Source of the DNA: Actinomycetota bacterium
GTDB lineage: Bacteria; Actinomycetota; Thermoleophilia; Solirubrobacterales; 70-9
Length of the DNA: 64,000 nt
Direction: 5' to 3'
NCBI GenBank assembly: GCA_005885405.1
Contig: VAYN01000006.1
Location: 56,101-120,100, forward strand
In this document: piece by piece, positions 1 to 64,000 of the stretch
Numbering within the stretch: the first letter of the stretch is position 1
Layout of the letters: every line of letters starts with the position of its first letter
Program-made: the position numbers and the translations under genes
The notes under the pieces: model-generated
Told to the model about the DNA's origin: nothing
The model's database searches: none
What the model saw: only the letters and a program-made list of their open reading frames with translations

Positions 1-1811
1 CGGAGAACTTCTACCTCGACCCGATCTCCTTCTCCGACGACGAGCTGGCGGCACTCTCGACGGCGCTGATGCTGCTGACCGACGGCGGCTTCGCCTACGC
101 CGAGCCGCTGCGGTTGGCTCTGCAACAGGTCGCCTGGGGCCACCCGAACCCGCTCCACGAGGGCGAGCGGGCCCCGGTCGAGATGGCGATGACCGCCTCG
201 GCCGGCGGCCGGGAGCTCTCCCAACGGCTCTCCAAGATCGAGACCGCGATCTCCCGCCGCAAGACGATCGAGTTCACCTACTTCACGATGGAGCGGGGCG
301 AGACCGAAAAGCGCAAGGTCGACCCCTACCACCTGGTCTTCCGCGGCGGCCAGTTCTATTTGATCGGCCATGCCCACGAGCGCGATGCGGTCCGCGTCTT
401 CCGCCTCTCGCGGATCCAGGGCAAGGTCGGTTACGCCTCCAAGGCCGAGCACGACTTCTCACCGCCCGAGGACTTCGACCGCCGTGACTACGGCAGCCGC
501 GCCGACTGGCAGCTGGGGGAGACGAAGGGGACGGCGAAGATCTTCATCCGCGAGCGGATCGCCTGGCTGATCGAGCGGGACTACGGGACCTACGGTGAGC
601 TGCGCAACGTCAAGAAGTCCGACGGCGCTCCCGGCAAGGGCCGCGTCTTCGAGACCCCCTACGCCTCCGAGCGCGAGCTGATCGCCTGGGTCCTGCGCTG
701 GCGCCAGAACGCCGAGGTGCTGGCCCCCGACGACCTCCGCGAGGAGGCCGGGAAGCGCCGCGGCCTGCTGCTGGCGCGCCACGAGAACGGGTTCAAGCCG
801 GCCGAGGTCGTCGACCGCCCGCTCGACGAGCAGCCCAAACGCGCCCGCTCCAACGGCCGTGGCGAGGCAGCGATCCGCCCCGAGCGCTTCGCCCGCCTCG
901 TCACCCTCGCCGGCCTCCTGATCGAAGCCGCGAAAAAGGGCGAGCGCCTCCACGTCAACGACCTCCGCGACCGCCTCGAACTCACCGAAGAGGAGCTGCG
1001 CGAGGACGTCGAGCTGCTCAACGTCGTCAACTTCGGCGGCGGCACCTACGTCCTCTACGCGGAAATCATCGGCAAGGAAATCGAGGTCGACTCGCAGCCC
1101 TACGGCGACAACTTCGCCCGCCCCGCCCGCCTGCTGCCGTTGGAGGCAAAGGCGCTGGTGGCGGCGATCGACCTCTTCGGCGACCACCTGCCGCAGTCAG
1201 ACCTGCAGACGGCGCGCCGCAAAATTGTCAAGGCGCTCGGCCACGACCCCTCCGAGGAGGGCCTCGAGATCGCTTCCGCCGGGGGCGGCGACGCCGAGAT
1301 CGCCCGCGCCGTCAACCAGGCGATCGCCGAGAGCCGCGTCCTCGAGCTCAGCTACTACAAGGAGAACGAGGACCAGTTCACCGAGCGCCGGGTCGAGCCC
1401 TACCGCCTCGAGAACGGCAAAGAGGGCTGGTACGTCGAGTGCTACGACCTGACCAAAGAAGGGGTCCGACACTTCAAGCTCGACCGGGTCAAGGAGGCGC
1501 GCCTCTCCGACGAGAAGTTCGAGCCGCGGCCCGAAGTCGAGGAGTTCGCCGGAGTCGAGGGTTGGATGACCCACGGCGAGGTGCCGACCGCTGAGGTCGC
1601 CCGCGTCTGGGTCTCGCCCGATCGGGCCCGCTGGCTGCGCGAGGAGCGGACCGTGGTCGAGGAGCTGGCCGACGGCGCCGTCGTCGTCGAGCTGCCCTAC
1701 GCGGGTAAGCCCTGGCTGGTGCGGGAGATCCTCCGCGGCGCCGGCGACCTCGTCGTCCTCGAGCCGCCGGACGCGCGCGAGGCGATCGCCAAAGAAGTCA
1801 CCGAGAACTGA
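1..1811 (+). CDS. PafB-PafC fused WYL-domain transcriptional regulator (5' end outside window)
   Basis: The reading frame is open from the first bases of the window, so the N-terminus, including the first helix-turn-helix, is missing. Two consecutive PafB/PafC-like units are visible. The first has a WYL domain beginning near nt 255 with the motif IEFTYF and ends near nt 800. The second starts near nt 880 with a helical DNA-binding segment and carries its own WYL domain from about nt 1300, with the motif LELSYY. In mycobacteria PafB and PafC are separate proteins that form a heterodimer activating the RecA-independent DNA-damage response and are encoded near proteasome genes. Here they are one polypeptide. 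WYL domains sense a ligand, probably single-stranded nucleic acid. The next gene begins within about 60 nt and may be cotranscribed. The assignment as a WYL regulator is firm; the DNA-damage role is inferred from the family. Confidence 0.88.
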   Translation, partial: ENFYLDPISFSDDELAALSTALMLLTDGGFAYAEPLRLALQQVAWGHPNPLHEGERAPVEMAMTASAGGRELSQRLSKIETAISRRKTIEFTYFTMERGETEKRKVDPYHLVFRGGQFYLIGHAHERDAVRVFRLSRIQGKVGYASKAEHDFSPPEDFDRRDYGSRADWQLGETKGTAKIFIRERIAWLIERDYGTYGELRNVKKSDGAPGKGRVFETPYASERELIAWVLRWRQNAEVLAPDDLREEAGKRRGLLLARHENGFKPAEVVDRPLDEQPKRARSNGRGEAAIRPERFARLVTLAGLLIEAAKKGERLHVNDLRDRLELTEEELREDVELLNVVNFGGGTYVLYAEIIGKEIEVDSQPYGDNFARPARLLPLEAKALVAAIDLFGDHLPQSDLQTARRKIVKALGHDPSEEGLEIASAGGGDAEIARAVNQAIAESRVLELSYYKENEDQFTERRVEPYRLENGKEGWYVECYDLTKEGVRHFKLDRVKEARLSDEKFEPRPEVEEFAGVEGWMTHGEVPTAEVARVWVSPDRARWLREERTVVEELADGAVVVELPYAGKPWLVREILRGAGDLVVLEPPDAREAIAKEVTEN

Positions 1812-1867
1812 ACGAGGCACCGGGACATCCCGAGGTCCTGAAGATCGTCGCCCCGAACCCGGGGCCG

Positions 1868-2530
1868 ATGACGCTGGAAGGAACCAACACCTACCTCTTC
1901 GGCTCCGACCCCTGTGTGGTGATCGACCCTGGCTCCGACGAGCCGGGGCACCTAGAGGCGATTCGTGGCGCCGCGGCCGAGCGCGGCGGCATCGGCCTCG
2001 TCCTCCTCACCCACTCCCACGGCGACCACACGGCGGGAGCCGACCAGCTCGACGCGGAGGTGGTCCTGCCGTCCGGCGGGGAGGAGCACTTCGCCCTCCG
2101 CGCCCTCGCCACCCCCGGCCACGCCGAGGACCACGTCTGCTTCCTGACCGAGACCGGCGTCTGCTTCAGCGGTGACCTTGTCCTCGGCCTCGGCTCGACG
2201 ATCGTCCCCCCGGGCGGTAACTCCCTCGCCGCCTTCATGGACTCCCTCGCCCTCCTGCAGGCGGAGGAGATCGAGCTGATCGCCCCCGGCCACGGCCCCT
2301 GGATCAGCGAGCCGGAGGCGAAGCTGGCCGAATACGTCGAGCACCGGCAGATGCGCGAGCGCCGGCTGCTCGAGGCACTCGAGGCCGGCGAGCGCTCCCG
2401 CGCCTCCCTCCTGGCGACCGTTTGGGACGACATCCCGATGGAGCTGCTGCCGATGGCGGCGATGGCGATGGAGGCGCACCTCGAAAAGCTCGAGGGCGAG
2501 GGGCGGCTGCCGGGGGACCTGGAAGCGTAA
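1868..2530 (+). CDS. Metallo-beta-lactamase-fold hydrolase (glyoxalase II-like)
   Basis: This 220-residue protein belongs to the MBL-fold hydrolases. The zinc-binding signature HSHGDH is at residues 49-54. A later histidine (ATPGHAEDH), the bridging aspartate (FSGDLVLG) and a final histidine (APGHGP) complete the metal site. The C-terminal helical part from about residue 150 resembles the DNA-binding-like tail of LACTB2/RNase-type and glyoxalase II-type homologues. The substrate cannot be told from sequence. The conserved N-terminal strand of this family (NPGPMTLEGTNTY) begins before the first ATG, and the frame is open upstream with codons reading APNPGP. True initiation may therefore lie at a non-ATG codon such as CTG 1808, which would overlap the stop of the upstream regulator gene. 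Confidence 0.85.
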   Translation: MTLEGTNTYLFGSDPCVVIDPGSDEPGHLEAIRGAAAERGGIGLVLLTHSHGDHTAGADQLDAEVVLPSGGEEHFALRALATPGHAEDHVCFLTETGVCFSGDLVLGLGSTIVPPGGNSLAAFMDSLALLQAEEIELIAPGHGPWISEPEAKLAEYVEHRQMRERRLLEALEAGERSRASLLATVWDDIPMELLPMAAMAMEAHLEKLEGEGRLPGDLEA

Positions 2531-2555
2531 GCATGCAAACTGGCTGAGCAGCCAG

Positions 2556-2561
2556 TACATT
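2556..2561 (+). promoter_or_regulatory. Putative -10 box of a leaderless promoter
   Basis: TACATT lies 6 nt upstream of the ATG at 2568. No Shine-Dalgarno-like purine run is present between them, so transcription probably starts at or next to the start codon. No clear -35 element was seen. Confidence 0.4.
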
Positions 2562-2567
2562 GGCTGG

Positions 2568-4952
2568 ATGAGGCGGGCGGCGCAGGCGGGAGTTCTTGGT
2601 GGTGCGGTGGGCGCAGGCCTGTTCGCCTCCGCCGTCGCCGTCCTCTGGCACCGCCTCGCGCGCCGGCCGCTGCCGCAGGTCGAGGGGACGATCGAGATCC
2701 CCGAGCTGCGCGACCGGGTGCGGGTGCGCCGCGACCGCTGGGGCGTGCCCCACATCGGGGCCGCTGACCGCGAGGACCTCTTCTTCGCCCAGGGCTACTG
2801 CCACGGTCAGGACCGCCTCTGGCAGATGGACTTCTACCGTCGCGTCGTTGCGGGACGGGTCGCCGAGATGGCCGGTGAGGAGGGCCTGGCGGTCGACAAG
2901 CTGATGCGGACGTTGGGGATCCGGCGCATCGCCGAGGAAGAGGAAGCGATGATGGAGCCTGAGTTGCGGGCGAAGCTCGAGCGCTTCTGCGCCGGCGTCA
3001 ATGCCGCCGCCCGCGACGCCCGCGCCCTTCCCTTCGAGATGCAGGTCCTGCGCCAGCAGTGGAAACCGTGGCGCCCCGTGGACATCCTCAGCCTCGGCAA
3101 GCTTCTCGCCTTCGGCCTCTCGACCAATTGGGAGCGGGAGCTGCTGCGGGCCGACATGGTGCGGGAGCTCGGCCCCGAGCTTGCCGCCCGGCTCGACCCG
3201 GTCTACCCCGCCGATAACCCCGTCGTCGCCGAATCACTCGAAGCCTGGACCGGCGAAGGTATGCCGCTGGTCGAGCAGATCGACCGTGTCCGGGGCTCGC
3301 TCGGCCTCGCGGCCGAGGCGTCGGGCTCGAACAATTGGGCCGTCTCCGCCTCGCGGTCGAAGTCCGGGACGCCGCTGATCGCCGGCGACCCGCACCTCTC
3401 TCCCAGCATGCCGGGCATCTGGTACGAGGTCGAGCTGCGCCACGGCGAGCGCTTCGTCCGCGGCGCCTCGCTGCCGGGGATGCCCGGCATCTACATGGGC
3501 CAGAACAACGACGTCTGCTGGACGATCACCAACGTCATGGCCGATGTTCAGGACCTCTTCGTCGAGCGGGTCGACGGCGATAACTACCTGTTCGAAGACG
3601 AGTGGCGGCCGCTGGACGTCGTCCGCGAGGAGATCGTCGTTAAGGGCCGCTCAGAGCCGGTCGTGCTGGAGGTGCGCTCGACCCACCACGGGCCGATCGT
3701 CAACGAGGCGCTCGGCGCCGATGAGGGGGAGCCGCTGGCGCTCGCCTTCCAGGCGCTGCGCGAATCGACCGCCTTCGAAGCCGCCTTCGACCTGCTCGAC
3801 ATCGCCTCCGGCCCCGAGCTGGTGGCGAAGCTCGAGTGCCACACCTCGCCCGCCTCGAACATGGTCTGGACCGACCGCGGGGGCTCGATCGGCTACAAGC
3901 TGATCGGCCGCCTGCCGCGCCGCCGCGGCGGCTGCCCCGACCTGCCAAAGCCCGGCTGGACGGGCGAGTTCGAGTGGGAGGGGACGGTGCCCTACGAGGA
4001 GCTGCCCGAGGTCGTCGACCCCGAGTGCGGCTACGTGATCACCGCCAACAACCGGATCGTCGGCGACGAGTACCCGCACCACATCACCAGCGAGTGGCTC
4101 GACGGCTACCGGGCCAAGCGGATCGAGCAGATGATCGAGGAGACCGAGGCGCACGACCTCGAGAGCTTCGAGGCGATCCAGAACGACAACTACTCGCTGC
4201 CCGGCGTCGAGGCGGCGGCGCGCCTCAGCCGCCTGCACCCGAAGGGCCAGCGCGAGCGCAGTGCCCTGGAGCGGCTGCGCAGCTGGGATGGCTGCCTCGG
4301 CCCGGACTCGATCGCGGGGACGATCTACCAGGCGTTCCTGCTGCGGCTGGGGCGCGAAGTAGCGCGCTGCGCGATCGGCGACCGCGACCTCTGCGAGCGC
4401 TGGCTCGACCGCGCCGACAACGGCTTCCTCTCCCACGTCACTTCGCCCTGGCGCTGGCACTCGCACCTGATGGCGCTCTGGGCCGAAGGCGACGAGGAGC
4501 TGATCGGCCGCTCCTGGGACGGGCTCGCGCTGGAGGCGCTGGCGGGGGCGCTCGACGACCTCGGCGACCGCTTCGGCCCCGACCCCGAGGGCTGGCGCTG
4601 GGGGCGGGTCCACGAGCTCAAGTTCCCGCACCCGCTCGGCGACGCCAACCCGCTCTTCGACCGCCTCCTCAACCGCCGCCTCCGCGCCGGCGGCGCCCAG
4701 GAGACGGTCAGCCAGATCGCCTACGACCCGAACGACCCCTACAAAGCCGTCTGGGCGCCGAGCTGGCGGATGATCGCCGACCCGACCGACCCCGACCGCT
4801 CGCGCTGGCAGATGTTCACCGGCCAGTCGGGCCACCCGGCCAGCCCCCACTACGACGACCTGCAGCCGGACTGGCTGGATGGCCGGACCCAGCCGATGTG
4901 CGGCGAGGGTCCGTGGGCGGAGCTCGAGCTGGTTCCCTCCTCGCGCACCTGA
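2568..4952 (+). CDS. Penicillin acylase family (Ntn-hydrolase) protein
   Basis: The 794-residue product has the layout of the penicillin amidase/S45 family: an N-terminal hydrophobic segment (about residues 8-27), an alpha-chain region, then a Gly-Ser junction and a long beta chain. The expected autocatalytic site is G253-S254 followed by NNW, and Ser254 would become the N-terminal nucleophile after self-cleavage. Members hydrolyse amide bonds of beta-lactams, N-acyl-homoserine lactones or related amides, so the substrate is open. The N-terminal segment suggests export or membrane attachment on the outer face. A TACATT box sits 6 nt before the ATG without a Shine-Dalgarno sequence, pointing to a leaderless message. 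An antisense frame here is only a by-product of high GC. Confidence 0.9.
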   Translation: MRRAAQAGVLGGAVGAGLFASAVAVLWHRLARRPLPQVEGTIEIPELRDRVRVRRDRWGVPHIGAADREDLFFAQGYCHGQDRLWQMDFYRRVVAGRVAEMAGEEGLAVDKLMRTLGIRRIAEEEEAMMEPELRAKLERFCAGVNAAARDARALPFEMQVLRQQWKPWRPVDILSLGKLLAFGLSTNWERELLRADMVRELGPELAARLDPVYPADNPVVAESLEAWTGEGMPLVEQIDRVRGSLGLAAEASGSNNWAVSASRSKSGTPLIAGDPHLSPSMPGIWYEVELRHGERFVRGASLPGMPGIYMGQNNDVCWTITNVMADVQDLFVERVDGDNYLFEDEWRPLDVVREEIVVKGRSEPVVLEVRSTHHGPIVNEALGADEGEPLALAFQALRESTAFEAAFDLLDIASGPELVAKLECHTSPASNMVWTDRGGSIGYKLIGRLPRRRGGCPDLPKPGWTGEFEWEGTVPYEELPEVVDPECGYVITANNRIVGDEYPHHITSEWLDGYRAKRIEQMIEETEAHDLESFEAIQNDNYSLPGVEAAARLSRLHPKGQRERSALERLRSWDGCLGPDSIAGTIYQAFLLRLGREVARCAIGDRDLCERWLDRADNGFLSHVTSPWRWHSHLMALWAEGDEELIGRSWDGLALEALAGALDDLGDRFGPDPEGWRWGRVHELKFPHPLGDANPLFDRLLNRRLRAGGAQETVSQIAYDPNDPYKAVWAPSWRMIADPTDPDRSRWQMFTGQSGHPASPHYDDLQPDWLDGRTQPMCGEGPWAELELVPSSRT

Positions 4953-5001
4953 AGTCGGGCGCCCGCCGAGACTCGACCCAGCCTGCCGGGTTCTGACAGG
5001 G

Positions 5002-6087
5002 ATGCGACGACTCAGCCCTTCTCTTCCCCTGCTCCTGATCGCCCTCGCCCTGCTCGTGCCCGCGAGCGCGCGGGCGGTCCCCCGCGGCTTTTTCGGGATC
5101 GTCCCGCAGACCCGGATCGACCGCGAGGACCTGGCGCGGATGCGGGCCGGTGGGGTGGAAACGATCCGGATGCCACTCTCCTGGAAGGGGACGCAGCCCT
5201 CTCCACGCGCCGGCTACAGCTGGGCCGGGTTCGACGCGACGGTGGCGGCAGCAGCGAGGGAGCGGATCGAAGTCCTTCCGGTCCTCGCCGAAGCACCGGG
5301 CTGGGCGACGGGGAGCTCGCGGCGGATGCCGGTCTTCAGCGGCCGCCAGCGCCGCGCCTGGACCGAATTTGTCGAAGCCGCAGTCGAGCGCTACGGCCGC
5401 GGCGGCGAGTTCTGGGACGAGCACCGGCCCGGCACGAAGGAACCGCTGCCGCGGGTGCCGATCCGCGCCTGGCAGATCTGGAACGAGGAGAACTTCTTCT
5501 ACTTCACGAAGCCGGTATCGCCTGGCCGCTACGCCCGCCTGCTGAAGATCAGCGACCGGGCGATTCGGCGCGGCGATCCGCGGGCCGACGTCGTCCTCGG
5601 GGGGCTCTTCGCAAACCCGAAGCAGGGGCCGCCGGCGGCGATGGACGCGGTCGACTTCCTCGACCAGCTCTACCGCTCGCCCGGGGTGAAGGCGAGCTTC
5701 GACGCCGTCGCGCTCCACCCCTACGCCGCCGACGTCGGCGAGCTGCGCCTCGCGGTCGAGGGCGTGCGGGCGACGATGGCCCGCCACGGCGACCGCCGCT
5801 CGCAGCTCTACGTGACCGAGATGGGGTGGGGCAGCGCCTACAACCCCCGCCTCGTCGCCTTCGAGGTCGGGCTGCAGGGGCAGGCGCGGGAACTGCGCGG
5901 CGCCTACGGCTACCTGCTCTCCAACCGCCGTCGCCTGCGGCTGGCGCAGGTCGACTGGTTCACCTGGAAGGACCTGCAGGGCAGCTGCGCCTTCTGCGAC
6001 TCCTCGGGGCTCTTCCGCGCCGGCGCCCGCTTCAAGCCGAAGCCGGCTTGGCACGCCTTCCTCGGCGTTATTCGGCGCGCGAGATAG
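5002..6087 (+). CDS. Secreted glycoside-hydrolase-like TIM-barrel protein, paralogue 1
   Basis: The 361-residue product starts with a clear signal peptide (about residues 1-25, ending near ASARA) followed by the family signature FFGIVPQT. The body looks like a clan GH-A (beta/alpha)8 glycosidase of GH5/GH39 type. Glu162 in WNEEN is the likely acid/base and Glu273 in VTEMGWGS the likely nucleophile. The first site reads NEEN rather than the usual NEPN. Near the C-terminus is a Cys pair (C329, C332) in the motif GxCxFCDxxGLF, shared with the paralogues at 7247 and 40159. The chosen ATG puts the signal peptide at the N-terminus; the frame is open further upstream but encodes nothing signal-like. 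The last 20 nt overlap the convergent PfpI gene. The glycan substrate is unknown. Confidence 0.8.
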   Translation: MRRLSPSLPLLLIALALLVPASARAVPRGFFGIVPQTRIDREDLARMRAGGVETIRMPLSWKGTQPSPRAGYSWAGFDATVAAAARERIEVLPVLAEAPGWATGSSRRMPVFSGRQRRAWTEFVEAAVERYGRGGEFWDEHRPGTKEPLPRVPIRAWQIWNEENFFYFTKPVSPGRYARLLKISDRAIRRGDPRADVVLGGLFANPKQGPPAAMDAVDFLDQLYRSPGVKASFDAVALHPYAADVGELRLAVEGVRATMARHGDRRSQLYVTEMGWGSAYNPRLVAFEVGLQGQARELRGAYGYLLSNRRRLRLAQVDWFTWKDLQGSCAFCDSSGLFRAGARFKPKPAWHAFLGVIRRAR

Positions 6088-6697
6088 CGCTGACCATCTC
6101 GACGATCTCGGCCGGCGCCTTCTGCGGCGAGCCGGCGTCGAAGGGCGGGTCGGGGTCGTACTCGATCCCCAGCTGGATCGCCTGCGCGACCTCGGTCCCG
6201 ACCTCGCGGCCGACCAAGTAGAGCGCCATGTCGATGCCGGCGGAGACGCCGGCGGCGGTGATGGTCTTGCCGTCCTCGACGTAGCGGCCGCCGACTGGCT
6301 CGGCGCCGAAGTCCCGCAGCGGCTCGAGCCAGGCCCAGTGGCCGGTCGCCTGCTTTCCCTCGAGCAGCCCGGCGGCGGCCAGGAGCAGCGAGCCGGTGCA
6401 GACCGAGGTCGTCCACTTCGTGGTCTCGTCGACCCGGCGCAGCCAGGCGAGGATCTCCTCCTCGCCCATCAGTTCGCGGGTACCGATGCCGCCGGGCACG
6501 AGAACGATCTCCGGCTCGCCGACCTCCTCGAGACTGCGGTCCGCGGTCAGCCCGACGACGCCGCTGTCGGTCCGCACCTCGCCGCGCTGCTTGGCGACGA
6601 ACTCGACCTCCCAATCCGGCACCGAGCGCAGCACCTCGTAGGGGCCGATGGCGTCCAGCGCGGTAAAGCCCTCGTAGAGCAGGATCGCGATCTTCAC
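6068..6697 (-). CDS. DJ-1/PfpI family protein
   Basis: The 209-residue protein is a single-domain DJ-1/PfpI/ThiJ superfamily member. The nucleophilic elbow cysteine is Cys100 in the motif SVCTGS, and a conserved glycine-rich turn (VPGGIGT) precedes it. Members act as glyoxalases, chaperones, isonitrile hydratases or amidases, and the family alone does not fix the reaction. The absence of a fused AraC helix-turn-helix rules out the GlxA-type regulator subgroup. Translation appears to start at a GTG. The gene converges on the upstream glycosidase gene with a 20-nt overlap and is divergent from the PPOX-type gene. Confidence 0.87.
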   Translation of the reverse strand: MKIAILLYEGFTALDAIGPYEVLRSVPDWEVEFVAKQRGEVRTDSGVVGLTADRSLEEVGEPEIVLVPGGIGTRELMGEEEILAWLRRVDETTKWTTSVCTGSLLLAAAGLLEGKQATGHWAWLEPLRDFGAEPVGGRYVEDGKTITAAGVSAGIDMALYLVGREVGTEVAQAIQLGIEYDPDPPFDAGSPQKAPAEIVEMVSAISRAE

Positions 6698-6730
6698 AAG
6701 ACGATGCTCTCATGCCGGTGCAAACCGTCC

Positions 6731-6736
6731 TAGAGT
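6731..6736 (+). promoter_or_regulatory. Putative -10 box of a leaderless promoter
   Basis: TAGAGT lies 7 nt upstream of the GTG start codon at 6744. There is no Shine-Dalgarno sequence, which fits leaderless initiation. Confidence 0.4.
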
Positions 6737-6743
6737 CTTCGCG

Positions 6744-7211
6744 GTGAGCCGGCGCGACCAGATCAAGCTCAGCGAGGAGGAGCTGCGGCAGCTGCTGGAG
6801 GAGGAGCGGGTGGCGATCGTCTCCAGCCTCGGGCCGCGCGGCTGGCCCCACTCGATGCCGCTCTGGTTCGTCCCCCGCGACGGGGTGGTCTGGATCTGGA
6901 CCTACGCGAAGTCGCAGAAGGTGCGCAACCTCGAACGCGACCCGCGGGCGACGGTCCTCGTCGAGAGCGGGCACGAGTACGGAGAGCTGCGGGGGGCGAT
7001 GGTCGAGTCCGAAGCGGTGATCCACCGCGACTTCGAGACCGTCCTCGGGTTCGCGGAAGAGCTGACCGTGCGCTACGCGGAGGGCATCTCCTCGATTGAG
7101 GGCGACGCCAAGGCGGCGCTGGAAGCCCAGGCGCCGAAGCGGGTGGCGATCAGCTTCCCGCCGCTGCGCACGGCAACCTGGGACCACCGCAAGCTCGGCG
7201 GCACCTACTGA
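6744..7211 (+). CDS. Pyridoxamine 5'-phosphate oxidase-like (FMN/F420-binding split-barrel) protein
   Basis: The 155-residue product has the split beta-barrel pattern of the PPOX/FDOR superfamily. An N-terminal helix (LSEEELRQLL) is followed by the strands VAIVSSLG and HSMPLWFV, a central WTYAKSQKVRNLERDP segment and a C-terminal barrel half. In actinobacteria such small proteins often bind F420 or FMN and reduce diverse substrates, or act on heme or biliverdin. The segment KVRNLERDPRATV is typical of the group. The start is GTG with a likely -10 box 7 nt upstream. The cofactor is not determinable from sequence alone. Confidence 0.82.
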   Translation: MSRRDQIKLSEEELRQLLEEERVAIVSSLGPRGWPHSMPLWFVPRDGVVWIWTYAKSQKVRNLERDPRATVLVESGHEYGELRGAMVESEAVIHRDFETVLGFAEELTVRYAEGISSIEGDAKAALEAQAPKRVAISFPPLRTATWDHRKLGGTY

Positions 7212-7246
7212 GCCGAGCCGATCCGCCCGCTACCTTTTCCGACTCG

Positions 7247-8368
7247 ATGAAACGACGCCTCTTCGCCCTTCCGCTCCTCGCCTGCCTCCTTCTCGCTCTG
7301 ATGGTCGGGGGGCAACCCGGCTCGGCCAAAACGCTGCCGCGGCCGCCGAAGGGCTTCTTTGGGATCGCCCCGCAGACCGAACTAACCGAACTTGACGCTC
7401 GCTACATGCGCGCCGGCGGGATCGAAAGCATCCGCCTGCCGCTGCTCTGGTCCGCGGTGCAGCCGACGCCGCGCCCGATCTACGACTGGAGCGGCTTCGA
7501 CGGCATGGTCGAAGTCGCCGCCCGGGCAGGCTTGCGGGTCTTCCCCTCGGTTGTCTCGCCGCCCCGCTGGGCGGCCCGCAAGGAAACGATGCTGCCGGTT
7601 GCCAACGCGCGCCAGCGGCGCGCCTGGTCAGCCTTCCTCAGTGCCGCCGTCGCCCGCTACGGCCCCGGCGGCGAATTCTGGGCCCAGCACGGCGGCATCG
7701 GCGTCAACTACGAACCGGCGATCTCGGTCCCGGTTCCGATCCGGGAGTGGCAGATCTGGAACGAGCCGAACTTCTTCTACTTCGCCTACCCGGTCTCGGC
7801 GCCCCAGTACGCGAAGCTGGTGACGATCTCCAGCAAGGCGATCAAAGCCGTCGACCCGGGCGCGAAAGTCGTCCTCGGTGGGCTCTTCGCCGAGCCGACC
7901 GCCAAAGGCAAGCGGGGGATGCCGGCGACCGACTACCTGCAGCGCCTCTACGCGGTGCCGGGGCTGCGCAACCGCTTCGACGGGATCGATCTCCACCCGT
8001 ACGCGGTCGACAGCGAAGAGCTCGAGGAAATGACCGAGGAATTCCACGACGTCGCCAAGGAAAACCGCGACCGTCCCGCGCTCTACATCGGCGAGCTCGG
8101 CTGGGGCTCACAGAACAACTTCCAGCAGGTGGCTTTCGAGCAGGGAATTCTCGGTCAGGTGGAGCAACTGCGCGCCTCCTACGGCTACATGCTCGAAAAC
8201 GCCAGGCGCCTCAACCTCAAGGCCTCCTACTGGTTCTCTTGGAAGGACGTCGCCGGCTCTTGCACCTTCTGCGACTCGGTCGGCCTCTTCCGCGCCGGTC
8301 CGAGGTTCCACCCGAAGCCCGCCTGGCGCGCCTTCGTCTCGATCACCGGTGGCCGCGCAAGGCCCTGA
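7247..8368 (+). CDS. Secreted glycoside-hydrolase-like TIM-barrel protein, paralogue 2
   Basis: This 373-residue protein is a close paralogue of the product at 5002, with the same order of motifs. It has a signal peptide (about residues 1-27), FFGIAPQT, an acid/base Glu173 in WNEPN, a nucleophile Glu283 in IGELGWGS and the C-terminal GxCxFCDxxGLF motif with C339 and C342. Unlike paralogue 1 it keeps the canonical NEPN. It is presumably exported by Sec and acts on extracellular or surface glycan. The PPOX-type gene separates it from paralogue 1, so the pair is a dispersed rather than perfect tandem duplication. The substrate is unknown, but the neighbouring polysaccharide region suggests self-made exopolysaccharide or wall glycan. 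Confidence 0.82.
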   Translation: MKRRLFALPLLACLLLALMVGGQPGSAKTLPRPPKGFFGIAPQTELTELDARYMRAGGIESIRLPLLWSAVQPTPRPIYDWSGFDGMVEVAARAGLRVFPSVVSPPRWAARKETMLPVANARQRRAWSAFLSAAVARYGPGGEFWAQHGGIGVNYEPAISVPVPIREWQIWNEPNFFYFAYPVSAPQYAKLVTISSKAIKAVDPGAKVVLGGLFAEPTAKGKRGMPATDYLQRLYAVPGLRNRFDGIDLHPYAVDSEELEEMTEEFHDVAKENRDRPALYIGELGWGSQNNFQQVAFEQGILGQVEQLRASYGYMLENARRLNLKASYWFSWKDVAGSCTFCDSVGLFRAGPRFHPKPAWRAFVSITGGRARP

Positions 8369-8391
8369 GCAGGGCTTCGGAGTAAAGGCCC

Positions 8392-9831
8392 TCAGCGCCT
8401 GTGGTGGCGAACCGGGCGGATCGTCAGCCGCCGCGAGATCGCGCCGGCAAAGGTCTGATCCGCCTTGACCGTGACCCGGAAGCTGGAGCGGCGGCCGATC
8501 CGAGGCCGGAAGCGGGCGGAGCAGACCTGGTCGATCCGGCGGGTGCCGAGGTTGCGGCGGCCGCGCCACAGCGTTACCTGGCCGCCGCGGCGGCCGTTGC
8601 ACGGGCTGACCCAGGCGGAGATCAAGGCGCGGCGGTTGCGCTTGACCTTGCGGGTGGCGGCGCGGACGCCGACGTGCGAAGGGGCAAGGGTCACAGTTTT
8701 TTCGGCTTCGCCGCTGCAAGTAGTGGTGCCCGGACCGAGGAGGCGGTAGAGCGGGCCCGTGGCAGAGACGGCGTAGAGCCGGCCGCAGGAGTCCTCGCCG
8801 AAGGAGTCGAGACCGTTGACGTGGATGCCCTCGTAGCGGTCGGTGGCAAATGGTGCGGCCGGGGAGAAGGAACGGACGTCGCCGACGCAGTTGTCGCCGT
8901 AGAGGTAGCGCCCGTAGGTGTCGCCTAGCCCCGCGTCGCGGGCGACGTAGCCGCCGATGATCGCCGCGCAGCCGTCAGCGGGGTTGTCGTACTCGAAGAC
9001 GGGGAGGACGTAGCCGCTGGCAGGGGGGGAAGCGCACTCCGAATCGGTGGCCGGACCCGGCAGCGATCCCTCGAAGCAGTTCCAACCGAAGTTGGCGTTC
9101 TGGCCGATGCCCGGAGCGGCCGCGAGGTCGACCTCCTCCCGTTTGTCCTGGCCGACGTCGCCGATCCAGAGATCGCCGGTCTGGCGGTCGAAGGAGAAGC
9201 GGAAGGGGTTGCGGAGACCGAGGCTCCAGACGGCCGCGTCGGTGAGGCCGGTGGGACTTGGAACGATGCGGAGGATCTTCCCCAGCTGGCTCGTCGGGTC
9301 CTGGGAATTGTGAAGTTCGTCGTTGCCGCCACCCCCGTCCCCGGTCGAGGCGTAGAGGGCGCCGTCAGGGCCGAACTGGAGTTGGCCGCCGTTGTGGTTC
9401 GCGTTCTCGGAATGGGGGATCGGCGCAATCACGTCGCGGAGGCTGCCGGTCGGCGCCGTGGCGCCGGACGTGACCATTTCGGCGACGTGGATCTCGCCGG
9501 GTTCTTTCTCGCCGGTGTAGAAGAGGAAGAGGCGACCGCTGGTCGCGAAGTCGGGCGCGAGGGCGATCGATTGCAGGCCGCGCTCACTGGTGCAGCAGGA
9601 GACGGCCGAGCGGATGTCCGCAAAGGGCCTCACTTCGCCGTTTTCAACCACGACGATCGTGCCTTCACGCTCGACGACGAAAAGGCGGTCCGGATTCGCC
9701 GGGGCTGAGGTGACGTAGATCGGCTGCTGGAAGTTGCCGACCCGCTGCGTGGTCAGCGCCTGGGCGCTGCCCACGGTGATCGTCAAGCTGAGAATGGCCC
9801 CCGCCACCAGCTTCCAGAGCACGCGAAGCAC
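8392..9831 (-). CDS. Secreted PQQ-dependent sugar dehydrogenase-like beta-propeller protein
   Basis: The 479-residue product has a signal peptide (about residues 1-25) and a six-bladed GSDH/sorbosone-dehydrogenase propeller. Recognisable parts are the N-terminal QPIYVTS and LFVVEREG strands, the ERGLQSIALAPDF motif, and HSENANHNGGQL, which carries the histidine expected near the cofactor. A C-terminal arginine-rich Ig-like domain of about 100 residues follows the propeller. Family members oxidise aldoses with PQQ, although many homologues have unknown substrates and some lack activity. The GTG start is preceded at 6 nt by TACCTT, a leaderless-type promoter. The gene is divergent from the large membrane protein gene. 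Confidence 0.87.
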   Translation of the reverse strand: MLRVLWKLVAGAILSLTITVGSAQALTTQRVGNFQQPIYVTSAPANPDRLFVVEREGTIVVVENGEVRPFADIRSAVSCCTSERGLQSIALAPDFATSGRLFLFYTGEKEPGEIHVAEMVTSGATAPTGSLRDVIAPIPHSENANHNGGQLQFGPDGALYASTGDGGGGNDELHNSQDPTSQLGKILRIVPSPTGLTDAAVWSLGLRNPFRFSFDRQTGDLWIGDVGQDKREEVDLAAAPGIGQNANFGWNCFEGSLPGPATDSECASPPASGYVLPVFEYDNPADGCAAIIGGYVARDAGLGDTYGRYLYGDNCVGDVRSFSPAAPFATDRYEGIHVNGLDSFGEDSCGRLYAVSATGPLYRLLGPGTTTCSGEAEKTVTLAPSHVGVRAATRKVKRNRRALISAWVSPCNGRRGGQVTLWRGRRNLGTRRIDQVCSARFRPRIGRRSSFRVTVKADQTFAGAISRRLTIRPVRHHRR

Positions 9832-9837
9832 GTCTTC

Positions 9838-9843
9838 AAGGTA
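9838..9843 (-). promoter_or_regulatory. Putative -10 box of a leaderless promoter
   Basis: On the minus strand TACCTT lies 6 nt upstream of the GTG at 9831. No Shine-Dalgarno sequence is present. Confidence 0.4.
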
Positions 9844-9892
9844 GCTGACCGCTCGGCTTGCCTGCCGAGTCCGTCGATAATGTGGCCGCCCG

Positions 9893-12283
9893 TTGCTCCA
9901 CGACGCGCCGCCAAAGCCTGCCCCGGGCCGACAGCAGCGGCCCCTTCCCGGTCCGCTGCGAGACCCGCTGATCGTCTCGATCCTCGTCTACGCGGGGATC
10001 GCGCTCGTGGCGATGGTCACCGCCTATTTCACCGTCTTCTCGATCTTCGCCGCCTACGACGACGAGGGGACGGTGCTGGTCACCCTGCAGGGGTTCCTCG
10101 ACGGCCACGCCCTCTTCAGGGACGTGTACACGCCGTTCGGGCCCTTCTACTACGAGTTCTTCGGCAGTCTTTTCGCCCTCACCGGTAAGACCGTAGACAC
10201 CGACACCAGCCGCACGTTGGTCGCGATCCTCTGGGTCCTCACCAGCCTCCTCTACGGAGTCTCGATGCAGCGGGTGACCGGGCGCCTGACGCTCGGGGCG
10301 GCCTCGATGATGGTCGCCTTCGGCACCCTCAGCGTCCTCGCCAACGAGCCGATGCACGCGCAGGTCCTCTGTGTCCTCCTGCTCGGGACCCTGACTGCCC
10401 TCACCGCCTTCGGGCCGGGGAAGCGGCCGCGGATCAACGGCGCCGTGGCCGGTGCGGCGGTTGCCGCGCTTGTCCTCACCAAGCTCAACCTCGGCACCTA
10501 CGCCGCTGCCGCCGCCGTCCTCGCGGCCGTCCTCACCCTCGAGCCCTTGAGCAGCCGGGCCTGGATCCGCTGGCCGGTCGTCATCGGGGTCCTGGCGATG
10601 GCCCCCGCCGTCGCCCTCCGCGACCTCGGCGTGGAACCGGTGCGGACTTTCGTCGCGCTCGAGGTCCTGGCGATGGGTGCTGTGGTCGTCGCCGCCCATG
10701 GCATCCCCTTCCAGGGCCGGGGGAAGGGGCTTGCGCCCTGGGTGCTGGGGATGGCGATCGGCTTCGTCGGCGGGCTGGTCGCGATGCTGGTCGCGATCAT
10801 CCTCACGGGGCCGTCGCTTGCAGACGTCTACGGAGGGGTGGTGACCGAGGCGATGCGGGTCCGCGACGTCAATCCGGCTCCGGTGAAGATGCCGAGTGCC
10901 GCGCTTGACTGGGGGATCCTGACGCTCGCGGTGGCAATCGCCGCGCTGCAGCTGCGCCGGTCTGACTCCCCTCGACCTGGTCCATGGAGCGGCGGGCTGA
11001 GGATCCTCGCCGGCCTCGTGATCTGGATGGGGATCGCTCGAGTCGCGCCGGTCACCCTTAACCCCTCGCCGGAAAACCCGCTCTCGGTGCCGATGGTGTT
11101 GGCGTGGATCGCAGTTTTCCCGCCTGGCGGCCTGGCGCCGGAGTCTGAGTTCAAGCGTTACCTGCGGGTCTTCCTGCCGGCTCTGGCAGTTGCCGAGGCG
11201 GTGCAGGTCTACCCGGTCGCGGGCAGCCAGATGTTCATCGCCGCCGTCACCTTCGTCCCGGTCGGGGCGCTCTGTATTGCAGACGGTCTCACCGTGCTCC
11301 AGGCTTGGAGCGCAGAGCACGGGCGAATCGGCCTGGAGCGCTTCGGCGCGATTGCTCTGATCGCCCTGGTTGCGTTGGTCGCAGACCTCGGTTTGAACAC
11401 GATCGTCCGGCCAGGGATCAACTGGATCCATAACTACCGCGAAAACACGGCCTTGCCGTTCGCGGGCGCCACCAACCTGCACCTGCCCGAAGGAAAGGTG
11501 GAGGAATACACGGCGATGGTCGACGCCCTGCAGAAGCACCACTGCACCGAGTTCATCGGCTACCCGAACGTCGACAGCTTCTACTTGTGGTCAGGGATCG
11601 AACCGCCGCTTCCCTACCCTTCCGGCCCCTGGATCCTGGCGCTCGATAGCGAGCGGCAGCAGCGGGTCGTCGACCAACTGCGAGCCGCGAAGCGGCCCTG
11701 CGCGGTGCGCAGCGAACCCCTTGCAGCGCTCTGGCTGGGCGGCCGCGAAGTCGAGCAGCGGCCCCTCGTGCGCTACATCTTCGCCAACTTCAAGCCGGTC
11801 GAGGCCGTGGGGGAATGGGAATTCATGCTGCCGAAAGGACCGGCAGGGAGCGGACGGCAGAGCACCGGCCCGGTCTCTGCGCCGACGACGGCGACCGCCG
11901 CCGCAAAGCCCGGAGCGACATCGAGGTCCTGCACCGCCACCGGTGTCCGCCTCGGCTCGGAGCCGAGGCCGGTTCCGAGGCACTTGAGCCGGGCCTCGTG
12001 CCGGGCCCAGGCCCTGTGGAAGACGGCTGCCCGTTCGTCCTCGGGGGCTGCGCTGACAGCTGCGGCGTCGGCGGCAGGCAGGGCGCGCTCGGCTAGTGCC
12101 CGCAAGTCGCGCTCCGGCCTGATCAGCTCGACGTCCACCCCGACGTCTTGTTCGGCTACCGCGATCAGCGCCAGGCCCTCCGAGTGGCTGAGGTTGAACC
12201 CCAGCCCGCCGCCGGCCGCCAGCCGCGGCTTGCCGGCCTCGCCGACCTCGATCTCGATCGCCGCCGGCGGAAGCTCCAGGTAA
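9893..12283 (+). CDS. Large polytopic membrane protein, GT-C-glycosyltransferase-like, with an aberrant C-terminal tail
   Basis: About the first 500 codons encode ten or more hydrophobic segments. They are followed by a soluble domain up to about nt 11845. An acidic pair in the first outside loop (YDDEG) and the segment FRDVYTPFGPFYYEFFG resemble the PMT_2/ArnT type of lipid-linked sugar transferases. The start appears to be a TTG preceded by GATAAT. The tail from about nt 11850 to the stop is low-complexity, rich in Ser, Ala and Arg, and runs antisense through a convincing phosphopantetheinyl transferase gene. It is therefore probably not functional sequence, and the ancestral stop seems to have been lost. 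A role in transferring sugar from a polyprenyl carrier on the outer face of the membrane is inferred from topology and neighbours. Confidence 0.7.
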   Translation: MLHDAPPKPAPGRQQRPLPGPLRDPLIVSILVYAGIALVAMVTAYFTVFSIFAAYDDEGTVLVTLQGFLDGHALFRDVYTPFGPFYYEFFGSLFALTGKTVDTDTSRTLVAILWVLTSLLYGVSMQRVTGRLTLGAASMMVAFGTLSVLANEPMHAQVLCVLLLGTLTALTAFGPGKRPRINGAVAGAAVAALVLTKLNLGTYAAAAAVLAAVLTLEPLSSRAWIRWPVVIGVLAMAPAVALRDLGVEPVRTFVALEVLAMGAVVVAAHGIPFQGRGKGLAPWVLGMAIGFVGGLVAMLVAIILTGPSLADVYGGVVTEAMRVRDVNPAPVKMPSAALDWGILTLAVAIAALQLRRSDSPRPGPWSGGLRILAGLVIWMGIARVAPVTLNPSPENPLSVPMVLAWIAVFPPGGLAPESEFKRYLRVFLPALAVAEAVQVYPVAGSQMFIAAVTFVPVGALCIADGLTVLQAWSAEHGRIGLERFGAIALIALVALVADLGLNTIVRPGINWIHNYRENTALPFAGATNLHLPEGKVEEYTAMVDALQKHHCTEFIGYPNVDSFYLWSGIEPPLPYPSGPWILALDSERQQRVVDQLRAAKRPCAVRSEPLAALWLGGREVEQRPLVRYIFANFKPVEAVGEWEFMLPKGPAGSGRQSTGPVSAPTTATAAAKPGATSRSCTATGVRLGSEPRPVPRHLSRASCRAQALWKTAARSSSGAALTAAASAAGRARSASARKSRSGLISSTSTPTSCSATAISARPSEWLRLNPSPPPAASRGLPASPTSISIAAGGSSR

Positions 12284-12450
12284 TCCGCGAGGACGCGGCG
12301 CAGCGCCCAGCGTGAGGCGACCCAGCGCCGGCCGGGCTCCGCCCGCAGGAAGTCGCCGGCCCGCTTGCGCTCCTCCGGGGGGAGCTCCTCCGATCCCGGC
12401 CAGCCAGGCTCGTCGAGGGCGGCATGCCAGATATGGACCCCGTCGATCAC
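11773..12450 (-). CDS. 4'-phosphopantetheinyl transferase (Sfp type)
   Basis: The product transfers phosphopantetheine from CoA to carrier proteins. With a GTG start at 12450 it has 225 residues. The hallmark motifs are FNLSHS (85-90), GVDVE (104-108; Asp106 and Glu108 bind Mg) and the WARHEARLK helix (Glu152 and Lys156). The length matches Sfp-type enzymes rather than AcpS. The C-terminal 40 or so residues after the usual final strand look non-conserved, and the gene overlaps the tail of the convergent membrane-protein frame by about 510 nt. It starts 28 nt from the divergent epimerase gene. No polyketide or nonribosomal synthase is in the window, so the substrate carrier protein lies elsewhere. 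Confidence 0.85.
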   Translation of the reverse strand: MIDGVHIWHAALDEPGWPGSEELPPEERKRAGDFLRAEPGRRWVASRWALRRVLADYLELPPAAIEIEVGEAGKPRLAAGGGLGFNLSHSEGLALIAVAEQDVGVDVELIRPERDLRALAERALPAADAAAVSAAPEDERAAVFHRAWARHEARLKCLGTGLGSEPRRTPVAVQDLDVAPGFAAAVAVVGAETGPVLCRPLPAGPFGSMNSHSPTASTGLKLAKM

Positions 12451-12464
12451 GCGTTTGCAACTGA

Positions 12465-12470
12465 TAGCTT
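12465..12470 (+). promoter_or_regulatory. Putative -10 box for the epimerase operon
   Basis: TAGCTT lies 8 nt upstream of the TTG proposed as start of the epimerase gene at 12479. The whole divergent spacer is only 28 nt, which leaves no room for a conventional leader on either side. Confidence 0.35.
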
Positions 12471-12478
12471 CGCACGCC

Positions 12479-13570
12479 TTGACTCGCCTCTTGATCACCG
12501 GTGGCGCGGGGTTCGTCGGCTCCAACCTCGCCGTCTCGCTCGCTTCCAGGCATCCCGATTGGGAGGTCCTGGTCCTGGACAACCTCTACCGGCGCGGGTC
12601 GGAACTGAACCTGCCGCGCCTCGAAGAGGCGGGGGTCGAGTTCGTCAAGGGAGACGTCCGCGAGCCCGCTGATCTGCAGGCGCTGCCGGAGCTGACGGCG
12701 CTGATCGAGTGCTCGGCCGAGCCTTCGGTGATGAGCGGAGTCGACGGCGACACCGGCTACCTCGTCCACACCAACCTCACCGGCGCCTACAACTGCCTCG
12801 AGCTTGCCCGCCGCGACAGCGCCTTTGTCGTCTTCCTCTCGACCAGCCGGGTCTATCCGGTGGCGCCGCAGGTGGAACTGAATCTCGACGAGGTCGAGAC
12901 GCGGTTTGAGATCGCCGCCGAGCAGGCGGTGCGGGGCGTCTCCCCTCGCGGGATCTCCGAGGAGTTCCCGCTCGAAGGCGCGAGGACGCTGTACGGCGCG
13001 ACCAAGCTCGCCGCCGAGATGCTGATCGAGGAGTACCGGGAGACGCTCGGCGTCCCCGCCGTGATCGACCGCTGCGGCGTCATCGCCGGCCCTTGGCAGA
13101 TGGGCAAGGTCGACCAGGGTGTCTTCACCCATTGGATGCTCGCCCACCACTTCCGCAACCCACTCAGCTACATCGGGTTCGGGGGGCATGGAAAACAGGT
13201 ACGTGACCTCCTCCACGTCGAGGACCTGGTCGACCTCGTCGAGCGCCAACTGCTCGATCCGGCGGCCTGGGATGGACGCACGGTGAACGTCGGCGGCGGC
13301 CGCGAGTGCAGCCTCTCGCTGTGTGAGACGACTGAGATCTGCCAGCGCCTGACCGGCAACGAAGTGCCGATCACGCCGGTCGAGGAGACGCGGCAGGGGG
13401 ACGTGCCGATATATCTGTCTGACTGTACGAGGCTTTTCGGCCTGGACGAGTGGCGGCCGCGGCGCAGCGCCGAGATGGTGCTTGCCGACATCGGAGAGTG
13501 GATTGCCGTCGATCCTGAGCGGATCGCCCAGGCTCTTGAAATCGACGCCCCAGCAGGGGGAAGGGAGTAA
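12479..13570 (+). CDS. NAD-dependent nucleotide-sugar epimerase/dehydratase (SDR extended)
   Basis: The product is an extended short-chain dehydrogenase. The Rossmann motif [10 protein letters not shown] is at the N-terminus, STSRVYPV carries the catalytic serine/threonine region, and YGATK supplies the Tyr/Lys pair. The family is closest in style to CDP-paratose/CDP-tyvelose 2-epimerases and UDP-sugar epimerases. Translation most likely starts at TTG 12479, because the glycine-rich motif must be near the N-terminus; the upstream open frame lies over the divergent transferase gene. It is followed after 2 nt by a second, related epimerase and then by a glycosyltransferase, forming a three-gene operon that probably makes and transfers one unusual sugar. 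Confidence 0.85.
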
Positions 13571-13572
13571 GC

Positions 13573-14649
13573 GTGCCGGTCGCGATTATCACTGGTTCCG
13601 GGGGCCTGATCGGCTCCGAGGCGGTCGACCACTTCGTCTCTCAGGGGTTCGACGTGGTCGGGATCGAGAACGACATGCGAGCCCGCTTCTTCGGTCCCGA
13701 ATCCTCGACCTCGCACGTGACCCAGCGTCTGGTCGAGGCCTACCCGACTGCTTTCAGCTGGGAGAACGCCGACACCCGCGACGCCGAGACCGTCGAGGGA
13801 ATCTTCCGCCGCCACGCGGGCCAGATCGAGCTAGTCATCCACACTGCCGCCCAGCCCTCGCACGACTGGGCCGCGAGCGAGCCGCAGACCGACTTTGGCG
13901 TCAACGCCAACGGCACCCTCAATTTGCTCGAGGCGGCGCGGGCGCACTGCCCCGACGCCCCCTTCGTCTTCTGCTCGACCAACAAGGTCTACGGCGACAC
14001 GCCCAACCGCCTGCCGTTGCAGAGCCTGGAGAAGCGGCTGGAGCTGCCCGAGGACCATCACTACTTCAAGGGGATCGACACGAGCATGTCGATCGACTCC
14101 TCGACCCACTCGCTGTTCGGCGTCTCCAAGTGCGCCGCCGACCTGCTGGTCCAGGAGTACGGCCGCTACTTCGATATGCCGACCGTCGCCTTCCGCGGCG
14201 GCTGCCTGACCGGTCCCCAGCACGCCGGTGCCAAGCTCCACGGCTTCCTCGCCTACCTGATGAAGTGCACCGTCACCGGCACGCCCTACACCGTTTTCGG
14301 CTACGGAGGCAAGCAGGTCCGCGACAACATCCACAGCGCCGACTTGATCGCCGCTTTCGACGCCTACCGCCAAGCGCCCCGCCCCGCCGCCGTCTACAAC
14401 ATCGGCGGCGGCCGCTTCAGCAACTGTTCGATGTTGGAGGCGATCGATGCCTGCGAGCGGATCGCCGGCCGCGAGCTGCAATGGGAGATGGGGGAGGAGC
14501 CACGGATAGGCGACCACCGCTGGTGGATCTCCGACCTCGAGCCGTTCAAGACCGACTACCCCGACTTCGACCTGCGCTACGGGATCGAGGAGATCCTGCG
14601 GGAGATGTACGAGCAGAACGTCGAGCGCTGGGTCGGCGCCACCGCCTGA
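13573..14649 (+). CDS. CDP-paratose 2-epimerase-like SDR protein lacking the catalytic Tyr of YxxxK
   Basis: This 358-residue extended SDR has the nucleotide-binding motif [10 protein letters not shown] at its N-terminus, followed by HTAAQPSHD, and resembles the CDP-tyvelose/paratose epimerase group. It has [13 protein letters not shown] and then [11 protein letters not shown], so the usual YxxxK motif reads FGVSK with Phe in the Tyr position. I recall similar replacement in close homologues, so it may be a family trait rather than a mutation, and it suggests altered chemistry. The gene starts with GTG and follows its partner epimerase after 2 nt. The next gene, a family-2 glycosyltransferase, begins 4 nt downstream. 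The substrate and reaction are uncertain. Confidence 0.83.
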
Positions 14650-14653
14650 ACTG

Positions 14654-15403
14654 ATGGCGGAGGCAATGAAGCTGTCGGTGGTGATGCCGGCGCAAAACGA
14701 GGAGGGCTCGGTCGGCAGGACGGTCGAAGGAGTCGCCAACGTCCTCGATCGCGAGGGGATCGATTACGAGGTTGTCGTCGTCAACGACGACTCGACGGAC
14801 TCGACCGAAGCGGTCGTCGCCGCCCTCGGCGAGGCCAATCCGCGCATCCGCGTCCACCGCTCCCACAACGAACGCGGCTTCGGCAACGCGATCCGCGCCG
14901 GCCTCGACGTCTTCGAGGGCGACGCCGTGGCGATCGTGATGGCCGACGCCTCCGACGACCCGGAGGACCTGGTCCGCTACTACCGCGTCCTCGAGCAGGG
15001 CTTCGACTGCGCCTTCGGCTCCCGCTTCGTCCCCGGAGCCAAGGTTTACGACTACCCGCGGGTCAAGTACTTCGTCAACCGGCTCGCCAACCAGTTCATC
15101 CGCGTCCTCTTCCGCCACCGCTACAACGACACCACCAACGCCTTCAAGGCCTACCGGCGCGAGGTTGTCGAGACGATCCAACCGCTGCTTTCCAAACACT
15201 TCAATCTCACCGTCGAGATGCCGCTGAAGGCGATTGTCCGCGGCCACAGCTACGAGGTGGTCCCGACCTCCTGGACCAACCGAACCAGCGGCGAGGCGAA
15301 GCTGGCGATGAAAGAGATGGGCAGCCGCTACCTCTTCATCGTCCTCTACGTCTGGCTGGAGATGACGCTCAGCCGGGGCGACTACCGCAAAGGCGGTCGG
15401 TAG
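14654..15403 (+). CDS. Family 2 glycosyltransferase (polyprenyl-phosphate sugar synthase-like)
   Basis: The 249-residue protein is a GT-A fold family-2 enzyme. The N-terminal strand LSVVMPAQNEEGSV is typical of the DPM1 subgroup. VVVNDDSTDST and MADASDDPEDL carry the acidic nucleotide- and metal-binding residues, and FGSRFVPG follows. There is no C-terminal transmembrane pair, so it is the short form of the group. Such enzymes load a sugar from a nucleotide donor onto polyprenyl phosphate at the inner membrane face, supplying GT-C transferases. It is the third gene of the epimerase operon and would use the sugar these two enzymes produce (inference). Confidence 0.87.
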   Translation: MAEAMKLSVVMPAQNEEGSVGRTVEGVANVLDREGIDYEVVVVNDDSTDSTEAVVAALGEANPRIRVHRSHNERGFGNAIRAGLDVFEGDAVAIVMADASDDPEDLVRYYRVLEQGFDCAFGSRFVPGAKVYDYPRVKYFVNRLANQFIRVLFRHRYNDTTNAFKAYRREVVETIQPLLSKHFNLTVEMPLKAIVRGHSYEVVPTSWTNRTSGEAKLAMKEMGSRYLFIVLYVWLEMTLSRGDYRKGGR

Positions 15404-15409
15404 GAAGTC

Positions 15410-16399
15410 TTATAAGAGGCTTAGTTCCCGCACTCGCTGCGCGAAGTTCTCCCAATAGGACGGATCGCTAGGGGGGATTCCCGTTTCGAGGGTCGCGCCG
15501 CTGAAACGAAGGTCCAAGTCGACTTCTTCAACCAGGCTCTGGGCCTCGCTCGAAAGCATGTACTTGCTCAGATTCTGTTTCGTGGGGTCGGCCAGCCAGC
15601 GAAGGATCTTCCTGTAGGCGGTGAAACGCTGAGGCCAATCTCGGTGCTGCGGAAGGCTACCGAGCGCGAGGAAATCAGCCCAATGCTGGCGGGAGACCTC
15701 GAGCCGCTGTTCATTGCCGAGCTCCCAGGAGCCCAGAGCGCCGGCTTCCCGAAGCGCGCCGACCGCCTCCTGAACGTTGCGCTTCGTGTAGGCGGTTGAG
15801 CGTGCGAGCGCCTGCACTTCCATCCACGGCGTCTCGGCGGTCAGCAGGACACGCACCGCCTCCGCACGCACCCCGATCCCGAGGAGCAGTCGCAAGCGAA
15901 AGGCGAAGTTGATCGGGAGGCGGAGGTCTGGGCTCTGCGACTTTCCGGTCGGCTCTGAGAGTGGCTTCAGAAATCCCTGCGCGAGAAAGGCGGGGTCTGG
16001 CTCGACAATCGGCAGTCGGGAGTTCCGAAAAAAAGGCTGGGGGGCGTTCTCCCGCTCGGCAGGCGCCGCCTTCGCTCCAAGACGCGGCCGCCTTCGCTTC
16101 TGCCCCATCCATCCCAAGACGGCCTCTACCAGCGCTCGGTCGGCATCGTCAATTGCCAGGTTGCGCAGCCGCTGGACGCTGATCAGGCGTTCATTGGTCA
16201 GGAGCCAGTCGAGCACCTCCTCGAAGAGCCGCGGCTCTTCGCGACCCACCTCCATGCTCAAGAGGAGGAGAGCCTCAGGATCGGCCGACCACGGATCCTG
16301 TCGAGGGCTGGGTGCTGAAAGGCCCATCTGAGCCCACTGATCCCAGAGGAAGCCGGCGAGTCGTTGTTGCAGTTCCTCCCTAAGGCTCGAGATCGACAT
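15410..16399 (-). CDS. Conserved protein partnered with a nucleotidyltransferase; probable winged-helix region
   Basis: I do not recognise a named family for this 329-residue protein. It is mostly helical. Residues about 175-245 (RLLLGIGVRAEAVRVLL through ALREAGALG) look like a winged helix-turn-helix, similar to DNA-binding partners of nucleotidyltransferase toxins. A glutamine- and arginine-rich linker lies near residues 95-120. The gene starts 20 nt inside the end of the upstream nucleotidyltransferase gene, so the two are translationally coupled. Base composition here is less extreme than in the flanking polysaccharide genes, which suggests acquisition. A role as the regulator or antitoxin of a two-gene module is inferred. 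Confidence 0.6.
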   Translation of the reverse strand: MSISSLREELQQRLAGFLWDQWAQMGLSAPSPRQDPWSADPEALLLLSMEVGREEPRLFEEVLDWLLTNERLISVQRLRNLAIDDADRALVEAVLGWMGQKRRRPRLGAKAAPAERENAPQPFFRNSRLPIVEPDPAFLAQGFLKPLSEPTGKSQSPDLRLPINFAFRLRLLLGIGVRAEAVRVLLTAETPWMEVQALARSTAYTKRNVQEAVGALREAGALGSWELGNEQRLEVSRQHWADFLALGSLPQHRDWPQRFTAYRKILRWLADPTKQNLSKYMLSSEAQSLVEEVDLDLRFSGATLETGIPPSDPSYWENFAQRVRELSLL

Positions 16400-16967
16400 C
16401 TTTCACCCCCAAGTGTTGGAGCACGTCGCGAAGCACTTGGGCGAAACCGGGCGAAGGGTCATGCGAGCGGCTCCACCCAGCCGCTGCCAGTAGCTCATCT
16501 TCCGTGGCTGCCAACGCGTGAAGATCCTCCTCGTGCTTCCCCGGTCCCTGGTCCACGAGGGCGTAGAGCTTGAAGTGGATTTGGTCGTAGCGAGAGGCGA
16601 AGTAGACGGTCAGCCCCGAGCCGTAGTCGTTTCGCTCTAGGCGGTCGACGAACCCCTCGGGGAGGCCGAGCTCCAGGAGATCGGTGGGCCCAGAGTTGAG
16701 CCATTCGGGCGGAAGAGAGAAATCGCGAGCGACCCGGTCACGAGCAGCCTGCAGTCCACTGGGCAGCGGCTTGGCCCTGCCGAGACCCTCCTCGGATCGC
16801 AGGGCAAGGATGTCGACATCGCGGGTAGAGCGTTCGATGATCCCCAGCGCCAGCAGGCCTGAGCCTCCGACCACGACGAGCTCGTAATGTTCCCCCGACG
16901 CCGCGAGCTGCTCGCCCAGGGCCCTGAGAAGGCTGTCGGCGACCTCTTTGTTGATGACGTCTGACAT
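16380..16967 (-). CDS. Nucleotidyltransferase-fold protein (DUF6036/AbiEii-like)
   Basis: The 195-residue product has the minimal nucleotidyltransferase core. The motif VVGGSGLLALG is followed after about 10 residues by RSTRDVDIL, which supplies the G-S and Asp-x-Asp metal-binding residues. Such small enzymes are found as toxins in AbiE/MenAT-type toxin-antitoxin or abortive-infection pairs and modify tRNA or proteins, but this subgroup is poorly studied. The ATG at 16967 was chosen because the frame upstream has no conserved sequence and a TAACAT box lies 11 nt upstream. The downstream gene overlaps by 20 nt. Function is inferred from motif and pairing only. Confidence 0.72.
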   Translation of the reverse strand: MSDVINKEVADSLLRALGEQLAASGEHYELVVVGGSGLLALGIIERSTRDVDILALRSEEGLGRAKPLPSGLQAARDRVARDFSLPPEWLNSGPTDLLELGLPEGFVDRLERNDYGSGLTVYFASRYDQIHFKLYALVDQGPGKHEEDLHALAATEDELLAAAGWSRSHDPSPGFAQVLRDVLQHLGVKDVDLEP

Positions 16968-17025
16968 TCCAGCCCAGGATGTTAGACATCGTGGCCGCGC
17001 CCGGTGCAACCTCGTTTGCAACTCC

Positions 17026-18693
17026 CTACCGCGTCGGTTCGAAACGCCGGCGCTGACGCTTCCACAGCGGCCCCGGGCGCCGCTTTACCCAGGAGACATA
17101 GGAGGAGATCCGCGGCAGCCCGTGGGTCAGGGCGGGGTTGCCGAAGGGGTCGTTCATCGTCATCGCCAGCCAGCGGTCCTGGAGCAGGTTGAGCTCCCAT
17201 TCCTTCACCTCGGGGTCGCGGCTGGAGGACTCGAAGTGGTACATGATCAGGTCGGGGTCGTAGACGATTCGCAGGCCTTCCTTGTAGGCCTTGAGGCAGT
17301 AGTCGACGTCGTTGAAGTTGACCGGGAAGCTCATCGAGAGGCCGCCGAGCTGGTCGAATACGGAGCGGCGGGTCATCAGGCAGGCACCGGTGACCGCCAG
17401 GCAGTTGCGGGCGATCAGGGTGTAGTTCGAGTAGCCCTTGTAGTCCTCGGCGAAGCCGCGGTGGTAATGGCCGGGGCGGCCGGCGTCGAAGGCGACGCCG
17501 ACGTGCTGGAGCCGGCCGTCGCCCCAGAGCAGCTTGCCGCCGACGGCGCCGACGCCCTCCTGCTCGGAGTACATGACCATCCGCTCGATCCAGTCTTCGG
17601 TCCGGACCTCGATGTCGTCGTTCAGCAGCAGCAGGTGCTCGCCGCGGCTGCGGACGGCGCCGAGGTTGATCTTGGCCGAGAAGTTGAACTTGCCCTCGTA
17701 GGGGACGAGGCGCAGCCGCTCGCCGCCGATCTCGCGCAGCTCCTCCAAGACCTCGGGTGGCGTCGCTTCGCCGTAGACGACGACGATCTCGAGGTTCTCG
17801 TAGCTGGAGTCCTCGAGGATGCTGCGGACGCAGTGGACGACCAACACGACCTCCTCGAAACGGACGTCGCGGCGCTGGCCGGCGGTGGGGATGACGATGC
17901 TGACCAGCGGTTCTGATTTCAGCCGCGGCTGCAGGTGGAGAATGCCGGGGTCGATCGGGTCGCGCTCGACCTCGGCTTGGAGCCCGGTCCGGTCGCAGTG
18001 GGCCTGCACCGCTCGCTTGCCGGCCTCGAAGGCGTAGGGCTTGACCGCCTCGCCGCCTGCCGCCGCGGAGGTCTCGAGCATGCGCCAGTGGTAGAGGATC
18101 CGCGGCACGTGGATGACCCGCCGCGCCCGCTCGGTCACCTTGAGGACGAGGTCCCAGTCCTGGGAGCCCTCGAACTCCGGGTCGAAGCCGCCGACCTCTT
18201 CGACCACCGAGCGCCGGAGGACGCTGAGGTGGCAGGTGTACATCTGCGTCCGCATCCGCTCCGGCGACCAGTCGGGCTTGAAGAAGGGGTCCCGGTGCTG
18301 GCCGGAGGCGGTGATCTTGTCTTCGTCGGTGTAGAGGTAGTCGACGTCGGGGGCGCCGTCGATCGCCGCCGAGACGTGGCCGAGGGCGTCGGGGTGGAGG
18401 AGGTCGTCGTGGTCGAGCAGGGCGATGAACTCGCCTCCGGCCATCGCCAGGGCACCGTTGGAGGCGCCGACGATGCCGCTGTTGCGTTCGGCGAACTCGA
18501 CCCGGATGCGGGCGTCGCGGGCGGCCGCCGCGGCGAGGATCTCACGCACGTGCGGCTCGGTCGAGGCGTCGTCGTAGAGGCAGAGCTCCCAGCTCCCGTA
18601 GTCCTGCGTCTCGACCGAGGCGAGCATCTTCTCCAGGACCCCGGCCGGGGTGTTGTAGACGGGGGTGAGGATCGAGAAGCGGGGCGCTGCCAC
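17026..18693 (-). CDS. Two-domain family 2 glycosyltransferase
   Basis: The 555-residue protein contains two GT-A modules. The first begins near residue 6 (FSILTPVYNTP) with the acidic motifs LYDDAS and LLDHDDLLHP and a recognisable PDWSPERM acceptor-side segment. The second begins near residue 255 (VSIVIPTAGQR) with LLLNDDIEV and a C-terminal FNDVDYCLK motif. This tandem organisation is typical of rhamnan- or O-antigen-type polymerising transferases that add two different linkages. GTG 18693 was chosen because it lies 4 nt after the stop of the upstream methyltransferase gene and just before the first strand. The two genes form an operon with that methyltransferase, suggesting synthesis and capping of one glycan. 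Confidence 0.87.
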   Translation of the reverse strand: MAAPRFSILTPVYNTPAGVLEKMLASVETQDYGSWELCLYDDASTEPHVREILAAAAARDARIRVEFAERNSGIVGASNGALAMAGGEFIALLDHDDLLHPDALGHVSAAIDGAPDVDYLYTDEDKITASGQHRDPFFKPDWSPERMRTQMYTCHLSVLRRSVVEEVGGFDPEFEGSQDWDLVLKVTERARRVIHVPRILYHWRMLETSAAAGGEAVKPYAFEAGKRAVQAHCDRTGLQAEVERDPIDPGILHLQPRLKSEPLVSIVIPTAGQRRDVRFEEVVLVVHCVRSILEDSSYENLEIVVVYGEATPPEVLEELREIGGERLRLVPYEGKFNFSAKINLGAVRSRGEHLLLLNDDIEVRTEDWIERMVMYSEQEGVGAVGGKLLWGDGRLQHVGVAFDAGRPGHYHRGFAEDYKGYSNYTLIARNCLAVTGACLMTRRSVFDQLGGLSMSFPVNFNDVDYCLKAYKEGLRIVYDPDLIMYHFESSSRDPEVKEWELNLLQDRWLAMTMNDPFGNPALTHGLPRISSYVSWVKRRPGPLWKRQRRRFEPTR

Positions 18694-18697
18694 GGGC

Positions 18698-19651
18698 CTA
18701 CCCGCGGCCGACGAGGCGAAGGAAGAGGTGGAGAAGCATCCCGAATCCCGGGACTTTTCCGAACCGCCGCTTGACGTTCTCGAGCCGTTCTCGGCCGTCT
18801 TCGTACATCGCCAGCTTGCCCTTGGCAACGCCGAGCTCGGCGTCCTTGCCGATCAGCAGGTCGCGCAGCTTCAGGACCTCTTCGTTTAGGCGATCGACCT
18901 CGGCCTGCAGCTCGGGACGGCTCTCGCCCGGCTGGTCCTCAAGTTCGGCCAGCCTGCTGTGGGCAGAGAGGAGCGAGTCGCGAAGCTGGTCGGTCTCGCG
19001 GCGCAGCCGCCACCAGCTGCGGTCGTAGCGACGGACTGCCTCCGCCAGCGGCTCCTCGCTGCGGGTGTAGAGCGCCGCCCACGGGGTGACGTAGGAGACG
19101 TCGTGCTCGGTATCGCGGAGAAGGCCGTTCTGGGCGATCGCCGCCGACCACAGCTCGGGCGGTTGGACGTTGAGGTGGGTGGCCTCACTGAAATCGTCGG
19201 GAGTGGTGGAGAGCAGGATGCGGTCGCCGGCGGCGCAGATGTTGGCGATCGCGGCGTTCGCTTCGGCGGCGGGGATGTGCTCGAGCACCTCGACGCAGAC
19301 GACGAGGTCGTAGCGACGCGGCAGCGGCTCGGTCAGGGAGCCGACCTGGCAGTACTCGCGAACCGACTCATGCACCTCGGAGATCGCCTCCTCAGAGACG
19401 TCGATACCCCAGGCCTCGACACCGCGGTTGCGCAGCGCCTCTACTAGGAACCCCTTGGCGCAGCCGGCGTCGAGGACGGTGCTCGGCCGCAGGTCGCGGA
19501 CGATCGCGTCGGCCATCGCCCCGAAGAAGCCGAGCCAGTGCTCGTTGCGCTCATACGGGATGCCGCAGTCGTGGCGGTAGTAGTACCGCCCAAACTCGAC
19601 GCTGCCAGCCCCCTGCCGGGCCGGACTGATGGAGCTCGATTGCTCGGACAC
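18698..19651 (-). CDS. SAM-dependent methyltransferase with C-terminal coiled coil
   Basis: The 317-residue product has a class I methyltransferase domain. VLDAGCAKGFLVEAL is motif I, WGIDVS the acidic loop, and VVCVEVLEHIP the later conserved strand. From about residue 215 to 285 a heptad-rich coiled coil follows (LRRETDQLRDSLL through LRDLLIGKDAEL). Methyltransferase plus coiled coil resembles WbdD-like chain-terminating enzymes, which cap the glycan and set chain length through the coiled coil in ABC-exported O-antigens. That role fits the neighbouring Wzm/Wzt and tandem glycosyltransferase but is an inference. The start is GTG with TAGACT 9 nt upstream on the same strand. Confidence 0.82.
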   Translation of the reverse strand: MSEQSSSISPARQGAGSVEFGRYYYRHDCGIPYERNEHWLGFFGAMADAIVRDLRPSTVLDAGCAKGFLVEALRNRGVEAWGIDVSEEAISEVHESVREYCQVGSLTEPLPRRYDLVVCVEVLEHIPAAEANAAIANICAAGDRILLSTTPDDFSEATHLNVQPPELWSAAIAQNGLLRDTEHDVSYVTPWAALYTRSEEPLAEAVRRYDRSWWRLRRETDQLRDSLLSAHSRLAELEDQPGESRPELQAEVDRLNEEVLKLRDLLIGKDAELGVAKGKLAMYEDGRERLENVKRRFGKVPGFGMLLHLFLRLVGRG

Positions 19652-19660
19652 CTCATCCCC

Positions 19661-19666
19661 AGTCTA
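19661..19666 (-). promoter_or_regulatory. Putative -10 box of a leaderless promoter
   Basis: TAGACT on the minus strand ends 9 nt before the GTG at 19651. The divergent membrane-protein gene starts only 39 nt away, so both promoters share this spacer. Confidence 0.4.
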
Positions 19667-19690
19667 TCTGGGATATGAACTGCCTTCGAG

Positions 19691-21376
19691 ATGGAGGTGA
19701 ACCTGGAACTGCTGGCGCTCTGGGCGCTGCACCTGCTGCTGACGGGGCTTCCCGCGGCGGCGGCTGCGCTGCTCGCCGCGCGTGCTGGCCTCCGCAGCGT
19801 CCCGCTTCTGCTCTCGGCCGCCCTCGCCGGCTCGGGCGGGACGGCCATTCTCTGCTTCTGGCTCTTCTACGCCGACCCGACGATCGGCGAAACCGCCTCG
19901 TTCTTCTTCGTCTTCGCCTCGGCCGGGGCGATCTTCTGGTGCTGGCGGCAGGGGATCGAGCGCTCGGTTCTTCGCGGGCTCGCCACCCCGTTCGCCCTTT
20001 GGGGGTTGGCAGCGGCCTTTGTCCTCTTTCTCGGCTTCATCCACGGCGGCAACAGCGAACCGCTGGTTACGGCGAGCATCCGCTTCTCCCATCAGCTCCC
20101 CTCCGACAACGACATTCCTCGCTTCTTCGCCGACTACTTCTACTTCCACGGCCACCAGGGAACCCCGCCGCCGTTCGGCGACTGGCTCTCCAGCGACCGG
20201 CCACCGCTGCAGGTCGGCTACGTGCTCTCGCAACGCCCCTTCGGCTGGGATGACTCAGGTCTGCATTACGAGGTTCTCGGGGTGATCGTGCAGCAGCTCT
20301 GGATTCTCGGCCTCTGGGCCCTGCTCTGCGCCGCCCGGCTGACCCCGCGGACCCGTGGCCTCGTCGCCTTTGCGGCGATCGTCAGCGACGTCGCGATCGT
20401 CCACGCCTTCTTCGTCTGGCCGAAGTTGATCGCCGCCTCCTTCCTGCTGGCTGCGCTGGCGCTGGTCCTCTCCGAGGACTGGCCGCGGCTGCGCCAGCGA
20501 CCGTGGGCGGGGGCTCTTTTCGCCGCCCTCTGCGCTCTTGCCTTTCTCGCCCACGGCTCCAGCGCCTTCTTCATCGTGCCGCTGCTCGTCGCCGCGATCT
20601 GGCGCGGGGTCCCGAGCTGGTCCTGGGTTGCGGTCGGAATTGCGGTCGGAATCGTCCTGCTGGCACCGTGGAGCGCCTACCAGCGCTATGGGGATCCCCC
20701 CGGCGATCGGTTGATCAAGTGGCAGCTCGGCGGCTCGCTGGAGATCGACGAGCGCGGGGCCCTGGAGACGATCGTCGACTCCTACCGTGAAGCTGGACCC
20801 GGCGGGACGGCCGAGAACAAGCGGGGCAACCTGACCCAGATGGTCGGTGCGGGGGACGTCGACCGCGCCGTCGACGGAGCGGTCGACCAGATCGGCGAAG
20901 GCAATCCAGGTAAGGCCGTGATCGCTCTGCGCGTGCCGCGCTTCTACGACCTGCTGCCCTTCCTCGGGCTGCTTCTTCTCGGTCCGCTGGCGATGGCGGT
21001 CGCCTGGCTGCGGGGTCGGCGTCCGCGAGATCCGGACTGGACATTTGCTGTTTTCGGAATCGCCTTCAGCGCCATCGCCTGCCTGGTCTGGGCGCTGCTG
21101 ATGTTCGGTGGCCCCGACTCCAAGGCCGTGATCCACCAGGGCAGCCTGGCGGTGCCGCTGATGGCGTTGTGCTCCTGCGTCGCCGGTGCCTGCGCGGTCG
21201 ACCGTCGGTTCGGGCTCGGGCTGGTCCTCGCCAACGTCGCGCTGGTACTCCTCCTCTACGTTCCCGCGGTCGGCCCGGTCCCCGGAACCTCGTACTCGAT
21301 CGCCGCCACGTTCCTCGCCGCGCTCGCCCTCACCGGGGTCGCGTTCCTGACCTTGCGGCCGCTGCTCCGGGCCTGA
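19691..21376 (+). CDS. Polytopic membrane protein of the polysaccharide region
   Basis: The 561-residue protein is hydrophobic throughout, with roughly a dozen predicted transmembrane segments. One larger soluble loop spans about residues 335-400 (GSLEIDERGALETI onward). There is no motif I can assign with confidence. The size, a charged first outside loop with an acidic patch (ASIRFSHQLPSDNDIP) and the context resemble GT-C glycosyltransferases or Wzy-like proteins. It is divergent from the methyltransferase-glycosyltransferase operon and lies 35 nt upstream of a second large membrane protein, with which it may be cotranscribed. A function in extracytoplasmic glycan assembly is an inference. 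Confidence 0.75.
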   Translation: MEVNLELLALWALHLLLTGLPAAAAALLAARAGLRSVPLLLSAALAGSGGTAILCFWLFYADPTIGETASFFFVFASAGAIFWCWRQGIERSVLRGLATPFALWGLAAAFVLFLGFIHGGNSEPLVTASIRFSHQLPSDNDIPRFFADYFYFHGHQGTPPPFGDWLSSDRPPLQVGYVLSQRPFGWDDSGLHYEVLGVIVQQLWILGLWALLCAARLTPRTRGLVAFAAIVSDVAIVHAFFVWPKLIAASFLLAALALVLSEDWPRLRQRPWAGALFAALCALAFLAHGSSAFFIVPLLVAAIWRGVPSWSWVAVGIAVGIVLLAPWSAYQRYGDPPGDRLIKWQLGGSLEIDERGALETIVDSYREAGPGGTAENKRGNLTQMVGAGDVDRAVDGAVDQIGEGNPGKAVIALRVPRFYDLLPFLGLLLLGPLAMAVAWLRGRRPRDPDWTFAVFGIAFSAIACLVWALLMFGGPDSKAVIHQGSLAVPLMALCSCVAGACAVDRRFGLGLVLANVALVLLLYVPAVGPVPGTSYSIAATFLAALALTGVAFLTLRPLLRA

Positions 21377-21411
21377 AGCGGCTGCCGCCGCCAATACACT
21401 CCCGCCGCCCG

Positions 21412-23058
21412 ATGGCGAGACCCCTCCGCAACGCCCCGGTGATCCTCCTCGCCGCCACCCTCGTGACGGCGGCGGTGATGATCCTCGCGCTGACCTGGGA
21501 CTACACGTTCCTGCAGGACACCTGGAGCTTCCTGATCAACCGGCGCGAGTTCGACGCCGACGCGATCCTCCAGCCCCACAACGAGCACATCGTCGTCATC
21601 CCGGTGCTGATCCAGCAGCTGTTCCTCCACCTCTTCGGGATGGACACCGCAAAGCCGGAAATCTTCCTGCTGACGCTCAGCCTCCTTGCCACTGCCGTCC
21701 TCCTCTTCGTCTACCTCAGCCGCCGGGTCGGCCAGTGGCTCGCCCTCTTCGCGACGATCCTGATCCTCTGCCTCGGCCCCGCCTGGGAGCTACTGCTTTG
21801 GCCCTTCGAGGTGAGCCTGATCGGCTCGATGCTCTTCGGATTGGCGATGTTGCTGGCCCTGGAACGCGAGGACCGCGTGGGGGACGTCCTTGCCTGCCTC
21901 TTCCTCGCCGTCTCCTTCGGCTTCTCCAGCCTCGGTATCCCCTTCGCGGTGGCAGCGTTTGTCGCCGTCATGCAGTCGCCGCGGGAGCGGCGCTGGGGGC
22001 GCGTCTACGTCTTCCTCGTGCCGTTGGTCCTCTACGCCCTCTGGTACCTCGGCTGGGGCAGCGAGGCCGAATCGCACCTCAGCGCCCGCAACGTCCTCGC
22101 TTCCCCCCGCTTCGTCGCCGAAGCGATGGCGGTCGGGGTCGGCAACCTTTTCGGGCTGGGGACGAACCCGATCGACGGGATGGCCGAAAAGATCTGGGGA
22201 GCGGTTCTGCTGACGCTGCTCGTCATTGCGCTTGTCTGGCAGAAGCTGCGCAAGCCGGGGATCGACCCGCGCTTCTGGCCTGTTGCCGCCGCCGCGGCCG
22301 CCAACTGGTTCCTGCTCGCCTTCAACCAGATGCCGGGGCGCGACGCGGTCTCCAGCCGCTACCAGTACGCGAGTTGCATCTTCCTCCTGATGCTGGCGGC
22401 GAACCTGCTCTCGGGGGAGCGGATCGGCAGGCGCGGAGTGCTGGTCGGAGCAGTGGTGACGGCGCTGGTGATCGGCCCGAACGTGGTCGTGCTCGAGAAC
22501 GGCAGCGACTTCTTCGACCGCCAGACCGTCTTCACGCGGACCGACACGCGGGCGATTGAGATCGCCCGCCGCACGGTCGACCCCGACTTCCAGCTGACGC
22601 CCGAAGTTGCCGGCGCCCCCGCCCTCATCGACATCGTCGCCGGCAAGTACCTCGAAGCCGTCGACGAATATGGCTCACCGGCCTACTCGTTGGCCGAACT
22701 GGAAGCCGCGTCCCCGGAAGCGCGCCGCCAGGCCGATCTCGTCCTCGCCGCGGCGCTGCCGCTGTCGGCGCGGGTGCGGTCGGGCGTCTATGACCCGACG
22801 GCGGCCGAGAACTGCGGGCTGATCGGAGGTGCTGGGATGGAGGAGGTCGAGGCCGATCCTGGGAGCACCCGCGTTGAAGTACCGCCTGGCAGCGGGGCGA
22901 CGATCTCGATGCGCCGCTTTGCCAGCGGGGAATATCCGGTCAGCGTCGCCACGGTGGCCGGCGGTTCGACGACGACCCTGAGGGTGCCGCGGGACGAAGC
23001 GCCCCAGCCCTGGTACCTGCACGTCGAGGCGCCGCAGGGCGCCCGCGTCTGCCGATAG
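21412..23058 (+). CDS. Polytopic membrane protein with a C-terminal soluble domain
   Basis: The 548-residue product starts with a transmembrane helix (VILLAATLVTAAVMILAL). The conserved-looking outside loop YTFLQDTWSFLINRR leads to QPHNEHIVVIP, followed by about ten membrane segments. A C-terminal beta-rich soluble domain of about 130 residues begins near residue 420. The NEH-type loop after the first helix recurs in large actinobacterial membrane proteins next to glycosyltransferases. The ATG at 21412 places the first helix at the N-terminus; a TACACT box ends 11 nt upstream. No enzyme name can be justified. A GT-C-like role is suggested by topology only. Confidence 0.75.
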   Translation: MARPLRNAPVILLAATLVTAAVMILALTWDYTFLQDTWSFLINRREFDADAILQPHNEHIVVIPVLIQQLFLHLFGMDTAKPEIFLLTLSLLATAVLLFVYLSRRVGQWLALFATILILCLGPAWELLLWPFEVSLIGSMLFGLAMLLALEREDRVGDVLACLFLAVSFGFSSLGIPFAVAAFVAVMQSPRERRWGRVYVFLVPLVLYALWYLGWGSEAESHLSARNVLASPRFVAEAMAVGVGNLFGLGTNPIDGMAEKIWGAVLLTLLVIALVWQKLRKPGIDPRFWPVAAAAAANWFLLAFNQMPGRDAVSSRYQYASCIFLLMLAANLLSGERIGRRGVLVGAVVTALVIGPNVVVLENGSDFFDRQTVFTRTDTRAIEIARRTVDPDFQLTPEVAGAPALIDIVAGKYLEAVDEYGSPAYSLAELEAASPEARRQADLVLAAALPLSARVRSGVYDPTAAENCGLIGGAGMEEVEADPGSTRVEVPPGSGATISMRRFASGEYPVSVATVAGGSTTTLRVPRDEAPQPWYLHVEAPQGARVCR

Positions 23059-23065
23059 GCGTCGC

Positions 23066-23962
23066 CTAGAGCTCCTCGGCGATCCGCGGCGCTTCGCGGT
23101 TGAAGATCCAGACCGCGAAGGCGCAGAGGCCCACGTAGATCGCGAAGGCGGGCAGCAGGTGGAGCCAGCCGCCGGCTGCCTCGACCGCGGTCGGTGCGTC
23201 GGCTTCCAGCATCCAGACTCGGACCTGCTCGAAGATCACCGCCAGCGGGTTCAGCATCAGCAGCTGTTCGATCCGCTCGCTGAGGAAGGGCTGACCGCCG
23301 ATCGGGCCGAGGGGATAGAGGATCGGCGTCGCGTAGAAGAGGACCTGGGCGGCGACGGTCCAGATGATCGCGACGTCGCGGAAGCGGACGTAGAGGACCG
23401 AGAGGATCATGCTCACCGCGGCCGTGAAGACGAAGAGCGCGGCGACGGCGAAGGGGAACAGCAGCCAGGTCCACATCGGCTCGACACCCCAGGCGAGGAT
23501 GAAGACGACGACGATGACGAGGTTGAGGAGGAAGTTGAAGAAGGCCGTCAGTACGGTCGCGAGCGGGATTACCAGTCGCGGGAACTGGGTCTTGCGGACG
23601 ACCCCCTCCTGGACGACGACCGAGGCGACGGCGCTGCTCGTCGCTTCCTGGAAGAAGGTGAACTGGACGATCCCGAGCAGCAGCAGGACCGGGTAGTTGT
23701 CGAGACTGCTGCCGACTTTGAAGACCTGGGTGAAGACGAAGAGCAGGACCCCGAACAGCATCAGCGGCCGCACCAGCGACCAGAGGTAGCCGAAGACGGT
23801 GCCGAAGTAGGTGCGGCGGAACTCCGTCACCGACATCAGCCAGAGCAGGTCGAAGAAGCGACGCCGGCCGCCGCCGAGGGCGGACGGGCCGCGGACCTCG
23901 CGCAGCGGCTGCTGAGTCGGATGGCTGACGGGGGCCGGGGGGCTGATGCCGGTCTCGCTCAT
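23066..23962 (-). CDS. wzm: ABC-2 type polysaccharide export permease
   Basis: The 298-residue protein is the membrane subunit of a two-component ABC polysaccharide exporter of the TagG/Wzm/RfbA family. An amphipathic N-terminal stretch (FFDLLWLMSVTEFRRTY) precedes six membrane helices, with the LGIVQFTFFQEATSSAV segment between them. The start codon overlaps the end of the ATPase gene by 4 nt, so the pair is translationally coupled. The complex would move an undecaprenyl-linked glycan or teichoic-acid-like polymer across the cytoplasmic membrane. It converges with the membrane protein gene ending at 23058, 7 nt away. Confidence 0.92.
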   Translation of the reverse strand: MSETGISPPAPVSHPTQQPLREVRGPSALGGGRRRFFDLLWLMSVTEFRRTYFGTVFGYLWSLVRPLMLFGVLLFVFTQVFKVGSSLDNYPVLLLLGIVQFTFFQEATSSAVASVVVQEGVVRKTQFPRLVIPLATVLTAFFNFLLNLVIVVVFILAWGVEPMWTWLLFPFAVAALFVFTAAVSMILSVLYVRFRDVAIIWTVAAQVLFYATPILYPLGPIGGQPFLSERIEQLLMLNPLAVIFEQVRVWMLEADAPTAVEAAGGWLHLLPAFAIYVGLCAFAVWIFNREAPRIAEEL

Positions 23963-25188
23963 CGCTCTCCCGTGCGATCGAGTTCGGCGCCGGTCTGGTG
24001 GGGGAGGGTGACGACCCCGCTCGGCGTGTCGACGCCGGCGTAGACGACGAAGTCGATCGCGTTGTGGACGTAGAGGGTGACGGTATGGCCGTCGGCGCGA
24101 TTGACGCCGCAGTGGATGAAGTAATGGCCCTGCGTAAGCAGGTTCTCGATGTCGGCGCGGACGGTGAAGCGCGTCCCGGGGCGGAGCGGTGAGGAATCGT
24201 CTTCGCCTTCGACCGGGACGCCGAACTGGAAGACGCCGACGCCGTCGGCGTTGGAGATGATGAAGCCGACCCCGACCCTTGGGAACTCCTGCAACGCTTC
24301 CATCTCGATCCGGATCCGGATTTCCTGGTCGCCGCCGACGTTCTCGATTCTCTTGCCGTCCGCGTCCTCGAGCCAGGCGTCGAGCATCTTCACCTCGTCG
24401 GTCGGGCCGGTGGTCGGAGAGGTGCCATCTTCGCTGCCTCGCTCGAAGTTCAGCTGCAGGTAATGGCGCCCGACCTCACCGGGATCGCCCAGGTGCTGGA
24501 TGCGGCCGCCGTCGATCAGCATCGCCCGGTGGCAGTAGCGCTCGACCGTGGTCATCTCGTGGGTAACGAGGATGATCGTCTTGCCTGCCGCTTTCATCTC
24601 CTGGAAGGCGTCGGCGCACTTCTGCTGGAAGGAGGCGTCGCCGACCGCGAGCACCTCGTCGATCAGGAGGATGTCGGCGTCGGCCTCCATCATCACCGAG
24701 AAGGCGAGGCGGACCAGCATCCCCGACGAGTAGTTCTTCAGCTTCAGGTCGGCGAATTCGGTCAGCTCCGCGAACTCGATCACCGCGTCGAGGCGGCGTC
24801 GCGTCTCGCCCGGGGTGAGTCCGATCATCACCCCGTTGAGGACGACGTTTTCGCGCGCCGTCAGCTCCGGGTTGAAGCCGACCCCGAGCTCGATGAAGGG
24901 GGCGATTCGGCCCGCCATCCGGATCTTGCCGGCGTCGGCGCGGTAGATGCTGGCCAGGAGTTTCAGCAGCGTGCTCTTGCCGGAGCCGTTGCGGCCGACG
25001 ATCCCGAAGAACTCGCCTTGGGCGATCTCAAAAGAGACGCCGTCGAGCGCCCGCAGCTCGCGGTAGTCGCGCCCGGAGAACGGGTGGACGACGCGCTCTT
25101 TCAGCGAGTCGACCCGATTCGTCGGGATCCGGAAGGACTTGTGGAGGTCCTCGACCTGGATTGCGGGCGCCTTGAAATCCGACTCCAT
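23959..25188 (-). CDS. wzt: ABC polysaccharide exporter ATPase with C-terminal Wzt domain
   Basis: The 409-residue product is the ATPase partner of the permease. It has Walker A GRNGSGKS, the signature YSSGM, Walker B ILLIDEVLAVGD and the switch histidine in VTHEM. After about residue 260 an added beta-rich domain of about 140 residues follows, the position of the Wzt carbohydrate-binding domain that in known systems recognises the cap on the finished chain. ATG 25188 was chosen because it begins the conserved N-terminal sequence and has TAAGGT 7 nt upstream; the frame stays open upstream without conservation. The presence of the Wzt domain suggests that a terminal modification, perhaps by the coiled-coil methyltransferase, licenses export. 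Confidence 0.92.
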   Translation of the reverse strand: MESDFKAPAIQVEDLHKSFRIPTNRVDSLKERVVHPFSGRDYRELRALDGVSFEIAQGEFFGIVGRNGSGKSTLLKLLASIYRADAGKIRMAGRIAPFIELGVGFNPELTARENVVLNGVMIGLTPGETRRRLDAVIEFAELTEFADLKLKNYSSGMLVRLAFSVMMEADADILLIDEVLAVGDASFQQKCADAFQEMKAAGKTIILVTHEMTTVERYCHRAMLIDGGRIQHLGDPGEVGRHYLQLNFERGSEDGTSPTTGPTDEVKMLDAWLEDADGKRIENVGGDQEIRIRIEMEALQEFPRVGVGFIISNADGVGVFQFGVPVEGEDDSSPLRPGTRFTVRADIENLLTQGHYFIHCGVNRADGHTVTLYVHNAIDFVVYAGVDTPSGVVTLPHQTGAELDRTGER

Positions 25189-25195
25189 CGGGCGC

Positions 25196-25205
25196 ACCTT
25201 AGTCT
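25196..25205. promoter_or_regulatory. Overlapping divergent -10 boxes for wzt and the glycosyltransferase gene
   Basis: TAAGGT on the minus strand (25196-25201) lies 7 nt before the wzt ATG at 25188. TAGTCT on the plus strand (25200-25205) lies 8 nt before the GTG at 25214. The two hexamers share two base pairs, so polymerase could occupy only one at a time. Only 25 nt separate the two start codons and neither side has a Shine-Dalgarno sequence. Confidence 0.5.
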
Positions 25206-25213
25206 TCCTCGCG

Positions 25214-27088
25214 GTGGCCGCGAGCAGCAGGATCTGCATCGTCTCCCCGGGGGACGCCCTCGGTGCCAGGGTCGCCGCTGCCACGCGTCGGCAGGCGGAG
25301 GTGCTGGGGGATCGGCACGAGGTGACCCTGATCGAGGACCCCGAGCCGAGCGAGGCGATCTCCTCCTTCTCCTTTGCCAGCGAGGACCACCGCCGCTCGG
25401 CCGCCGTCCTCGAGGCGATCGAGGCGGCCTATCAGCCTGATCGCCCGCCGCACTACCTCGAGGTCTGCGATTTCCGCGCCCCCGGCCTGGTTGCGTTGCA
25501 GGCGCGGGCGGCGGGCCACGAGCTCCTGCGCGGGACCACGATCGGCGTCCGTGCGACCGCCAGCGCCGAGCTGCTGGCCCTCTACGACGGGTCCCCGGAG
25601 CTCGGGGGCGAAGAGCGGGCCGCCGAGCTCGAGCGCGAGCAGTTGCGGCTCGCCGACCGGCTGCTCTGGCCGGGCGGCGACGTCCTCGACCGCTACCAGC
25701 GGCACTACGCCGACCTCGCGCTTCCGCCCGCGGTGCGGGCCGGGTGCCCTCCGCCCCCGCCGGAGCCTGCACGGGCTCTTCCGCCAGCTCCCCCCGCTGG
25801 GCCCTTGCGGATCCTCTGCCTCGGCGCTCTCAACCGGCGCAGCGGAGTCATCGACCTGGTCGAAGCCTGCCTCGCCCTGCCCGAGGATGAGTGGGAGCTG
25901 ACCCTGGTCGGCGCCGACACGGAGACGGCGCCGCTGGGGCAGTCGATGCAAATGACGATCGAGATGATCTGCGGCGGCGACCCGAGGGTGCGGATCATCG
26001 AGCCGGCCGCCGACGAGGAGCTGCACGCCCGTTTCGGCGAGCACGACCTGCTGGCGGTCCCCTCGATCTTCGAAGTCTGCTCTCACCTTGCCCTCGAAGC
26101 GATGCGGGCCGGGCTGCCGGTGCTCACCACTCCGGTCGGCGCCCACGTCGAGGCGGTCGAGCCGGGGGTCAGCGGCTGGCTTTGCGAGGACGTCGGCGCC
26201 GCCGCGATCGGGCGGGCGCTGACGCCGTTGGTCGGCGACCCGGAGGCCGTTGCCCGGGTCCGTTCCTCCAAGGGGCTTGCCGAGGTCGTCCGCCGCGCGG
26301 CCGATCCGAAGGCGATGCTCGATGCGTACGACGAGATGCTCGGAGAAGCGCATGCCCCCACCTCCTCGAGAGCGGCCGTTCAGCCTACGCAGGTCACGGC
26401 CGTCGTCCCCTACTACCGCGCTCACCTCTACGTGGCTGAGGCGGTGGGCTCCCTTCTCGCGCAGACTCACACGGAGCTAGACGTCGTCCTCGTCGACGAC
26501 GGCTCCTTCGCCCCGGAGGACGGGGTTCTGGACGAGCTCGCAGCCGATCCTCGGGTGCGGGTGGTGCATCAGCGCAATCGCGGCGACACGATCGCGCGCA
26601 ATCTCGGCATCACCCTCGCCGAGGGCGACTACCTGTTGATGTTTGATGCCGACAACGTGCTCGAGCCGGAGTTCGTCGCCCGGGCGCTGGAGCTGCTCCA
26701 AACCGATCCGGAGCTGGCCTATGTCACCTGCTGGCTGCGATACATCGACCCTGGGGGTGAAGCTCTCAACGGTGGCGGCTACGCCCCACTCGGCAACCGC
26801 GTCCTCAGCAGCGAAGAGGAGAACTGGGACGGAGACACCGCCGCCCTCACCTCGCGTCGGTGGCTGGAGCGGCTGCGCTTCCCGTTTCACCCCCGGGCGA
26901 CGATTCACAGCGACTGGGACCTGTATCGCCGCCTCCGGGAGGTCGGTGGGTACGGTGCCGTCATCCCCGAGCCCTTGGCCAGATACCGGATCCAGCCGCA
27001 ATCGATCCTGCGTTCGCACGACCGCGCGCTGCACCGGCGCAGCTGGGCGGAGATGAGGAGCTGGCGTCGCCTTGAACGAGCAGGCTGA
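25214..27088 (+). CDS. Fused family 4 / family 2 glycosyltransferase
   Basis: The 624-residue protein joins two glycosyltransferase folds. Residues 1 to about 370 are a GT-B family-4 enzyme: ILCLGALNRRSGV opens the C-terminal Rossmann half, and VPSIFEVCSHLALEAM is the donor-binding EX7E-like helix region. Residues about 385-620 are a GT-A family-2 enzyme (TAVVPYYRAHLYV, LVDDGS, MFDADNVLEP). The two active sites would add two sugars in sequence. GTG 25214 was chosen because the first strand (ICIVSPGD) follows directly and a TAGTCT box lies 8 nt upstream. A short coiled-coil gene overlaps its end. Confidence 0.85.
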   Translation: MAASSRICIVSPGDALGARVAAATRRQAEVLGDRHEVTLIEDPEPSEAISSFSFASEDHRRSAAVLEAIEAAYQPDRPPHYLEVCDFRAPGLVALQARAAGHELLRGTTIGVRATASAELLALYDGSPELGGEERAAELEREQLRLADRLLWPGGDVLDRYQRHYADLALPPAVRAGCPPPPPEPARALPPAPPAGPLRILCLGALNRRSGVIDLVEACLALPEDEWELTLVGADTETAPLGQSMQMTIEMICGGDPRVRIIEPAADEELHARFGEHDLLAVPSIFEVCSHLALEAMRAGLPVLTTPVGAHVEAVEPGVSGWLCEDVGAAAIGRALTPLVGDPEAVARVRSSKGLAEVVRRAADPKAMLDAYDEMLGEAHAPTSSRAAVQPTQVTAVVPYYRAHLYVAEAVGSLLAQTHTELDVVLVDDGSFAPEDGVLDELAADPRVRVVHQRNRGDTIARNLGITLAEGDYLLMFDADNVLEPEFVARALELLQTDPELAYVTCWLRYIDPGGEALNGGGYAPLGNRVLSSEEENWDGDTAALTSRRWLERLRFPFHPRATIHSDWDLYRRLREVGGYGAVIPEPLARYRIQPQSILRSHDRALHRRSWAEMRSWRRLERAG

Positions 27089-27398
27089 TCGGCAGGTCGA
27101 GGAGCTGCTGCGGGTCAATGCCGAGCTCGCGGCCGAGATCCGCAGCCTGAAGGCGGGACGGGTGGAGTCTCCCGCTCCTGGCCAAGGCAACGCCGCCGGC
27201 AAGCTCGCCCGCCTCCTCGCCGAACGCGATGCCCTCGCCGAACGCCTCAAGGACACGGAGGTGGCGCTCGAGCACACCCGTGCGGACCGCGACGGCCTCG
27301 AGCGGCAGAACCAGGCGATGGACACGGAGATCGTTCGCCTTCGGGCCGGCGTCGGGGGCTTTCTGCGCCGTCTCCGCGCGCAGCTACTGAACCGTTAG
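27072..27398 (+). CDS. Small coiled-coil protein
   Basis: The 108-residue product is almost entirely heptad-patterned helix (VEELLRVNAELAAEI, LLAERDALAERL, HTRADRDGLERQNQAM). It ends in a basic amphipathic tail (FLRRLRAQLLNR). It begins at a TTG that overlaps the last 17 nt of the upstream glycosyltransferase gene, so translation is likely coupled. No enzymatic motif is present. By analogy with coiled coils attached to glycan-chain enzymes it might scaffold the fused glycosyltransferase or act in chain-length control; this is speculative. The alternative is a degraded C-terminal extension of that protein. Confidence 0.6.
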   Translation: MNEQADRQVEELLRVNAELAAEIRSLKAGRVESPAPGQGNAAGKLARLLAERDALAERLKDTEVALEHTRADRDGLERQNQAMDTEIVRLRAGVGGFLRRLRAQLLNR

Positions 27399-27457
27399 AA
27401 CCGGGGCGCGAGCAGGCACGCCGCTCTTTTCCCGGCGCAGTAGGGTTCCTGCCTCGA

Positions 27458-28537
27458 ATGGAGCCCTTGAAGGGACTGATCCTCTCCGGCGGCGCCGGCA
27501 CCCGCCTGCGCCCGATCACCCACACCTCGGCCAAGCAGCTGGTGCCGGTGGCCAACAAGCCCGTGCTCTTCTACGGGATTGAGGCGCTGGTCGAGGCCGG
27601 GGTGAAGGAGATCGGGATCATCATCGCCCCGGAGACGGGCGACGAGATCCGTGCCGCCGCCGGCGACGGCTCGCAGTTCGGCGCCGAGATCACCTACATC
27701 GTCCAGGACTCGCCGGCCGGGCTCGCCCATGCGGTGCTGACCGCCGAGGACTTCATCGGCTCCTCGCCCTTCGTCATGTACCTGGGGGACAACCTCCTCC
27801 GCGACGGCCTCCGCGGCCTCGTCTCCACCTTCACCGAGCACGAACCGGACGCCTTGATCCTGCTTACGCCGGTCGACGATCCGGAGTCCTACGGCGTCGC
27901 CGAGCTTGACGGCGAGGACAACATCGTCCGCCTGATCGAGAAGCCGAAAGACCCGCCCTCGAACCTGGCGCTGGTCGGCGTCTACCTCTTCCAGAACCTG
28001 ATCTTCGACGCCGCCCGCTCGCTCGAGCCCTCATGGCGCGGCGAGCTCGAGATCACCGAGGCGATCGACAAGTTGATCGACGACGGTCGCACGGTCCGCT
28101 CCGAGGTCGTGCGGGGCTGGTGGAAGGACACCGGCCAGCTCGCCGACATGCTCGAGGCCAACCGCCTCGTGCTGGAGGAGCTCGTGACCGAGATCGAGGG
28201 CGACGTCGACGAGGACTCCAAGGTCGAGGGCCGGGTCGTGATCGGCCCCGGCGCCAAGCTCGAGCGCGCGGTCGTCCGCGGCCCCGCCGTGATCGGCGCC
28301 GGCGCCCACATCGAGGACGCCTTCATCGGCCCCTACACCTCGATCGGCGACGACGTCCACGTCCGCCGCTCCGAAGTCGAGAACTCGATCGTCCTCTCCG
28401 GCTCCGTGGTCGAGGACCTCGGCACCCGGATGGAGGCGAGCCTGCTCGGCAAGGAAGTGAAGTTGACCCGCAGCCAGGGGATGCCGCAGACCCTGCAGCT
28501 CCTGGTCGGCGACCGCTCCGAGATCAAACTCGTCTAG
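27458..28537 (+). CDS. rmlA: Glucose-1-phosphate thymidylyltransferase, long form
   Basis: The 359-residue enzyme makes dTDP-glucose from dTTP and glucose-1-phosphate. The N-terminal signature LSGGAGTRLRPIT and the lysine-containing SAKQLVPVANKP are present, followed by YLGDN and EKPKDPPSN. Unlike the short RmlA of enterobacteria it has a C-terminal left-handed beta-helix of about 100 residues (VIGPGAKL, VIGAGAHI, FIGPYTSIG). That matches the long RmlA/StrD-type enzymes of actinobacteria. It opens the rmlA-rmlD-rmlB-rmlC operon. TAGGGT lies 11 nt before the ATG. Confidence 0.93.
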   Translation: MEPLKGLILSGGAGTRLRPITHTSAKQLVPVANKPVLFYGIEALVEAGVKEIGIIIAPETGDEIRAAAGDGSQFGAEITYIVQDSPAGLAHAVLTAEDFIGSSPFVMYLGDNLLRDGLRGLVSTFTEHEPDALILLTPVDDPESYGVAELDGEDNIVRLIEKPKDPPSNLALVGVYLFQNLIFDAARSLEPSWRGELEITEAIDKLIDDGRTVRSEVVRGWWKDTGQLADMLEANRLVLEELVTEIEGDVDEDSKVEGRVVIGPGAKLERAVVRGPAVIGAGAHIEDAFIGPYTSIGDDVHVRRSEVENSIVLSGSVVEDLGTRMEASLLGKEVKLTRSQGMPQTLQLLVGDRSEIKLV

Positions 28538-28550
28538 TGGGGGTGGAGTT

Positions 28551-29399
28551 GTGAAGCTGCTCGTCACGGGAGCCGCCGGGATGCTGGGGCGCGACGTCCT
28601 CCTCGCCGCCGGCAACGCCGGCCACGACGTCGTCGGCTACGGCCGCGCCGAGCTCGACGTCACCAACCCCGGCACGCTCGATCGCAAGCTCGACCTCGAG
28701 CGGCCCGATGTCGTCATCAACTGCGCCGCCTGGACCGACGTCGACGGCGCCGAGACGGCCGAGGAGGCCGCCTTCGCCGTCAACGGCAGCGGCGCCGGCA
28801 ACGTCGCCGCGGCGGCCGCGAGAGTGGAAGCGCGGATCCTCCACGTCTCCACCGACTACGTCTTCGACGGCCTCAAGGGCGCGCCATACGTCGAGAGCGA
28901 CCAGCCGGCGCCGCTCTCTGCCTACGGCCGCACCAAGCTCGCCGGTGAGGAGGCGGTCGCCGCCGCCAACAAGCGCCACTTCATCGTCCGCTCGGCCGGC
29001 CTCTTCGGGCTCGGCGGCCGCAACTTCGTCGACACGATGCTGCAGCTGGCCCAGACCCGGAGCGAGGTGACCGTCGTCCGCGACCAGGTCGGCTCGCCGA
29101 CCTACACCTGGCACCTCGCCTACGGGATCGTCCGCTTGATCGAGGGGATCGAGTTCGGAATCCACCACATGGCGGCCGCCGGGCAGTGCTCCTGGTACGA
29201 GTTCGCCGGAGAGATCTTCGAGCAGGCAAAGGTCGAGTGCCGGGTGCTCTCGATCACCAGCGAAGAATTCGGCGCCGCGGCGCCGCGACCGCCTTTCTCG
29301 GCCCTGGTCAGCCAGCGCGAGCACGCGATCCGGCTGCCCAGCTGGCAGGACGGGCTGGCAGGCTATCTCGCCCAACGACAAGCGGAGGCAAGCGAATGA
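28551..29399 (+). CDS. rmlD: dTDP-4-dehydrorhamnose reductase
   Basis: The 282-residue SDR catalyses the last step of dTDP-L-rhamnose synthesis, NADPH reduction of dTDP-4-keto-L-rhamnose. It has TGAAGMLGRDV as nucleotide-binding loop, INCAAWTDVDGAE, STDYVFDG and the YGRTK Tyr/Lys pair. Its length fits the family. It starts with GTG 13 nt after rmlA, with GGGGGTGGAG as a possible ribosome-binding region, and its stop overlaps the rmlB start as ATGA. Confidence 0.94.
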   Translation: MKLLVTGAAGMLGRDVLLAAGNAGHDVVGYGRAELDVTNPGTLDRKLDLERPDVVINCAAWTDVDGAETAEEAAFAVNGSGAGNVAAAAARVEARILHVSTDYVFDGLKGAPYVESDQPAPLSAYGRTKLAGEEAVAAANKRHFIVRSAGLFGLGGRNFVDTMLQLAQTRSEVTVVRDQVGSPTYTWHLAYGIVRLIEGIEFGIHHMAAAGQCSWYEFAGEIFEQAKVECRVLSITSEEFGAAAPRPPFSALVSQREHAIRLPSWQDGLAGYLAQRQAEASE

Positions 29400-30379
29400 G
29401 ACTCCTGGTGACCGGCGCCGCCGGCTTCATCGGCTCCACCTACGTCCGGTTGGTCGGCGACGAGCACGACGTCGTCGTCCTCGACAAGCTCACCTATGCA
29501 GGGCGGCGCGAGAACCTGCCCGAGGGGACGAACCTGATCGAGGGGGCGATCGAGGACCCAGCGGTCGTCCGCGAAGCGATGCAGGGCGTCGACGCCGTCG
29601 TCAACTTCGCCGCCGAGTCCCACGTCGACCGCTCGATCGACGACCAGGAAGCGTTCGCCCGCACCCACGTCGTCGGCACCGGCACGCTGCTCGACGCGGC
29701 GCGGGAGCTCGGGGTCGAGCGCTACCTGCAGGTCTCGACCGACGAGGTCTACGGCTCGATCGAGTCCGGCTCCTTCACCGAGACCTCGCCGATCGATCCC
29801 TCCTCGCCCTACTCGGCGACGAAGGCCGCCGGCGACCTCCTCGTCTCCGCCCACTTCCACACCTACGGGATCGACGCCTCGATCGTCCGCGGCTCCAACA
29901 ACTACGGCCCGCGCCAGTACCCGGAGAAGCTGATCCCGCTGATCACGCTGAACGCCCTGCACCGCGACCCGCTGCCGGTCTACGGCGATGGCCGCCAAGT
30001 CCGCAACTGGCTCTTCGTCGAGGACTTCTGCACCGGCATCCACACGGTCCTCACCAAGGGCAAGGCCGGCGAGGCCTACAACGTCGGTGGTCCCGACGAG
30101 TGCGAGAACATCGAGGTCGTCAAGCGGGTGATCGAGCTGACCGGTGGCGACGAGTCGCTGATCGAATACGTCACCGATCGGCCGGGCCACGACCGCCGCT
30201 ACTCGCTCTCCTCCGAGAAGCTGAAGGCGGAGCTGGGCTGGGAGGCGCAGGTCCACTTCGCCGAGGGCCTCGAGCGGACCGTGCAGTGGTACCGCGACAA
30301 CGAGTGGTGGTGGGCGCCGATCCGGAGCGGCGAGTACCGCGAGTACTACGAAAAGCAGTACGGGAAGAGCCTGCGCTGA
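29396..30379 (+). CDS. rmlB: dTDP-glucose 4,6-dehydratase
   Basis: The 327-residue extended SDR performs the second step of the rhamnose pathway, converting dTDP-glucose to dTDP-4-keto-6-deoxyglucose with bound NAD. TGAAGFIGS is at the N-terminus, followed by NFAAESHVDRSI, STDEVYGS with the Asp-Glu acid pair, YSATK, and RGSNNYGPRQYPEKLIP. It starts at the ATG overlapping the rmlD stop, although the frame is open upstream. Its stop overlaps the rmlC start by one base. The Rml product is consistent with a rhamnose-containing surface polysaccharide. Confidence 0.95.
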   Translation: MRLLVTGAAGFIGSTYVRLVGDEHDVVVLDKLTYAGRRENLPEGTNLIEGAIEDPAVVREAMQGVDAVVNFAAESHVDRSIDDQEAFARTHVVGTGTLLDAARELGVERYLQVSTDEVYGSIESGSFTETSPIDPSSPYSATKAAGDLLVSAHFHTYGIDASIVRGSNNYGPRQYPEKLIPLITLNALHRDPLPVYGDGRQVRNWLFVEDFCTGIHTVLTKGKAGEAYNVGGPDECENIEVVKRVIELTGGDESLIEYVTDRPGHDRRYSLSSEKLKAELGWEAQVHFAEGLERTVQWYRDNEWWWAPIRSGEYREYYEKQYGKSLR

Positions 30380-30927
30380 TGGCAGAGCGGCTGCAGACGA
30401 AGCTCGACGGTGTGGTCCTGATCGAGCCGCAGGTCCACGGCGACGAGCGCGGCTTCATGGTCGAGTCCTTCAGCCGCGACGAGTGGCGGCGGCTCGGGGT
30501 CGAGGTCGACTTCGTCCAGCACAACCATTCGCGCTCGCGCCAGGGGACGCTGCGGGGGATCCACTTCCAGACCGAGCCGGGCCAGGCGAAGCTCGTCCGC
30601 TGCGCCCGCGGCGAGATCCTCGACGTCGCGGTCGACCTCCGCCGCGGCTCCCCGACCTATGGGCAGTGGGAGGCGCACCGCCTCGACGACGTCCGCCATC
30701 GCCAGCTCTTCGTCCCGGTCGGCTTCGGCCACGGCTTCGCGGTCCTCTCCGAGGAAGCCGACGTCGCCTACCAGGTCTCCAGCTACTACGACCCGGCAAC
30801 GGAGAAGGGGATCGCCTGGGACGACCCCGGCGTCGGCGTCGACTGGGAGGTCTCCGAGCCGCTCCTCTCCGAGCGCGACAAGACCGCTCCGACGCTGGCC
30901 GAGATCGGCGACGAGCTGCCCTTCTAG
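30379..30927 (+). CDS. rmlC: dTDP-4-dehydrorhamnose 3,5-epimerase
   Basis: The 182-residue cupin-like enzyme isomerises dTDP-4-keto-6-deoxyglucose to dTDP-4-keto-L-rhamnose. The core reads RGFMVESF, QHNHSRSRQGTLRGIHFQ with the catalytic histidine in the GIHFQ strand, and VPVGFGHGF; the catalytic tyrosine lies in AYQVSSYYDP. It completes the four-gene rhamnose set in the order A-D-B-C. Its stop codon overlaps that of the convergent methyltransferase gene by 4 nt, so no terminator lies between the two transcription units. Confidence 0.94.
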   Translation: MAERLQTKLDGVVLIEPQVHGDERGFMVESFSRDEWRRLGVEVDFVQHNHSRSRQGTLRGIHFQTEPGQAKLVRCARGEILDVAVDLRRGSPTYGQWEAHRLDDVRHRQLFVPVGFGHGFAVLSEEADVAYQVSSYYDPATEKGIAWDDPGVGVDWEVSEPLLSERDKTAPTLAEIGDELPF

Positions 30928-31634
30928 CCGTAGAAGGTCTGCATCCCGCCCTCGACTTCGCCCTCGATGTAGTCGAGCCAGGGCGGCGCGGCGGCGGTCT
31001 TGCGGGCGAGGACGACGGTGGTGTGGCCGGCGCTGGTCCAGAGCGATGAGAAGGGGCGGCTCCAGGCGGCGGGCAGGGGATAGAAGCCGGCGGTGAGGGC
31101 GCGCTGCACCTCGTAGGCGCCGCCGAGGGCGACGAGGTCGCGGAACTCACGGAAGGCGTAGCCGCGGACGTGGGGGCCGAGGACGCGGACCGAGGTCGGC
31201 TGCCGCCCGAGCGCCAGCAGGACGCGGTTGTGGAGGCTGGCCAGGTTCGGGACCGAGAGGACCGCGTGGCCGCCCGGGCGCAGGACCCGGTGCATCTCGG
31301 TCATCGGCAGCCAGATGTTCTTCAGGTGCTCGAGCACTTGGTTGCAGACGACGACGTCGACGCTGCCGTCCTCCCAGGGGAAGCGACCGCTTTCGAGATC
31401 GACGCGGGCGACCTCCAGGCCCTTCGCTTCGGCTTCGGCCGCAGGGCCCTCGTAGACCTCGACGCCGAGCATCCGGTTCGCGCCGAGGGCGGCGCCGCAG
31501 CGCTTGCTCAGCTCGCCGTTCCAGCAGCCGACGTCGAGCAGGGTCGGCTCGGCGTGCTCGCCGGCGATCCCGCGCAGCAGGCACTCGATCGTGTCGCCGA
31601 CCTCGACCAGGACCTGGGTGCAGAGGTCGCTCAT
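30924..31634 (-). CDS. SAM-dependent methyltransferase
   Basis: The 236-residue class I methyltransferase has motif I LLDVGCWNGELSKR, GVEVYEG as acidic loop, VVCNQVLEHLKN and the post-motif LRPGGHAVLSVPN. It belongs to the Methyltransf_11/UbiE-like group common in polysaccharide loci. The ATG at 31634 overlaps the stop of the upstream glycosyltransferase gene as ATGA, so the two are coupled and the methyl group probably goes onto a sugar of the same glycan. The acceptor is unknown. Confidence 0.85.
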   Translation of the reverse strand: MSDLCTQVLVEVGDTIECLLRGIAGEHAEPTLLDVGCWNGELSKRCGAALGANRMLGVEVYEGPAAEAEAKGLEVARVDLESGRFPWEDGSVDVVVCNQVLEHLKNIWLPMTEMHRVLRPGGHAVLSVPNLASLHNRVLLALGRQPTSVRVLGPHVRGYAFREFRDLVALGGAYEVQRALTAGFYPLPAAWSRPFSSLWTSAGHTTVVLARKTAAAPPWLDYIEGEVEGGMQTFYG

Positions 31635-32717
31635 GGCGCCATCGTCTCGGCCAGGAGCTGCCGCATCGCGGCGACGAAGCGGGGCCGCGAGAACTCGGCA
31701 GCGCGCTCGGCGAGCGCCTGTCGGTCCCACTCGGTCGCGGCGACGCGCTCGACCGCCCCGCGCAGGGTCTCGACGCTCGGCTCGTCGAGGAGGAGGCCCT
31801 CGATGTGGTCGCGGACGATGTCGCGGGCGCCGCCGGCGTTCTGCGCGATCACCGGCGCGCCGGCGGCGAGCGCCTCGACCATCGTGATCCCGAAGTCCTC
31901 CTCGCCGACGTGGATGAAGCCGGCCGCCTGTCGGTAGAGCCCTTCCAGCTCCTCGCGGGAGATCCAGCCACGCAGCTCGACGTTCTCCGGCAGCCTCGCG
32001 CGCAGCTCCTCTTCCTGGGGGCCGATCCCGACCATCGTCAGGCGCTGGGGGAGGCCGCGGAAGGCCTCGGCGACGAGCAGCGGCTGCTTGTAGGGGACGA
32101 GCCGGCCGACCCAGAGGAAGCTGCCGCGCTCCGGCGCGGGGTCGGAGCGCAGCGCCTCGACCTCGACCGGCGGATGGATGACGGCGGCGTCGCGGTCGTA
32201 GAAGCGGCGGATCCGGTCGCGCACCGCGGTCGAGTTGCCGACGAGCCGGTCGGGACGCTGCGCGGCGGCGCGGTCCTGCTTGCGCAGCCATCCCGAGAGC
32301 GCCCCCAGGACCTGGCCGCGGGCGCCGCCGAGCCGTCCCCGCTCGGTATCGGTAAGCCAGGCGTAGCGCATCGGCGTGTGGCAGTAACAGACGCAGGGCG
32401 TCCCGGGCGGCGGCGAGGCGTTGATCGCGCACGAGTGCGAGGAGACGACGACGAGGTCGTATCCGCTGACCGGGATCGTGCCCGACCTGCCGCAGCCCCG
32501 GGAGCCGCGAGGGCCGCGACTCGCGGACGATCCGCGCCGCCAGCCGCGGCGGCAGCAGCTCCCGTTCAGCGTGGAACGTGAAGACGTCGACCCGGCTTGC
32601 CTCGGCCAGTACGTCGTCGGCGATCGCCTCGACCACCCGCTCGGAGCCGTGATACCCCTGAAACCAGTCATGGACGATCGCGACCGGCCGACCGGCCCAA
32701 GGAGCGGCGCTGCTCAT
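31631..32717 (-). pseudogene. Family 4 glycosyltransferase interrupted by a frameshift (or sequence error)
   Basis: A family-4 enzyme is encoded in two frames. The N-terminal part (VAIVHDWFQGYHGSERVVE through RPSRLPGLR) runs in one frame from ATG 32717 to about 32490. The rest (VSGYDLVVVSSHSCAI, YCHTPMRYAW, FLWVGRLVPYKQP, FGITMVEALAAG) runs in another frame from about 32470 to 31631. Homologues normally have some 20 residues between these blocks. Here only about 8 codons' worth of DNA remain, so both a frame change and a small deletion seem to have happened. This could be a real inactivation or an assembly deletion. The promoter, TACGCT 7 nt before the ATG, is intact, and the downstream methyltransferase remains coupled. 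Confidence 0.7.
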
Positions 32718-32724
32718 GCGCGCC

Positions 32725-32730
32725 AGCGTA
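32725..32730 (-). promoter_or_regulatory. Putative -10 box of a leaderless promoter
   Basis: TACGCT on the minus strand ends 7 nt before the ATG at 32717. No Shine-Dalgarno sequence intervenes. Confidence 0.4.
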
Positions 32731-32744
32731 GATGAGGCGGTGGA

Positions 32745-33143
32745 TCAGCTGTCGGCGCGAAGGTCGACGACCTGACAAGGCAGTTGGGCCGCTCGGTCGA
32801 TGATCTCCGGGTCCCCCGTCAGCAGCGCAGCTTCCTCCTCCGCGGCCAGTGCGACGGCAAAGCAGTCAGCTAGGGCAATCGGAAGCTCAGCCTTCAGCGC
32901 CGACACCGACCTCATCGAAGCGATTCCGGGCAGGTTCTCGGTGATCAACGGTCGCAGCTCAGCCAGGACCTGATCGGCTTCCTGCCGGCCGTGGTCCCGG
33001 ATAGTGCGGTAGTGAACCTCCACCAGATTCATCCAGCTCATTGCCGGCCGTTCGCGTTTGATCGCCCGCTCGACGGCTTTAGCCGCCGGTTCCTCGCCGT
33101 CCAGCCATGCGAGCACAGCCCACGAGTCGAGGCATCGTTTCAC
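32745..33143 (-). CDS. vapC: PIN-domain ribonuclease toxin, VapC family
   Basis: The 132-residue protein is a single PIN domain. The first acidic residue is Asp6 in CLDSWAVLAWL, a glutamate lies in NLVEVHY, and the last acidic cluster is in ALADCFAVALA followed by LLTGDPEI. VapC toxins cleave tRNA or rRNA in a Mg-dependent way and are inhibited by VapB. The gene lies 9 nt downstream of an AbrB-type antitoxin gene, forming a standard type II module. It sits between two polysaccharide glycosyltransferase genes and was probably inserted there. Confidence 0.9.
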   Translation of the reverse strand: MKRCLDSWAVLAWLDGEEPAAKAVERAIKRERPAMSWMNLVEVHYRTIRDHGRQEADQVLAELRPLITENLPGIASMRSVSALKAELPIALADCFAVALAAEEEAALLTGDPEIIDRAAQLPCQVVDLRADS

Positions 33144-33152
33144 CGCTGGCCG

Positions 33153-33368
33153 CTACCGTGGCTCGCTGCGGCGGTCTTCGAGGAGCCGATCTGCCATCCC
33201 ACTCTTCGCAAAGCGTCCCTTGAGAGAAGAGGGAGGAGCGGCTTTGCGGACGACGATTCCGTCGTCCGTGGCTTCAAAATCAACATCAGCTCCCGGTCCC
33301 AGACCAGCTTGCTCCCTCATCTGTTTGGGGATCACTACCTGGCCCTTTGCCCCGACGCGCTGAGTCAT
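33153..33368 (-). CDS. vapB: AbrB/SpoVT-type antitoxin, VapB family
   Basis: The 71-residue product has an N-terminal swapped-hairpin AbrB DNA-binding domain (VGAKGQVVIPKQMREQAG) and a short C-terminal tail (LKGRFAKSGMADRL) of the kind that binds and blocks VapC. The dimer with toxin would repress its own promoter. A perfect-looking -10 box TATACT lies 8 nt before the ATG, with no leader. Confidence 0.9.
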   Translation of the reverse strand: MTQRVGAKGQVVIPKQMREQAGLGPGADVDFEATDDGIVVRKAAPPSSLKGRFAKSGMADRLLEDRRSEPR

Positions 33369-33376
33369 ACCGCCTC

Positions 33377-33392
33377 AGTATAACGATAGGAT
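33377..33392. promoter_or_regulatory. Back-to-back -10 boxes for vapBC and a glycosyltransferase gene
   Basis: TATACT on the minus strand (33377-33382) is 8 nt before the vapB ATG. TAGGAT on the plus strand (33387-33392) is 6 nt before the glycosyltransferase ATG at 33399. Both genes thus appear leaderless and share a 30-nt spacer, so VapB autoregulation could also affect the glycosyltransferase. Confidence 0.5.
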
Positions 33393-33398
33393 CAGCCG

Positions 33399-34208
33399 AT
33401 GCCCACCACCTCTCCCTTTGTCACGGTGCTGATCGGCGCCTATGAAAACGAGGCGACGGTTGCGCGGGCTGTCGGTTCGATCCTGGGGCAGACGGAGACG
33501 GACTTGGAGCTGATCGTGATCGACGACGGGTCGCGCGACGGCTCCGCAGATGCGGCGCGGGAGGCGATCGGGGATGACCCGCGGGGGCGGGTGATGCGGC
33601 TGGAGCAGAACCTTGGGATCGCGCGCTCGCTGAACGCCGGGATGGAGGCCGCCGCCGCTCCCGTCGTCGCGATCCAGGACGCCGATGACTACTCGGTGCC
33701 GCACCGGCTGGAGCGGGAGCTTGCGGTGCTCTCCGCGGACCCCGAGGTGGCCGTGGTCGGGTCGCGGATGCGGGAGGTCGACGCCTCCGGTCGGGAGCTG
33801 CGGCCGCGGACTAGCTTCGCGGCCGGCGACGTCCGGCCGGTGCTGATGCGCTTCAACCCGATCCCCAACGGCTCGGCTGCATTTCGCAAAGACGTGGCGC
33901 TGGAGCTAGGGGGCTATGACCCTCGCTACCGCTACGCGACCGAGTACGACCTCTGGCTGCGGATCGCCGAGCGGCACCGGCTCGTCGCTCTCGACGAGGA
34001 GCTTGCGACGCGGGTGATGGGGGGCGGCAACGTCGCCGCCCGCGCCGAGCGGGCGCAGCTGGCAGAGGGGCTCCGGATTCGGGCCCGGGCGCTGCGCCGC
34101 AGGAAGACGTTCGCGGGTGCGGGCGGGCTGATCCGCCCGGCGCTCTCCTACGCGCTACCGGCGCCGCTGAAACGGGCGCTGCGGGAACGCCGGGGTCAGG
34201 CGCCGTGA
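33399..34208 (+). CDS. Family 2 glycosyltransferase
   Basis: The 269-residue GT-A enzyme shows VTVLIGAYENEATV, LIVIDDGSRDGS, IQDADDYS as the DxD-type motif and IPNGSAAFRKDV on the acceptor side. The C-terminal 60 residues are basic and may touch the membrane. It resembles single-domain rhamnosyl- or galactosyltransferases, but the donor cannot be told. It stands alone, divergent from vapBC and convergent with a family-4 glycosyltransferase whose end it overlaps by 13 nt. Confidence 0.86.
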   Translation: MPTTSPFVTVLIGAYENEATVARAVGSILGQTETDLELIVIDDGSRDGSADAAREAIGDDPRGRVMRLEQNLGIARSLNAGMEAAAAPVVAIQDADDYSVPHRLERELAVLSADPEVAVVGSRMREVDASGRELRPRTSFAAGDVRPVLMRFNPIPNGSAAFRKDVALELGGYDPRYRYATEYDLWLRIAERHRLVALDEELATRVMGGGNVAARAERAQLAEGLRIRARALRRRKTFAGAGGLIRPALSYALPAPLKRALRERRGQAP

Positions 34209-35233
34209 GGCGCCGGCCCTGCAAGCGCCGCCTCGTACTGCTCCCTCGTTCCCCGGAGGAACTGGTCGAGGCTGAGCTCGTCGCGGATGCGTTCCCGGGC
34301 CGCAGCGCCTAGCCGCTCGCGGGCGTTGGCGTCGTCGGCGAGGTCGAGAAGCCGGAGCGACATCGCCTCGAGATCGCCGGCCGGGAAGACGACGCCCGCG
34401 GCGCCGACCGTCTCGGCGTTGCCGGTCCCGTCTGCGACCACGGGCGCGAGGCCGTGCGCCATCGCCTCCAGCAGCGCGAAGGACATCCCCTCGCGGTGGG
34501 AGGGGAGTAGGAAGAGGTCGGCGGCCGCGAAGAGGTCGTCGAGGTCGTCGCGATGGCCGAGCGGCCGCACCCCCGGCCCGGCCTGGGCGGCGACCTCCCC
34601 TTCAAGCGGTCCGCTGCCGGCGACCAGCAGGATGAGGTCGGCGCCCCGGTTGCGCGCCGCCTCGACCGCGGCAATCGCGCCCAGGGGATCCTTGCGCTCC
34701 TCAAGCTGACCGACGAAGAGGGCGACGACCTCCGCCTCGCCGAGGCCAAGCGACTCCCGCGCCTCTCGCCGCCGTTCCAGGTCGGCGGCCGGTGCGACCG
34801 CGACCCCGTTGGGCACCACCACAAGACGGTCGTGAAGCGACGCCGGCAGGGCGCTGGCGAGGTCCTCGCGCTCGTCGCGGGCGATGCAGATCGTCACCGA
34901 CGAAGCCGCCACCGCCTCCCGCAGCCGCCGTCGCACGATTCGGCCGGCGATGTGCGTCGACCGCCGCAGTCGGTGCAAACCGTGGGTCGTAATCACCAAT
35001 GGCTTCCCGCGCAAGCTCGGCGCGACCAGCATCGCCGCCATGTCGCCGTGGACGTGGACCAGGTCGGCCTGGGTAGCCAGGCGCCGTACCTCCCGCATCC
35101 GCCTGAGCACCGAGGGGATGCCACGGAGCCGGGAGCGAGTCCCGCTCAACGCCGCCTGCCGGTGGCTGTATCCCTCCATCCCTTCAAGGAGGTCGATGTA
35201 GGTCTCCGCTCCCCCTCCGGGGTGCCGCTGCAA
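34196..35233 (-). CDS. Family 4 glycosyltransferase with uncertain or frameshifted N-terminus
   Basis: From about residue 5 the product matches GT-B family-4 enzymes: GGGAETYIDLLEGM, LVHVHGDMAAML, ITTHGLHRLRR, VVVPNGVAVAP, FVGQLEERKDPLGAI and the donor-site helix SHREGMSFALLEAM. The usual first strand is missing in this frame. It appears instead in the frame of the preceding gene (MGIELSLLAAAP, ATG at 35255) immediately before this frame's GGGAET. A one-base shift in the C/G-rich stretch near 35205-35225 would join them. If not shifted, translation would begin at TTG 35233. The gene follows and overlaps a family-2 glycosyltransferase gene. Confidence 0.75.
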   Translation of the reverse strand: MQRHPGGGAETYIDLLEGMEGYSHRQAALSGTRSRLRGIPSVLRRMREVRRLATQADLVHVHGDMAAMLVAPSLRGKPLVITTHGLHRLRRSTHIAGRIVRRRLREAVAASSVTICIARDEREDLASALPASLHDRLVVVPNGVAVAPAADLERRREARESLGLGEAEVVALFVGQLEERKDPLGAIAAVEAARNRGADLILLVAGSGPLEGEVAAQAGPGVRPLGHRDDLDDLFAAADLFLLPSHREGMSFALLEAMAHGLAPVVADGTGNAETVGAAGVVFPAGDLEAMSLRLLDLADDANARERLGAAARERIRDELSLDQFLRGTREQYEAALAGPAPHGA

Positions 35234-36188
35234 GCAGCGAGAGCTCGATCCCCATCGTCTCGTTGTGGCCCGTGAACCGGCGCAGCGAGCGCAGCGCCAG
35301 CCAGCCGATCGGTGGCTTCCTCGTGTCGAGGCGAGCCACCCGCCGCAGCGCCCGCGCCTTCTCGGCGTCGAGCGACCCCGTCCGCGCCTCGATCTCCCGG
35401 GCCGAGAGGGCGATCCGGTGCGCGTTCGTCTCATACGCCCGCTTCGCATAGGCGGAGAGCCGCGACATCGTCGCTCGCGGCCGCCGCCAGCTCAGGAGCC
35501 GTCCGGGGTCGAACTCCCTCATCGCCGCCGCGTGCCCCCGCGCCGCGCCGCCGTGCTGGACGTAGTCGTAGAGCGGCCGGTCGACGTAGGCGATCCTCCC
35601 GGTCGCCAGCGCGATCGCGGCGATCCACTGGTCGTGGAACGGGTCGCCGACCGGCTCGGGGAACGGCAGCACCAGGTCGAGCAGCTCGCGACGGAAGAGC
35701 GAGGCGGCGCCGGTCACAGTGTTGGCGAGGAGCAGCGAGGCAAGGTCGGTGTAGTTGTTCCGCCGCCTCTGCCAGAAGGTCTCGGAGACAACCTGTTCCC
35801 GCTCGTCGACGATCCGCATGTCGCTGTAGACGAGCTGCGCGTCCCCCAGCGACCCGACCAGGACCGAGAGCTTCTCCGGGTACCAGCGGTCGTCCTGATC
35901 GGCGAGGGCGACGAGGTCGGCCTCCGCGGGCACCATCCGCAGCGCCCGCTCGAAGTTGGCGTAGAAGCCGAGCCGCTCGCCGCCGACCGAGATCGTGAAC
36001 CGCTCGTCGTCCGCGGTCAGCGAGCGCAGGTGCTCGAGTCGCTCCGGGGCCGAGCCGTCGTCGCTGACGAGGCAGATCCAGCGCTCGTGCGTCTGCTCGC
36101 GGATCGAGCCGATCTGCCGCTCGAGCAGCAGCGGGTCGGGGTCAAAGGTGGCCATCGCGATCGCCACCAGCGGGGCCTCGGCGGGCAT
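35184..36188 (-). CDS. Family 2 glycosyltransferase (rhamnosyltransferase-like)
   Basis: The 334-residue GT-A protein has AIAMATFDPDPLLLERQI, CLVSDDGSAPE, LADQDDRWYPEKL and later GAASLFRRELLD and PFHDQWIA, features common in rhamnan and O-antigen rhamnosyltransferases. That agrees with the nearby rmlADBC genes. The last 23 residues from Met312 (MGIELSLLAAAP onward) look more like the start of the downstream family-4 enzyme read in this frame, so the natural end of this protein is unclear. The gene lies 4 nt downstream of the polyprenyl-phosphate sugar transferase gene, probably in one operon with it. Confidence 0.83.
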   Translation of the reverse strand: MPAEAPLVAIAMATFDPDPLLLERQIGSIREQTHERWICLVSDDGSAPERLEHLRSLTADDERFTISVGGERLGFYANFERALRMVPAEADLVALADQDDRWYPEKLSVLVGSLGDAQLVYSDMRIVDEREQVVSETFWQRRRNNYTDLASLLLANTVTGAASLFRRELLDLVLPFPEPVGDPFHDQWIAAIALATGRIAYVDRPLYDYVQHGGAARGHAAAMREFDPGRLLSWRRPRATMSRLSAYAKRAYETNAHRIALSAREIEARTGSLDAEKARALRRVARLDTRKPPIGWLALRSLRRFTGHNETMGIELSLLAAAPRRGSGDLHRPP

Positions 36189-36192
36189 CGGG

Positions 36193-37659
36193 TCAGTAGG
36201 CGCCGTCGCCGCGGACGATTGCCCGCGGGGTGCGCAGCAGGATCGCCAGATCGGTCAGCAGCGAGAGGTTGTCGAGGTAGTCCCGCTCCATCGCCAGCCG
36301 CTCCTCAAAGGTGAGGTCGCTGCGTCCGTAGACCTGCATCGGCCCCGTCACTCCCGGCTTCACCGCCAGCCGGCCGCGCTGGCGCTCGTCATAGAGGGCG
36401 ACGATCGCCACCTCCTCGGGCCGCGGGCCGACCAGCGACATGTCGCCGCGGAGGACGTTGAAGAGCTGCGGCAGCTCGTCGAGGCTCATCCGCCGCAGGA
36501 AGCGGCCGACCCTGGTGACCCGGGGGTCGTCGCGGATCTTGAAGGCGGGCTGGTCGAGGCTGGCGACGTCGATCAGCTCCGGCAGCCGCTGTTCGGCGTC
36601 GACGACCATCGTCCGGAACTTCAGCATCGTGAACGGCTTGCCGCCTTCGCCGGCGCGGCGCTGTCGGAAGAGGACCGGGCGGCCAGTATCGAGCAGGATC
36701 GCCACCGCGATCATCGCCAGGAGCGGCGAGAGCAGGAGCAGCACCGTCGCCGAGATGGCGATGTCCATCGTCCGCTTCATCGCCATCGTCGAGCGCGGCG
36801 GGTCGCTGAAGCGGAAGTCGAGTACCGGGAGCTCGGCCAGCCGGTTCAGCTCCACGCCGGGGCCGAGGAGGCCGTAGTGCTGGGGCAGGAAGGTGAGCGC
36901 GAGCCCGGCCGCCTTGCAGTCCTCGATCAGCCGCTCGGTCGCCGGCTCGCTCATCTCGCCTTCGCTGACCACCACGCGCTCGATCTCGTGCTCCTCGGCG
37001 GTGCGGGCGAGGTCGGCGACCGAACCCAGCCGCGGCAGCTCGCCGGCGGCGGGCTCTGCCTCCGAGGAGAGGTAGCCGACCAGTGAGAGCCGCGTCTCGG
37101 GGTGAATGGCGACGCGGCGGGCGACGACGTCGACGGCCGCAGGGGACCCGATCACGATCCCGGTCCCGACCGGCGTCAGGCGGTGCCAGAGGAAGCGCAG
37201 GGTGCCGCGCAGGGCGAAGCTGCCACCGAGGGTGCCGACGCCGATCGCGATCGCGCTCGCCGGCGAGAGCGGCCCGACCGGGCTGATCGCGAGCAGGCCG
37301 TCGAGGACGAGGACGCCGACAACGCTGGCGGAGACGAGCGCCGGCAGCTCGTCGAGGGTGCTGTGGCGGATCCGCCGGTGGTCGTTGTCGTAGAGCCCGT
37401 TCAGCTTGAGGACGAGGATCCAGGAGGGGCTGAAGAGCGTCGCCCAGAAGAGCGTGCCGATTTCGGTGCTGACACTGCCGGCGGTGACGGCGAAGAGGCA
37501 GGCGATCAGCACCAGCCAGTCGGCGAAGGCGAGTAGGCGCCGCAGGAGGGCGCCGCGGCGGCGGGACTCCTGCGCTCCGGGACTGGGCGTCGGCTCGGTC
37601 TCCACCGGCCGCTGCGCCGGTTGCGGTTCGCTCTGCTTGTGGGGGGTCCAGGCCATCAT
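36193..37659 (-). CDS. Polyprenyl glycosylphosphotransferase (chain-initiating sugar transferase)
   Basis: The 488-residue protein is a WcaJ/CpsE/WbaP-like initiator. Four or five N-terminal membrane helices come first, then a cytoplasmic CoA-binding-like Rossmann domain (GIVIGSPAAVDVVA), then another helix and the bacterial sugar-transferase domain with KRTMDIAIS, TMLKFRTM, RVGRFLRRMSLDELPQL and VGPRPEE. It transfers a sugar phosphate to undecaprenyl phosphate and so starts the repeat unit. The ATG at 37659 overlaps the stop of the upstream ligase-like gene as ATGA; a GTG two codons earlier is the alternative. Its position suggests it begins the glycan that the surrounding transferases extend. 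Confidence 0.92.
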   Translation of the reverse strand: MMAWTPHKQSEPQPAQRPVETEPTPSPGAQESRRRGALLRRLLAFADWLVLIACLFAVTAGSVSTEIGTLFWATLFSPSWILVLKLNGLYDNDHRRIRHSTLDELPALVSASVVGVLVLDGLLAISPVGPLSPASAIAIGVGTLGGSFALRGTLRFLWHRLTPVGTGIVIGSPAAVDVVARRVAIHPETRLSLVGYLSSEAEPAAGELPRLGSVADLARTAEEHEIERVVVSEGEMSEPATERLIEDCKAAGLALTFLPQHYGLLGPGVELNRLAELPVLDFRFSDPPRSTMAMKRTMDIAISATVLLLLSPLLAMIAVAILLDTGRPVLFRQRRAGEGGKPFTMLKFRTMVVDAEQRLPELIDVASLDQPAFKIRDDPRVTRVGRFLRRMSLDELPQLFNVLRGDMSLVGPRPEEVAIVALYDERQRGRLAVKPGVTGPMQVYGRSDLTFEERLAMERDYLDNLSLLTDLAILLRTPRAIVRGDGAY

Positions 37660-39563
37660 CCGCACCCTTCGAAACCGTCGTCGAGGCAGTTTTCTTCGGG
37701 GTTCAGTCGCTGCGCTTCTGCCAGGTCGGCCCGCGCCGCCGCTTTTTCGCCGGCCAGGTTGTTGACGCGGGCGCGCAGGTAGTAGAGGAGCCAGTTGTCT
37801 TCTTCGCGCTCGATTGCCTCATCGAGCCGGTCGACCGCAAGGCCGTAGTTCCCTTCCCGCTCGGCCAGGAGCCCCAGCTGCTTGTAGGGGGTCGTCGCCC
37901 AGGGCTCGATCTTGCGCGCGTTTTCGGCGTGGCTGACGGCGCTGGCGAGATTGCCCGCTTCGACAGCCGAGTTGCTGGCGTCGATCTCGCGGTCGACCAG
38001 TAGCGGCCCGACCAGGGCCAGCATCGCGATCCAGGCGACGGCGAGGCCGGCGACGGAGAGGCCAAAGCGGCGCCGGCTTTCGTGACCGTTGCCGCTGGCG
38101 CGGAGGCGGGACAGCTGCTGGCAGCGGGCGGCGACGAGGACGCCGGCGGCGAGGAAGAAGACGGAGCCGAGGACGGCGATCTGCCAGAACCAGTCGATCG
38201 CCGAGCAGATCGCGAAGGCGAGGCAGGCGCCGAGCAGCGCCGCGTAGAGGTCGCGGCGGGGGTCCTTGGCCCCGCGCCAGGCGCAGAAGCCCGTCCAGAG
38301 GATCGTCGCGATCAGGGCGAGGACAAGGAGGCCGCCGATCACGCCCAAGTCGGAGAAGGCCTGTAGGTAGAGCGAATGGGCGTCGGTATTGGGCTCGTCG
38401 TTGTGCCGTAGGCGGTACCAGGAGAAGCGGAAGGTGCCGGCCCCGTGCCCGAGCACCGGCTCTTCCTCAAAGGAGTCGACCGCGACCCGCCAGAACTCGT
38501 TGCGACCGCTGCCGGAGAAGTTGGTGATGTGGCTGGCCGAGCTGCTCGGTGGCTGCAGGTCGGGGCTCGTGAAGCGATCCCAGGCACGGCCGCCGACGGC
38601 GAGGGCGGCGGCGATCGCGAGCAGCGCCGCAACCAGGGCGATCCCTTTCAGCAGGCGAGGGTTGCGGGAGACCGCGACGGCGCGGTCGGTGAGCCGGCCC
38701 TGGCGCCGCTCGAGGCGACCGAGCGCCGCGAAGAGCACTGCGGCCAGCAGCGAGCCGGCGGCGACGATGGCCAGGACTTTGTGGCCCTGAGCGGAGATGT
38801 GGGCGTCGTCGAGGTTCTCCGAGAGGCTGTTATAGCCCTGTGCCGCGAGCAGAGCCGGTACGGCTGCGAGAGCGCCGATCGCCAGGGTTGCTAGCAACCA
38901 GAGGCGGTCGTGTGAGAGAACGATCAGGCAGCCGCAGGCGATCGCCGCCGCCAGCAGGCCGCCGCGGGAGTAGGTGAAGTAGAGGGCGAGGAAGATGGCT
39001 GGCAGGGAGGCGACCGCGGCCCAGCGCAGACCCGGGTGCGCCGCGCGGCGGCTCAGCCACAGCGCCAACCCGGTCGCGATCCCGAAGGCGACGCCGTTGC
39101 CGTTCCAGTAGCCGAGCGGATAGGTGAGCCTGGCGCCGGCTTCGGCGCCCTGCGAGACCGAGAGCAAATCCGGCAGCAGGCGCGAGGCAAGGGCCAGCAA
39201 AGCGATCGCAATCAGCGAAATTGCGATCCCTTCGCCGAAACGTTCGCGCCTCTGCCCGGTTTGGGTGATCAGGAAGGCGGCTAGGAAGACACCGAGGTAG
39301 ACGAGAAGGCGGTCTGCTTCGGTGACGCTTAGCTCGATCGATCCGGACCAAAAGGACGAAAATGCGGACAGGAGCGCCAGTGCACCGATCAATCCAGTCG
39401 CCCAGTAGAAGGGCCGTGCGAGCAGGGCGCGGCCGGCGGCTCCCAGAACCAGCAGCGCAACGACGATCAACCATACGGCCAGTCCGGCTACGTGGCGCTC
39501 GCCCAGAGCAAAGCCACCGCCGGCAAGCGCCAGGCCGAGGAGCAAAAGCAGCGGACTTATCAA
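37656..39563 (-). CDS. O-antigen ligase/polymerase-like membrane protein with C-terminal TPR region
   Basis: The product (about 635 residues from TTG 39563) has a dozen membrane segments and the Wzy_C/WaaL signature loop, including GYWNGNGVAFGIATG, FTYSRGGLLAA and the large outside loop around GSGRNEFWRVAVDSF and GHGAGTFRFSW. After the last helix, about residues 525-635 form tetratricopeptide-like helices (NSAVEAGNLASAVSHAENA, YKQLGLLAEREGNYGLAVDRL), a common fusion in Gram-positive homologues. It would polymerise or ligate lipid-linked glycan outside the membrane. The start is uncertain because the frame is open further upstream across the divergent gene start. Confidence 0.83.
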   Translation of the reverse strand: MISPLLLLLGLALAGGGFALGERHVAGLAVWLIVVALLVLGAAGRALLARPFYWATGLIGALALLSAFSSFWSGSIELSVTEADRLLVYLGVFLAAFLITQTGQRRERFGEGIAISLIAIALLALASRLLPDLLSVSQGAEAGARLTYPLGYWNGNGVAFGIATGLALWLSRRAAHPGLRWAAVASLPAIFLALYFTYSRGGLLAAAIACGCLIVLSHDRLWLLATLAIGALAAVPALLAAQGYNSLSENLDDAHISAQGHKVLAIVAAGSLLAAVLFAALGRLERRQGRLTDRAVAVSRNPRLLKGIALVAALLAIAAALAVGGRAWDRFTSPDLQPPSSSASHITNFSGSGRNEFWRVAVDSFEEEPVLGHGAGTFRFSWYRLRHNDEPNTDAHSLYLQAFSDLGVIGGLLVLALIATILWTGFCAWRGAKDPRRDLYAALLGACLAFAICSAIDWFWQIAVLGSVFFLAAGVLVAARCQQLSRLRASGNGHESRRRFGLSVAGLAVAWIAMLALVGPLLVDREIDASNSAVEAGNLASAVSHAENARKIEPWATTPYKQLGLLAEREGNYGLAVDRLDEAIEREEDNWLLYYLRARVNNLAGEKAAARADLAEAQRLNPEENCLDDGFEGCG

Positions 39564-39578
39564 CGCCGCTGATTCCTC

Positions 39579-39584
39579 TAGTCT
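39579..39584 (+). promoter_or_regulatory. Putative -10 box of a leaderless promoter
   Basis: TAGTCT lies 8 nt before the ATG at 39593. The same hexamer and spacing occur before the GTG at 25214. Confidence 0.4.
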
Positions 39585-39592
39585 TGCGCGCC

Positions 39593-40141
39593 ATGTCTCG
39601 GACCCCCCACCCCCGCGGCCCGGGCCTGACGCGATCTTCCGTTGTGCTCTCAGTGCTTGCTCTGCTGGCATTTGCTTGCTCTCCGGCCCTCGCCCAGGCT
39701 GAAACCGTCTACGAAACCCCGGATACGAACCTGCCGGGGGAAACCGAAAAGGCGCCGTCTAAGCACAAGAACCCCGACACGCCGGAAAGTTCTCCCAAGG
39801 CGCACGCTTCGCAGGACCCCGACAACGGGGGCTCGGAAAAGCCAGGCGAATCTTCGGAAACGGAAAACGGTTCATCCACGGGGAATCCAAACACTCCAGG
39901 AGGAGGCGGGGGACCCCAGGGTAAAGCCGACCAGGGCGCCAAGGAGGCAGGCCAGGCGGCGGGCGGCAGCGTGCAGGCGGCAGTGCCGCTGGAAACGAGC
40001 TCCGCCACGACCGACGACGGCTCCTCGCCCCTTGTCCCGATCTTGATCGCGGTAGTCGTCCTGGCCGCGATCTCGGTGGGAGCCGTGCTCTACCGCCAGC
40101 GTCGCGGCAGCGACGGCGGCTTCTCGCCCAACGCGAGCTGA
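39593..40141 (+). CDS. Secreted low-complexity protein with C-terminal membrane anchor
   Basis: The 182-residue product has a signal peptide (about residues 13-35, ending ALAQA). A long Pro/Glu/Gly/Ser/Lys-rich disordered segment follows, then a C-terminal transmembrane helix (VPILIAVVVLAAISVGAVLY) and a short basic tail (RQRRGSD). The topology is that of a type I surface protein with an extended outside stalk. It has no LPxTG sorting signal. I do not recognise a family. The gene begins at ATG 39593; the open frame upstream covers the divergent ligase start and is not used. It is 17 nt upstream of the third glycosidase paralogue, with which it is presumably cotranscribed. Confidence 0.75.
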   Translation: MSRTPHPRGPGLTRSSVVLSVLALLAFACSPALAQAETVYETPDTNLPGETEKAPSKHKNPDTPESSPKAHASQDPDNGGSEKPGESSETENGSSTGNPNTPGGGGGPQGKADQGAKEAGQAAGGSVQAAVPLETSSATTDDGSSPLVPILIAVVVLAAISVGAVLYRQRRGSDGGFSPNAS

Positions 40142-40158
40142 ACCGGAGGTAAAAGCGA

Positions 40159-41319
40159 ATGTTTTCGACGACGAAGAAGACGGCTGCGCTCGCCTTGATG
40201 CTGGCCCTCGTGTTGGCAATGTCTTTGGCAGCGAGCGCCCAGGCGGTGCCGCCCAAGTTCTGGGGCGTGGTGCCGCAGTCGACCCTCGGTAGCGAACAGT
40301 TCCAGCGCCTCGGCAAGGGCGGGGTCGAAAGCCTGCGGATCCCCGTCGGCTGGGCCGACCTGCAGCCGCAGGAAGGCGGCCAGATCAACTGGGGCGGGGT
40401 AGACGAAGTGGTCGAGAAGGCCGCCCGCGCCGGCATCGACGTGCTGCCGACGATCACCGGCGCCCCCACCTGGGCAGTGCCGACCGCGCCGGTTCCCGGC
40501 GGCGGTGGCAGCAAGGCCCCGGCGCGCCTGCCCGTGAAAGGCGCGGCCGCTGCGGCCTGGAAAGCGCTCCTCGCCGAGGCGGTCGGCCGCTACGGCCCGA
40601 ACGGCACTTTCTGGGCCTCTCATCCCGGTGTCCCCGTGAAGCCGATCCGCACCTGGCAGATCTGGAACGAGCCGAACTTCAAGTTCTTCGTCGCCAAGCC
40701 CAACCCGGCCGAATACGGGAAGCTCGTCAAGCTCTCAAGCACGGCCTTGAAGTCGGTCGACCCGGGAGCGCAGGCCATTCTCGCCGGCCTCTTCTCGCAG
40801 CCGAAGGGCGCTCGCTATGTCGGCGTGGTCAAGGGCAAGAAGAAGGTCTTCAACCCGACCAACGTCAACTACTACGCCAGCTACTTCCTCGAACAGATGT
40901 ACAAGGCGAACCCTGGGATCAAGTCGAAGTTCGCCGGGGTCTCCCTGCACCCCTACACCGGCAGCTGGAAATACCTGACGCCGGAGATCGAAGAAGTGCG
41001 CAAGGTGCTGACCGCGAACGGCGACGGGCGCAAGGGGCTCTTCATTACCGAGATCGGCTGGAGCTCGGGCCCGCCCAGCTCAGACGGGTCGAACTCCTTC
41101 GCCAAGGGACCAGCCGGGCAGGCGCGCGAACTCAAACTTTCGTTCCGCCTCCTGCGTTCTAAGCAGCGGGCCTGGCGGATCCAGCGCCTCTACTGGTTCT
41201 CGGTCGACGACGCCTCAGGTGTTTGCAACTTCTGCGACGGCTCCGGCCTCTTCGGCCCCAACTTCACGCCGAAGAAGTCCTGGTTCGAATTCGTCAAGTT
41301 CACCGGCGGAACCGCTTAG
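40159..41319 (+). CDS. Secreted glycoside-hydrolase-like TIM-barrel protein, paralogue 3
   Basis: This 386-residue protein shares the layout of the products at 5002 and 7247. It has a signal peptide (about residues 1-30), FWGVVPQS, an acid/base Glu171 in WNEPN, a nucleophile Glu298 in ITEIGWSS and the C-terminal GxCxFCDxxGLF motif with C356 and C359. A 12-residue Gly/Pro/Ala insertion around residue 112 and a Lys-rich loop near residue 225 are specific to this copy. Unlike the first two copies it has a good ribosome-binding site (GGAGG about 10 nt before the ATG), consistent with being second in an operon behind the membrane-anchored protein. The substrate is unknown; a self-made surface glycan is plausible. 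Confidence 0.83.
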   Translation: MFSTTKKTAALALMLALVLAMSLAASAQAVPPKFWGVVPQSTLGSEQFQRLGKGGVESLRIPVGWADLQPQEGGQINWGGVDEVVEKAARAGIDVLPTITGAPTWAVPTAPVPGGGGSKAPARLPVKGAAAAAWKALLAEAVGRYGPNGTFWASHPGVPVKPIRTWQIWNEPNFKFFVAKPNPAEYGKLVKLSSTALKSVDPGAQAILAGLFSQPKGARYVGVVKGKKKVFNPTNVNYYASYFLEQMYKANPGIKSKFAGVSLHPYTGSWKYLTPEIEEVRKVLTANGDGRKGLFITEIGWSSGPPSSDGSNSFAKGPAGQARELKLSFRLLRSKQRAWRIQRLYWFSVDDASGVCNFCDGSGLFGPNFTPKKSWFEFVKFTGGTA

Positions 41320-41347
41320 CCCGGTAGTGCCGACCCACCGGTCTGCG

Positions 41348-41353
41348 TAAGAT
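41348..41353 (+). promoter_or_regulatory. Putative -10 box of the lhr leaderless promoter
   Basis: TAAGAT lies 7 nt before the TTG start codon of lhr at 41361. Confidence 0.4.
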
Positions 41354-41360
41354 CGGTGGG

Positions 41361-44300
41361 TTGGCGACCACCGCGAAACCGAGTAAGAAACCTGACCCAC
41401 TGGCGCCTTTCAGCGCGCCGGTGCGGCGTTGGTTCGAGGCCTCCTTCGAGGGGCCGACGCCGGCGCAGGCCGGTGGCTGGGAGGCGATCTCCAGCGGCGA
41501 GCATGCGCTGATCTGTGCCCCGACCGGGTCCGGGAAGACGCTTGCCAGCTTCCTCTGGGGGATCGACAAGTTGGCGCGCTCGAAAGACCTTGGGACCGGG
41601 GTCAAGCTGGTCTACGTCTCGCCGCTGAAAGCGCTCTCCTACGACATCGAGCGCAACCTGCGGGCGCCGTTGCGGGGAATCGGCGCCGACGTCAGCGTCG
41701 GGCTGCGGACCGGCGACACCTCGCAGAAAGAACGGCGGGCGATGGCGAAAACCCCGCCGGACATCCTGATCACGACGCCGGAGTCGCTTTACCTGATGCT
41801 GAGCAGCAGCGTGCGGGAGATCCTTACCGGGGTCGAAGCGGTGATCGTCGACGAGATCCATGCGGTGGCGCAGACCAAGCGGGGGTCGCATTTGGCTTTG
41901 ACGCTAGAGCGGCTGGATTGGTTGGTTCGGGAGGCGGCTTTGGGGGAGGAGTCAGGGGGGCCCTCTCCGGACAACAGCCGGGGAGGGTCCGGAGAGGGCC
42001 CCCCTGACTCCTCCATCCAGCGGATTGGTCTTTCGGCCACCCAGAGACCATTGGAGCGGATCGGGCAGTTCTTGGTCGGGCCGAAGCGGGAGTGCCGGAT
42101 CGTTGATGCGGGGCAGAAGAAGGCTCTGGATTTGGAGATCGTGGTTCCGGTCGAGGACATGGCGGATCCGGGGGCTCCTGCTTATCCCAGTGAGGACGGG
42201 CCGCCGCCGACGGAAGTGGAGCCCAGCGCCCACGTGAGGTCGATCTGGCCCGCCATCTACCCGAAGCTCCTGGAGCTGGTCCAGGAACACACCTCGACGA
42301 TGATCTTCGTCAACAACCGACGAGCGGCCGAGCGGTTGGCGAAGCGGCTGAACGAGCTCGCCAACGGGCACGGGGAGGAAGAGCTTCCCGCCACCGAGCA
42401 CGCCGGGCATCACGAGGACACGGGCGAGCCGCCCGAGGAAGTTGAGATTGCTCGTGCGCATCACGGGTCGCTCTCGCACGAGGAGCGCTCCGTCGTTGAG
42501 GAGATGCTGAAGTCCGGGCAGCTGCCGTGCCTCGTCGCCACCAGCTCCCTGGAGCTGGGGATCGACATGGGGGCGGTCGACTTGGTGATCCAGGTCGAGT
42601 CGCCGAAGTCAGTGACCCGCGGCCTGCAGCGGATCGGCCGCGCCGGCCATCGCATGGGCGAAGTCTCCAAAGGCCGGATCTTCCCCAAATACCGCGGCGA
42701 CCTGCTCGAGTGCGCGGTCGTCGCCCGCCGCATGCGCGAGGCCGAGATCGAGGAGACGACGATTCCGCAGAACCCCCTCGACGTCCTCGCCCAGCACCTC
42801 GTCTCGCTGGCCGCGCACAAAGAGTGGGAGGTCGACGAGGTCGAGCGCCTCGTCACCTCGACCCAGTCCTTCCACGACCTCTCCCGCGAACAGCTGGAGA
42901 ACGTCCTCGACATGCTCGACGGCCGCTATCCCTCCGACCGCTTCGCCGAGCTGCGGCCGCGGATCGTCTGGGACCGCACCGAAGGCACCATCCACGGCCG
43001 CAAAGGCGCCCGCCAGCTGGTCGTCACCAACGCCGGCACGATCCCCGACCGCGGGCTCTACGGCGTCCACCTCCCAGACGGCCGCCGGGTCGGCGAGCTC
43101 GACGAGGAGATGGTCTACGAGGCCCGTGCCGGCCAGACCTTCCTGCTCGGCTCCAGCACCTGGCGGATCGAGGAAATCACCCGCGACAGGGTGATCGTCA
43201 CCCCCGCGCCGGGAGCCCCCGGCGCCGTCCCCTTCTGGAAGGGCGACGGGATCGGCCGCCCCGCCGAGCTCGGCCGCGCGATCGGCGCCTTCGCCCGCGA
43301 GGCGGTCAACCGCGACCCGGCCGAGCTCGCCAAGGAGTACGACCTCGACGAGCGCGCCGCCAACAACCTCGTCTCCTACCTGCGCGAGCAGCAGCAGGCG
43401 ACCCGCGTCGTCCCCTCCGACGAGACGATCGTCGTCGAGCGCTTCCGCGACGAGATCGGCGACTGGCGCCTCTGCATCCTCTCGCCCTACGGGGGCCGCG
43501 TCCACTCGGCATGGGGTCTGGCGCTGGCGGCGAAAATCCGCGCCGAGCGCGACCTCGAGGCCGACGCGATCTGGTCCGACGACGGCATCGTCATCCACCT
43601 CCCCGACGCCGACGAGCCGCCCTCCGCCGACCTGGTCCTGATCGACCCTGACGAGATCGAGGACCTGATCGTCTCCGAGCTCTCCGGCTCGGCCCTGTTC
43701 GGCGCCCGCTTCCGCGAGAACGCCTCGCGCTCGCTGCTGATCCCGCGCGCCTACCCCGGCAAGCGCACGCCGCTCTGGCAGCAGCGTTTGAAGTCGCAGA
43801 GCCTGCTCGAAGTGGCACGGGACTTCCCCCGCTTTCCGGTCATCCTCGAGACCTACCGCGAGTGCCTGCAAGACGTCCTCGACCTCCCCTCCCTCGCCGA
43901 GCTGCTGGAAAAACTGCACTCGCGCGCCCTCAGCCTGGTCGAGGTGGAGACGCCGACCGCCTCTCCCTTCGCCTCCTCGCTGCTCTTCGACTACGTCGCC
44001 ACCTACATGTACGAGGGGGACACCCCGAACGCCGAGCGGCGGGCGGCGGCGCTGGCGCTCGACCGCGACCTCCTGCGCGAGCTGCTGGGTCAGGAGGAGC
44101 TGCGCGAGCTGATCGACCCCGAGGCGCTGGAAGAGGTCGAGGCGCAGCTGCAGCACCGCACCGAGGCCGGCCGCGCCGGCGACCGCGACGCCCTCCAGCA
44201 GCTGCTCCGCAACCTCGGCGACATGACCCCGGAGGAGTGCGAGCAGCGCGTCGCCGAGGGCTACTCGGCGAAATCGATGCTGGACAAGCTCGTCGCCGAG

Positions 44301-45902
44301 CGGCGGGTGGCGCTGGTCCGGATCGCCGGCGAAGAGCGCTACATCGCCGCCGAGGACGCCGGCCTCTACCGCGACGCGCTCGGCGTCCCGGAGCCGCCCG
44401 GGTTGCCGGAGACCTTCCTCGAGGAGCACCCCGACGCGATGCGCGCCCTGGTCCGCCGCTACGCCCGCACCCACGGACCCTTCCCGACCCAGCAGCTGGC
44501 CGAGCGCTACGGCGTCGACCCGCTGCCGCCGCTGCGGGAGATCGAGTCCGAAGGGGCGATGGTCCGCGGCGAGCTCCTCCCCGGCGGCACCGAGCGCGAG
44601 TGGTGCGACGCCGACGTCCTCCGCCGCGTCCGCCGCGCCAGCCTCGCCCGCCTGCGCAAAGAGGTCGAGGCGGCCGACACGCGCGAGCTCGCCCGCTTCC
44701 TCCCGAGCTGGCAGAACGTCGACGCCTTCCGCCGCACCGGCGCCGGCCTCGACCGCCTGCGCGAGGCATTGGTGCCGCTGCAAGGGGTGGCGCTGACCCC
44801 GAAAGTCTGGGAGGGCGACGTGCTGCCGCGCCGCCTCGGCGCTTACTCGCCGAGCTGGCTCGACGAGCTCTGCACCAGCGGCGAGCTGGTCTGGATCGGC
44901 GCCGGCGCCCTCGGCCGCAACGACGGCCGCGTCGCCCTCTACTTCCGCGAGGACGTCCGCCTCGCCGGCCCGCCGCCGGCCAACGCGAAGCTGGAGCCGC
45001 CGAGCGGCGACGTCCACGACGCGATCCGCGAGCGGCTCGCCGCCGGCCCCTCGTTCTGGCTCGACCTCGTCGTCGAGCTCGAACACCCGGCCGAGGACAT
45101 CCACAACGCCCTCTGGGACCTGGTCTGGAGCGGCCAGGCGACCAACGACGCCTTCGCGCCGCTGCGGGCGCCGCGGCTGCGCGCGGTGCCGCCCTCCGAA
45201 CGGGCCGGCCGCCGCTTCGCCCGCCGCCGGAGCACCACCGGCGCCGCCGTCCAGGGCCGCTGGTCGCTGACCGAGCCCCTCTTCGCCAACGCCCCCGGCC
45301 CCGGCGCCAAGCTCCGCGCCACCGCCGAGCTGATGCTCGAGCGCTACGGGATCGTCACCCGCGAGACCGTCCTCGCCGAGGGCATCCCCGGCGGCTTTTC
45401 GACCCTCTACGGCGAGCTCGGCAACCTCGAGCTGCTCGGCACCGCTCGCCGCGGCTACTTCGTCGAGGGCCTCGGCGGCGCCCAGTTCGCCCTCCCCGGG
45501 GCGGTCGAGCGGCTGCGCTCGCTGCCCGAACGCGACGGCTCCTACCTGGTCCTCGCCGCCACCGACCCCGCCAACCCCTACGGCGCTTCGCTGCCCTGGC
45601 CGAAACTCGAGGGCGGGCGCCGCCCCGGCCGCACCCCGGGCGCGCACCTGCTCCTCCGCGACGGCGAGCCGCTCGTCTTCGTCGAGCGCGGCGGTCGCGG
45701 CCTCCTGCGCCTGAAGCCGCTCGCCGACCGGGAGCTCGAGGAGGCGATGCGTGCCCTCGCCGACGCCGTCAGGGCCGGCCAGCTGCCGAAACTGGCGATC
45801 GAGAAACTCGACGGCGAAGCGGTGATCGGTTCCGGCCATGAGGACTCCCTGATCGGCGCCGGCTTCAGCCGCGGGCCGCGCAAACTCACCGCCTCGGCTT
45901 GA
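41361..45902 (+). CDS. lhr: Lhr-type ATP-dependent DNA/RNA helicase
   Basis: The 1513-residue protein has the size of the large actinobacterial Lhr helicases. The superfamily-2 core shows APTGSGKT (residues 53-60), the DEIH box at 164-167, SAT at 225-227, and the C-terminal RecA half with SSLELGIDMG and RIGRAGHR. The Lhr-specific winged-helix and beta-barrel regions and a long C-terminal domain follow. Lhr unwinds DNA-RNA hybrids and is DNA-damage inducible in mycobacteria. It starts at TTG. Residues about 195-218 are encoded by a perfect 28-bp-arm palindrome and form a Gly/Ser/Pro-rich insert (ESGGPSPDNSRGG) absent from the expected family alignment just before motif III. The frame stays open across it. 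Confidence 0.93.
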   Translation: MATTAKPSKKPDPLAPFSAPVRRWFEASFEGPTPAQAGGWEAISSGEHALICAPTGSGKTLASFLWGIDKLARSKDLGTGVKLVYVSPLKALSYDIERNLRAPLRGIGADVSVGLRTGDTSQKERRAMAKTPPDILITTPESLYLMLSSSVREILTGVEAVIVDEIHAVAQTKRGSHLALTLERLDWLVREAALGEESGGPSPDNSRGGSGEGPPDSSIQRIGLSATQRPLERIGQFLVGPKRECRIVDAGQKKALDLEIVVPVEDMADPGAPAYPSEDGPPPTEVEPSAHVRSIWPAIYPKLLELVQEHTSTMIFVNNRRAAERLAKRLNELANGHGEEELPATEHAGHHEDTGEPPEEVEIARAHHGSLSHEERSVVEEMLKSGQLPCLVATSSLELGIDMGAVDLVIQVESPKSVTRGLQRIGRAGHRMGEVSKGRIFPKYRGDLLECAVVARRMREAEIEETTIPQNPLDVLAQHLVSLAAHKEWEVDEVERLVTSTQSFHDLSREQLENVLDMLDGRYPSDRFAELRPRIVWDRTEGTIHGRKGARQLVVTNAGTIPDRGLYGVHLPDGRRVGELDEEMVYEARAGQTFLLGSSTWRIEEITRDRVIVTPAPGAPGAVPFWKGDGIGRPAELGRAIGAFAREAVNRDPAELAKEYDLDERAANNLVSYLREQQQATRVVPSDETIVVERFRDEIGDWRLCILSPYGGRVHSAWGLALAAKIRAERDLEADAIWSDDGIVIHLPDADEPPSADLVLIDPDEIEDLIVSELSGSALFGARFRENASRSLLIPRAYPGKRTPLWQQRLKSQSLLEVARDFPRFPVILETYRECLQDVLDLPSLAELLEKLHSRALSLVEVETPTASPFASSLLFDYVATYMYEGDTPNAERRAAALALDRDLLRELLGQEELRELIDPEALEEVEAQLQHRTEAGRAGDRDALQQLLRNLGDMTPEECEQRVAEGYSAKSMLDKLVAERRVALVRIAGEERYIAAEDAGLYRDALGVPEPPGLPETFLEEHPDAMRALVRRYARTHGPFPTQQLAERYGVDPLPPLREIESEGAMVRGELLPGGTEREWCDADVLRRVRRASLARLRKEVEAADTRELARFLPSWQNVDAFRRTGAGLDRLREALVPLQGVALTPKVWEGDVLPRRLGAYSPSWLDELCTSGELVWIGAGALGRNDGRVALYFREDVRLAGPPPANAKLEPPSGDVHDAIRERLAAGPSFWLDLVVELEHPAEDIHNALWDLVWSGQATNDAFAPLRAPRLRAVPPSERAGRRFARRRSTTGAAVQGRWSLTEPLFANAPGPGAKLRATAELMLERYGIVTRETVLAEGIPGGFSTLYGELGNLELLGTARRGYFVEGLGGAQFALPGAVERLRSLPERDGSYLVLAATDPANPYGASLPWPKLEGGRRPGRTPGAHLLLRDGEPLVFVERGGRGLLRLKPLADRELEEAMRALADAVRAGQLPKLAIEKLDGEAVIGSGHEDSLIGAGFSRGPRKLTASA
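41945..42014. repeat. 28-bp-arm palindromic element inside lhr
   Basis: Positions 41945-41972 and 41987-42014 are perfect inverted copies separated by 14 nt. The DNA is much more G/C-tract-like than its surroundings and codes in frame for a Gly/Ser/Pro/Glu-rich insert in a surface position between helicase motifs II and III. The loop-proximal end of the arm, CCCTCTCCGGAC, is almost identical to that of the intergenic palindrome at 62696-62778 (CCCTCTCCAGAC). Confidence 0.85.
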
Positions 45903-45945
45903 GCCCAGGGGAAACGCTGCACACGATGGTTAAATCGACAGCCGA

Positions 45946-48381
45946 GTGAAGCTGCGCAAGTCAGATCTATACGGCTCTCTGTGGAAGAGCTGTGACGAGC
46001 TTCGCGGTGGGATGGATGCGTCCCAGTACAAGGACTACATCCTCACGCTGCTTTTCGTCAAATACGTCTCTGACAAGCAGAAAGCTGATCCCGACAGCCT
46101 GATCGTTGTCCCTCCCGGCGGCTCATTCGACGACCTGGCCGAACTTCGAGGCGACAAGGAGATCGGCGACAAGTTCAACCAGATCATCGCCAAGCTCGCC
46201 GAAGCGAACGGCCTGCAGAAGGTAATTGACCAGGCCAACTTCAACGATCCCGAGAAGCTTGGTGACGGGAAGGAGATGGTGGATCGTCTCTCCAAACTCG
46301 TCGCCATTTTCGACAACTTGGATTTCCAAGGAAGCCGCGCCGAGGGCGACGATCTTCTCGGCGATGCCTACGAGTACCTGATGCGGCACTTCGCCACTGA
46401 GTCGGGCAAGAGCAAGGGCCAGTTCTACACCCCAGCAGAGGTGTCCCGGATCCTCGCCAAGGTAGTTGGCATCGGTGCCGACACCCGCCAGGACGCGACC
46501 GTCTACGACCCCGCCTGCGGCTCTGGCTCGCTGCTGCTGAAGGCCGCTGCCGAGGCCCCCCGCGGAATGACGATTTACGGCCAGGAGAAGGACAACGCCA
46601 CCTGGGCGTTGGCGAAGATGAACATGATCCTTCACGGCAACGAGATCGCCGATCTGCGGCGGGGCGACACCATCACCAACCCACGGTTCACCCAGGGCGG
46701 TCAGCTGAGGACCTTCGACTTTGTGGTGATGAATCCGCCGTTTTCGTTCAAGTCGTGGAGAAACGGCCTAGAGAACGACTATGGCCGGTTCGAGCTCGGC
46801 ATGCCGCCAGCCAAGAATGGGGACTACGCCTTCCTCCTGCACGCGCTGAAGTCGCTTAGAAGCACCGGCAAGGCTGCCGTCATCCTGCCCCATGGGGTGC
46901 TCTTCCGGGGTAACGCCGAGTCGACTATCCGCCGGGAGCTAGTCAAGCGCGGCTACATCAAGGGCGTAATCGGTTTACCCCCGAACCTCTTCTACGGCAC
47001 CGGCATCCCCACCTGCATCGTTGTCCTCGACAAGGAGAACGCCCAGGCCCGTAACGGCGTCTTCATGGTCGATGCCTCTAAGGGGTTCATTAAGGACGGG
47101 GCCAAGAACCGGCTCCGCAGTCAAGATATCCACAAGATCGTCGACGTATTCACTAAGCAGATTGAGGTGGAGCGTTACTCGCGCATGGTCCCGCACAGCG
47201 AGATCGCCGATCCAAAGAACGATTTCAATCTCAACATCCCTCGCTACGTCGACTCCTCAGAGCCCGAGGACCTTCAGGACCTGCGCGCTCATCTGCAGGG
47301 CGGGATCCCGGAGCGTGACATTGACGCCCTGAGGAGTTACTGGGATGCCTTTCCCCAACTGCGCTCCCGATTGTTCAAGTCCAACCGACCTGGCTATGTC
47401 GATCTTGCCGTCGACGTGTCCGAGGTGCAACAGGCTGTCGTGGATTCTCGGGGCTTCCAGCGCTTCGCCGAAGAGGCCGGCGCCATCGTCGAAGATTGGT
47501 TCGCCGCTCACCGCCCGTTGCTGGCAGCCATCACCCCGGAAACGAAGCCGAACGAGCTCATTGCGACCATCGGCGACGACCTCCTGGAGCGCTTCAAGCC
47601 CACCCCCCTGCTCGATGAGTACGACGTCTACGAGCAGCTGATGGCGTACTGGCACTCCGTTATGCACGACGACGTCTTCTTGATCATGGGCAACGGCTGG
47701 GCGGACGCGGCAAAGCCGCGTCCACCCCTCGAGGACAGGGTCCGCCAGCTCTCCGAGGATCCTGACCTTGTGATTGGCAGCGGTAAGACGGCGGTCAAAT
47801 ACAAGTTGGACCTCATTCCACCTGCGCTCATCGTCGCCCATTACCTGATCGACCGACAGGCTCGAGTCGACGAACTTCAAGCCGAAGCCGAGACTGTCTC
47901 GCAAGCTCTCGAAGAATACGTCCTCGAACACAGTGGTGATGAAGGGCTGCTACACGATGCCGTAAATGAGAAGGGCAAACTCACTCAGAAGGCAGCCAAT
48001 GCAGGGCACAGGGATGCAATGGCCGCAGGGGACGACGAAACGGCTGCGTGTTTCCAGGAGGCCCTGAAGAGATTAAGGGCCGATGCAGCAGCGAAGAAGG
48101 AAGTCAAGGGGGCCCAAGCCGCACTTGACCTAGCCACGATCGAGAAGTACGGAGACCTCTCCGAAGTCGACATCCAGGCCCTCCTAATCGACCATAAATG
48201 GGGGGAGACCGTCCGCAGTAGTGTCGCGAGCAAGGTCATCTCGCTTACGCTTACTCTCGTTGCGCGGATTCAAGAGCTTGGGCAACGCTATGCAGTAACC
48301 GTTAGCGAGCTCGCGGACGAGGTGACCGAGTTCGAAGCCACTGTCGCAGGGCATTTGGCGGGTATGGGTGTTGACCTGTGA
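45946..48381 (+). CDS. hsdM: Type I restriction-modification system, N6-adenine DNA methyltransferase subunit
   Basis: The 811-residue HsdM begins with the typical helical domain (DLYGSLWKSCDELRGGM, LTLLFVKYVSDK). The methyltransferase core has SAM motif DPACGSGSLL starting at Asp188 and catalytic NPPF at 263-266. The core ends near residue 430; the remaining 380 residues are mostly helical and make this subunit longer than the roughly 500-residue classical HsdM. Translation starts at GTG, and the stop overlaps the hsdS start as GTGA. It heads the operon hsdM-hsdS-hsdR-metallopeptidase. Codon and base use are less GC-extreme than in the flanking lhr gene, suggesting horizontal acquisition. 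Confidence 0.95.
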   Translation: MKLRKSDLYGSLWKSCDELRGGMDASQYKDYILTLLFVKYVSDKQKADPDSLIVVPPGGSFDDLAELRGDKEIGDKFNQIIAKLAEANGLQKVIDQANFNDPEKLGDGKEMVDRLSKLVAIFDNLDFQGSRAEGDDLLGDAYEYLMRHFATESGKSKGQFYTPAEVSRILAKVVGIGADTRQDATVYDPACGSGSLLLKAAAEAPRGMTIYGQEKDNATWALAKMNMILHGNEIADLRRGDTITNPRFTQGGQLRTFDFVVMNPPFSFKSWRNGLENDYGRFELGMPPAKNGDYAFLLHALKSLRSTGKAAVILPHGVLFRGNAESTIRRELVKRGYIKGVIGLPPNLFYGTGIPTCIVVLDKENAQARNGVFMVDASKGFIKDGAKNRLRSQDIHKIVDVFTKQIEVERYSRMVPHSEIADPKNDFNLNIPRYVDSSEPEDLQDLRAHLQGGIPERDIDALRSYWDAFPQLRSRLFKSNRPGYVDLAVDVSEVQQAVVDSRGFQRFAEEAGAIVEDWFAAHRPLLAAITPETKPNELIATIGDDLLERFKPTPLLDEYDVYEQLMAYWHSVMHDDVFLIMGNGWADAAKPRPPLEDRVRQLSEDPDLVIGSGKTAVKYKLDLIPPALIVAHYLIDRQARVDELQAEAETVSQALEEYVLEHSGDEGLLHDAVNEKGKLTQKAANAGHRDAMAAGDDETAACFQEALKRLRADAAAKKEVKGAQAALDLATIEKYGDLSEVDIQALLIDHKWGETVRSSVASKVISLTLTLVARIQELGQRYAVTVSELADEVTEFEATVAGHLAGMGVDL

Positions 48382-49526
48382 GCGAGGTTTCGAGATGGCC
48401 CCAGATGGCATTGGAGGCGGTCGCAAAGATGACCATGGGCCAATCGCCTCGCGGCTCGTCCTACAACGAAGACGGCGTGGGTATGCCGCTCATTCGGGGG
48501 AACGCCGACATCGAGGCGCGTCGAACGAAGCAACGGCTCTGGACCACGCAGCCAACCAAGAAGTGCCGGGCCGGAGACATCATCATTACTGTCCGGGCCC
48601 CGGTGGGGCACACGGCGGTCGCTTCGAGTAGTTCGTGCCTTGGACGAGGAGTCTGCTCGCTTGCGGCCGGTAGCGATAATCGCTTTCTCTTTCATGCGTT
48701 GGTGCACACCGAACGAGAGTGGGCGGTGTATGAGCAAGGCAGCACCTTTACCGCAGTCAACTCCGATGAGATCCGCCGGTTCGCGATCCCCTGGCCCCCC
48801 GAGCCTTTCCAGCGTTGCGAGATTGCATTGGCGCTCGACCACGCCGACGATCTAGTGGACGCGCTTGACCGGCTGATCATCAAGAAGCAGGCGATGAAGC
48901 AAGGTCTCGGCGAGCACATCTTCGCCGGTCAGATGCGTCTATCTGGATTTAGTGGCGAGTGGAGCGACGTTGCTCTCGGCGACGTCGCGACCGTGGAAAT
49001 GGGCCAGTCACCACCTGGGTCGACGTATAACCAAAGTGATGGATTGCCCTTGATCCAAGGGAATGCAGACATTCAAGATCGATCTGCCACAGGCAGAGTT
49101 CGGACCACTCAGCCGATCAAGATATGTGCTCCAGGCGACGTCATCCTTACTGTCCGTGCCCCGGTTGGCTTTGCTGCATACGCACCCCACAGCGCCTGCT
49201 TAGGACGTGGAGTGTGCTCGCTGAACGCGCAAGACGACAACCGTTTCCTGTTTCACTCACTTGTGTTTGCTGAACGGGATTGGGCCATCTATGAGCAGGG
49301 CAGCACTTTCGCCTCTGTCAACTCAACGGAGATTCGCTCATTCCGCCTAGGTTGGCCAGCGGATGAGGATGAGCGCGCGAGCATAGCGCGGTTGCTAGAC
49401 GCTGCTGATGAGGAGATCAGGGTGCTGAAACAGAGGCGTGCAAAGGCTGTCGGTATCAAGAAGGGCATGATGCAGGAGCTCCTTTCTGGCCGAACGTGTC
49501 TTCCTGTGGCGAAGGCCGCAGCATGA
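48378..49526 (+). CDS. hsdS: Type I restriction-modification specificity subunit with two near-duplicate recognition domains
   Basis: The 382-residue HsdS has two target-recognition domains separated by a helical spacer (about residues 150-190) and a similar C-terminal helix. The two domains share a long series of identical blocks: MGQSP, GNADI, TVRAPVG, CLGRGVCSL, DNRFLFH and YEQGSTF occur in both halves in the same order. In most HsdS proteins the halves differ and read different half-sites. Here both should read the same or nearly the same half-site, giving a symmetric bipartite target. The gene starts with GTG overlapping the hsdM stop and ends overlapping the hsdR start. Its GC content is visibly lower than that of its neighbours. 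Confidence 0.93.
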   Translation: MSEVSRWPQMALEAVAKMTMGQSPRGSSYNEDGVGMPLIRGNADIEARRTKQRLWTTQPTKKCRAGDIIITVRAPVGHTAVASSSSCLGRGVCSLAAGSDNRFLFHALVHTEREWAVYEQGSTFTAVNSDEIRRFAIPWPPEPFQRCEIALALDHADDLVDALDRLIIKKQAMKQGLGEHIFAGQMRLSGFSGEWSDVALGDVATVEMGQSPPGSTYNQSDGLPLIQGNADIQDRSATGRVRTTQPIKICAPGDVILTVRAPVGFAAYAPHSACLGRGVCSLNAQDDNRFLFHSLVFAERDWAIYEQGSTFASVNSTEIRSFRLGWPADEDERASIARLLDAADEEIRVLKQRRAKAVGIKKGMMQELLSGRTCLPVAKAAA

Positions 49527-52500
49527 GCGATGTCGGGCAGCCTGAGCGCAAGGCGCAAGAACGGGTAGTCAACCTGTTCCGCGAGAATCTCGGTTACGAG
49601 TACCTTGGCAAGTGGCATGAACGCGGGGGCTCCAATGTAGAAGTGCAACCTCTCGCGCTGAACCTGAAAAAGCGCGGCTACGGTGCGATCCACATCAGTA
49701 GCGTCATTCAACAGCTGAGGAGTGAGGCGTCGCTTGGGGGAGCGCGTGATCTCTACGAGGCAAACGAGGACGTTTACCGGCTGCTGCGTTACGGAGTGAA
49801 GGTGAAGCCGGAGGCGGGGCATGTAACCGACACGGTTTGGTTGATCGACTGGAAGAACCCAGAGGCCAACGATTTCGCTGTGGCCGAGGAGGTAACGGTG
49901 CTCGGCCAGCACACCAAGCGGCCGGATCTCGTCCTCTACGTCAACGGCATCGCGATCGCCACGATCGAGCTGAAGCGCTCGAAGGTAGGCGTCTCAGAAG
50001 GCATCCGCCAGACGATCGGCAACCAGCGGCCGGAGTTCATCCGTCCCTTCTTCACCACTGTCCAGTTGGTACTGGCCGGCAACGATGTCGAGGGACTGCG
50101 GTACGGGGTGATTGACACTCGCGAGAAGTATTGGCTGAGCTGGAAGGAGGAAGGCAAGATCCAAGAGCCTCTGGACCGGGCCCTGACGCAGCTGTGCGCG
50201 AAGGAGCGATTGCTGGAGATCGTCCACGACTTCATCGTCTTTGACAGCGGGGTCAAGAAGATCTGCCGCCCCAACCAGTACTTCGGCGTCAAAGCCGCGC
50301 AGGAGCGGATCGCCAAGCGTGAGGGAGGCATCATCTGGCACACCCAGGGTTCGGGCAAGTCGCTGACGATGGTCTGGCTCGCCAAGTGGATCCGGGAGCA
50401 CCAGAAGGACGCCCGCGTGTTGCTCATCACCGATCGGACCGAGCTGGACGAGCAGATCGAAGGCGTCTTCAACGGCGTCGGCGAGAAGATCTATCGCACG
50501 GCCAGCGGCGCTGACCTGATTTCCGCGCTAAACCAGAGCGAGCCGTGGCTGATCTGCTCGCTGATCCATAAGTTCCGGGCCTCCGAGAACGAGCGGGAGC
50601 GCGACGAGGCGGAGGCCGACTTCATTGCCGAGCTCAATGCCGAGTTGCCCAGCGACTTCAGGGCTAAGGGCAACCTGTTCGTCTTCGTTGACGAGGCACA
50701 CCGAACGCAGTCGGGAAAGCTGCACGAGGCGATGGAGAAGCTGCTGCCGGAGGCGATGTTCATCGGATTCACCGGCACTCCGCTGCTGCGGCGGGATAAG
50801 GAGACGAGCATCGAGACCTTCGGCTCGTTCATCCACACCTATAAGTTCGACGAGGCCGTCGACGACGGGGTCGTGCTCGACCTGCGCTACGAGGCGCGGA
50901 CGATTGACCAGGATCTCACCTCTCCAGAGAAAGTGGACGCGTGGTTCGAGGCGAAGACGAAGGGGATGACCGACCTGTCGAAAGCCGAGTTGAAGAAGCG
51001 CTGGGGGACGATCAAGAAGGTGGTGAGCGCCGAGCCCAGGACTCGCCAGATCGTCGATGACGTCCTCTTCGACATGGAGACTAAACCGAGGCTGATGGAC
51101 GGCCGCGGCAATGCGATCCTCGTCGGGTCGAGTATCTACCAGGCCTGCAAGTTCTACGAGCTGTTCTGCCAAGTGGGCTTCAAAGGCAAGTGCGCGATCG
51201 TCACCTCCTACAACCCGAAGGCGGGAGACATTTCCAAGGAGGACTCCGGAGAAGGGGCGACGGAGCGGCTGCGCCAGTATGAGGTCTACCGGCAAATGCT
51301 GGCAGACCACTTCAACGAGCCAGTCGAGGTTGCCGAAAGCAAGATCGACCTGTTCGAGAAGCAGGTGAAGGGCGAATTCGTACACAACCCGGGGCAGATG
51401 CGGCTCCTGATCGTCGTCGACAAGCTCCTCACCGGTTTCGACGCACCCAGTGCCACCTATCTGTACATCGACAAGAAGATGCAGGACCACGGCCTCTTCC
51501 AAGCCATCTGCCGGGTCAACCGTCTCGACGGGGAGGACAAGGACTTCGGCTACATCGTCGACTACCGCGACCTTTTCAACTCCTTGGAGTCGGCGATCAC
51601 CGACTACACGGGCGGCGCCCTCGACGGCTACGAGAAGGCGGACATCGACGGCCTGCTCTCCGATCGGGTCGAGAGGGCCCACGACGATCTGGAGGAGGCC
51701 CTGGAGTCGATCCGGGCGCTCTGCGAGCCGGTTGAGCCTCCGAAGAACACGCTTCACTACCAGCGCTACTTCTGCGCCGAACGACACGGGGACGCCGGGC
51801 AACTGAAGGCGAACGAGGCGAAGCGGGTCGAGCTCTATAAGGCGGTGGCGCGCGTAAGCCGCGCTTACGCCAACATCGCCAACGAGATGGGGGCAGCTGG
51901 TTACTCCCAGGTAGAAGCCGCGGCAATCAAGGCTGAGGTGGCGCACTACGCAAGTGTGCGGGACGAGGTCAAGCTCGGTGCCGGTGAGAACGTCGACTTC
52001 AAGCAGTACGAGGCGGGAATGCGCCACCTGCTCGATACCTACATCAGCGCCAGCCCCTCGCAGGTCATCTCCGAGTTCGGCGACACCGGGCTGATCGAGT
52101 TGATCGTCGGGATCGGGGCGGGAGCGATCGAGAAGCTACCGCCGGGGATCAGGAACGATCCCGAAGCCGTCGCGGAGACGATCGCCAACAACATCCGCAG
52201 GGTGATCGTCGACGAGCGTCCGCTGAACCCGAAGTACTACGACCGGATGTCGGAGCTGCTGGATGCCATCCTCGACGAGCAGCGGCAGGGCTTCCTCGAT
52301 TACCAGGAGTACCTGGCGAAGCTGGTGCAGCACGCCGGGAAGATCGGGAGGGGCGAGTCGGAAAGGGTGTATCCAGCCTGGGCAGATAATGGAGCCAGTC
52401 GCGCCTTGGTCGATTTCTTCGATCCCGAAGAGGACCTTGCGGCCGCGGTGGACGAGACGGTTCTGCACTCCAAGCCCGACTCTTGGGTCGGTGACTCACT

Positions 52501-52606
52501 AAAGGAGCGCAAGGTCAAGTTGGCCTTGAAGGCTGTTCTGCCCGCCGACTTCGATCGTTTAGATGAGCTGTTCGAGCTGGTGAGGGCCAGAGATGAGTAC
52601 CGCTAG
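49523..52606 (+). CDS. hsdR: Type I restriction endonuclease/translocase subunit
   Basis: The 1027-residue HsdR contains an N-terminal PD-(D/E)xK-type nuclease with RPDLVLY and TIELKRSK (Glu149, Lys151). A superfamily-2 DNA translocase follows, with Walker A TQGSGKS (274-280), the DEAH box at 390-393, FTGTPLL, and the later LLIVVDKLLTGFDAP and CRVNRLD motifs. The C-terminal helical domain assembles onto HsdM/HsdS. All key motifs are intact, so restriction should be functional. The ATG at 49523 overlaps the hsdS stop as ATGA. The end overlaps the start of the metallopeptidase gene by 14 nt. Confidence 0.95.
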   Translation: MSDVGQPERKAQERVVNLFRENLGYEYLGKWHERGGSNVEVQPLALNLKKRGYGAIHISSVIQQLRSEASLGGARDLYEANEDVYRLLRYGVKVKPEAGHVTDTVWLIDWKNPEANDFAVAEEVTVLGQHTKRPDLVLYVNGIAIATIELKRSKVGVSEGIRQTIGNQRPEFIRPFFTTVQLVLAGNDVEGLRYGVIDTREKYWLSWKEEGKIQEPLDRALTQLCAKERLLEIVHDFIVFDSGVKKICRPNQYFGVKAAQERIAKREGGIIWHTQGSGKSLTMVWLAKWIREHQKDARVLLITDRTELDEQIEGVFNGVGEKIYRTASGADLISALNQSEPWLICSLIHKFRASENERERDEAEADFIAELNAELPSDFRAKGNLFVFVDEAHRTQSGKLHEAMEKLLPEAMFIGFTGTPLLRRDKETSIETFGSFIHTYKFDEAVDDGVVLDLRYEARTIDQDLTSPEKVDAWFEAKTKGMTDLSKAELKKRWGTIKKVVSAEPRTRQIVDDVLFDMETKPRLMDGRGNAILVGSSIYQACKFYELFCQVGFKGKCAIVTSYNPKAGDISKEDSGEGATERLRQYEVYRQMLADHFNEPVEVAESKIDLFEKQVKGEFVHNPGQMRLLIVVDKLLTGFDAPSATYLYIDKKMQDHGLFQAICRVNRLDGEDKDFGYIVDYRDLFNSLESAITDYTGGALDGYEKADIDGLLSDRVERAHDDLEEALESIRALCEPVEPPKNTLHYQRYFCAERHGDAGQLKANEAKRVELYKAVARVSRAYANIANEMGAAGYSQVEAAAIKAEVAHYASVRDEVKLGAGENVDFKQYEAGMRHLLDTYISASPSQVISEFGDTGLIELIVGIGAGAIEKLPPGIRNDPEAVAETIANNIRRVIVDERPLNPKYYDRMSELLDAILDEQRQGFLDYQEYLAKLVQHAGKIGRGESERVYPAWADNGASRALVDFFDPEEDLAAAVDETVLHSKPDSWVGDSLKERKVKLALKAVLPADFDRLDELFELVRARDEYR

Positions 52607-53315
52607 TGGCTATCTCACCGTGAGCGGAATTGGCGTTGACGTCGTCTACAAAGACATCAAAAATCTTCACATCGGAGTCTACCCTCCCGTCGGCCGGGTG
52701 AGGGTGGCAGCGCCACGGCGCCTGAACGAGGATCAGGTGCGTCTGGCGCTGGTGCAGCGCCTGCCCTGGATAAAGCGGCAGCGGGCGCGTTTGCAGGACG
52801 CCGAGAGGCAGTCGCAACGAGAGATGGTCACCGGCGAGTCTCACTACGTGTGGGGGAATCGCTATCGACTCAAAGTCGTCGAGCGGGCCGGTCGCTCGCA
52901 CGTGGAGCTCGACGGTGATCGGCTGGTGCTCTATGTCTCAGAAGGGACTTCGACCGAGCAGCGCCGCGAACTGCTTGATCGCTGGTACCGCGACCGCCTT
53001 CGCGGGGCCATCCCCGAGATCCTCGCTAGATGGGAACCAAAACTCGGTTCGGTTTCCCGATGGAGCGTTCGCCGCATGAAGACCAAGTGGGGGTCCTGCA
53101 ATCGGGAGACCGGACACATCTGGCTCAATGTCGAGCTGGCCAAGAAGCACCCCGACAGCTTGGAGTACATCGTGGTCCACGAGATGACCCACCTCCTCGA
53201 GCGTGGCCACGGGAAGCGCTTCGTCAAGCTGATGGACGGTTTCATGCCCGATTGGCGTGTGAGGCGTGACCAGCTGAACGAAGATCCGCTCGCTCACGAG
53301 AAATGGAGCCTGTGA
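52593..53315 (+). CDS. YgjP-like zinc metallopeptidase (DUF45/COG1451) coupled to hsdR
   Basis: The 240-residue product is a minimal gluzincin-like metallopeptidase of the YgjP/DUF45 group. The zinc site is HEMTH at 196-200 with a third histidine six residues later (LLERGHGKRF). The preceding core shows KTKWGSCN and IWLNVELAKKHP, diagnostic of the family. Genes of this type often lie next to type I restriction genes, and a role in controlling HsdR by proteolysis has been suggested but not shown to my knowledge. The ATG lies inside the end of hsdR, so the protein is made together with it. Confidence 0.88.
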   Translation: MSTASGYLTVSGIGVDVVYKDIKNLHIGVYPPVGRVRVAAPRRLNEDQVRLALVQRLPWIKRQRARLQDAERQSQREMVTGESHYVWGNRYRLKVVERAGRSHVELDGDRLVLYVSEGTSTEQRRELLDRWYRDRLRGAIPEILARWEPKLGSVSRWSVRRMKTKWGSCNRETGHIWLNVELAKKHPDSLEYIVVHEMTHLLERGHGKRFVKLMDGFMPDWRVRRDQLNEDPLAHEKWSL

Positions 53316-53336
53316 GAGGCGTTAAATCGGGGTCAA

Positions 53337-53366
53337 TTGGCCGCACGGCCAGACCATTGCCATAAT
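53337..53366 (+). promoter_or_regulatory. Promoter with palindromic operator ahead of the Crp/Fnr gene
   Basis: TTGGCC (53337-53342) and CATAAT (53361-53366) are spaced 18 nt apart. The GTG start codon lies 7 nt after the -10 box, so the message is probably leaderless. A palindrome TGGCCG-CA-CGGCCA overlaps the -35 element, a natural place for autoregulation. Confidence 0.5.
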
Positions 53367-53373
53367 CGCTGCA

Positions 53374-54081
53374 GTGCCTGAGGCAGATCAGAGCGCGGTC
53401 GAGCTGCTGAAGAGCGTGACGCTCTTCGCCGACCTGGAGGAGGGGGAGCTTGAGAGGTTCTCCCACGTCGCCGTGCCCAGAACCTTCCCGGCCGGGACCC
53501 GGGTCTTCCACGAGGGCGACGATTCCGACGCCTGCTACATCGTCAAGGAGGGCAGCTTCCGGGTCACCCGCGAACACTCTGACGGGCGCGCGATCACCCT
53601 TGCCACGCTCGGCGCCGGCGAGATCTTCGGCGAGCTGGCGATGCTCGACGGCGACAAGCGCTCGGCCAGCGCCGAGGCCCTGACCGAGGGCGAGCTGCTC
53701 GCGCTCCCCGCAAACGATGTCCGCGCCCTGCTGGCCCGGCACCCCGAGATCTCGCTGAAGCTCGTCGCCGGCCTCGTCCGCCGCCTCCGCGCCGCCAACG
53801 TCCGCCTCTCTCGCCAGTCCTTCCAGACCGTCCCCAGCCGCGTCGCCGGCATCCTCGCCCAGCTCAGCCGCGAGACCCAGGACAACGGGGGCGGCGATGG
53901 CGATCCGACCGAAGAGGTGACGATCAACATGAACCAGACCGACCTCGCCCAGCTTGCCGGCACCTCGCGCGAGTCGGTCAGCCGCTTCCTCGCAGAGCTC
54001 GAGCGGGCCGGGGTTGTCCGCTCCGGCCGCGGCCGTGTCACCGTGCTGGAGCCGGACAAGCTCCGCAACTACATCTACTGA
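53374..54081 (+). CDS. Crp/Fnr-family transcriptional regulator
   Basis: The 235-residue protein has an N-terminal cyclic-nucleotide-binding-type beta-roll (residues about 10-125, with the GEIFGELAMLDG phosphate-binding-cassette-like segment followed by KRSASAEA). A C-terminal winged helix carries the recognition helix SRESVSRFLAELE. The Arg-Ser pair in the cassette is KRSA, so cAMP or a related ligand is possible. There is no N-terminal cysteine cluster, so it is not an FNR oxygen sensor. The GTG start directly follows a promoter with a palindromic operator. Targets are unknown. Confidence 0.9.
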   Translation: MPEADQSAVELLKSVTLFADLEEGELERFSHVAVPRTFPAGTRVFHEGDDSDACYIVKEGSFRVTREHSDGRAITLATLGAGEIFGELAMLDGDKRSASAEALTEGELLALPANDVRALLARHPEISLKLVAGLVRRLRAANVRLSRQSFQTVPSRVAGILAQLSRETQDNGGGDGDPTEEVTINMNQTDLAQLAGTSRESVSRFLAELERAGVVRSGRGRVTVLEPDKLRNYIY

Positions 54082-54086
54082 GCCTC

Positions 54087-54689
54087 GTGGGTGCCCTCAT
54101 CACCTCGGCGAGACCGACAAAGCTGCAGCTTCCGTACCGCTGGAACGACGTCGACGGGATCGTCAAGGCGCAGATCGGGGTCAACGACGACCCGAGCGTC
54201 TTCGGCGGCGAAGAGTTCGCGCGCGGCTTCCCCTTCTTCCGGGCGACGATCGAGCCCGAGGCCGTTGGCTACCGGGAAATGATCGGCTGGGTGCAGGTGG
54301 TCGAGAGGAGCGATGAGGACGGCGGCTTCAAGATCGACCTCTTCGAACCGCTCGGCGACGTGCCCCACCCGTTCTGCTTCTTCGGCTACTCGCCGATCAT
54401 GTTCGACTCTCCCCATGCCACCTATAAGGACTGGGACTTCACCGCCCACACCTTCCTCTGCGGCCTCGGCGGCAAGCTCCTCGAACAGACTGAAGAGGGG
54501 CGCCGGGAAGTCATGGCCGTCCTCGGCTTCGAGTGGGGCTTCTCAAAACGGGGGGAGAAGATCGACTCCTTCGGCCTGAGAGCGCTCGCGGCCGACGACT
54601 GGAACGCTCACCTTCCGTACCTGCACGAGAGGTTCTCCGAACCGCCCTGGAACTTCCTCCCGGGTTTCTTCGATCACCCGCTGTCGTGA
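54087..54689 (+). CDS. Conserved protein of unknown function
   Basis: The 200-residue product has no signal peptide or membrane segment and is rich in aromatic residues (RWNDVDGIV, FARGFPFFRATIEPEA, PHPFCFFGYSPIMF, PPWNFLPGFF). I do not recognise the family. It starts at GTG 6 nt after the Crp/Fnr stop and ends overlapping the pcm start as GTGA, so the three genes probably form one operon. Nothing in the sequence fixes its role. Confidence 0.7.
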   Translation: MGALITSARPTKLQLPYRWNDVDGIVKAQIGVNDDPSVFGGEEFARGFPFFRATIEPEAVGYREMIGWVQVVERSDEDGGFKIDLFEPLGDVPHPFCFFGYSPIMFDSPHATYKDWDFTAHTFLCGLGGKLLEQTEEGRREVMAVLGFEWGFSKRGEKIDSFGLRALAADDWNAHLPYLHERFSEPPWNFLPGFFDHPLS

Positions 54690-55327
54690 GCGCTGCGGCC
54701 GCGCGCCGCCGGATGGTCGAGCGCCAGCTGCGGGCGCGGGGAATCGAGGACGAGCGGGTGTTGGCGGCGATGGCCGCGGTGCCGCGAGAGGCGTTCGTTG
54801 AGGAGAACCTGCGCGGCCGGGCCTACGCCGACTCCGCCTTGCCGATCGCCGAGGAGCAGACGATCTCCCAACCCTGGATCGTCGCCGCAATCTGCCAGGC
54901 CCTTGAGCTGGGCGGCTCGGAGTTGGTGCTCGAGGTCGGTACCGGCTCCGGCTACTCGGCGGCGGTCCTCGCCCGACTTGCCGACCACGTCGTCAGCGTC
55001 GACCGCCACGAGGCGCTCTCGCGGGGCGCCGCCGAGGTCCTCCGCTCGCTTGCGATCGGCAACGTCGAGCTTGTGGTCGGCGACGGCAGCCTCGGCGTCC
55101 CCGGGCGGGCCCCCTATGACGCGATCGCCTGCCACGCGACCGCACCGGCGCCTCCTCCTGCGCTCCTCGAGCAGCTGGTCGACGGTGGGCGCCTCGTTGT
55201 TCCCATTGCTGCTGAGAAGGCCGACATGCTGACGCTGCTGCGGCGCGACGGGGAGCGTTTCGAACGACAGGAGATCGCCCCCTGCCGCTTCGTGCCGCTG
55301 ATCGGCGAGGAGGGGTTCAGCAGCTAG
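54686..55327 (+). CDS. pcm: Protein-L-isoaspartate O-methyltransferase
   Basis: The 213-residue enzyme methylates isoaspartyl residues to start their repair. The family-specific N-terminal region (RRRMVERQLRARGI, RVLAAMAAVPREAFV) leads to TISQPWIVA, the SAM motif VLEVGTGSGYSAAVLA and YDAIACHATAP. The C-terminal LVDGGRLVVPI strand is typical. The start is GTG, overlapping the previous stop. The last 11 nt overlap the convergent calcium-binding repeat protein gene. Confidence 0.92.
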   Translation: MSAAAARRRMVERQLRARGIEDERVLAAMAAVPREAFVEENLRGRAYADSALPIAEEQTISQPWIVAAICQALELGGSELVLEVGTGSGYSAAVLARLADHVVSVDRHEALSRGAAEVLRSLAIGNVELVVGDGSLGVPGRAPYDAIACHATAPAPPPALLEQLVDGGRLVVPIAAEKADMLTLLRRDGERFERQEIAPCRFVPLIGEEGFSS

Positions 55328-57194
55328 AGACGGCGTCGTTGCCGTCGGCGGAGACGTCGTCGCCACCACCACCGCAGTCGATCTTGTCGCGCTGCCCGTC
55401 GAGACCGTCGATGAAGTCGCTGCCGCCCTTGCCGATCAGGGTGTCGTTGCCAATGTGGCCCATGATGCTGTTCTCGCCGTTGTCGCCGACCAGCACGTCG
55501 GGTCCGTCGGATCCCTCGAGGCTCTCGTTGTCGGCGAGGACGTGGTCCTCATTGCCGCACCCAGGGGGGCCGCCGCTGCCGCCAAGCGTCACCCTGAGGT
55601 TGTCTTTGGAGCGGGCGTAGGAGACGGTGTCCTCGCCTGCGCCGCCGTCATAGGTGTGGCCCTGGCAGGTGAGGACCGAGGAGACGAGCAGGTCGCTGCC
55701 ATCGCCGCCCAGCAGGGTGTCGCCGCCTGGGTCGGCATAGAGGACGTCGCTGCCGCCGTTGCCCTCCAGTCGATCGGTGCCGTGGTCGGGACCGTTGTAG
55801 TTCTCGCCCGCTTCCAGCACGTCCTCGCCGGCTCCGCCGATCAGGTTGTCGTTGTCGGCGTTGCCGTTGATCCGCACCTTGGCGCCCGCCGGGACGCTGC
55901 CGTCGACGGCGAGGGTGTCGTTGCCGTTGCCGCCAGTGATGACGATGAGTGGCGCGCCGCCGGAGTCGGGGCAGGTCATCGCGCCAGGTGAAGTCGCCTG
56001 GCAGCCGTCGCCGGCGAAGATTGGAACCGACGAGGTGACGACCCAGCCGTCGCCGCTGCGGGAGACGCGAATGTCGTCGCTCTGAGGGCTTCCCTGGACG
56101 ATCAGGCTGGAGCCGTCCAAGCCCTGGTTGAGGGTGCCGAAGGCCTGGTCGGCGGGCGGCGCCGGTTCAGGGCCGCAGGAGGTCTCGGCGGCAAAGCCGT
56201 CGCAGGAGTCGGTGCCGGGGCCGCCGTAGGCCTGCCCGCCGCCACCGCCGCTCGCCAAGTCGTCATTGCCGACGCCGCCGTCGATGCGGTTCGAGTTGCC
56301 GTCGCCGACGATCTCGTCGGCCTGTGGCGAGCCGACCACGTCCTCGAAACCGCTGAGGCTGTCGTGGCCGTCGCCTTTCGAGGCGTTCGCGGCGAGGTTG
56401 ACGATGACGCCGCCGCGGGTGGCGCTTGCGTAGGAAACGATGTCGTTGGCCCCTTCACCACCGAGCAGGTCGTCGGTGCCGGCGTCGCCGCGGACGATGT
56501 CGCCGTCCCCGGGACCGCCGTCAGCGTGGTCGGTCCCGGCGCCGCCGAGAACTTCGTCGCTGTCGCCGCCGCCCTGTAGGTCGCTGTCGTCGCCGGGGCC
56601 GCCTTCGAGGTGGTCATGGCCGGCGCCGCCGTCGATCTGGTCGTTGCCCTTGTCGCCGAGAAGTTTGTCGTCGCCGCCGTCGCCGTCGATCTCATCGCTG
56701 CCCTGCTGGCCGTCGATGTAGTCGTTGCCGGCGCCGCCACCGAGCCTGTCAGGGCCCTTGAAGCCGATCAGGACGTCGTCGCCGGCGCCGCCGTTGAGGC
56801 CGTCGGCTCCTTTGGAGCCGGAGAGGTCGTCGTCGCCCTCGCCGCCGTCGAGGTTGTCGGAGCCGGTGTCGCCTTCGAGGTGGTCGTTGCCGCCTTCGCC
56901 GTTGAGGTTGTCAAAGCCCCGGCCGCCATTGATCGAGTCATTGCCGGGACCGCCGCAGATCGTGTCGTTGCCGTTCGGGCCGCCGGTGATGACGTCGTCG
57001 CCGCCACCGCCGTCGATCACGTCGCTCGCCTTTTTGCCGACGATGTGGTCGTCCCCCGCCGTGCCTTTGATCGTCACCTTCTTGCCGTCGCACTTGGCCG
57101 CCTGGGCGACGCCGGTGGAAGCGATCAACAGCAGGCCGAGCACGCAAGCGAGGACGCCGAAGAGCAGCCGAGTGTTGAGAGAACCCCTTGCCAT
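55317..57194 (-). CDS. Secreted RTX-like calcium-binding repeat protein
   Basis: The 625-residue product has a signal peptide (about residues 8-32, ending AQAA). Two blocks of GGxGxDxL-type nonapeptide repeats span about residues 45-330 and 445-615. Each turn binds Ca2+ in a parallel beta-roll. Between them a non-repeat beta domain (about 340-440) has a Cys pair. Gram-negative RTX proteins leave by type I secretion with a C-terminal signal, whereas this one has a Sec signal, consistent with a Gram-positive cell. It probably forms an extracellular scaffold or adhesin. No toxin or enzyme domain was seen. The repeats are strongly periodic at the DNA level. Confidence 0.9.
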   Translation of the reverse strand: MARGSLNTRLLFGVLACVLGLLLIASTGVAQAAKCDGKKVTIKGTAGDDHIVGKKASDVIDGGGGDDVITGGPNGNDTICGGPGNDSINGGRGFDNLNGEGGNDHLEGDTGSDNLDGGEGDDDLSGSKGADGLNGGAGDDVLIGFKGPDRLGGGAGNDYIDGQQGSDEIDGDGGDDKLLGDKGNDQIDGGAGHDHLEGGPGDDSDLQGGGDSDEVLGGAGTDHADGGPGDGDIVRGDAGTDDLLGGEGANDIVSYASATRGGVIVNLAANASKGDGHDSLSGFEDVVGSPQADEIVGDGNSNRIDGGVGNDDLASGGGGGQAYGGPGTDSCDGFAAETSCGPEPAPPADQAFGTLNQGLDGSSLIVQGSPQSDDIRVSRSGDGWVVTSSVPIFAGDGCQATSPGAMTCPDSGGAPLIVITGGNGNDTLAVDGSVPAGAKVRINGNADNDNLIGGAGEDVLEAGENYNGPDHGTDRLEGNGGSDVLYADPGGDTLLGGDGSDLLVSSVLTCQGHTYDGGAGEDTVSYARSKDNLRVTLGGSGGPPGCGNEDHVLADNESLEGSDGPDVLVGDNGENSIMGHIGNDTLIGKGGSDFIDGLDGQRDKIDCGGGGDDVSADGNDAVSSC

Positions 57195-57269
57195 GCCTGT
57201 CTCTCATCGGATACCCAGCGGAAAAACTGGAACCTCTGGGATCAGACATGCGTCCAGAGGCCGGTGCTA

Positions 57270-57275
57270 TACGCT
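57270..57275 (+). promoter_or_regulatory. Putative -10 box of a leaderless promoter
   Basis: TACGCT lies 8 nt before the ATG at 57284. A TATACG reading 2 nt earlier is also possible. Confidence 0.35.
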
Positions 57276-57283
57276 CGCTGCGC

Positions 57284-57688
57284 ATGAGGGGCGGGATCTA
57301 CGTCTTGAACTTCTACTCGGCGGTCTTCATTGACCAGCTCAAGCGCGGACGCAAGTCCGCGACGATCCGGCTCGGCGACAAGAGCAACAAGTACGAGCGC
57401 GGCCAGGTTGTCTGGATCACGGTCGGGTTCCGCCACAGCCCGCGGGAGAAGATCTTCACCGCGGTGATCGACGATGTCGAGGTTAAGCGCCTGGACGAGC
57501 TCTCGCGCCGCGACATCGAGCACGACAACCCCGAGTTCCGTCGCCTCGAGGACGAGATCAACTTCCTCGAGCAGATCTACAGCCGCCCGGTCAACGCGAG
57601 CGATCTCGTCACCGTGATCCGCTTCTCCCAGATCGTCGAGCCGCCCCGCGCGCACCTGGGCAACGGAGAGACGCCGCACCCGAACTGA
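57284..57688 (+). CDS. ASCH-domain protein
   Basis: The 134-residue protein matches the ASCH fold, a PUA-like barrel found in RNA-binding proteins and small ribonucleases. An N-terminal strand (LNFYSAVFIDQLKRGRKSATIRLG) carries the typical KSATIR segment, and KYERGQVVWITVG and KIFTAVIDDVEVKR follow. It probably binds RNA or nucleotides; activity is unknown. The ATG at 57284 was chosen because the frame upstream covers the divergent promoter region and is not conserved-looking. The next gene follows 12 nt later. Confidence 0.82.
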   Translation: MRGGIYVLNFYSAVFIDQLKRGRKSATIRLGDKSNKYERGQVVWITVGFRHSPREKIFTAVIDDVEVKRLDELSRRDIEHDNPEFRRLEDEINFLEQIYSRPVNASDLVTVIRFSQIVEPPRAHLGNGETPHPN

Positions 57689-57700
57689 GATGGTCGCCTG

Positions 57701-58174
57701 ATGGCGGAATACGCCTTCCTCACCACCTGGCTGCTCGAGTCTCCGCGCCAGCCGGTCTGGGAGGCGATCCACGACCAAGCGAGGTGGCCGAGCTGGTGGC
57801 GCGGGGTAGAGGAGGCAAGCGAGGTACGGGCGGGCGACGAGCTCGGCCGCGGCAGCGTCTCGCGGATGGTCTGGAAGAGCCTCCTGCCCTACCGGGTCTC
57901 CTTCGAGGTGACGACGACGCGGATCGAGTACCCGACCCTGATGGAGGGCCAGGCGGTAGGGGAGCTTGAAGGCGTGGGACGGTGGCGCCTCTACGAGCAG
58001 GACGGGGTCACCGCCGTCCTCTACGAGTGGAACGTGCGGACCACCAAGGCCTGGATGAACCTGATGGCGCCGCTGCTGCGCCCCGTCTTCGAGTGGAACC
58101 ACGACTGGGTGATGCGGCGCGGCGGTGAGGGAATCTCGCAGTTGCTTGGGTGCCGCCTCTTGGCGATCGACTGA
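57701..58174 (+). CDS. SRPBCC-fold (START/polyketide cyclase-like) protein
   Basis: The 157-residue protein has the helix-grip pattern: an initial strand, ESPRQPVWEAIHDQARWPSWW, then alternating strands (WKSLLPYRVSFEVTTT, GRWRLYEQDGVTAVLYEWNV) and a long C-terminal helix (WNHDWVMRRGGEGI). Such proteins bind lipids, aromatic compounds or polyketides in a cavity, and the ligand cannot be predicted. It is 12 nt downstream of the ASCH gene. Its final codons contain the -35 element of the groESL promoter. Confidence 0.82.
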   Translation: MAEYAFLTTWLLESPRQPVWEAIHDQARWPSWWRGVEEASEVRAGDELGRGSVSRMVWKSLLPYRVSFEVTTTRIEYPTLMEGQAVGELEGVGRWRLYEQDGVTAVLYEWNVRTTKAWMNLMAPLLRPVFEWNHDWVMRRGGEGISQLLGCRLLAID

Positions 58175-58188
58175 CGGTTCGCTATCTT
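58160..58188 (+). promoter_or_regulatory. groESL vegetative promoter
   Basis: TTGGCG (58160-58165) and TATCTT (58183-58188) are separated by 17 nt. The -35 lies inside the end of the upstream gene. The predicted start of transcription falls at the left edge of the CIRCE element. Confidence 0.65.
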
Positions 58189-58196
58189 TCCTCGGG

Positions 58197-58223
58197 TTGG
58201 CACTCTAACCCTGAGAGTGCCAA
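58197..58223 (+). promoter_or_regulatory. CIRCE operator (HrcA binding site)
   Basis: The perfect inverted repeat TTGGCACTC-N9-GAGTGCCAA has the exact arm and spacer lengths of CIRCE, with A-to-G and matching T-to-C substitutions relative to TTAGCACTC. It sits between the promoter and groES, so HrcA should repress the groESL operon. hrcA itself is not in the window. Confidence 0.93.
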
Positions 58224-58306
58224 GCGCCGCGCCACTCAGTTTTTGGCTCCCAAGCGGCGTTTCTCGAGTTTCCATCACAACACTTACCGATAACGGAGGT
58301 TCACGG

Positions 58307-58597
58307 ATGAAGCTGAAGCCCCTCGGGGACCGGCTGATCGTCAAGCCGATCGAGGAGGAGGAGACGACCGCTAGCGGCATCGTCCTCCCAGACACGGCCA
58401 AAGAGAAGCCCCAGAAGGGTCAGGTCGTGGCTGTCGGCGACGGCAAATGGGACGAGGACGGGGAGAAGCGCATCCCGCTCGACGTCGCGGAGGGGGACGA
58501 GGTCCTCTACTCCAAATACGGCGGCACCGAGGTGACCGTCGAGGGCGACGAGCTGCTCGTCCTGCGCGAGTCGGACGTCCTGGCCAAGCTCGGCTGA
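58307..58597 (+). CDS. groES: Co-chaperonin GroES
   Basis: The 96-residue protein is the heptameric lid of the chaperonin. [18 protein letters not shown], the mobile loop [15 protein letters not shown] with the IVL contact, and KYGGTEV are all present. A strong ribosome-binding site (GGAGG, 58295-58299) precedes the ATG, in contrast to the leaderless genes nearby. The 5' untranslated region of about 110 nt contains CIRCE. It is the first gene of the heat-shock operon. Confidence 0.97.
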
Positions 58598-58633
58598 GCT
58601 CCCACCCAGACTTACGTAACCAAGGAGGACTAG

Positions 58634-60277
<1,644 letters not shown>

Positions 60278-60319
60278 GCAGCCCGTTGCGCCACACTGGC
60301 GCTAACAGGCGAGTGTTTC

Positions 60320-60345
60320 GAGAGGCCCGGGAAACCGGGCCTCTC
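60320..60345 (+). terminator. Rho-independent terminator of groESL
   Basis: GAGAGGCCCGG, a GAAA loop and CCGGGCCTCTC form an 11-bp perfect stem. A pyrimidine-rich stretch containing TTTTTT follows. It lies 42 nt after the groEL stop. Confidence 0.85.
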
Positions 60346-60354
60346 TCGTTCTCC

Positions 60355-61455
60355 CTATTTTTTCCGCGGCTTCGGGGGGAGCGGGGGGTAGAAGCTGGCG
60401 TTGGATTCGGCGGTTTCGAGGAAGTTGGGGCGGCGGATCTTCAGGCGCAGGGTGTTGGCGGTGCGGGGGTAGAGCCGGAGGTCATAGGCGTTGCCGGGGC
60501 CGAAACCCTGGTAGTAGACGAGCATCCGCACGCGGGGGTGTTTGACGGTCCAGGCGATCGTCTGCTTGACCCAGCGCGGATCGTCGACGCCGGAGACGGC
60601 CCACTCGGTCATCGCCACCGGCTTGCCCTTCCACTGTTTGCCGGCGTAGAAGCGGTTGAGGTCTTTCCAGACCGGATATTCGGAGTAGAAGTCGGTCCCG
60701 ACCCAGTCGATCCAGCGGCTTCCCGGCCAGTAGTTGCCCGGGAAGTTGCCTTTGACCCTGGGTGAGCCGCCGGGCAGCGGACTCCAGATGATGCTCACCG
60801 GCGTCGCCGGCAGCTCGGTCGGCGGCGGGCCTTTGGTGCGGCTGACCGGGGGCAATCCGATTTCCGCCAAGGTCGCGTTCACCCCTTCCAGGCTCTGGCC
60901 ACCGCGGACGATCGCGACGATGCGGCGGAAGGCCTGCTTGTACCAGCCGGTCGTGTGTTCGCCGCCTTTCTGGGAGCCGTCGCAGTTGACCGCCGACCAG
61001 GCGTTGAGACAGCGGTTCGGCTCGCCGAGCGGCCGGATGTAGGCGGGCAGGGCGCGATCGGCGAAGAACTGATTCAGCTGCAGCAGGTAGTCGTCGCCGT
61101 AGCCGAGGGCGATCTGCTGCGGGGTGATCAGCTCCGCCAGGTTCTGGTCGTCGATCGTCGAAATCGCGAGGATCGGCCGCGTCGCCGTTTCGCGCCAGCG
61201 TTCATAGGCCTCGTTGAGGCTGTTGCCCCAGGGATGGAAGGTCTGCAGCAGCGCCGGGTGCTTGCCGGTGAATTCGGCGAATTCGTTGAACTCGGTCGTC
61301 GTCCCACGGTCGCTGACGCCGAGGAAGACGTTCGGCTTCGGCGGCACCAGCGAGAGCGCGGCCGCCTGGGCGGGCGCCAGCAGCGCGCCCACGGCGAGAG
61401 CGGCGACGAGGAGTCGTCGGGCCGGTGTGGCTCTTTTAAGCGTCCTCCAGGACAT
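60355..61455 (-). CDS. Secreted GH26-like glycosidase
   Basis: The 366-residue product has a signal peptide (about residues 10-33) and a beta/alpha-barrel pattern. Glu145 in RPLGEPN could be the acid/base and Glu284 in AMTEWAVSG the nucleophile, a spacing like GH26 mannanases and related endoglycanases. FLGVSDRGTTTEFNEF and WIDWVGTDFYSEYPVW are typical of such proteins in actinobacteria. The very basic C-terminus (KPRKK) may bind wall polymers. It starts within the last 20 nt of the upstream SDR gene, implying translational coupling. It is related only in fold to the three CFCD-motif paralogues. The substrate is unknown. Confidence 0.75.
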   Translation of the reverse strand: MSWRTLKRATPARRLLVAALAVGALLAPAQAAALSLVPPKPNVFLGVSDRGTTTEFNEFAEFTGKHPALLQTFHPWGNSLNEAYERWRETATRPILAISTIDDQNLAELITPQQIALGYGDDYLLQLNQFFADRALPAYIRPLGEPNRCLNAWSAVNCDGSQKGGEHTTGWYKQAFRRIVAIVRGGQSLEGVNATLAEIGLPPVSRTKGPPPTELPATPVSIIWSPLPGGSPRVKGNFPGNYWPGSRWIDWVGTDFYSEYPVWKDLNRFYAGKQWKGKPVAMTEWAVSGVDDPRWVKQTIAWTVKHPRVRMLVYYQGFGPGNAYDLRLYPRTANTLRLKIRRPNFLETAESNASFYPPLPPKPRKK

Positions 61456-62332
61456 CGCTCATTCTTCGCGGTTCGACCCCGAGTGCCTGCGCGTCTGCCG
61501 GCCCCCGCTCGCTCACCATCGAGACCTCCATCAGCTCGGCCTCCTCCCAGGTTGCGAACACGCCCTCTCCGAAGAGGTTGCGGAGCGCGATCAACCCCGC
61601 CCGCACGAAGGGCAGCGGCATGTGCACCAATGGCCGCGGCCGCCCGGCGATGCAGCTAACGAGGTCGGACATCTCGTCGTAGGTGAGCCTTTCTGGCCCC
61701 GCCAGCTCGTAGCGCCGGGTGTTCTCGCCGTCCTGGCGCTCGAGCGCCAGCGCCCCGGTGACGCAGCGGGCCACGTCCGCCGCCCAGATTGGCTGGAAGG
61801 AGGCGATGCCCTCGCCAGAGACCGGCAGCACCGGCAGGAAGGAGAAACGACGCAGCAGCGTGATCCAGGGGTCGCTGTGGTCGTAGACGATCGAGGGCGC
61901 GAACACGGTCGTCTGCAGCGGCGAGGAGAGCACCGCCTGCTCGGCCAGCCACTTGGCGCGGAAGAAGCGCGTCCGCTGTGCCGCCTGCGCGTCCAACGCG
62001 CTGAAGAAGTGGAAGCTCTCGACACCGCTGCGCTCGGCCGCCCGCAGCAGCCGCACCGTCGCCAGGCCGTTCAGCTCCTCGATCCGCTTCGGCGGCTGGT
62101 CGCGGATCGAGGCCGCGAGATGGATCACCCGGTCGACCCCGCGCAGCGCCTGGCGGACCAGGTAGGGGTCGGACATCTCGCCGAGATCGCCGAGCGCGAT
62201 CTGCACGTCGACGCGCCGCGCGCCGAGCCGGCGCGGCTCCCGAACCAGGCAGCGGACCTCCTCGCCCTGCTCGAGCAGCAGCGGCAGCAGCCGCGAACCG
62301 ATGCTTCCAGTCGCCCCCGTCAAGAGCAGCAT
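61436..62332 (-). CDS. NAD(P)-binding SDR protein (atypical, NDUFA9-like)
   Basis: The 298-residue protein has an N-terminal LLLTGATGSIGSRLLP Rossmann motif, CLVREP, VIHLAASIRD and FFSALDAQAAQRTRFFRAKWLAEQAV. The usual YxxxK motif is thus replaced by a FRAKW-type arrangement, as in atypical SDR a5/NDUFA9-like proteins. Such proteins serve as NAD(P) sensors, quinone or lipid-linked reductases, or subunit-like factors. The partner downstream is a secreted glycosidase, a combination I cannot explain. It is divergent from the ferredoxin gene. Confidence 0.82.
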   Translation of the reverse strand: MLLLTGATGSIGSRLLPLLLEQGEEVRCLVREPRRLGARRVDVQIALGDLGEMSDPYLVRQALRGVDRVIHLAASIRDQPPKRIEELNGLATVRLLRAAERSGVESFHFFSALDAQAAQRTRFFRAKWLAEQAVLSSPLQTTVFAPSIVYDHSDPWITLLRRFSFLPVLPVSGEGIASFQPIWAADVARCVTGALALERQDGENTRRYELAGPERLTYDEMSDLVSCIAGRPRPLVHMPLPFVRAGLIALRNLFGEGVFATWEEAELMEVSMVSERGPADAQALGVEPRRMSDVLEDA

Positions 62333-62418
62333 GTCCGCATCATCCCTAAAATGTGCGCTCGCGCTTGGCCGGGGCCCCCGGCAGGCACCCGGAAATCGAA
62401 GCTAGGAGAACTGCCCGA

Positions 62419-62688
62419 ATGACCTACGTCATCGCCGAGCCATGCATAGGCCAGAAGGACAACTCGTGCGTCGAGGTGTGCCCGGTCGACTGCATCCATC
62501 CGACCCCTGACGAGCCCGACTACGACAACGTCGAGCAGCTCTACATCGACCCGGACGAGTGCATCGACTGCGACGCTTGCGTCGAGGCTTGTCCGGTTGA
62601 CGCTTGCTTCGCCGAGGATCAGCTTCCGGCTGAGTGGGCGAAATACGCGGAGATCAACGCGAACTACTTCAAGAATCAGGCTGCTTAG
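62419..62688 (+). CDS. fdxA: FdxA-type 7Fe ferredoxin
   Basis: The 89-residue electron carrier has two cysteine clusters. The first has Cys9, Cys17, Cys21 and Cys25 (CIGQKDNSC, then CPVDC), the widened spacing of 3Fe-4S/4Fe-4S ferredoxins in actinobacteria. The second is CIDCDACVEACP. The C-terminal acidic helix (PAEWAKYAEINANYF) matches the FdxA group. Partners could be cytochromes P450 or oxidoreductases elsewhere. A ribosome-binding sequence AGGAG lies about 10 nt upstream. Confidence 0.95.
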   Translation: MTYVIAEPCIGQKDNSCVEVCPVDCIHPTPDEPDYDNVEQLYIDPDECIDCDACVEACPVDACFAEDQLPAEWAKYAEINANYFKNQAA

Positions 62689-62695
62689 TTGGTAG

Positions 62696-62778
62696 GGGAG
62701 GGGCGGATGACCCCTCCCCAGACGCAGCTCGCCTATGGCTCATGCTGAGTGTCTGGAGAGGGGTCATCCGCCCCTCCC
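62696..62778. repeat. Intergenic palindrome with 28-bp arms, possible bidirectional terminator
   Basis: Arms 62696-62723 and 62751-62778 are inverted copies matching at 27 of 28 positions, with a 27-nt loop. The element fills the space between the convergent ferredoxin and NlpC/P60 genes, where it could end both transcripts. It lacks a T-run. Arm length and the loop-proximal CCCTCTCCAGAC end resemble the palindrome inside lhr. Confidence 0.85.
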
Positions 62779-62806
62779 TGCAATCGGTTTGGGTCGCCTG
62801 TAGCTG

Positions 62807-63388
62807 TTAGTACCCGTCGGGGTGGCGGGCGGTAAAGGGGCCACTCGCCTGCGCTCTCAGTGATTTGTGCCACCTTGGGCCGGTGCCGTTGGTGGTGCCG
62901 GCCGTGTCCCAGCGGAGGCCGGCTATTACTGCGTAGGCGTGGCCGCCGTTGGCGTAGACGGTGATCCAGCGCCCTTTGCCGGTGCTGCCCCAGCCGGCGA
63001 GGGAGCCGGAGGGCATTGGGGTGTCGATCAGGCTGCCGCCGTGGAGGGCGAAGCTGACCGCGCCGGAGCAGTCATAGCCGGCGTCCCACCAGCGGCCGTG
63101 GCCGCCGCCGTAGATGTAGGGCTTGGTGCGGATCTTGTTCGCCGCCGCGATCACCTTTTTGACCGCCGGCGGCGCGTCGGCCGGCGGCACGGCCCGGCCG
63201 TTGACGAGGATCGCCTTGCCTGGAGGCGCGGTTGGGGGTGCGACTTCCGGGGTAGTCGTGGAGACCCCACCCGGGGTTTCCGCCTGGGCCGAGGCCGCGA
63301 ACGTAGCCGTGATCGCGAACAGGGCCAGCACAGCTATGGAGATGCAAAGGGCGGGCGTTTTTCTGGCCGCCCAAAGGGCGTTCGTCAT
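62807..63388 (-). CDS. Secreted NlpC/P60-like peptidoglycan hydrolase
   Basis: The 193-residue product has a signal peptide (about residues 14-36, ending ASAQA), a Thr/Pro linker, and a papain-like NlpC/P60-type domain. KPYIYGGGHG leads to the nucleophile Cys107 in YDCSGAVSFAL and the histidine His150 in ANGGHAYAVIAG. It is expected to cleave peptide stems in the wall. A Shine-Dalgarno sequence (GGAGG) precedes the ATG, and a c-di-AMP riboswitch lies directly upstream, so expression should fall when c-di-AMP is high, as for other ydaO-controlled wall hydrolases. The last third after His150 is less conserved. Confidence 0.87.
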   Translation of the reverse strand: MTNALWAARKTPALCISIAVLALFAITATFAASAQAETPGGVSTTTPEVAPPTAPPGKAILVNGRAVPPADAPPAVKKVIAAANKIRTKPYIYGGGHGRWWDAGYDCSGAVSFALHGGSLIDTPMPSGSLAGWGSTGKGRWITVYANGGHAYAVIAGLRWDTAGTTNGTGPRWHKSLRAQASGPFTARHPDGY

Positions 63389-63403
63389 TCACTCCTCCTT
63401 CGT

Positions 63404-63526
63404 CGGCCGGCGGGGTTAGCTGTCGGGCTAGCGCTGAAGGAGCCTGCGCCCCCACTCGAAGGTGGGTTAGCCCCAGAAACCTGGGTCCCCCGCTCCCCGA
63501 CTCTCTGAGCCAGGGATTAGGCGTTT
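63404..63526 (-). promoter_or_regulatory. c-di-AMP riboswitch (ydaO/yuaA class)
   Basis: Read on the minus strand, the RNA has the conserved blocks of the class in order: CGCCTAATCCCTGGCTC, GGGGAGCGGGGGACCCAGG, TGGGGCTAACCC, a variable hairpin, then GCCCGACAGCTAACCCCG. These are the ligand-binding junctions of ydaO aptamers. The last conserved block ends about 20 nt before the start codon of the NlpC/P60-like gene, so the switch may act on transcription or on access to the ribosome-binding site. A TACGTT box at 63540-63545 could be its promoter. The closing P1 helix is not obvious to me. Confidence 0.88.
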
Positions 63527-63550
63527 GTGTGCAGACCTTAACGTAGGTCT

Positions 63551-63574
63551 ACGGGGAAAGTTGCGATTCCCCGT
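63551..63574 (-). terminator. Stem-loop downstream of the Mrp-type gene
   Basis: ACGGGGAA and TTCCCCGT form a perfect 8-bp inverted repeat around an 8-nt loop, about 20 nt after the stop of the Mrp-type gene. It could end that transcript before the riboswitch unit. There is no T-run. Confidence 0.4.
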
Positions 63575-63595
63575 GTGCGCTTGCTCACGCAGGAA

Positions 63596-64000
63596 CTACT
63601 GGACAACCGGGAGGGGCGTGCCGCTTACCGGCGGCGCTTCGGCCGGGCTTGGCGTCGACTGCAGCACCGGCAGCTCCTGCGGCGTAGCCGCAACGATGCC
63701 GCGGGCCGCCTGGCGGATCGCCTGCGAGGCGGGGGCGTCGGGCTCGTCGATCACCAGCGGCGAGCCGTTGTCGGCATGCTCGCGCAACGGCTCGGAGAGC
63801 GGCACCTTGCCGAGCAGAGGCACGTCGAGCTCGTCGGAAAGCAGCTGGCCACCGCCCTCGCCGAAGATCGTGAAGCGCTCGCCGTCGGGCGTCGTGAAGC
63901 CGGACATGTTCTCGATCACGCCGAGGATCTCGAGGTCGAACTTCTTCGCCATCTCGGCGCCGCGCTTGGCGACCGACTGCGCCGCCGGCTGCGGCGTGGT
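63596..64000 (-). CDS. mrp: Mrp/NBP35-type P-loop ATPase, C-terminal part (truncated by window)
   Basis: The frame continues past the window edge, so only the last 134 residues are seen. They include TTPQPAAQSVAKRGAEM, the family motif GVIENMSGF, GEGGGQLL and PLLGKVPL followed by VIDEPDAP, all typical of the C-terminal half of Mrp/ApbC iron-sulfur carrier ATPases. The expected cysteine pair after ENMSGF is absent: the sequence continues TTPDGERFTIFG. This is a feature of some Mrp proteins and might reduce or change cluster binding. A Pro/Thr-rich tail of about 25 residues ends the protein. The Walker A region lies outside the window. Confidence 0.88.
   Translation of the reverse strand, partial: TTPQPAAQSVAKRGAEMAKKFDLEILGVIENMSGFTTPDGERFTIFGEGGGQLLSDELDVPLLGKVPLSEPLREHADNGSPLVIDEPDAPASQAIRQAARGIVAATPQELPVLQSTPSPAEAPPVSGTPLPVVQ

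Follow-up and report, generated by a model that had tools for sequence, protein, structure and literature searches.

The 25 nucleotides that separate the start codons of wzt and a divergently oriented glycosyltransferase gene (positions 25189-25213 of the window, by which we mean the whole stretch of 64,000 nucleotides analysed) probably act as a minimal bidirectional promoter from which two leaderless mRNAs would start. Its two orientations are predicted to exclude each other at any instant and to serve both genes in turn, which would give coupled low-level expression and not a switch. The features of the region are as follows.

23066-23962, minus strand: wzm, ABC-2 exporter permease (Pfam ABC2_membrane), the next gene after wzt
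23959-25188, minus strand: wzt, ABC exporter ATPase with a Wzt_C carbohydrate-binding domain (Pfam ABC_tran, Wzt_C)
25186-25188, minus strand (CAT on the plus strand): likely ATG start codon of wzt
25195-25199, minus strand: AGGTG, a weak Shine-Dalgarno-like string over the wzt box
25201-25196, minus strand: TAAGGT, predicted -10 box of wzt, 7 nt from the ATG; 18th percentile among the leaderless boxes of the genome
25200-25201, both strands: palindromic TA common to both boxes, T-12/A-11 in each direction
25200-25205, plus strand: TAGTCT, predicted -10 box of the glycosyltransferase gene, 8 nt from the GTG; 52nd percentile
25196-25205: ANNNTANNNT, both boxes with their common TA, recurring in six other divergent pairs of the genome
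25214-25216, plus strand: GTG start codon of the glycosyltransferase gene, in frame with the gene
25214-27088, plus strand: fused GT4-GT2 glycosyltransferase (Pfam Glycos_transf_1, Glycos_transf_2)
27458-30927, plus strand: rmlA, rmlD, rmlB and rmlC, dTDP-rhamnose synthesis (Pfam NTP_transferase, RmlD_sub_bind, GDP_Man_Dehyd/Epimerase, dTDP_sugar_isom)

The sequence-only reading had described two start codons 25 nt apart on opposite strands, each preceded at 7-8 nt by a TANNNT -10 box, with the two boxes overlapping by two bases. Checked against the sequence, these coordinates proved exact, with the ATG at 25188 on the minus strand, the GTG at 25214 on the plus strand and the overlap at the TA of 25200-25201. 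Both gaps fall within the 6-8 nt at which such boxes peak in this genome, and the pair T25200-A25201 supplies -10 base pairs common to both directions. A hexamer scan of positions 24700-25700 on both strands found TAAGGT and TAGTCT as the sole TANNNT sequences. We found no -35 element for either direction, and aligned leaderless promoters of the genome showed no -35 signal as a class. From this layout, transcription is predicted to start at or adjoining A25188 on the minus strand and G25214 on the plus strand.

The leaderless reading of both genes is well supported by the sequence grammar of the genome, in which we called genes by codon usage, on 808 kb at first and then on 2.33 of 2.61 Mb. 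Across the 2.33 Mb, and with a background TANNNT density of 0.07% per base per strand, the hexamer stood 6-8 nt before ATG or GTG in 10.8% of in-frame candidates as compared to 0.33% of out-of-frame ones, a 33-fold difference. At exactly 7 and 8 nt the in-frame frequencies were 3.9% and 2.5% against 0.11% out of frame, corresponding to enrichments of 35-fold and 23-fold. A TANNNT candidate was present 5-10 nt before the start of 518 of 2212 genes, where control hexamers of the same composition gave 63-177. We also considered a Shine-Dalgarno reading of the string TAAGGTG that covers the wzt box, and set it aside as weak since AGGTG is barely enriched before starts (1.6-fold). The earlier proposal that both genes lack a leader and have -10 boxes that overlap is thus upheld by the in-frame enrichment and by the TANNNT sequences found in homologues, with the start sites themselves remaining predictions. 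The best matches to RpoB of this organism were PDB chains that we take to be Streptomyces and mycobacterial polymerases, suggesting an actinomycete that branched early; a search for RbpA, the actinobacterial polymerase-binding protein, did not find it.

Comparison with homologues bears on whether the start codons have been assigned correctly, and gives good support to the GTG of the glycosyltransferase gene. Homologues of this protein start nearly at the same place: the two closest begin one residue ahead of a conserved motif and have an upstream TANNNT, 9 nt before the ATG in one (L011) and 10 nt before the GTG in the other (L010). Near this motif the GTG is the only start codon in the window. 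In a further locus (L013) we observed tandem TAAGG pentamers with several overlapping TAAGGT sequences, located ∼230-260 nt upstream of the start of glycosyltransferase homology. A scan of genome contigs for relatives of the glycosyltransferase returned one weak match from Clostridia. On the other strand, the wzt ATG lies 5-9 residues ahead of conserved sequence, and the wzt homologues L045, L051, L059 and L063 have a TANNNT a short way upstream of an ATG. Several wzt homologues from the same genus have longer N termini, and in these the TANNNT appears further upstream; an alternative in-frame ATG for wzt is present upstream at ∼25239, within the glycosyltransferase gene. We conclude that the ATG at 25188 is the likely start of wzt, and that wzt is the less certain side of the pair.

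Because the TA is palindromic, the two boxes are not independent, and once the first is present the second needs just one more T. The presence of one box may consequently be incidental to that of the other. We found that the T completing a second box after TA and three further bases occurs at a rate of 5.9% genome-wide, as compared to 7 of the 12 divergent pairs in which the partner start is rightly spaced. With the pair in the window left out the count is 6 of 11 (p = 1.5e-5 against the rate of 0.059, and 0.004 against plain base composition).

The same arrangement recurs elsewhere in the genome. Among 347 divergent pairs (2.33 Mb), both genes had leaderless candidates in 40, and in at least seven of the 347 the boxes had exactly 2 bp in common, the starts being separated by 24-29 nt; any other offset was seen in at most two pairs. 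The six pairs additional to that of the window are located at C13:33524-33555, C28:48347-48377, C28:247846-247876, C29:171024-171052, C13:142865-142898 and C13:158035-158068 of this genome (G000). Going by names read off their translations, they include ahcY/rpiA, phosphofructokinase/lipoprotein-like and aminotransferase-like/acetyltransferase-like pairs, and one pair with a rhomboid-like protein.

When the pattern CAT-N6-8-ANNNTANNNT-N6-8-ATG was sought in 101 genomes of the order, it was found at 198 sites in 80 of them. Backwards, the pattern gave 28 sites, and an AT-centred scramble, TNNNATNNNA, gave 91. Since reversed and scrambled controls lose the TA step, and this step is uncommon where GC content is high, we added the control TNNNTANNNA; this had 56 sites across the 101 genomes, even though chance favours it ∼4.8-fold over the real pattern. 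All of these counts include chance matches and palindromic sequence within genes, are drawn from related genomes that are not independent, and use predicted gene starts. The alternative TANNNTA, corresponding to the 18-bp form of bidirectional promoter discussed below, had 72 pattern sites. In the genome under study we found a single instance of that form, a murA-like/hydrolase-like divergent pair (C7:23622-23648) with an offset of 7 and gaps of 10 nt.

Orthologous divergent pairs retain ANNNTANNNT amid variable surroundings. We followed two pairs within genus g11, one of nadC and a methyltransferase-like gene (L235-L239, L248-L255 and L260) and one of a cyclase-like and an NAD-epimerase-like gene (L232-L234, L240-L242 and L261-L268), and sought their orthologues by N-terminal protein sequence so as to avoid choosing them by the motif. 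Of the orthologous pairs, all 16 whose starts were separated by 22-25 nt contained the element, including two GTG-start pairs that the pattern had missed, and none of the five with starts 47-91 nt apart did. As the seed pairs were taken from pattern matches, this comparison speaks to retention and not to frequency. On these comparisons the layout is conserved as a class and is not unique to wzt and the glycosyltransferase gene. We lean towards the broader view, somewhat more probable than its contrary, that selection maintains interlocked leaderless promoters (start codon, 6-10 nt, ANNNTANNNT, 6-10 nt, start codon) as a lasting feature of the order, each a near-minimal divergent promoter that orthologous pairs keep at a start spacing of ∼23 nt and that would couple two proteins in their expression by way of a single melting site.

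A DNA search of 49 other genomes of the family found no match across the wzt/glycosyltransferase junction, all matches falling within wzt or within the glycosyltransferase gene alone. The two genes are co-directional in L010 and L011, and same-genus wzt genes diverge from other partners, namely a GT2 gene (L041, L042 and L044) or membrane-protein genes (L043 and L050), as named from their translations. We therefore rejected a conserved divergence of wzt and the glycosyltransferase gene, wzt in relatives having other partners or orientations. By these searches the junction is private to this genome, and since it is not conserved, selection on this copy is unsupported.

From the Pfam assignments, the surrounding genes form a polysaccharide locus of the ABC-exporter type that includes dTDP-rhamnose synthesis. 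A short plus-strand ORF lies between the glycosyltransferase gene and rmlA. Convergent with wzm there is an ORF of 544 residues (window 21424-23058, plus strand) with a strong codon signal and no Pfam match. The exporter and glycan-synthesis sides of such loci cooperate, and a cell would be expected to require its exporter and its assembly genes at the same time; by family assignment both sides here belong to one polysaccharide locus, with no opposed or alternative product roles.

Bacterial bidirectional promoters in which the two directions have -10 base pairs in common have been described with start separations of 18, 10 and 23 bp (PMC12825309, PMC10268837; Warman, Grainger and co-workers), and small variations in start separation are reported as allowed (PMC12825309). 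The site in the window resembles these in having one pseudo-symmetrical -10 element in which T-12 pairs with the opposite A-11. By our own arithmetic, common T-12 and A-11 positions imply a separation of 23 bp, which is the box geometry of this site. The start codons here are 26 apart, as compared to the published 23-bp class, a difference that comes from gaps of 7 and 8 nt in place of 6. The site also differs in that each transcript, by prediction, lacks a leader and codes for protein from its first base. The 18-bp form prevails in most bacteria, whereas the 23-bp form is the commoner in this order (198 versus 72 sites). The site would thus fit the 23-bp bidirectional class, as a leaderless version of a promoter type already described.

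Leaderless genes with TANNNT ∼12 bp before the start codon have been reported in Actinobacteria and Deinococcus-Thermus (PMC3160421). Those genes agree with the ones analysed here in box, spacing, a high-GC genome, a share of about a fifth of genes and uninformative middle positions. Here, unlike there, two such genes on opposite strands are locked together by a TA that belongs to both boxes; divergent pairs are not treated in that report. The excerpted text of PMC3898074 describes prpD (Rv1130) and Rv1129c of Mycobacterium tuberculosis as a divergent pair in which mapped starts show both genes to be leaderless and which starvation co-induces, and calls closely juxtaposed divergent promoters common. 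This pair is like ours in being divergent and leaderless and unlike it in that the same excerpt describes no common -10 base pair. Our literature search for leaderless bidirectional promoters, incomplete in its coverage, found no paper on the subject.

The sequence-only reading had interpreted the overlap as a natural either/or switch between the exporter and glycan assembly genes that needs no leader or operator. An operator may be situated within one or other of the coding regions. Taken as regulation, such a switch would make polymerase competition at the common box a selected means of mutual exclusion. Its physical premise, that polymerases could not open both boxes at once, probably holds by analogy with the published work: the boxes have base pairs in common, so simultaneous binding of two polymerases would be sterically excluded (PMC12825309). 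Strong activation of one direction can moreover repress the opposite RNA. In five E. coli bidirectional promoters, however, such repression occurred only on strong activation, basal activity being too low for measurable competition. Regulatory switching requires high occupancy or an activator. The gene arrangement is not kept in relatives, the two genes act in one pathway, the same layout stands between unrelated enzymes such as ahcY and rpiA, and the prpD/Rv1129c pair is co-induced. Given a private junction, cooperative genes and users of the layout in unrelated metabolism, we rate a switch as very unlikely and do not retain that interpretation.

Another possibility is that only one box works; the other would have arisen incidentally from the palindromic TA, and its gene would be expressed on a leadered transcript from further upstream. 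That a single extra T suffices for the second box would accommodate this, as would the low rank of the wzt box (18th percentile), its overlap with the Shine-Dalgarno-like AGGTG and the same-genus wzt genes in which TANNNT seems to lie at a greater distance ahead of the ATG. We nevertheless think it unlikely, since neither direction has another TANNNT within 1 kb, the completing T is rare genome-wide but present in over half of the rightly spaced pairs, AGGTG is unenriched before starts here and both gaps lie within the genome's peak. More improbable than any of these is that another promoter type (an alternative sigma factor, or activator-dependent promoters within the neighbouring coding regions) drives one or both genes and that the TANNNT pair is coincidental. 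Both boxes do lack a -35 match, but so do leaderless promoters of this genome as a class, and each box at its spacing is 23-35 times above controls.

We thus return to the minimal bidirectional promoter as the probable explanation, and recognize that the weakness of the wzt box for this genome and the more upstream TANNNT of same-genus wzt genes count against it. RNA polymerase, presumably with the housekeeping sigma factor, would recognize one pseudo-symmetrical element, ANNNTANNNT. In one orientation it would read TAAGGT and start at or adjoining the wzt ATG; in the other it would read TAGTCT and start at or adjoining the GTG of the glycosyltransferase gene that leads to the rml genes. Because the boxes have T-12/A-11 in common, the orientations would be mutually exclusive at any instant. 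At ordinary low initiation rates, as we suppose for this promoter, the site would serve both genes alternately and apparently without antagonism, and hence exporter and glycan genes would be expressed in a coupled manner at a low level.

Bidirectional promoters have been defined via RNA-end mapping, largely in enteric bacteria. In leaderless-rich bacteria such as this one, start codons mark the expected RNA ends, so that bidirectional promoters would be findable by sequence alone and their conservation could be traced through evolution. The present analysis provides a candidate list of seven pairs in the genome and ∼200 pattern sites in the order, some of them expected by chance, and this may bear on the question of whether common -10 boxes are tolerated by-products or are kept by selection.
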